From the IMG/VR virus record IMGVR_UViG_3300050821_003894, positions 1 to 22,717 of that record: a DNA stretch of 22,717 nucleotides, one strand, 5' to 3'. The translations under genes were made by a program, and so were the position numbers. Positions 1 through 22,717 of this stretch are shown piece by piece. The stretch comes from a virus. The notes below the pieces were generated by a model. That model saw only the letters and a program-made list of their open reading frames with translations, was not told the DNA's origin and did not search any database. The stretch's first letter is position 1; every line of letters starts with the position of its first letter.

Positions 1-243
1 TTTTACGTTCGGCAATGGCTGCGCCGCAAGAAACTTCGCCACGCTGACTACCGCGTTCGTCAGGAATAAGGCCCCGACCAAGACATAGAACTTTGGCTCC
101 GAAAAATTGTAGTCATGAGGGTCCATGCCGGAGACAGTGAATCCTCCGACGACCGCAGATGCACCCCCGCTGATACCTGCGGAGAACAATCCCCGAAGCC
201 ATGAGTCGTAATCGAGACTTTGAGCGCTTTGGATGATATTCAC
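1..243 (-). CDS. Holin-like small membrane protein, C-terminus cut by window edge
   Basis: An open frame of 81 codons starts at GTG (243-241) and runs off the left edge. Two hydrophobic segments are visible, about residues 18-38 (Gly/Ala/Ser-rich) and 52-72, joined by a polar loop containing MDPHDYNF. The N-terminal WLRGLFSAGISGGASAVVGG pattern and a Pro-rich end after the second helix (QPLP) match my memory of a widespread family of small phage membrane proteins usually annotated as holin-like. The gene starts 7 nt after the preceding stop and has only a weak ribosome site (TAGGGC). It closes the late operon in this window, a common place for a holin, but a 54-residue two-helix protein at 12859-13023 is a rival candidate. 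Confidence 0.6.
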   Translation of the reverse strand, partial: MNIIQSAQSLDYDSWLRGLFSAGISGGASAVVGGFTVSGMDPHDYNFSEPKFYVLVGALFLTNAVVSVAKFLAAQPLPNVK

Positions 244-250
244 TAATGCC

Positions 251-940
251 CTACTGTGTGGCTACCGGAGGAGCCGCGCCGCCGCCCGATGCTGCCGGTT
301 GCGGCGGTTGATAGGTGGGTTGCGGTGGACGATATCCGCCATAGCCCATGCCGGGACGAATTGCGAGCGGGCTAATCGGACGACCATAGGGCTGTCCAGG
401 ATAGCCGCGCGGTTGCATTGCCATTCCCATTTGTCCACCCATCGGAGGTCCAGCGGGACCGCCTCCATAATTCTGCGGAGGTGCGGGAGGGCCGCCACCT
501 TGAGGCACGCCACCGGGCAGGCCAGCGTATCCGCCCTGCGGCATACCGTATCCCATTGGCGGGCGAGCGGGCATCATTCCATAGCCGCGTGGAGGCATTC
601 CCCACCCACCGCCGCCCGGTGCAGTTTGCGGAGTCTGAGGCGCAGGAGAAGGGGGTTGCGCGAACCCGCCGCCGTTCCATTGCGGTTGCCCCCCCGCAAG
701 CGCACCCGACTGACCAGTATTCATGATTTGGCTGCCACTCGGAGTCAATCCGGGAGGCGCAGCACCACCAGGCATCAGATTGCTACCCGGCAATGGCGTC
801 ACATTTGACGGAGGGCCGCTCGGCGGTGCAGCGGGCGGCGTCGGATAGCCTCCGCCTCCAGCGGCGGTTTGCGGATTTTGCGGCGGCATTCCCCAAGCGC
901 CTTGCGGTGCAGCGTAGGGCAGTCCTCCCATGGGCATCAT
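251..940 (-). CDS. Gly/Pro/Gln-rich low-complexity protein, 229 aa
   Basis: The start ATG at 940 has a strong ribosome site (AAAAGGAG, 8 nt upstream); a second ATG follows directly. The product is almost entirely Gly, Pro, Gln, Ala, Met and Tyr, with no predicted globular core and no charged patches. Degenerate repeats recur, such as WGMPPQNPQTA, PQTPQTAPGGGGWGMPPRGYGM-like segments and several GGYxG(L/P)PGG units. It follows a short tail protein carrying an FCCH-like module and precedes a holin-like gene. I do not recognise a family. The composition suggests a flexible, disordered virion or assembly protein; it resembles collagen-like or prion-like linkers only in composition. The overlapping plus-strand open frames are shadows of this GC-rich repetitive gene. 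Confidence 0.75.
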   Translation of the reverse strand: MMPMGGLPYAAPQGAWGMPPQNPQTAAGGGGYPTPPAAPPSGPPSNVTPLPGSNLMPGGAAPPGLTPSGSQIMNTGQSGALAGGQPQWNGGGFAQPPSPAPQTPQTAPGGGGWGMPPRGYGMMPARPPMGYGMPQGGYAGLPGGVPQGGGPPAPPQNYGGGPAGPPMGGQMGMAMQPRGYPGQPYGRPISPLAIRPGMGYGGYRPPQPTYQPPQPAASGGGAAPPVATQ

Positions 941-1020
941 ATGGGTTTCTCCTTTTGGTCTATCATAATCGGTTTTGAAACGTTTTGCTGAAGAATTGTC
1001 GAGGCGATGGGCGGTTCGCC

Positions 1021-1479
1021 CTAAAAAGCGTAATTGATTGATCCCGTCACGGGTGGAGTTGGCACGACGTTATTGTTGACCGCGAGAACGTCTCGCTCGA
1101 AAACCACTTCGCCAATCGCCGTTGAGTCTCCTTCGGCTCCATTTGAGGCGGTTATATTTCCGCCGCTAGTATAAACTCCGCTGCCGCTCGGAGGAATCTG
1201 AAATGTTGATGCTCCAGTTACCACGATGGGCCAGATGCCATTGGCCGCAGGGTTGCCTAATACATTTTCGATCAACACGGCCCTTCCTGTAAAAAGTCCA
1301 TGCGCGACATTTGTTGTGATCGTAATCGGTGCCGTATTGGAAGCGTTAGTGACGGTGAATGGTCCGTCCGGGGTGGCTTGATTGAAAATGAGGGTTTCGG
1401 GGATCTCAACGTTTTCAAACGCGAATCTGAAATCCGGGTCAACAAGGATGAAGAACTCATTGCCGAATGTACTGGGCAT
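1021..1479 (-). CDS. Small tail/appendage protein with FCCH-like beta module, 152 aa
   Basis: Starts at ATG 1479, 4 nt after the stop of the upstream tail protein; the ribosome site is weak, so translational coupling is likely. Residues 44-110 form a module with the pattern ITTNVAHGLFTG, then GNPAANGIW, then GVYTSGG. This is the signature I associate with the E1-FCCH-like beta domain found in phage structural proteins. The same module occurs at residues 268-335 of the neighbour at 1484-2947 and at 95-165 of the adaptor at 9606-10526. The rest of the protein is beta-rich and acidic and ends in TAG. A virion surface or tail-associated role is inferred from the domain and neighbours; the exact role is unknown. 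Confidence 0.75.
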   Translation of the reverse strand: MPSTFGNEFFILVDPDFRFAFENVEIPETLIFNQATPDGPFTVTNASNTAPITITTNVAHGLFTGRAVLIENVLGNPAANGIWPIVVTGASTFQIPPSGSGVYTSGGNITASNGAEGDSTAIGEVVFERDVLAVNNNVVPTPPVTGSINYAF

Positions 1480-1483
1480 GGAA

Positions 1484-2947
1484 TTAATTTTTTAGTAACC
1501 ACAGGGAACCCCTAGGCTCTTGGGAGCCGTCAGTGAAGTTAACGCAGTCATGGGGAACGCCGGAGATCACAAATGCCAGTTTAATCCTGTCCATTGGCAG
1601 GGTTTCCGTGGTGACGAAAGCCGCCCACAATTCCCCTACCTGTAAAATTTGAGACGTGAGGGAGGTTGCCCCCCAACAGATGAATGGCTCAAATAAATCG
1701 GCGATCATACCCCAGTTGAGGATGGTGCCATTATTTGCGTTGATATTGTAAGGATGGCGAGGGGTCTTAATGGTTGGTCCGGGGACCGGAGCGCCTTGGC
1801 TTGCTCCATACGAATATTGATTTACGCATACCCAGGAATCCGTGGAGGTGTTCTGTCCTGCGGCTAAGGATTTACGGAATGTATCATCTACTGACGAGAT
1901 AGATTGGCCGTTCATCCATAAGCATCGAGCGATTTGGTTATTTGTGGCGAGCAAGCCAGTAGACGCGGTGTACGCGCCATTTCCAGTTGATCCATTCAGG
2001 GTGATGTTATTCGCATCGATCACCGTGACAGTCCAGAATCCATTAGCGGCAGTGTTGCCTTGCACATCGCTGATGAAGGCATCTTCTCCCGTGATGAGTC
2101 CATGAGCCGTCGCGGTGATCTGTATAGGAGTGGCATTCGTGGCGGCGGTGATAGGCGTGGGTACATGGTAAGGGCGAATATATGGCACGCCACAGCAAAA
2201 CGCCCGACCAGCGCTTGCACTGTCAAAGAGCAGCCACGTAAAAAACTGATGCGCACAACCTGCAAACTCTCGTGTCTCTGCCGCAGTGTTTAGGACGCAG
2301 ACACCAACGTTATTCCCAAGAGCAGAATTGTTTGCCGATTGTACGGAGCCGTCTGCCGTTCCGAATCTAATCCGGGCATAGGTCGCACTTACGTCATCTA
2401 GGAATACAGCGCCAGTCAAACCCTGCGGCGTGGCTGGCATGACTACTTTATAGCCTCGTCCGTTTGTGTTTCCACCGTTGTTTTCGGTGAGTGTTGCATT
2501 CGCCAATCCGTTGGTCACGACCACTAAAGAGTTTGTTGCAAATCCCGACCCTAGCGTAGTAATACGGCACAGCCCGGCCGAGGGGTTGGTTGCGGTTGCC
2601 TGCGTGTTGGCGACGGTGCCGGATGAATAGTCAATGCCGGAATTTGGCCCAGCGGTGATCGCCTCGAACATATTCGTTGCACACTGGGCCGCAGTGGCTC
2701 CTATGTGAACTTGATTCGGAGTCGCGGTGAGCGTCGTCACAAACGTATAGGTGGTCGGGCCGACTATGAATGTATTGCCGTTGCTCGGAACTCCGGTAAA
2801 TGTGAACAGTGACGTTCCTGGAACCGCTGTACTCGTCCAGCCGCACGTGACCAGCGCCCCGCTGATGCCGTCGCAAATTGTTTGCACGGTAGATGCGGAG
2901 TATTGCGTGTAGAAGATTGCTCCAGCGGTGGGGATTTGAATGGCCAT
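1484..2947 (-). CDS. Tail/appendage structural protein, 487 aa, with FCCH-like module
   Basis: Starts at ATG 2947, 3 nt after the stop of the preceding gene. The N-terminal part (about residues 45-150) has the pattern GNTFIVGPTTYTFVTTL, QVHIGATAAQCATNMFEAI and an (N/S)GIDYSSGT block. This recurs in my memory of phage fibre and baseplate-like beta proteins. Residues 268-335 are an FCCH-like module (TATAHGLITG, GNTAANGFWTV, GNGAYTAS). The remaining C-terminal half is rich in Trp, Asn and aromatic residues with scattered cysteines and is unassigned. It sits downstream of the nozzle-like gene and before a smaller FCCH-module protein, so a tail tip, fibre-base or receptor-contacting role is plausible but unproven. 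Confidence 0.78.
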   Translation of the reverse strand: MAIQIPTAGAIFYTQYSASTVQTICDGISGALVTCGWTSTAVPGTSLFTFTGVPSNGNTFIVGPTTYTFVTTLTATPNQVHIGATAAQCATNMFEAITAGPNSGIDYSSGTVANTQATATNPSAGLCRITTLGSGFATNSLVVVTNGLANATLTENNGGNTNGRGYKVVMPATPQGLTGAVFLDDVSATYARIRFGTADGSVQSANNSALGNNVGVCVLNTAAETREFAGCAHQFFTWLLFDSASAGRAFCCGVPYIRPYHVPTPITAATNATPIQITATAHGLITGEDAFISDVQGNTAANGFWTVTVIDANNITLNGSTGNGAYTASTGLLATNNQIARCLWMNGQSISSVDDTFRKSLAAGQNTSTDSWVCVNQYSYGASQGAPVPGPTIKTPRHPYNINANNGTILNWGMIADLFEPFICWGATSLTSQILQVGELWAAFVTTETLPMDRIKLAFVISGVPHDCVNFTDGSQEPRGSLWLLKN

Positions 2948-2950
2948 GGA

Positions 2951-3514
2951 TTACATCCAGTAAAGATTGATTGTCGCGCTCTGTCCTGGACTTGCCGAGC
3001 CAACCTGCGTACAGACTGCCCTAAATAGGTCTCCGGCGACAACGGTGGTTGCAGCAAATCCAGCTCCAGAGTGAAGTGCAGTTGAGCCGTTGGGAATATG
3101 GATCAGAGTACTTGAAAAAATGCTCGTTCCGTTTTGAAATATGTCAAAAATAAGATCAGCGCCGAGCGGAGCGGTTTGAGCGATTGCATCCCACCCAAAA
3201 AGAGTTCCTGGAATTTTCGCGATGAAGAGGTTAGTATCGCTGGCCTGAATGATATCGGCGCGGTCTCCGTGTATGCCGCGCCCGAACACGAATGTTGACA
3301 GAAGTGAAGCAGCTCCGACGCTTGGCGCTGGGGGGGTGACGACAATTCCATGCAGCGCTCGATTCAGAGAATCGAAATTATCCTGCATGGTCTCCAGCGC
3401 GGTCGCTACATCATTCGGCAGATTCGTGGCCTTTAGTCCACCGTTGCGAATTCGGTTGGTGAGGTGCTTTATTGCACTCCAGCCGACCGAAGGAATACTA
3501 ACAGAGGTGCTCAT
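2951..3514 (-). CDS. Virion beta protein (fibre or tail accessory), 187 aa
   Basis: The start is set at ATG 3514 because it forms an ATGA overlap with the stop of the nozzle-like gene, the arrangement used repeatedly here. A GTG five codons further up is less likely. Residues 1-60 look helical and contain a conserved-looking LETMQDNFDSLNRAL segment. After a Pro-rich hinge (VVTPPAPSV), the C-terminal domain has the phage beta-domain pattern ADLIFDIFQNGTSIF, then IHIPNGST, then AGDLFRAVCTQVGSASPG. I have seen this pattern in small fibre-like phage proteins. Spacing to the next gene is 3 nt. A head- or tail-attached decoration or fibre role is inferred from fold pattern and context. Confidence 0.75.
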   Translation of the reverse strand: MSTSVSIPSVGWSAIKHLTNRIRNGGLKATNLPNDVATALETMQDNFDSLNRALHGIVVTPPAPSVGAASLLSTFVFGRGIHGDRADIIQASDTNLFIAKIPGTLFGWDAIAQTAPLGADLIFDIFQNGTSIFSSTLIHIPNGSTALHSGAGFAATTVVAGDLFRAVCTQVGSASPGQSATINLYWM

Positions 3515-5529
3515 CGACGCACCGCCCACTCGTAAAACCTTTGGCGCAATCCAGCCAGAATCAAGTAGTCTCCTGGATTAATCCCACTCGCGAACCGCGT
3601 CGAACATCGCTCCGAGGTGATGTAGAATTGGCGGAAATAATCCTGCCCTGGCGTTGTGCTCAATTGGATCGCCTTGCTCCACCTCGCGCTCACCACGCGA
3701 TCAACGCCGTAGGATGTGACAACAGGCACGCCCGAACCGCGAGCGCGAACGTAAGCGCCTACGTGAGCCATGACGCGCCCGACTTGCCCCTGCGGGAGTG
3801 GTGCGCTTTCCCATTGGAAGTTGATTGCTGCTTGGTTCGGCGCACCTCCCGGCTTGTAATCGTAAGGCCATGCTGCACCGTCGTCAGTTGGATTTTTCTG
3901 TCGAACGACCGGCCCAGCCGTCCCATCACTCATCAAAAACTCGATGCGCTTAGTGGTGTCGTTTTGGTAGGCCACCAAGCCGCGCGGCGTCATGCCTGTA
4001 TTGGCGATATCCCACAGTGAGTAGCGGATGCTCTGATAATCAACGCCGTCCGTGTAGTCGAACATCATCAGGTGCGACGGTGTTGTCGCGCCGTCAAGCG
4101 GGACAGCAACGAGCAATTCCTTTTCATCCTTGTTGTCTGAAAGTCTGATCGTTTGCGCCGCTGCCCAATTGATTCTCCGCCAATCGGAGTCAACCATGAA
4201 GGTCAATGGCGGGTCCTGATATTGACCAGTGAAGATGTAGAGCCCCGTCACGTGAACGACCGCAGCCCAGCCGCCCGCCGCGTTTACGGTGGTGCCGAGA
4301 TTACACGGAGTTCCAAGTTTACCGTCTACGAGCTGCGCTGCTGCCCATGTCGTTGGTTCCTGCGTGTTGTCTTGATATGCCCATGTCCAGTGAGGTCCGA
4401 GGATGTAAAGAATCCCACCGAGGACAAAGCCGTTGCAAATCTGGAGGAAACCGGGGAGGTTCAATTCCCCGAACGCGGCGGAGATTTGCTGCGGGTTCGA
4501 TAGTTCGCTGATAAAGATTGCAGGTTTGCCGCTCCCTGAAATTGCGAGATACACCGTTCGCTGCCCGTAGATCAACACGCAGAATGGATTGAATGGCCCG
4601 TTGCCGAGGTCATCCTGCGTCAGGAGGAATTGGTTGTTTGTGACATCCGTTCCGAGTTCCAATTGCTGATCGGAGATGTTGATTGCGAAACTCACCGGCG
4701 TCGAAGTTCCGGGCAGCACGGCTAAGTCGAGTCCCGGAACGATGAAGTATTGAAACGGATTCGTGACCGCCGCCATCACAATCTGCACGCCCGATGCATC
4801 GGCAGGCCAAACGGTAGTCGGAGTCAGCGTGCCGCCAATCTGCTGCCCTCCGGGAGCTGTAATAGCTGAGGTCTGATCTGGTGTGTTTGTTCCGCTAAAT
4901 ACCGGGCATATCGGACCAGTGAATCCGGTTCGCGAGGTGATGACGTAGCCAACGAAGTGCGAACCTGCCGTGACGACGCCAACACCTGTGTTGTTCAGGA
5001 CTGGCTTCGCAGTCAGCGGCCCTTCAAACGCTGTATCGACGGCTACGGTGAAACTGTAGATGCCGACGACGCGGCACTGTGCAGCGCCCGCACCGGATAA
5101 TGTGAAACTGGCGACGAATAGGAAGTTGCCGCCCGACGCGCATGATAAACCCTCCGCTGCAACCGTAAACAGATCAGTGAGCACCGGCGTGGTGAGATTG
5201 ACCACCCATTGCGCCTTGCCTGCCGTGGCATTGTAAACCGCGAGATAATTTCCGTTCGTGGAAACCGAATCTGGCACCTTGACCCAGTTGAACAGCGTTG
5301 TGAGAACCGCACTAGGATTCCACAGAAGTCCGAAGCCATTTCGCGTCATGACCTCTTGCGGGTTGTATTCGGCGTTCAGTGATAGAAGGGCCTCAGATGC
5401 AGGGACATCTGACGAGTCGGGTCTTAACCAGGGGCCGCGAAAATCGGTTACTTCAGCGTCTTGTGTCTGAGCGGCTACTGGAAGGATTGCCACTATCGCA
5501 TTACTCCATTCGTAATATGTCCGTGCCAT
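3511..5529 (-). CDS. Large tail nozzle-like structural protein, 672 aa
   Basis: ATG 5529 is preferred over ATG 5535 because GGCGG lies 6 nt before it; the gene overlaps its upstream neighbour by about 37 nt. The N-terminal region contains ARTYYEWSNAIVAILP, then GPWLRPDSSDVPASEA, LSLNAEYNPQEVMTRNGFG. This is the 'asparagine, gap, R-x-GF' opening I associate with podoviral nozzle or tail-stabilisation proteins (P22 gp10 or T7 gp12 type). The rest is long, beta-rich and repetitive in blade-like units, consistent with a propeller or beta-barrel scaffold. Its length fits nozzle proteins of short-tailed phages. No enzymatic motif is seen. The family call rests on pattern memory and gene position after the adaptor; it could be another large tail beta protein. 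Confidence 0.65.
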   Translation of the reverse strand: MARTYYEWSNAIVAILPVAAQTQDAEVTDFRGPWLRPDSSDVPASEALLSLNAEYNPQEVMTRNGFGLLWNPSAVLTTLFNWVKVPDSVSTNGNYLAVYNATAGKAQWVVNLTTPVLTDLFTVAAEGLSCASGGNFLFVASFTLSGAGAAQCRVVGIYSFTVAVDTAFEGPLTAKPVLNNTGVGVVTAGSHFVGYVITSRTGFTGPICPVFSGTNTPDQTSAITAPGGQQIGGTLTPTTVWPADASGVQIVMAAVTNPFQYFIVPGLDLAVLPGTSTPVSFAINISDQQLELGTDVTNNQFLLTQDDLGNGPFNPFCVLIYGQRTVYLAISGSGKPAIFISELSNPQQISAAFGELNLPGFLQICNGFVLGGILYILGPHWTWAYQDNTQEPTTWAAAQLVDGKLGTPCNLGTTVNAAGGWAAVVHVTGLYIFTGQYQDPPLTFMVDSDWRRINWAAAQTIRLSDNKDEKELLVAVPLDGATTPSHLMMFDYTDGVDYQSIRYSLWDIANTGMTPRGLVAYQNDTTKRIEFLMSDGTAGPVVRQKNPTDDGAAWPYDYKPGGAPNQAAINFQWESAPLPQGQVGRVMAHVGAYVRARGSGVPVVTSYGVDRVVSARWSKAIQLSTTPGQDYFRQFYITSERCSTRFASGINPGDYLILAGLRQRFYEWAVRR

Positions 5530-5840
5530 CCACATCCGCCAGTCGGTTTTCCATTCTTAACGGCGATACAGTTGATTGATGGCGACAATGTTGGCCGCTC
5601 CATATTTCCGTCCCACTGCCAGATGCAGAGCGCATCAGGATTAGGCCGGTCCACAAACTTAGGCCCAAGTAGTACGGAGCATCTCTGTCCATTTGGACAC
5701 ACGAAAAGAATACTCGCCGTCGATCCTGGATAGCCCTGAACGCCATTCGTATGAATATCGAACGAACCAACGGGTTCATCCTTCGGCCATTCATCGCGCG
5801 GATCGCGTACCATGTTACCGGGAATTGGATTAGGCGTCAT
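5493..5840 (-). CDS. DUF6527-like small metal-binding protein, 115 aa
   Basis: Starts at ATG 5840, immediately after the T-tract of a terminator-like hairpin, with no good ribosome site nearby. The sequence has the layout I associate with DUF6527: a cysteine pair in FVCPNGQRC (C48, C54), then CIWQWDGN, the motif RPTLSPSI, then CGWHGHITNG near the C-terminus (C103, H106, H108). The Cys and His residues could hold a zinc ion; this is inference. The last codons overlap the start of the nozzle-like gene. Another open frame on the same strand (5501-5794) is a shadow. Function is unknown. Confidence 0.65.
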   Translation of the reverse strand: MTPNPIPGNMVRDPRDEWPKDEPVGSFDIHTNGVQGYPGSTASILFVCPNGQRCSVLLGPKFVDRPNPDALCIWQWDGNMERPTLSPSINCIAVKNGKPTGGCGWHGHITNGVMR

Positions 5841-5874
5841 CTAAAAATACCAGGGAGTTTTTGATCCTCCCCGG
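5841..5874 (-). terminator. Intrinsic terminator-like hairpin, minus strand
   Basis: On the minus strand an 8-bp stem (arms 5867-5874 and 5850-5857, one G-U pair, otherwise GC-rich) closes a 9-nt loop. It is followed at once by TATTTTTAG. This is the classical layout of a Rho-independent terminator. It lies 23 nt after the stop of the 98-residue gene, and the next gene's ATG abuts the T-tract. It could end most transcripts from upstream, act as an attenuator, or mark a processing site. No promoter was recognised downstream of it. Confidence 0.6.
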
Positions 5875-5897
5875 TTGACGGAGTATTGGAGGAAGAA

Positions 5898-6194
5898 TCA
5901 GACGCTGAAGTGAATCGGGGAAATCTTCAGATCGACGCTTTGAAATGCCCCTTCGTGAGGTTCGGTTGCGTGCTTTAAGCCAGCTCCCCATTTTCGATAT
6001 CCCATGCTGCCTGATGCACTGACTTGGACCGGTTTTTCAGGGTCGATGGTCGTAAGCGTTTGGGCGACAAGAGCACGCACATTTTGTACGGTCTCTTGCT
6101 CGCCCGGATCACTACAATTGATATTCGAGAACTGCTGTTCAAGCTGCCCAGCGATTTTTGACGACGGGCCGCATGCACTAACACTCCATGACAT
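5898..6194 (-). CDS. Conserved-looking phage protein of unknown function, 98 aa
   Basis: ATG 6194 is preceded by a strong ribosome site, AAAGGAG with 8 nt spacing. The product starts MSWSVSACGPSSKIAGQLEQ and has a helical region (residues 15-50, Glu/Gln-rich, ending ALVAQTL) followed by a beta stretch with VQVSASGSMGY. That helix then 'V-x-V-x-A-S-G-S' layout reminds me of a small hypothetical family in phage structural operons, but no function is known to me. It is the last gene before the terminator-like hairpin at 5841-5874. An overlapping 69-codon frame on the same strand is a shadow. Confidence 0.65.
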   Translation of the reverse strand: MSWSVSACGPSSKIAGQLEQQFSNINCSDPGEQETVQNVRALVAQTLTTIDPEKPVQVSASGSMGYRKWGAGLKHATEPHEGAFQSVDLKISPIHFSV

Positions 6195-6231
6195 AGCCTA
6201 TTCTCCTTTGTTGTGGTCTACGGTCTTACTT

Positions 6232-6777
6232 CTAATGAATTGATGGCTTGAACGGACCAGTCTCGGCTTCAGGAGCCGGAGTCTGAGCCGGCGCGGGCGG
6301 AAGTCCCGCGCTCGTCGCTCCAACCGGAGCGTGTTTCTTGGGTTGGTTCGTATTGAAATCCTTCCGCCACAGGTATTCTGCGGCCATCTCGACCGTGGTC
6401 TCATTCATGAACGCGAGAAATGCTTCGCGGTCGTATTTCTTCTCGCGCATTGATGGATGCTGCGCTGTCGTGCGAAGGCTGTCATGAAGTGAGTACGTCA
6501 CTGCCTTGATAGGTCCATTCGACTTGTCCCATTCGCTGCCGCGTTCGAAGCACTTCTCGAAAAAGTCTAACACTTCGTCTGGCGTGCTCAGTTCTTGAGC
6601 GGCCCGCACTGGCTTGTTGAATTTTCCGATGCCATCGACCGCAGCGGCGAAGCGCGGTACGTCGCTCAGTTGTTGGTTGACGCGGCCTACATAGTCCGAT
6701 TGCGTGTCGGCATCATATTCCGCGCTGACCGGCTTCGCTGGTTTGACTTCCTTGACTTCTTTGGTTTCTTTGTCCAT
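6232..6777 (-). CDS. Unknown phage protein, 181 aa, charged N-terminus and Pro/Ala-rich tail
   Basis: ATG 6777 has a good ribosome site (AAAGGAAAACACA before it). Residues 1-20 are Lys/Glu/Pro-rich (KETKEVKEVKPAKP). Residues 25-150 look helical, with aromatic and charged residues, e.g. VLDFFEKCFERGSEW, MNETTVEMAAEYLWRK. The last 30 residues are Pro/Ala-rich and likely disordered. No domain is recognised. It follows the three-repeat beta protein and precedes the 98-residue gene, within the same run of minus-strand virion genes, so a structural or assembly role is a guess from context only. Confidence 0.65.
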   Translation of the reverse strand: MDKETKEVKEVKPAKPVSAEYDADTQSDYVGRVNQQLSDVPRFAAAVDGIGKFNKPVRAAQELSTPDEVLDFFEKCFERGSEWDKSNGPIKAVTYSLHDSLRTTAQHPSMREKKYDREAFLAFMNETTVEMAAEYLWRKDFNTNQPKKHAPVGATSAGLPPAPAQTPAPEAETGPFKPSIH

Positions 6778-6809
6778 TGTGTTTTCCTTTGGGGTTGCTG
6801 AGGTTGATC

Positions 6810-7619
6810 TTACATGGCGCGCAGGCGCGCGCTGAGTTGGAATCCGGCCAACGTACCGAGAGTGCCGCCGTTAAGCAATCCGAGACGATCGCCTGCGCGA
6901 AGGAAGCGCGTATGCAGCGCCGTGAGTGTGGCGAATACCGGCACATTGATAGTGCCGCTCGTTAAGAATCCGGTGCTCGAATTGTCCGTTTGAAGAATCG
7001 CTCCGGTGCTTGGCGTTTGAGTTCCGGTGTCAGCCGTCAATCCGACCACCGCGCCGCTTCCGCCGACCACGGACCATTTTCCGGCGAAGTCAAGCACTTC
7101 GTAGTCGCGATCCGCAATCCAGAACTCCTCATTCGTGCCAACGGTTGAGTTTTGCGAATTGTAGTCGATCTGAACTTCATTCGGATTGCCCGAGAAGGCC
7201 AATGTTACGCACACGCCAGCGATGGCCGTGGGCGTAGCCGAACCAGCTCGCAGCACGGAGATGCTGTCGGTTGCATTGAAACTAAGATTTGCTGCGGTGG
7301 CGGATAGAACGAACGGCGTGAACGTATTGGCCGTGCCCTTGAGCGTAAGCGCCGTTGCGACCGCCGTACCAGCTCCCGGTGCGGTCGCGCTCGCATCTTT
7401 CGTCAATCCGAGAGTGAGTGTTCCGGTGGCCGTCTCAGGTGTTGCCACCAACATCCCAGCGAACTTCAACGTGCGCGGGCGCATCGCCGTCATAAGTGAC
7501 AGCGTAGCAACCGAAGCCGCACCAGCCGCATAATAGCTGACGTAGTGGAATTTGGAACCGGGCATCAAGTACAGTGTGATTGTTGCGCCCACGAGCGTTG
7601 TGAGCGTACCGGCGAACAC
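6810..7619 (-). CDS. C-terminal part of three-repeat beta protein (269 aa from GTG)
   Basis: The only conventional start after the upstream amber codon is GTG 7619, with GGGAG about 14 nt away, which is long. The protein holds two full beta repeats. One is at about residues 45-145 (KFAGMLVATPETATGTLTLG, TKDASATAPGAGT, CVTLAFSG). The other is at about 165-269 (EEFWIADRDYEVLDFAGKW, FLRAGDRLGL, GTLGTLAGFQLSARL). The 'FW-x-ADRDY ... L-x-AGDRL-x-L ... GTL-x-x-LAG' pattern is one I recognise from small phage head or decoration proteins. The first 30 residues look like the end of a third repeat whose beginning is in the gene at 7704-8243, in the same frame. It may therefore be the distal part of one 477-residue product. 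Confidence 0.7.
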   Translation of the reverse strand: MFAGTLTTLVGATITLYLMPGSKFHYVSYYAAGAASVATLSLMTAMRPRTLKFAGMLVATPETATGTLTLGLTKDASATAPGAGTAVATALTLKGTANTFTPFVLSATAANLSFNATDSISVLRAGSATPTAIAGVCVTLAFSGNPNEVQIDYNSQNSTVGTNEEFWIADRDYEVLDFAGKWSVVGGSGAVVGLTADTGTQTPSTGAILQTDNSSTGFLTSGTINVPVFATLTALHTRFLRAGDRLGLLNGGTLGTLAGFQLSARLRAM

Positions 7620-7706
7620 GATGCTGAGTGAATCTCCCGGTTGGAGAACAATCAGCCCGGTGCCGGGGTTCGGAGCTGCAACGCTGATGCTGCGTGTGGC
7701 ACGCTA
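7620..7706 (-). other. In-frame amber codon and coding-like bridge between two ORFs
   Basis: The stop of the 179-residue gene is TAG at 7706-7704, followed by C. Reading straight on in the same frame gives 28 open codons up to GTG 7619 and then the 269-residue frame. The bridge reads as normal virion beta structure (SISVAAPNPGTGLIVLQPGD, then SLSI) and contains no ATG, GTG or TTG start. Its PGDSL-x-I-x-F-x-GTL pattern matches the end of the repeats downstream (AGDRLGL...GTLGTLAG). Readthrough, a nonsense mutation or an unusual start could each explain this. Confidence 0.6.
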
Positions 7707-8243
7707 ATAGTACGCTCCGAGTCCATAATTCGGTCCTTGGCCGGGAAGAACCGTCTCGGCAACCATGGTGTGCAGGTTAAATAGGTTTCCAGCGCCCATG
7801 ATATTCGCGCCGGTTCCCGGTGCCTGTTGCACTGTTCCTAGACCGGCAGGCGCTGTCTCATGCGAGATGTATGCGGTGGCTCCGGCGACGGTCCCCACGG
7901 TAGTGAGAACTGCATTCAGTCCGGTGATGGCAATTGCGCGATTCGTGGGATTCACGAAGAAGGTCTGCGTGACCATATTCGCGTTCGGATACAGATGGCA
8001 CGTTGCTGATTCGCGCACCGGATTCTGAACTGAGTTGAACTCGCGAAATTGATTGTCGGCGTCAAGTTCCCAAATGGGCCACTCGCTGCCGACTCCTGGG
8101 CTTGTGTTGTCGAGCGCCGTCAGTTGATATGTATTGCCGACGGACTGATCAATCCCGTCGATGCGAGTTCCACCCCACCATCTTGCTAGGTATGGTGCAT
8201 TTACGGCTGCTTGAATATTCTCGATGATTTTGTTGATGCTCAT
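7704..8243 (-). CDS. N-terminal part of three-repeat beta protein (179 aa, ends in amber)
   Basis: ATG 8243 follows AAAGGAAAG, about 11 nt away, just after a hairpin at 8267-8293. Residues 1-90 include MSINKIIENIQAAVNAPYLA (helix), ARWWGGTRIDGIDQSVG and a segment with WPIWELDADNQFREF. From residue 95 a beta domain begins (FFVNPTNRAIAITGLNAVL, TAPAGLGTVQQAPGTGA). It looks like the first half of the repeat seen twice in the downstream frame (FWIADRDYEVLDFAGKW). The gene stops at TAG 7706-7704 in mid-repeat. Other genes here end in TAG (capsid, 10530, 8326, 5493, 1021, 251), so TAG is a true stop in general. The role is likely head decoration or another virion part, from repeat type and position. 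Confidence 0.7.
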   Translation of the reverse strand: MSINKIIENIQAAVNAPYLARWWGGTRIDGIDQSVGNTYQLTALDNTSPGVGSEWPIWELDADNQFREFNSVQNPVRESATCHLYPNANMVTQTFFVNPTNRAIAITGLNAVLTTVGTVAGATAYISHETAPAGLGTVQQAPGTGANIMGAGNLFNLHTMVAETVLPGQGPNYGLGAYY

Positions 8244-8266
8244 AGTCTTGACTTTCCTTTCGGGAG

Positions 8267-8293
8267 CGCTGGGCGCTTACTCGTAACCCAGCG
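8267..8293 (-). other. Hairpin before the 179-aa gene
   Basis: A 7-bp perfect GC-rich stem (CGCTGGG at 8267-8273 pairs with CCCAGCG at 8287-8293) encloses 13 nt, in which TTA and TAA can pair around a CTCG tetraloop. It lies in the 82-nt gap between genes, just upstream of the ribosome site for the gene starting at 8243. No T-run follows on either strand, so it is not a clear terminator; it may protect or process the mRNA. Confidence 0.45.
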
Positions 8294-8325
8294 ACCTGAG
8301 GTTGAATTTCGGTTGATCGGGTTGC

Positions 8326-8646
8326 CTAGCGATACGCCACGCAATTTATAAGAATGGTTCCTGAGTAAATCTGCCCGGAAGTACCCGTGAGCAACGCAAT
8401 GAGCGCGTAAGAATGCCCCACGGTCATCCCACTCACCAGCACTGTTGATGCCGCGCTGTTGGTTGTTGGGCTTCCCACGGTAGCCGAGGTTGGGTTGATG
8501 CTCCACGTTGCCGAAGCGATTGTATCGGCGTTCGACGGATCAATGACCGCTGTGTAATCCAGCGCTTCGGCTGGAGTCTGCCGCGTTCCGACAGGTCCCC
8601 CGACTGGGCTACCGCAATTGAAAGTTCGCTGGGCGGGAGCGCTCAT
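8326..8646 (-). CDS. Small Ig-like/beta virion protein, 106 aa
   Basis: Starts at ATG 8646, overlapping the upstream stop as ATGA. The N-terminal 25 residues are polar (MSAPAQRTFNCGSPVGGPVG). The rest has the pattern IASATWSINPTSATVGSPTT, then VLVSGMTVGHSYALIALLTG and SGQIYSGTILINC, which is the compact Ig-like beta domain often found as a small separate gene or repeat in phage structural operons. It lies between a secreted small protein and the three-repeat beta protein, and ends in TAG. A virion decoration role is inferred. An overlapping 88-codon frame (8240-8506) ends in an ATGA overlap with the next start but has no plausible protein composition. Confidence 0.7.
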   Translation of the reverse strand: MSAPAQRTFNCGSPVGGPVGTRQTPAEALDYTAVIDPSNADTIASATWSINPTSATVGSPTTNSAASTVLVSGMTVGHSYALIALLTGTSGQIYSGTILINCVAYR

Positions 8647-9095
8647 TGGCCGTTGTACATTGTCATCGTGTCAACGGTTGGCGGATACTGAACAGTATTG
8701 TAGGGGAAGTCGGAGAATTGGTGTGTGCTGTCCCACGTTCTGCCAACCCAAAAAAGCGGGTTTGTTTTCGGGATCACATCAGCCACGAAACCAACAGCAG
8801 GAACGGTGATAATCGGGAAGCACTTCAGCGTTCCAGGGTCCTGTGCATAGACTGCCACACCAGATGCTGGTGCTGTACAAGCGACGCCCTGGGGGCCGCT
8901 AGTGCTATGCGGAAGCATTGCCGCGAACGTGGTGGGGATATCCGGGCATGTAATTACCAGTGGCGTCCCAGCGCCCGTTTGCGTTCCGATAAGAGCGCAG
9001 TTTGAGGACGTTTGCGCCTGCGGGTGAACCGCCGTCCACGCAAACAATCCGACGATAAGAATGATAGAACTGATGATTCTGCTCATATGGTTCAT
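8643..9095 (-). CDS. Secreted or membrane-anchored phage protein with signal peptide, about 150 aa
   Basis: The start is uncertain: GTG 9116 (inside a hairpin loop), ATG 9095 and ATG 9086 are in frame and none has a clear ribosome site. I chose 9095, directly after the hairpin. The N-terminus MNHMSRIISSIILIVGLFAW is a typical Sec signal (Arg, then 13 hydrophobic residues) with a likely cleavage site after AVHPQAQ. The mature part has four cysteines (SSNCALIG, VITCPDIP, VACTAPAS, LKCFPI) that could pair as two disulfides, and a Trp/Tyr-rich C-terminus (WVGRTWDSTHQFSDFPYN). No family is recognised. An exported product inside a virion-gene block is unusual; a role in host envelope modification is only a guess. 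Confidence 0.65.
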   Translation of the reverse strand: MNHMSRIISSIILIVGLFAWTAVHPQAQTSSNCALIGTQTGAGTPLVITCPDIPTTFAAMLPHSTSGPQGVACTAPASGVAVYAQDPGTLKCFPIITVPAVGFVADVIPKTNPLFWVGRTWDSTHQFSDFPYNTVQYPPTVDTMTMYNGQ

Positions 9096-9132
9096 GCGTG
9101 CCGCCCACGCCGTCACGCCATGGGCGGCACGC
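9096..9132 (-). other. Perfect 12-bp hairpin between genes
   Basis: GCGTGCCGCCCA (9096-9107) is the exact reverse complement of 9121-9132, with a 13-nt loop. It fills almost the whole gap between the stop of the Ig-like gene (9142) and ATG 9095 of the signal-peptide gene. No T-run follows on the minus strand and only a weak one on the plus strand, so it is not a convincing terminator. It could hide or expose the downstream start, or serve as an RNase site or a protein-binding operator. Confidence 0.6.
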
Positions 9133-9141
9133 TGGCTCCTT

Positions 9142-9519
9142 TTACTGCGGCGTTCCGAAGGTGAATACCAGACTTGCGGCTGGCGGAGGCGGAGGCGGAG
9201 GTGCAGCCGTCAGAACGATAGTCGCCACGCCCTGAATCTGCTCGGTTGTTTTCCCGTCCGGTTCAGTCGCCATCGCCACTTCGGTCAGCGTGGCCGTGCC
9301 CGGAGCAACCGCCGTGATAATTGCCCTATTGGGCGTGCTTGGATCAACTGCGACCGTGAATACGGCTGGATCGGATGACGCATAGGATGTGCCGCTCAGT
9401 GTCGCTTGGCTTGGAATTGGATTCCCGTTGGCGTCAACCTGGGACGTGACTGGACTCCCGATGACCGATACCGTTGCTGGCTTGCCAGCGGCGTTCGTGG
9501 CTTGCATGGTGAATTGCAT
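9142..9519 (-). CDS. Big2-like Ig-domain protein, 125 aa
   Basis: ATG 9519 is chosen because of a near-ideal ribosome site (AAAGGAGATTTT before it). An upstream ATG at 9609 overlaps the adaptor stop as ATGA but would add a 30-residue His-rich leader. The domain has the bacterial Ig-like group 2 pattern: early beta strands (AGKPATVSVIGSPVTSQVD), then SGTSYASSDPAVFTV, then AIITAVAPGTATLTEVA near the end. A Pro run (APPPPPPPAAS) precedes a short beta tail. Such domains commonly decorate phage heads or tails and bind surface sugars weakly. It sits between the adaptor and a secreted protein. The GGCGGA-repeat DNA at 9180-9200 encodes the Pro run. Confidence 0.75.
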   Translation of the reverse strand: MQFTMQATNAAGKPATVSVIGSPVTSQVDANGNPIPSQATLSGTSYASSDPAVFTVAVDPSTPNRAIITAVAPGTATLTEVAMATEPDGKTTEQIQGVATIVLTAAPPPPPPPAASLVFTFGTPQ

Positions 9520-9605
9520 AAAATCTCCTTTAACCTTGATTCCTTGAAATAGAAATTCAAACTCTAAACTCGTGGCGTGGTGCCTGTGGTGATGGTGAAA
9601 CCATC

Positions 9606-10526
9606 TCATAGATAGGTCGGGAACTGCGGCCTGCGAGGTCTGTATGGCCGTGGCTTCATCGTCCTAGCATTTTTCTGGTGCATCATTGGAACAATCAGCG
9701 CCCGCAACATGCCGCCGCCGCCGTCCGCAATTCCACTGTCACCGTAGGCGTCCATGCGACACTGCGCACCTTGCGCGATTTGACGCTTCGGTGCGAAGTG
9801 CGCCGCCGTCGCGTTCTTTAAGAAATTCAGTTCGCGCCCGTTTGCGAATCCGATAATGCCAGACGGCGGAGGATCTTCGCCCGCGTAATATTCGATCCAC
9901 AATTGCCGCGCTTCAAGCGATCCCGGAAAGTACAGAATGTTGTCCTCGAAGTAGTACACCCCGAGCGCGATGTTTTGCGGATTTTGATTTGACGGAATCG
10001 TAGACACGAGTTTCATCGGAACGAAGTTATCGGCGCTGTACATTGCCGTCCCGCCAGTTCCATTCGCACCTGCCAGAATAGATCCGTTGAGCGTGAAGGC
10101 ATTCGGATTGAGAACCGTTATGTACCAGTCTCGATTCACCCACGCCGGGACACCGAGGATGCTGTTTAGTTCGACGCGCTGCCCGCTGTTAAATCCGTGC
10201 GCGGTTGCGTTTACCTGAATCGGCGTCCCGTCCGTTGTGGACTGTACGGCGATTGTGCTGCCGATGGATCGCTCCCACAATCGCGCCGGTTCATCGAAGT
10301 CCGTCACGCCTAATTGTTGATCGGGGAATAGCACGTTGGTGTTTGCGGGAAGCGTGTAGTAGACTTCCCGCTTGATCTGCTGGACTTGACACTTGATCGC
10401 GAGGTCAACCATTTCAGAGTACGCCGTGTTGAAATCGTCAATAATTTCTTGGCTAATCTCACCTGACGGGTCGCCAAGCAGCGACATCGCACCAGTCAAC
10501 ACGTCCTGAACTGAACAATCAGACAT
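9606..10526 (-). CDS. Head-to-tail adaptor with inserted FCCH-like module, 306 aa
   Basis: Starts at ATG 10526, 3 nt after the TAG of the zinc-ribbon gene, without its own ribosome site. The helical N-terminus (SCSVQD-like opening, IIDDFNTAYSEMVDLAIK) followed by REVYYTLPANTNVLFPDQ and VTDFDEPARLWERS is a pattern I know from podoviral head-tail adaptors; the D-F-x-E-P-x-x-LWER signature is the key. Residues about 95-165 look like an insertion of the FCCH-like beta module (VNATAHGFNSG, ending GANGTGGTAMYS). The core resumes with FVPMKLVSTIPSN and YFEDNILYFPG. The C-terminus is basic (KPRPYRPRRPQFP). It would bind under the portal ring. Family call by motif memory, supported by order: capsid, then adaptor, then nozzle. 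Confidence 0.75.
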   Translation of the reverse strand: MSDCSVQDVLTGAMSLLGDPSGEISQEIIDDFNTAYSEMVDLAIKCQVQQIKREVYYTLPANTNVLFPDQQLGVTDFDEPARLWERSIGSTIAVQSTTDGTPIQVNATAHGFNSGQRVELNSILGVPAWVNRDWYITVLNPNAFTLNGSILAGANGTGGTAMYSADNFVPMKLVSTIPSNQNPQNIALGVYYFEDNILYFPGSLEARQLWIEYYAGEDPPPSGIIGFANGRELNFLKNATAAHFAPKRQIAQGAQCRMDAYGDSGIADGGGGMLRALIVPMMHQKNARTMKPRPYRPRRPQFPTYL

Positions 10527-10529
10527 TGG

Positions 10530-11342
10530 CTAGGCCGCTGGCTTCGGCTGCTCCACTTTTGCTCCCGGCACGCGGGCCTTGGCCGCATCGAATGCGCTTT
10601 GATCCACGATGTTATTGCAGCTTGTGCATACGCTCTTTCCGGCAGGCACGCCCTTACCGCAGAAGGGGCACTCCGTATGCTTCCCGAATTGTGACTGCAT
10701 CATCCAGCGATGCTCCAGCGGGTTCGCCAGAATCCACGCCGCCGCGTTGCGGTGTTTTGATCCAACGTCGATAGCGGTGCGCGGGTTTGAGTCGAGTTGA
10801 TCGGCTTCGCGGACCTGAAGCTCGCACCATGCAAATTGCCGCCGTTTGTACATCTCGATTTCATGAGCGAATTTAGGGAACGTGTTCCGCAGCCGTTTTA
10901 GGTCGCTGTAGATTTCAACGAACTTAGCGTACTGCTCGGCGGTGCGCGGGCAATCCTCCGCTTCAGAAATCCACACAGCGGGCCGAATGTCCTGCGCTGA
11001 TGTGGGCGCTCCGCCGCATCCGCATGTCACGATGTCAACGGCAATTTGGCGAGCGGTCGTATTTTCCCATTTCGCGCTCCACTTCTTTCCGCCGTCATAG
11101 GTTTTTTCCATCGCATCCATGATGATCTTCAACCCCGGCGCGTCGTTCATGGTTCGCGCGCCCGCGATTTCGTACCACGTGACGAATGCGCCGTCGCGTT
11201 TTGTCTTGTACGGACGCCGCTCGCGGATGTCTTTGAAATGCAGGTTGACGACCGGAAGGGCTTGTCCTCTTTCAGCCGAAAACAATACATCAGCATCGCC
11301 AATGCTGGGCGATGAAACTGGGATCACAGCCGTGGTGCTCAT
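10530..11342 (-). CDS. Zinc-ribbon protein of unknown function, 270 aa
   Basis: The start is set at ATG 11342, which has an excellent ribosome site (AAAGGAG, 8 nt away); the open frame extends 25 codons further up without support. The bulk (residues 30-210) is a mixed fold with FKDIRERRPYKTKRDGAFV, WYEIAGARTMND and a conserved-looking EYKRR-type helix (HEIEMYKRRQFAWCELQVRE). Two cysteines in VTCGCGG (C107, C109) lie near the middle. Residues 225-242 form a textbook zinc ribbon, CPFCG, 10 residues, then CTSC. The tail is Pro/Lys/Ala-rich. It lies directly before the adaptor. It might be a head-completion or nucleic-acid-contact protein, but I do not recognise it. Confidence 0.72.
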   Translation of the reverse strand: MSTTAVIPVSSPSIGDADVLFSAERGQALPVVNLHFKDIRERRPYKTKRDGAFVTWYEIAGARTMNDAPGLKIIMDAMEKTYDGGKKWSAKWENTTARQIAVDIVTCGCGGAPTSAQDIRPAVWISEAEDCPRTAEQYAKFVEIYSDLKRLRNTFPKFAHEIEMYKRRQFAWCELQVREADQLDSNPRTAIDVGSKHRNAAAWILANPLEHRWMMQSQFGKHTECPFCGKGVPAGKSVCTSCNNIVDQSAFDAAKARVPGAKVEQPKPAA

Positions 11343-11358
11343 GAAAACTTCTCCTTTT

Positions 11359-11937
11359 TTATCTGTCGAATTTAGTTGCGGGAACGCTGTAGCCGCCGCC
11401 GCGCACGCCGGGGACATGACTTACAAGCGCGTCATCGAATATGTCGCTGATTCGCTGCTCTGATTTCTTCATCAGATGCTTGCGGTATTCCTGAATGAGC
11501 CGCAGGTGTTCGGTGTAACTCAATTTCTTCTGCCAGCCCATTTGTTCGGCCATCCGATACGTCAAATGCTCGGTGGGAACTTCACCCGGCACGAGCGGGA
11601 CGATTGAAAACCAATAGCCGTCTTTTTCTGGAAATCCGTGAAGCGTTCCGTAGACTCCCTGCCATTCTTGTTTCGGAGGAGAATCGTACCAGCCTGCGAG
11701 TACCCATCCGTCCTCATCGCGTTGTCTTTGCCATTCGCATTTCGGCTCATTCTCGATCACGATGAGGCCGCCCGGTGTTGTGGATTCTTTGGACTCCGTG
11801 CCGACGCGCACCAAGCACATTAGGTCTTTGGATTCCATCCAACGGAAGAGTGACTGTCCAGCCCATTTACCATAGGGAACCGCTCCCAGTCGATCATGAA
11901 AGATGCGGTTGAATTTCCTGAGGAGTTTATCGGTCAC
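11359..11937 (-). CDS. Unknown phage protein, 192 aa
   Basis: I choose GTG 11937, which overlaps the upstream TGA as GTGA and has GGAAGG 7 nt before it; ATG 11967 would overlap by 34 nt without a ribosome site. The N-terminus is basic (TDKLLRKFNRIFHDRLG). Then come a beta-rich region with LMCLVRVGTESKES and LIVIENEPKCEWQRQ, WYDSPPKQEWQGVYGTL, and a helical C-terminus (YTEHLRLIQEYRKHLMKK). Trp and Tyr content is high. No domain is recognised. It links the wall-enzyme pair to the zinc-ribbon and adaptor genes, so it may belong to either group. Confidence 0.7.
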   Translation of the reverse strand: MTDKLLRKFNRIFHDRLGAVPYGKWAGQSLFRWMESKDLMCLVRVGTESKESTTPGGLIVIENEPKCEWQRQRDEDGWVLAGWYDSPPKQEWQGVYGTLHGFPEKDGYWFSIVPLVPGEVPTEHLTYRMAEQMGWQKKLSYTEHLRLIQEYRKHLMKKSEQRISDIFDDALVSHVPGVRGGGYSVPATKFDR

Positions 11938-12458
11938 TGAATCACCTTCCAGCCCGCCGCAATGCACATCTCGTAAAGCCCGTACCTCTTACCGTCGCTT
12001 GGCCCGCTCGGTGCGACCATCCAACGCGGCACATTTGTCTGAATCCCGAGACCGCCGACAGCTTGACACAATTCCGCAGCAAACTCCGAGCAGAACCGCT
12101 GCCACGGTACATGCAACCCATCCTCTGACCCGATCCCAATAATCCCGCCCATGTCATACGGTTTTGACTCGGCACCGGCGCAGAAGCCGGAAATGAAGCG
12201 GTCCTCGTCCGCAGTGGTCGGTGTTTCCAGCACGGTCCACATGCCTGTCGGCTGCGTCAGGTCGATCAAAGCATATCGGCAACCGTGCGGCTCGACGGCG
12301 GCGAAACACTGCGCGGCACTGAGTGGCCCCGCAAGCACGCATTCGACATGCGAAAACTTTCCTCCGGTTACTTTTGCGATTTGCTCGGAGAATAGAATTT
12401 CCAATCGATTACTTTCGGACTTGGCAGCGAGTTCTGCGTTTCTGAATGCGAGTCTCAT
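11934..12458 (-). CDS. YiiX-like permuted papain-fold hydrolase, 174 aa
   Basis: ATG 12458 has GGAGTAAACTC before it, with the upstream stop inside the ribosome site. The layout matches the circularly permuted NlpC/P60-like group (YiiX, LRAT-type). An N-terminal catalytic His lies in GGKFSHVECVL (H37), a beta core follows (YALIDLTQPTGMWTVLETP), then PYDMGGIIGIG (residues 100-109), and the Cys lies in RFCSEFAAEL (C123). In this group the enzymes cleave amide, peptide or ester bonds, including peptidoglycan stem peptides. It follows a two-helix membrane protein and an L,D-transpeptidase-type enzyme, which suggests cell-wall cleavage, possibly as endolysin or accessory lysin. There is no signal peptide. 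It could instead act on a host protein or lipid. Confidence 0.6.
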   Translation of the reverse strand: MRLAFRNAELAAKSESNRLEILFSEQIAKVTGGKFSHVECVLAGPLSAAQCFAAVEPHGCRYALIDLTQPTGMWTVLETPTTADEDRFISGFCAGAESKPYDMGGIIGIGSEDGLHVPWQRFCSEFAAELCQAVGGLGIQTNVPRWMVAPSGPSDGKRYGLYEMCIAAGWKVIQ

Positions 12459-12462
12459 GAGT

Positions 12463-12852
12463 TTACTCCGTAACGGTCAATCTGTTTTCGCCCGCCGCCA
12501 CAAGCTCGGAGACTTTAGTTCGCACTGCTGGGCCTGCTACGATACACCCATCCGAACCTGAGTGGTTTGCCTCGGCATTGTCACCGTGAATAAAGAACCC
12601 GCTGCGGCCGTACATCTGATTGCTTGGATCAGGCGTTAGAGCCATCGCGCACGGTCCAAGGTGCGGAATCGTGTGTGCTGGCGAAATAGTGTACACGCCC
12701 TGTGGTAGCGGCCCGACCATCGGCACCATCTGATAATCAGGATTATCCACCGCATACGGTGCCGTCCCTGCATCTCCGCCAGAGTAGCATCCGTTGAGGA
12801 TTTCCCCGTCAGGTAGCGTAAACTGTGCGCGAGATTGTGAATAGGAGATCAT
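12463..12852 (-). CDS. Tlde1/DUF2778-type L,D-transpeptidase-fold enzyme, 129 aa
   Basis: Starts at ATG 12852, 6 nt after the stop of the two-helix membrane protein. The N-terminal half has the DUF2778 layout: GEILNGCYSGG, then VPMVGPLPQGVYTI, then GPCAMALTPDP. The catalytic segment is SGFFIHG followed by nine residues and SDGCIV, giving H89, S100 and C103. That is the HG...S-x-GC signature shared with YkuD enzymes and the T6SS effector Tlde1. Those enzymes cut or edit peptidoglycan tetrapeptides (L,D-carboxypeptidase and exchange activity). The protein is domain-only, with no signal peptide or wall-binding domain. Flanked by a small membrane protein and a papain-fold hydrolase, it is a candidate endolysin or wall-editing enzyme. 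Confidence 0.75.
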   Translation of the reverse strand: MISYSQSRAQFTLPDGEILNGCYSGGDAGTAPYAVDNPDYQMVPMVGPLPQGVYTISPAHTIPHLGPCAMALTPDPSNQMYGRSGFFIHGDNAEANHSGSDGCIVAGPAVRTKVSELVAAGENRLTVTE

Positions 12853-12858
12853 TAGTTG

Positions 12859-13023
12859 TTACCGGAAGAGCAGCGGGAAAATCTGAGCGGCAACCCAGCA
12901 AGCCAGTCCAAAGGCAAGCAATCTCCTCCACCATAAAGAGGGCTCCGGGGTTTGCGCGAGGCAGCCAGCAAGCACAAGTAGAACGAACGCGAACACGAGC
13001 AGCACCACGTTTCCATTAGCCAT
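12859..13023 (-). CDS. Two-helix membrane protein, probable holin, 54 aa
   Basis: This short gene starts at ATG 13023 with AAGGA 9 nt upstream and ends TAA at 12861-12859. The product opens MANGNVVLLVFAFVLLVLAG and has one transmembrane helix at residues 6-23. A short loop follows (QTPEPSLWWRR), then a second helix at about 34-53 ending IFPLLFR. Two helices, small size and position ahead of two putative wall enzymes make a holin likely. The first helix ends LVLAGC, which also fits a lipobox, so a lipoprotein cannot be excluded. The larger open frame across this stretch in another frame (12852-13109) lacks the ribosome site and hydrophobic pattern. Confidence 0.7.
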   Translation of the reverse strand: MANGNVVLLVFAFVLLVLAGCLAQTPEPSLWWRRLLAFGLACWVAAQIFPLLFR

Positions 13024-13050
13024 TTTGAAATATCCTTTCGATTAGGCAAG

Positions 13051-13059
13051 TGGTAGAAT
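13051..13059 (+). promoter_or_regulatory. Possible extended -10 promoter for the HNH gene
   Basis: TGGTAGAAT on the plus strand fits an extended -10 element (TGn followed by TAGAAT). It lies about 75 nt before the ATG of the only plus-strand gene. No good -35 is at the right distance; TTGAAA at 13025-13030 is 23 nt away, too far. The call is weak but fits the need for a separate promoter. Confidence 0.3.
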
Positions 13060-13067
13060 AGAGAGGC

Positions 13068-13102
13068 GAGCCGTTGCAACCTGTCAGAATTGCTAACGGC
13101 TC
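13068..13102 (+). other. Hairpin in the leader of the HNH gene
   Basis: GAGCCGTTGCAA (13068-13079) pairs with 13090-13102 through two blocks (TTGC and AACGGCTC) with a single bulged T. This gives 12 pairs around a 10-nt loop. It lies between the possible promoter and the ribosome site (GGAGAAGAAGGG, 13112-13123). No T-run follows on either strand. It may regulate endonuclease translation or mark the edge of the inserted cassette. Confidence 0.5.
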
Positions 13103-13132
13103 TAAGCAAGTGGAGAAGAAGGGTTCCCCGAG

Positions 13133-13831
13133 ATGCCTGAGAACATTATTACACCAGACGGATACATCAGCCACTATCCGCTCAAACCAATTCCATCCAT
13201 GAACCTGAAACAACTTTACCGCTACTTCGCGAAAGTTGACGAGCGTGGGGAGGATGAATGTTGGGAATGGAAGGCGTCGCGTACCGACGGCGGGTACGGC
13301 CAATACGGAATAAACGGTACGATGTATCTGGCCAATCGTATCGCTTACCGCTTGGGATACGACCAAGATCCAGCACCATTCGTTGTCATGCATGCGTGCG
13401 ACAACCCGCCGTGTTGCAATTGGCATCATCTCTCGCGTGGAACGCACATGGCGAACCATGAGTGGCGCAGAGGAGCGCCGGGAATGGCAATAGGAAAGGA
13501 TCACGGCATGGCGGAACTTACTGATGAGCAAGTTATAGAGATGAGAATAAAGCGCCAGAATCGTGCCACCTTGCGCGATCTTTCTGAGGAATACGAGATA
13601 TCGAAAGGGCAAGTCGCAAGGATTTGTCGCGGCGAGGCGTGGACGCACGTTGCAGGACCGCGAACCAGAGGTATTTGCGTTGGACTTGACAAGATGACGC
13701 CCGAACAGAGAACCGCAACCGTGCAGCTTCGCGCCGAAGGGTGGTCGCAGCAGAGGATTGCGGATCTGTTCGGTGTTAGTCAAACTCTTATCTCGGCACT
13801 ATTGCTTGGGAAGATTCACAAGAACAGTTAA
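13133..13831 (+). CDS. HNH homing endonuclease with two C-terminal HTH segments, 232 aa
   Basis: The only plus-strand gene; AAGGG lies 9 nt before the ATG. The endonuclease core (residues 40-112) has ECWEWKASRTDGGYGQYG, IAYRLG, and the His-Me finger VMHACDNPPCCNWHHLSRGT (H87, C89, C94, C95, H98, H99) followed by HMANHEW (N108), the zinc-bound HNH_3 layout. Residues 128-172 form a NUMOD-like helix-turn-helix (LTDEQVIEMR, LRDLSEEYEISKGQVARI). A second is at 188-227 (MTPEQRTATVQLRAEGWSQQ, FGVSQTLISALL). Free-standing homing nucleases cut alleles lacking the gene and spread by repair. It ends 12 nt from the stop of the convergent capsid gene. The 255-codon antisense frame over it is a shadow. Confidence 0.9.
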   Translation: MPENIITPDGYISHYPLKPIPSMNLKQLYRYFAKVDERGEDECWEWKASRTDGGYGQYGINGTMYLANRIAYRLGYDQDPAPFVVMHACDNPPCCNWHHLSRGTHMANHEWRRGAPGMAIGKDHGMAELTDEQVIEMRIKRQNRATLRDLSEEYEISKGQVARICRGEAWTHVAGPRTRGICVGLDKMTPEQRTATVQLRAEGWSQQRIADLFGVSQTLISALLLGKIHKNS

Positions 13832-13843
13832 GTCCTTTAGAAT

Positions 13844-15181
13844 CTAGAAGCTATAATCTTGCGATGGCGGTACGAGCCCCGTGATCAGCCCGTTGAGGAG
13901 CGGGTTCGTATTTATCCAATTTTCGGTCGTTTCTAGGTAAAAAAGTGTCCCGGCTGCCGGTCCCGCGTTCGTGCCCGCAGCGGTCATCGGGAAGAACATC
14001 TGGTTGGTTCCGGGATCGCGATAGAAGTCGGCACCTTCGTGATCGAGGTACACACGTCCCCATGTTTTGGGGTTGCAGTAGTCGATTCGATCGTAGCCTT
14101 GGCAGTCGTCTTCGTAGTGTGTGATGTCTCCGAAGAGTACACCCTGATCCATTCCCACTGATACCTGTTTGGGCAATGGGTCGATCTGCGGGCCGGTCAT
14201 CTGGCTGCGGTAGTACACCTGCATTGCCTGCACCTGGGCGCTCATTTGGGCGAGTTGGTGAGGCGATGCCAAGCCGATCAGCGTCGGGAACTGTTGATTG
14301 CCGCCGCGAATCTTGATGGTGAATGCCAGCGCGAGGATCTGTTGGGGATTCAGGACGCCGCCCGAGGTGATGGCGGTCGGGTTGATGCTCGGATACGTGG
14401 TGCGCGACAAGCCGAGGTATGAGCCCGAGGTTGATGTGGTGTTGACGTAGTAGAGGCCGTCTGCCCATACCGGGGTGCTGGTGCAGCCCTGCAAGAACAG
14501 AGTGTCTCCGTTGGCCGGTACGATTGAGCCCAAGTTGGTCACGACCATTTGACGCGCCACGCGATTGATGCTCTGCACATAGGGCAGGTTATCGGGCGAT
14601 ACAGTGGAGGTGCGATACGTGGACTGATTCGAGTTGAAGATTTCCACGCGCTGATTTTCGATGAAGAGTCGCGTGCCGAACTCGGGGTCCATGGTGAACG
14701 TTTCGGTGCCGCCGCCCACGCTGGTCGTGGTTGTGACGATGCCGACTTGTCCGTTGTTGCCGCCGAGGTTATGCCAGCCAACGTTTTCCATCCGCGCCAT
14801 GAACGGGACCGCGCCCTTCATGGTTTCCTTCCATGCGTTGAACCGAGTTTGAAGATCGGTTTCAGTTCCGCGCACAGCCGCGTAGGTCAATTGGTAGCCG
14901 GACTTGGTTGCGAAGTACGTCTGAACGAGTTGCGCCAGGGTGTAGCCGACACCCAATCCGAGGTTGCCGCCTTCCGGGTTGAATGCGCCATACAATCCGG
15001 CGGGTGCGATGACGAGCGGCGCGCGGAAATCGTCGCCGTTTGTGGTTTTGGTGATCCGATTGGATTCAGCGCCCTTCATCACTCTCTGGATAGCCAATTC
15101 AGAGTTCATCTGATAGGTGTACGAGAGGATTTTGCGCACCGTCTCCAGATTGGCATTCACCAAATCTGTTAGATCTTGCAT
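13844..15181 (-). CDS. Major capsid protein, HK97-like fold, 445 aa
   Basis: ATG 15181 has AGGA 8 nt upstream. Position after portal and scaffold, length and content fit a major capsid protein. The N-terminal arm is helical (NLETVRKILSYTYQMNSELA), followed by APAGLYGAFNPEGGNLGLG, a likely spine helix with FNAWKETMKGAVPFMARM, a central beta-rich insert (about residues 150-290), and the C-terminal part with ASPHQLAQMSAQVQ, FGDITHYEDDCQGYDRI and WGRVYLDHEGADFYRDPG. The insert contains VPANGDTLFLQG and LYYVNTTS, faintly like the FCCH-type module. No cleaved pro-domain or protease gene is seen nearby; assembly is likely scaffold-driven. The gene ends TAG beside the HNH gene. Confidence 0.85.
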   Translation of the reverse strand: MQDLTDLVNANLETVRKILSYTYQMNSELAIQRVMKGAESNRITKTTNGDDFRAPLVIAPAGLYGAFNPEGGNLGLGVGYTLAQLVQTYFATKSGYQLTYAAVRGTETDLQTRFNAWKETMKGAVPFMARMENVGWHNLGGNNGQVGIVTTTTSVGGGTETFTMDPEFGTRLFIENQRVEIFNSNQSTYRTSTVSPDNLPYVQSINRVARQMVVTNLGSIVPANGDTLFLQGCTSTPVWADGLYYVNTTSTSGSYLGLSRTTYPSINPTAITSGGVLNPQQILALAFTIKIRGGNQQFPTLIGLASPHQLAQMSAQVQAMQVYYRSQMTGPQIDPLPKQVSVGMDQGVLFGDITHYEDDCQGYDRIDYCNPKTWGRVYLDHEGADFYRDPGTNQMFFPMTAAGTNAGPAAGTLFYLETTENWINTNPLLNGLITGLVPPSQDYSF

Positions 15182-15217
15182 GTTGAGTTCCTATGTGGTG
15201 TGCGTGAGGGGCTCGGA

Positions 15218-16519
15218 TCAGAGTTTGAAGTGCGCAAAGACTGCTTCGGCACCCTTCGATAGAAGGGCTTCGTCAATCTTAACGCCGTTTGCTCCCGGTC
15301 GATTCACGCCATTTGGCGCGGGCTCGTTCGGTGCTCTATTCTGTGCCGCTCCATTCGCGGTTTGGTTGGCTGCGATGGTTTGAACTCCCCATTTGTTCAG
15401 GATCGCGGGGCCGTTTGACTTTGCGACTGAATTTACAATGGAGCGCCAATAATTCACAAAGCTGCTGACGGCCTGCGGTTGCATGGTCATCAGGGCCTCC
15501 GTTCGGAGGATCTCCAGCTTTGTGCGCCATTCGGGATGCACGGATTCTGCGGTCTCGACGGCATTTCGAAAATCTTGTAGAATGTACGGCCACTTTGTTG
15601 GGTCTTTTTCATACGCTGCACGGGCCGCTGATGGGATGCACTTGATGATCTCATCGTCAAGCGCGTGGGCCTGTTGACCGCCAACAAAGTCTTGCCGCTC
15701 GCGCTCTCGGGTTGCCGCGCTCTCGCGGTCGCGCCGGTCCAGTTCCTGTTGGCGGCGGTCGAGTTCCTGTTTGCGCTGCGCTTCTGGATCAAGATTGACA
15801 TTCAGGATGGCTTCTTTGGTGTCAAATTTTCCAGGAGTAAGCGCGTTTTGAAGTTGCTGAACGAGGATGGCTTTTTGCTCCCTGACTTTAGGGTCGCGCG
15901 ACTCCCGCGCCTGCGTCTTAAGTGATTCGATCAGCGCACCGTTGAATGATCCTCGCAGGTAGGCCAGCGCATCCGGGTCAATCTTCAGAAGTCGAAATAC
16001 CATACGCACAGCCATTGCGCCGAACGCCTTGGGGTTGCCTTCTGCGGTGCTCACGTCGATGAACGGCTGAAGCAATGCGTCGATTGAGGCTGTATCGGTT
16101 GGGCCTTGACGGTAGCACTGCATCAGAAATTCGGCGGCGTGCGACCGTTCGATTGCTTCCTGAATTTGTGCAACCGTTACGCCGGGGATGATCTCCTGAA
16201 CTTCTTGGACAAATTTCTTCGCGCTTTGATATTGACTCCACTGCCCATTAGTCAAAAACCATCGCTTACCGGTTTCATCCCGAGTTGCCTCGCCTACCGT
16301 AGTGAGATCTAGGGCGTCGCTGGGCGGCGCGAGACTGACGGAGGGTTCAGTGACTGCCGGGAGTACAGCGGCGAGCTCTGCGACCGTTGGTGATGGAGCA
16401 GGGGCTACTTCTGTTGAAGGCGTAACCGTAGTGGTTGGCGCTGGCGGCGCGGGAGCCGTGAATGTGGCGTTATCGAATGCGGCGTCAACGGATGCGGGAG
16501 GGGTTTCTACTTCAGGCAT
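15218..16519 (-). CDS. Scaffold-like head assembly protein, 433 aa
   Basis: ATG 16519 lies 5 nt after the portal stop, with AGGAG inside the end of the portal gene. Three parts are visible. A Pro/Ala/Thr-rich disordered N-terminus (about 1-75) includes a TAPAPPAPTTTVTP stretch. A helical middle includes KFVQEVQEIIPGVTVAQIQE and a strong coiled coil with heptads near residues 250-285 (KQELDRRQQELDRRDRESA). An Asn/Ala/Pro-rich linker precedes a short C-terminal helix (EALLSKGAEAVFAHFKL). C-terminal helices of scaffold proteins bind the capsid shell in P22-type assembly. Gene order portal, this gene, capsid is classic for scaffolds. A minor capsid role is the alternative. Confidence 0.75.
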   Translation of the reverse strand: MPEVETPPASVDAAFDNATFTAPAPPAPTTTVTPSTEVAPAPSPTVAELAAVLPAVTEPSVSLAPPSDALDLTTVGEATRDETGKRWFLTNGQWSQYQSAKKFVQEVQEIIPGVTVAQIQEAIERSHAAEFLMQCYRQGPTDTASIDALLQPFIDVSTAEGNPKAFGAMAVRMVFRLLKIDPDALAYLRGSFNGALIESLKTQARESRDPKVREQKAILVQQLQNALTPGKFDTKEAILNVNLDPEAQRKQELDRRQQELDRRDRESAATRERERQDFVGGQQAHALDDEIIKCIPSAARAAYEKDPTKWPYILQDFRNAVETAESVHPEWRTKLEILRTEALMTMQPQAVSSFVNYWRSIVNSVAKSNGPAILNKWGVQTIAANQTANGAAQNRAPNEPAPNGVNRPGANGVKIDEALLSKGAEAVFAHFKL

Positions 16520-16524
16520 AAACT

Positions 16525-19026
16525 TTACATAACTCCTGGAGGCATTGGATTAGGACTGAGCAACGGATTGCCGTTGGGCGAAGGAGCGCCCACCATATCG
16601 GGCGGTTGCAATGGCGGAGGCTGTAGCGCGAGCGGATGCGGGGCCTTGTCGCCCATCTGATGAAGATGCGCTTGCTCCTCTATCCGGCTCGTGGTTGCGA
16701 TAGTGGGCTCGCTCAAGAAAGGCGCATCCAAACTGTAGTCTTGCAGGAGCGCGGCTTGCTGCGCTGGCGAGAAATCTTTGAGCTGCGCGGAGATTGACAG
16801 CTTTGGAATTTCCGGCTTAGGCGGAGGCGGCGTGGCGGCTTGGATTGCCTGCTGTAGAAACGCGCGAACGTTCTGAGCGCCTGGTGTGTTTTTGCGTTGC
16901 ACTCCAGCCCGATTCGTGAGCGATGCACGGCAAAGCGAAATTACCATCTGTGGATCATAAACCATGCCGTCAAAGTCGATGGAGGGTTGCGGCGGGGGTG
17001 GCGGCGGAGGCGGGCCGCTCGGCATCCCAGTCATTGGATCAATTGGCGCGGGCTGAGGCGGCTGAATGATTGGCTGCCCCTGCCACAGTTGGTCAATGAT
17101 ATCGCTCAAGGATTCCATTGCGTCCAGATCCGGGTTTTTCAAATCGGGCAAGTCGAGGTATGCGGTGAGCGCCGCGTAGTTGACGGGATCGAATACCTTC
17201 AACTGCTGCGCGAGCTGCTGGCCGTTCGGCTGTTGTAACATCTCCTGAAGCGCCTGCGCACGCTCGGAGAAGGTTCGCGGCATGACCGTGCCGCCCTTGA
17301 TTGTCCAGTTGCCCATACGAATCAAATCGAGGTCGATCTGTTCGCCATTCAGACTCGGATTGACGGTTGCAACTTTCAGGTACAGGTTGACGCCATTGGT
17401 GTCCAACTCTTCATAGAAGTGCAGCGCATTGTCGGCAATCGTGCCGAGTTGCATCAATCCCTGTGTCAACATCATCCGCGCCTGCCCGAGCGTTAGGCCG
17501 CTGGGCATGTCACCGAATACCTGAGGGAGCATTCCAGTGATGTTCTGGATGATGGACTCGACCACGTTAACGAAGTCTGGCATTGCCGGACTTGGGTCCG
17601 ACGTGGGCATGATCGAGAATGCGTTTGAGAATCCTTCGCCAGTTTTGGGGAGGGCTGAAATATAGCGCGTGGGAGAGTAACGCAGCGTGTTCATGGAATC
17701 CACGTTGAAGAAATCGGGATTCAGAATATACCGCGCGATTGCGCTTTCAAATGTGTCGGCAAGAATATTCAACAGGTTAGTGGAGAGATCGTCCATCGGG
17801 AAGATCCCCCAACTTGTGCCGTCCGCAAATAAGTAGGTGGACATTGACGGAAGGCAGGAGCACATTACGTCGGTGAGTTGCTCCGCGTGTATCGCTACAG
17901 TCTTATTCTCCAATCGAACGATTTTGCAGCCATGCGGGAAGAGTTGCTTGCAGAGGTTACGCACGTTTTCATCGTTGAGTTTTTCGAACTGAGAAGCTTT
18001 CAGCCATGTTCGTTGATCGCTCCACAGCTCATTTCTTTGCGAGCGCGTGATGCCCATTTGGGATTGCGATGAAGCGCGGACGACAGCACCAGTCGCATCC
18101 GATGCACTTCCGCCGATATTCCCGCCAGCGGTAGGACCTACTAGTGTGCGTGCGTTCGGCCACGCTGCCATGCAAATGCCTTTGTCTTTTTCTCCTTCAG
18201 TGCGGAGCCACGGGGTGCTTTCAGGATCCTCCACATTAAATGGCACGGTCCAGAACATTCCGTTGAGTAGCGTAGGCTCGACGGATGTATTCGGATATTC
18301 ATTGAACCCCTGATGTGTTGGTACGACCACTGTTGGCGCACCACAACTCGGGCACGGCCCCGGCTGCCCTTGCGCTTTAGTCGGATCAGGAGGAGACATG
18401 GGACTGAGTTGCCCGCAATTCCCATCCATGCACTGCTGCTGAGGTACGATGTTTGGTACCTGATGCGTCCCGAGTTTCTTCCCGTCCGTCACGGGTCGCT
18501 GATGCCCGAGCACCGTTCCAAATGTGAACAGGTAGTAGAACAGGCGGTTATTAATTTCCCGCATGCTCCACTGGTTATGCAGCATTTGGATCAAAAGATT
18601 GACTTGCCGCGCCGCCCGCCGATCCGTTTCGCTGGTTGGATCTTTTGCTTCAGCGTTGGTATTGTAGAATGGCCGCTGCCCGAGGACTGCAACGAACTTA
18701 TCTCGATAGGATCGCGTCTTGCGCGGGTTGTAGTCGAGCGACCGCGCATTGATTCCTTGGTTGGTTTCTACGCCGCCCGCATTGCCATTGCCGTAGGTTG
18801 TCAACTGCACGGTGCCATCGGTTTCAAGATTGGGCGCGATGTTCTGAATCCCGCGATCATAGGCATCGGCCACTTGCAAGCGCAGCAGTTGAAGGACGCG
18901 CTCTGATTGATAGTCGGCATCGATAGAGTTGTTCAACAGATCTTCGAGCGGAGGAAGAATCACGTCTAATTGCTCTGGCGTGATTCCGGGGTCCGTTTGG
19001 ACTAATGCGAGCTGCTGGAGATCCAT
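16525..19026 (-). CDS. Portal protein, 833 aa, with Cys4 insertion and Pro-rich tail
   Basis: ATG 19026 overlaps the preceding stop by one base (TGATG); a TTG one codon earlier is less likely. The N-terminal half has the clip/wing pattern of large podoviral portals (RSLDYNPRKTRSYRDKFVAV, EINNRLFYYLFTFGTVLGH). Next comes an insertion with C199, C204, C225 and C228 (QQQCMDGNCG ... GPCPSCGAP), likely a zinc ribbon. The stem and crown region includes YLFADGTSWGIFPMDDLST, RYILNPDFFNVDSMNTLRYS and GLTLGQARMMLTQGLMQLGT. The last 180 residues are Pro/Gln-rich with an eight-Pro run (about 672-679). Portals form the dodecameric DNA channel bound by the terminase. Confidence 0.88.
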   Translation of the reverse strand: MDLQQLALVQTDPGITPEQLDVILPPLEDLLNNSIDADYQSERVLQLLRLQVADAYDRGIQNIAPNLETDGTVQLTTYGNGNAGGVETNQGINARSLDYNPRKTRSYRDKFVAVLGQRPFYNTNAEAKDPTSETDRRAARQVNLLIQMLHNQWSMREINNRLFYYLFTFGTVLGHQRPVTDGKKLGTHQVPNIVPQQQCMDGNCGQLSPMSPPDPTKAQGQPGPCPSCGAPTVVVPTHQGFNEYPNTSVEPTLLNGMFWTVPFNVEDPESTPWLRTEGEKDKGICMAAWPNARTLVGPTAGGNIGGSASDATGAVVRASSQSQMGITRSQRNELWSDQRTWLKASQFEKLNDENVRNLCKQLFPHGCKIVRLENKTVAIHAEQLTDVMCSCLPSMSTYLFADGTSWGIFPMDDLSTNLLNILADTFESAIARYILNPDFFNVDSMNTLRYSPTRYISALPKTGEGFSNAFSIMPTSDPSPAMPDFVNVVESIIQNITGMLPQVFGDMPSGLTLGQARMMLTQGLMQLGTIADNALHFYEELDTNGVNLYLKVATVNPSLNGEQIDLDLIRMGNWTIKGGTVMPRTFSERAQALQEMLQQPNGQQLAQQLKVFDPVNYAALTAYLDLPDLKNPDLDAMESLSDIIDQLWQGQPIIQPPQPAPIDPMTGMPSGPPPPPPPPQPSIDFDGMVYDPQMVISLCRASLTNRAGVQRKNTPGAQNVRAFLQQAIQAATPPPPKPEIPKLSISAQLKDFSPAQQAALLQDYSLDAPFLSEPTIATTSRIEEQAHLHQMGDKAPHPLALQPPPLQPPDMVGAPSPNGNPLLSPNPMPPGVM

Positions 19027-19376
19027 CAATTAGGGCGGTTGGATTGCGCGGCGCGGAGTTCGGCTTCTCTGTCTTTCAATTGCTGGCGAAAGTGTTCCAT
19101 TTTGCGTTGGCGCTCGATGTTGTTCTTTAACTGCATCTGCGTGTGCGGATTTTCTGTTGCTTCGGGCTGCGGTCGCGGCGCTGGCGTCAGCATTTTGTCA
19201 ACAATTCGTTCTGAACGGTCGAGCATTGATTCCGCAAGTTTGTCGTATCGCCGCCGCTCCTCTTCGATCTGTGCGCGGAGCTGCACGACCTCATCACCGA
19301 GTTGTGTTTCTCTTTCGATGGCATCGCGATAGTCCGCGAACAACAGAAGGAATCGCTGCTGGAGATTGATGCTCAC
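19026..19376 (-). CDS. Coiled-coil protein, 116 aa
   Basis: GTG 19376 overlaps the upstream TGA as GTGA. The product is nearly all helix: residues 8-60 are a charged coiled coil (DAIERETQLGDEVVQLRAQI, EEERRRYDKLAESM), then a Pro-rich break (TPAPRPQPEATENP), then a second charged helix (NNIERQRKMEHFRQQLKDRE). It sits directly before the portal gene. A small DNA-binding terminase subunit often occupies this type of position, but no helix-turn-helix is visible, and here it follows rather than precedes the large subunit. A portal- or head-associated assembly factor is the better guess. Confidence 0.7.
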   Translation of the reverse strand: MSINLQQRFLLLFADYRDAIERETQLGDEVVQLRAQIEEERRRYDKLAESMLDRSERIVDKMLTPAPRPQPEATENPHTQMQLKNNIERQRKMEHFRQQLKDREAELRAAQSNRPN

Positions 19377-19699
19377 GCGAGGCGATTAATTTGGTTCGGA
19401 TAGGCCTTTTGATCTTCGCCGCGGATCGCTGTGATATTTATTGATAGATCTATATTCGCATTTGCCAAGTTTCTACGAATACGCTCGATACTGGAACGAA
19501 CGTCGCCACGCGGGTCCTTGCCGGAATCCTCTGCGGATGGTCGCGGACCAAACAACTCGTCCCCGATCAAGCACGCCTGAGTGCACAATTGCCGACTCAT
19601 CTCCTCAACTTCCGATAGAAGACTTCGCAATGTGGATGGTGTCGGAGCGGTACTGCCTGCTTGCGAACCCGCAAATCCAGTTGTTTCCTGATTGTACAT
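19373..19699 (-). CDS. Unknown small helical protein, 108 aa
   Basis: ATG 19699 follows GGAG with 7 nt spacing. The N-terminal 20 residues are Gly/Ser/Thr-rich (TTGFAGSQAGSTAPTPS), followed by a helix (LRSLLSEVEEMSRQLCTQAC), an acidic turn with GPRPSAEDSGKDPRGDV, and a second helix (SSIERIRRNLANANIDLSIN). It couples to the coiled-coil gene by GTGA overlap. Helical hairpin build and position suggest a partner of the next gene in head assembly. No family is recognised. Confidence 0.65.
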   Translation of the reverse strand: MYNQETTGFAGSQAGSTAPTPSTLRSLLSEVEEMSRQLCTQACLIGDELFGPRPSAEDSGKDPRGDVRSSIERIRRNLANANIDLSINITAIRGEDQKAYPNQINRLA

Positions 19700-19711
19700 T
19701 ATCGTTCTCCT

Positions 19712-20062
19712 TTAGCTCATGGTTTCTGGCGGTTGTCCTTCCGCTGGTTGATTTGATTCGTTCATCGCGCCGCTCACGGGTTCATGCTGCGAGCCTTTTT
19801 TATATTCACAGCAATAATCAGTGGCGTCAACAAAACTCCATTCACCACCCTTCGGAGGAAAGCGCAAGCATCGCCCGGTTGACGATTGAAAGGCATAGCA
19901 CGTCGCACACGATGCATCCTTATCGTCGCCCATCTGGTCATCATCGTCTGGTTCATCATGAATAGAACCTTCTGGTGAGTCGAGTGGTTCAGGCTCATCG
20001 TCTCCGCCTGCGGGATGCGCAACGATCAGAAGCGCGCCGTGTTTTGGTCCTCCGGGTGTCAT
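19712..20062 (-). CDS. Acidic protein with one HiPIP-like Cys module, 116 aa
   Basis: ATG 20062 overlaps the upstream TGA as ATGA. Residues 20-49 are strongly acidic (EPDDDDQMGDDKD). Then comes a cysteine module C52-x2-C55-x9-C65-x18-C84-C85: SCATCYAF, GRCLRFPPKGG, FVDATDYCCEY. The order CxxC, then C followed by F-P, then V-x3-x-Y-C-x2-Y resembles the core of high-potential iron-sulfur proteins (CxxCqF ... gC-x-x-FPg ... V-x3-GWC-x2-W). Spacing is nearly the same as in the second module of the protein at 20586-21092. The C-terminus is polar. A 4Fe-4S or zinc site is inferred; no signal peptide is present. Confidence 0.65.
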   Translation of the reverse strand: MTPGGPKHGALLIVAHPAGGDDEPEPLDSPEGSIHDEPDDDDQMGDDKDASCATCYAFQSSTGRCLRFPPKGGEWSFVDATDYCCEYKKGSQHEPVSGAMNESNQPAEGQPPETMS

Positions 20063-20589
20063 GCGCTCTCCTGTGGTTCGAATGTCCAGCGGTCAGGACC
20101 TATGCCTAGATCGCCGCTGCAGATGTTGGCTGCTCGGAACATGCGTGGATGATTACGCGCAATAAACGTAGGCCATAGATAACAGCTAGCCCAAGTCGGT
20201 TCTGGATCGCGTTCATCGATGATGTAACAGTCGTAATAAGGCAGCATACGCCCATCGCGGCTGTATACAGATAGAAAGATGTGTCCGTTGGGGAATTTGT
20301 GCAAGACCTCGTGTGGCTGAACTGTTTCAATGATTGCCTCGATTGCCGATGAGGTATTCGTTGCCGTTGCTACGTTTCCCAGTGGGATGCGGATACGTCG
20401 ATGTGAGAACTTAACTGGACGCTCAAGCGTTAGCAGCGCCAAGGTCATCGGATCAATCGGTGGATTGACGTATCGCGGCCAAGTAAAACTTTTCTTCGCT
20501 GCGAGTAGTCCACCAATCGCCGCAGGAATAGCAGCGAACATCGAGAATATCTTTCGACGTGAAATTATTGTATGCCTCAGTAGCGTCAT
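20059..20589 (-). CDS. Protein with twin-arginine-like N-terminus, 176 aa
   Basis: ATG 20589 overlaps the upstream TGA as ATGA, and the end overlaps the next ATG likewise. The N-terminus TIISRRKIFSMFAAIPAAIG, then GLLAAKKS, has SRRKIF before a weakly hydrophobic stretch. This is close to the Tat consensus S-R-R-x-F-L-K; it could equally be a simple membrane anchor. The mature part (residues 40-176) has ALLTLERPVKFSHRRIRIPL, IETVQPHEVLHKFPNGHIFL and PYYDCYIIDERDPEPTWASC, with no recognised fold. It sits between two HiPIP-like cysteine proteins; real HiPIPs are Tat-exported, so a shared exported complex is an attractive inference, not a proven one. Confidence 0.6.
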   Translation of the reverse strand: MTLLRHTIISRRKIFSMFAAIPAAIGGLLAAKKSFTWPRYVNPPIDPMTLALLTLERPVKFSHRRIRIPLGNVATATNTSSAIEAIIETVQPHEVLHKFPNGHIFLSVYSRDGRMLPYYDCYIIDERDPEPTWASCYLWPTFIARNHPRMFRAANICSGDLGIGPDRWTFEPQESA

Positions 20590-21092
20590 GTATTGATCCT
20601 TGCCGCCAGTCGCCGCGCAATATTCTGGCGACCATCTGGCGACGGAATAATGGGCTTGGAACTGATAACTTGAATCAGTTGCTCGTCTGACATTGTGGCT
20701 CTTCTTGAATCAGGCTCCCATAGTGAGCAGCAGGCGTTCTGCGCGATCACTCCGGGAGTGTCTCCATCCGAGTAGCGGTCCACTCGTTCGCAATCGTTTT
20801 TTCCGACTCCGAAATATTCACACCGCTTACAACTGAATCCCTGGGGATTTTCGTAATACCCCAGTTCTCCCTTTGTGAATAATCCAAGCCACGGAACATC
20901 AGGGTGCTTTTTAGGATCAGCGTGCGTGAAGTATCCACAACTCCCCGAGTTTGCATCGACCGATTCGGATGGCCCGAAGAAAGCGCACCCATTCCCCTTC
21001 GATCTGTCTTTCATGAACACGCAGATACCGCACGTGTAATTTGTCTCGGGACGAAATACGTAGAGCGCGGAGGCTTTGGGAATTTTGCTCAT
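20586..21092 (-). CDS. Protein with two HiPIP-like Cys modules, 168 aa
   Basis: ATG 21092 overlaps the terminase stop as ATGA. Module 1 is C21-x2-C24-x11-C36-x15-C52 (YTCGICVFMKD, NGCAFFGPSESVDA, GSCGYF). It closely follows the HiPIP layout CxxCxF ... GC-x-x-F-x-G ... V ... C-x2-F. Module 2 is C88-x2-C91-x9-C101-x19-C121-C122 (FSCKRCEYFG, NDCERVD, NACCSLWEP), with the extra Cys also seen in the 116-residue neighbour. Between them is WLGLFTKGELGYYENPQG. The C-terminal 40 residues are helical (MSDEQLIQVI, IARRLAARI). HiPIPs carry one 4Fe-4S cluster on four Cys; two tandem modules in one chain would be unusual. Zinc binding is the alternative. Confidence 0.7.
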   Translation of the reverse strand: MSKIPKASALYVFRPETNYTCGICVFMKDRSKGNGCAFFGPSESVDANSGSCGYFTHADPKKHPDVPWLGLFTKGELGYYENPQGFSCKRCEYFGVGKNDCERVDRYSDGDTPGVIAQNACCSLWEPDSRRATMSDEQLIQVISSKPIIPSPDGRQNIARRLAARINT

Positions 21093-22717
21093 CTGGATCG
21101 CGGAGAAACTCCAATATCGCGGCGTCCATGCTGCATCGCCTGAAACGCCCTGCGTTGCGCGATTCGATTGCGCCCCGGGAACAATTCTTTGTCTGGAGTG
21201 TTGGTCTGTTCTTTTCGTAGTGCGAAGCGATGCATCATCTCAAGAGACTGATTTGATAATCCCGGCATGTCCTTCGCGAATGATTGAACGCGCTGCTCGA
21301 CACGAACGTGAAGCGGCGCGATTGAGATGCCTTGACGCTCCTCCGAAAACAACCCGTAGCGAGCTGCTGAAACGTAATCGTCGCCAAGTTTTGTTTGGGT
21401 CGCGTTCAACTCCTGAACGTCGTTTGTATTCGGCTTGTGCATCATCATTGGCATGCTCTTGATGAGGTTGGGGCACCTGCGTGAGATGAGCCACTTTGGG
21501 AGAACTTCGGCGCTCGCTTTAAATTCTGGAAGGTTGATGTATTCAAGATAGACCGAAACACCGCGCTGCTCGTAGAGTTTATCGGCATAGGCCATGTCTG
21601 GAGTCGCGACGTTGCTCAATGGGCGGAAACGCAGCATCGTCTGCATGTGCATGAACCCGGCCACGCGATCCCAACTCGCCTTCACGAACGTTAGCATGGT
21701 CTGCGTCTGTTCTTTGCGGCGCTGCTGCATTGAACGAAGCGCGGCTTCTGCGTCGGCCATCAACTGCTCGGTTTCTGTGAGATCAGATACGAACGCGGCT
21801 TGCGGCCCCAGTTCGCTATTGACGCCCGCGCCTATCTGATACGCTACCGTATTCGGACTGTCTTTCTGCCAGTAAGCGTCTGGCGAAAGATAGATGTTCA
21901 TGTGCCGCTTTTCGAGCCCGATCAAATCGGATTTCGACTCACGCGCCAGTAGAACACCCATCTCAAACGGCTCGGTGCGATTCATGCCGATTTCTTTGTA
22001 CGTGAGAACTTGCCCAGTGGGAAGTTTTACGTGCCACAGCATTGCTGTAGGATGTCCATATCCCCAGTCAATTGAGATCCACCGATGGAACCACGGCTCG
22101 ACCTTGATCTCATCGGGATCGACAACGTGTCGCGCGTTTGGCGGTTCATCGCCAATCGGACCATCCGGGCGAAAGTCGCTGAAATAGACGCCCGACAAAC
22201 TGTGCCAGTCACCATCGCGCCACGCACGGCGAAGCGACTCCGGCTCCAGCGAATCAAGCCACTTGACGTATGGCCCTTCGCCTGGTTTGTATTCGGTGAT
22301 TTCTCCCGCTGCGTCACGCTCGACATGATGGAAGAGATACGGATTGTCTTTGTAGCTTGAGGAAATGAAAATCAGGGTCTTTTTGCTCGCATCCCTGAAC
22401 GGTTCGTTTTTCTTGAGCCGCCCAGCAATGTAATCCTCAATCCTGAAGTACTCCATCAGCCACGCTTGCCCAGGAGCGCCAGTATTGCAGTCGCCGCCGC
22501 CCGGATTGGCGGTGAGCATCACTTGGGCGCATAAGTCGAACCACTTCGAGCGGCACGATCCTGTGATGCGCTTGTAGACTTCGAGACTTGGCAGCATCTC
22601 GGCTTGGTCGATTGCGATGCGCTGATACTGCGGGCCGATGTACTTCTCCCATCCGCGATCACCAAAGTGTCCGAATGTTACCTTGGCACCTGAGTCCGGG
22701 AAAACTAACATTCCTGG
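21089..22717 (-). CDS. terL: Large terminase subunit, 5' end missing
   Basis: Open to the right edge (543 codons seen; the first visible Met is probably internal), so Walker A is outside the window. Numbering from that Met, the ATPase part has a Walker B-like RIAIDQAEML (D35, then Gln, Ala, E38), the coupling motif VMLTANPGG (67-72) and ISSSYKDNPYL (115-125). The nuclease part has the RNase H-like acidic triad: ISIDWGYGHPTAM (D214), NIYLSPDAYW (D278) and LGDDYVSAARYG (D443, D444). The enzyme cuts concatemeric DNA and pumps it through the portal. It heads the operon visible here; its small-subunit partner is not identified. Confidence 0.93.
   Translation of the reverse strand, partial: PGMLVFPDSGAKVTFGHFGDRGWEKYIGPQYQRIAIDQAEMLPSLEVYKRITGSCRSKWFDLCAQVMLTANPGGGDCNTGAPGQAWLMEYFRIEDYIAGRLKKNEPFRDASKKTLIFISSSYKDNPYLFHHVERDAAGEITEYKPGEGPYVKWLDSLEPESLRRAWRDGDWHSLSGVYFSDFRPDGPIGDEPPNARHVVDPDEIKVEPWFHRWISIDWGYGHPTAMLWHVKLPTGQVLTYKEIGMNRTEPFEMGVLLARESKSDLIGLEKRHMNIYLSPDAYWQKDSPNTVAYQIGAGVNSELGPQAAFVSDLTETEQLMADAEAALRSMQQRRKEQTQTMLTFVKASWDRVAGFMHMQTMLRFRPLSNVATPDMAYADKLYEQRGVSVYLEYINLPEFKASAEVLPKWLISRRCPNLIKSMPMMMHKPNTNDVQELNATQTKLGDDYVSAARYGLFSEERQGISIAPLHVRVEQRVQSFAKDMPGLSNQSLEMMHRFALRKEQTNTPDKELFPGRNRIAQRRAFQAMQHGRRDIGVSPRSR

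Follow-up and report, generated by a model that had tools for sequence, protein, structure and literature searches.

The minus strand of the 22,717-nucleotide stretch of viral DNA analyzed here (the window) carries two adjoining open reading frames that share one frame and are separated by a single TAG codon, which raises the question of whether they are two genes or one and, if one, why a stop codon stands in the middle of it. The 5′ part (7704..8243, minus strand) comprises 179 codons that begin at an ATG with AAGGA 11 nt upstream, and it encodes an N-terminal segment and the first half of a repeat before ending at the TAG of codon 180 (7704..7706, minus strand), which is followed by CGT. 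The 3′ part (6810..7703, minus strand) stays open for 297 more codons, up to a TAA at 6812-6810, and encodes the second half of repeat 1 together with repeats 2 and 3. The chance of a 297-codon open stretch is ~1.4e-4 in first-order Markov sequence with the composition of the window. Both this arrangement and the start-less 28 codons that the sequence-only reading had described after the TAG were confirmed from the sequence, as the earliest ATG, GTG, or TTG past the stop is the GTG at 7619, 28 codons downstream.

The protein, a two-row alignment, and alignments of the capsid, tail, terminase, and neighboring genes served as queries for relatives, and all viral scans led to the same IMG/VR contig, IMGVR_UViG_3300044908_000026 (68,029 bases), the sole match among 2.9 million viral contigs scanned. 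No relatives of the interrupted gene were found in the genome, phage, or plasmid collections, the last two searched by tblastn, and the collections searched contained no near-identical record. The homologue in the relative is one uninterrupted 464-codon open reading frame (locus L001:10001-11395) that aligns over its full length at 72% identity and has the same repeats, start, and neighborhood; unlike the window, it has no stop and carries CTG (Leu) opposite the TAG. Identity to the relative is 52% upstream of the TAG and 83% downstream. A full-length homologue in which position 180 is a sense codon, which had been named as the check for a single gene, is thus provided by one relative. Together with the downstream conservation, its single open reading frame bears out the view that this is one gene rather than two, a reading that is well supported by the sequence comparison, and the practical lesson is to annotate both predicted reading frames as a single, interrupted gene. 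The stop codon itself is not conserved, as the only relative found has CTG. A frameshift pair around the TAG was also considered and was rejected because the flanking residues Tyr179, Arg181, and Ala182 match the relative in frame on either side.

The encoded protein had been proposed to consist of three repeats, and alignments against shuffled sequences, as well as a shared C-terminal motif, support this proposal, although more weakly for the first repeat of the window. Repeat 1 (codons ~89-228; 7560..7979, minus strand) holds the TAG, repeat 2 spans codons 246-354 (7182..7508, minus strand), and repeat 3 spans codons 368-477 (6813..7142, minus strand), each being ~110-140 residues long. In the shuffled-alignment test, repeat 1 of the relative matched repeat 2 of the window with z 6.3 and repeat 3 of the relative with z 4.6, and repeat 2 of the window matched repeat 3 of the relative with z 4.4, whereas the window's own repeat 1 gave weaker values against the other repeats (z 1.8-2.5). 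The clearest common piece is GDSL...GTLTTLVG (codons 203-219), which corresponds to GDRL...GTLGTLAG (codons 451-467). The TAG sits between the two halves of repeat 1, so the stop does fall inside one domain, as had been suggested. The window's repeat 1 is less like the other repeats than is repeat 1 of the relative. The 30 codons leading up to the TAG (codons 151-180; 7704-7793, minus strand) form the fastest-evolving part of the gene, with a dN of 0.93 and a GPNYG insertion.

Searches of Pfam, PHROGs, and PDB sequences with the interrupted protein gave nothing significant. For the full-length protein of the relative, AlphaFold gave a model too poor to use (pLDDT 30), and a model of one repeat was all-beta at low confidence (pLDDT 57), eight strands being predicted in the low-confidence model of repeat 2; Foldseek returned no significant structural match to the single-repeat model. 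The protein is probably all-beta. The interrupted gene lies in the same block as the terminase and capsid-like genes, and this block and its neighbors suggest that the product is probably located in the virion. The best explanation of the source is an uncultured tailed phage, and that of the locus is an ancestral three-repeat gene.

Compared with the relative, the 3′ part has a dN of 0.137 and a dS of ~2 (near saturation), while the dN of six other tested genes lies between 0.31 and 0.60, making it the best conserved coding stretch compared. The extension is thus conserved as coding sequence, and with so low a dN at a near-saturated dS, its translation has lasted through almost the whole divergence from the relative. 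In neutral simulations, 0.08 substitutions per site produced 46 amino acid changes in the 3′ part, as against the 51 seen in both lineages combined, and 0.2 substitutions per site left a 2.5% chance of no further stop there. Since the simulated neutral changes approach the observed total, any loss of translation would be recent. Unless the extension is still produced, the stop is recent (or an error). The locus has an intact homologue, an otherwise open frame, and no sign of long decay, as expected of a gene interrupted by a nonsense codon, be it a mutation or an error.

As the probable origin of the TAG, we favor either a recent nonsense mutation or an error in the sequence over a dedicated readthrough switch. 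This explanation is preferred because the relative is intact, with CTG opposite the TAG and in-frame matches on both flanks, and because, among the 12 homologous genes compared, this gene alone stops early: it ends ~300 codons short, whereas all 11 others end within 17 residues of the relative's end. It is also preferred because the stop lies within a repeat domain and neither the 22.7 kb window (a fragment) nor the entire 68 kb contig of the relative yielded a tRNA gene. The ancestral state would have been a single gene giving, when intact, one 477-residue product; at codon 180, where the relative has Leu, this contig has TAG. A recent nonsense substitution may have occurred in the sequenced lineage or in a sub-population, and a TTG leucine codon would need a single base change to become TAG; alternatively, the TAG may be a wrong base introduced by the metagenome assembly. 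A real TAG would leave only a truncated 179-residue fragment, along with whatever background or suppressor readthrough the host may give. Several points weigh against a mutation or error: no other homologous gene in the contig is broken, which gives no hint of a high error rate; purifying selection on the 3′ part would be expected just as well if readthrough or suppression kept it translated; the predicted RNA fold past the TAG ranks in the lowest 2% of window positions; and the comparison is made with one relative.

It is unlikely that the TAG is instead a programmed readthrough site, kept by selection and passed by some of the ribosomes, so that a virion protein is made in a major short form and a minor long one. 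Such a site is consistent with the long conserved frame downstream, with the C directly after the TAG, and with a predicted RNA fold that begins inside the stop codon (7603..7705, minus strand; outer stem AGCGUGCC/GGUACGCU). The fold at the stop (107 nt) has z ~-2.6, and equally low values are reached at 3 of 227 window positions. However, among 25 ordinary stops in the window, one falls below this value (z -2.85) and another comes close to it (z -2.55), and the inner hairpin of the fold is also present in the relative, which has no stop there, implying that the hairpin follows from the coding sequence. The fold is only mildly unusual and is partly coding-derived. Moreover, codon conservation past the TAG, as a sign of synonymous constraint, was not significant (p 0.69 for any window, across the gene). 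The TAG followed by C, which the sequence-only reading regarded as a leaky context, is present, but it is not diagnostic, because the gene at 10530-11417 also has TAG followed by C and terminates normally, where the relative ends. Most tellingly, the mid-domain stop argues for one gene, yet against a useful short form: since the stop halves a repeat domain, the short form would end in half a repeat and have an incomplete fold, and a functional short product is not expected.

The suggested likeness to the coat and A1 proteins of Qbeta, with a short major and a long minor form, was not upheld, as the relative makes the long form only, the stop is mid-domain, and neither a convincing recoding element nor a suppressor tRNA was found. 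In Qbeta, a UGA after the complete coat protein is read as Trp by ~1 in 15 ribosomes, which thereby append a separate domain (PMC8067240). In both cases, the frame of a virion gene (a probable one here) stays open for a long stretch beyond a stop; however, the Qbeta UGA follows a complete coat protein, whereas the present TAG lies inside a domain and is absent from the relative. According to one paper (PMC8954436), natural readthrough in bacteria that have no suppressor tRNA inserts Gln at UAG, amounts to ~2% for UGA, and depends strongly on context, so background readthrough would be no evidence of design. Should the TAG prove fixed and read through, a tailed DNA phage would here be using stop readthrough to set how much of a virion protein is made, which would be unusual. 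The fuller picture, in which a tailed double-stranded DNA phage keeps an amber codon inside a beta repeat, readthrough yields a limited three-repeat form, and the fold at the stop acts as a stimulator, is doubtful and a shade less probable than programmed readthrough as such.

Decoding of a real TAG by an amber suppressor tRNA, supplied by the host or by the rest of the phage and giving mostly full-length protein, is more improbable again. The downstream frame is intact and conserved, and because the window is a fragment, a tRNA gene could lie elsewhere in the phage. Code-15 phages, which read TAG as Gln in late, structural genes (PMC9523058), provide a precedent, and the TAG here likewise lies within a probable structural gene. 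In contrast to those phages, only a single in-frame TAG was seen here, TAG is used as a true stop, and neither the window nor the 68 kb of the relative has yielded a suppressor tRNA. TAG ends eight predicted genes in the window, the interrupted gene included. The capsid gene ends exactly where that of the relative does (0 residues apart; TAG in the window, TGA in the relative), the gene at 10530-11417 ends 1 residue from the relative's end (TAG in the window, TAA in the relative), and the gene at 8326-8646 ends 15 residues from it (TAG in both). Elsewhere in this phage, TAG acts as a genuine stop, in agreement with the earlier view that its genome is not recoded throughout.

Two separately translated proteins that assemble together, the second starting at the in-frame GTG at 7619, 28 codons past the stop, or later, are very improbable: none of the first seven internal starts after the TAG has a Shine-Dalgarno-like site, a start at this GTG would lose the conserved codons 181-208, the relative has one open reading frame, and the two further same-frame gene pairs in the window (at the stops of 10530-11417 and 2951-3529) restart at the second codon past their stops, so that a gap such as the present one does not match this phage's usual layout of neighboring genes.

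In the relative, the homologous gene lies directly between the homologue of 9606-10526 (upstream) and that of 3511-5535 (downstream). The window has two blocks of three genes each, at 5493-6777 and 8326-9609, that flank the interrupted gene and are missing there in the relative; the homologue of 8326-8646 is found ~15 kb away in the relative, near 65.6-65.8 kb. A similar segment (...TPIQxxATAHGLxxG...NGxW...FTLNGS...) occurs in three different genes on the minus strand, at 9606-10526, 1484-2947, and 1021-1479, and PF16190 (E1_FCCH) is weakly matched in 9606-10526 and 1021-1479. The recurrence of this segment suggests a domain that may have spread through the virion genes.

Other genes of the window also deserve mention. 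By the terminase, 19712-20062 and 20586-21092 (minus strand) encode small cysteine-rich proteins with a spaced C-x-x-C ... C ... C pattern and no Pfam match. Just after the capsid gene and on the opposite strand, 13133-13831 (plus strand) has a weak HNH_3 match and a helix-turn-helix, and it may encode a mobile homing endonuclease. Among the structural genes, 12463-12852 (minus strand) encodes a Tlde1 / L,D-transpeptidase-like protein (PF10908, E 5.9e-12), which is possibly a peptidoglycan-modifying lysis protein.
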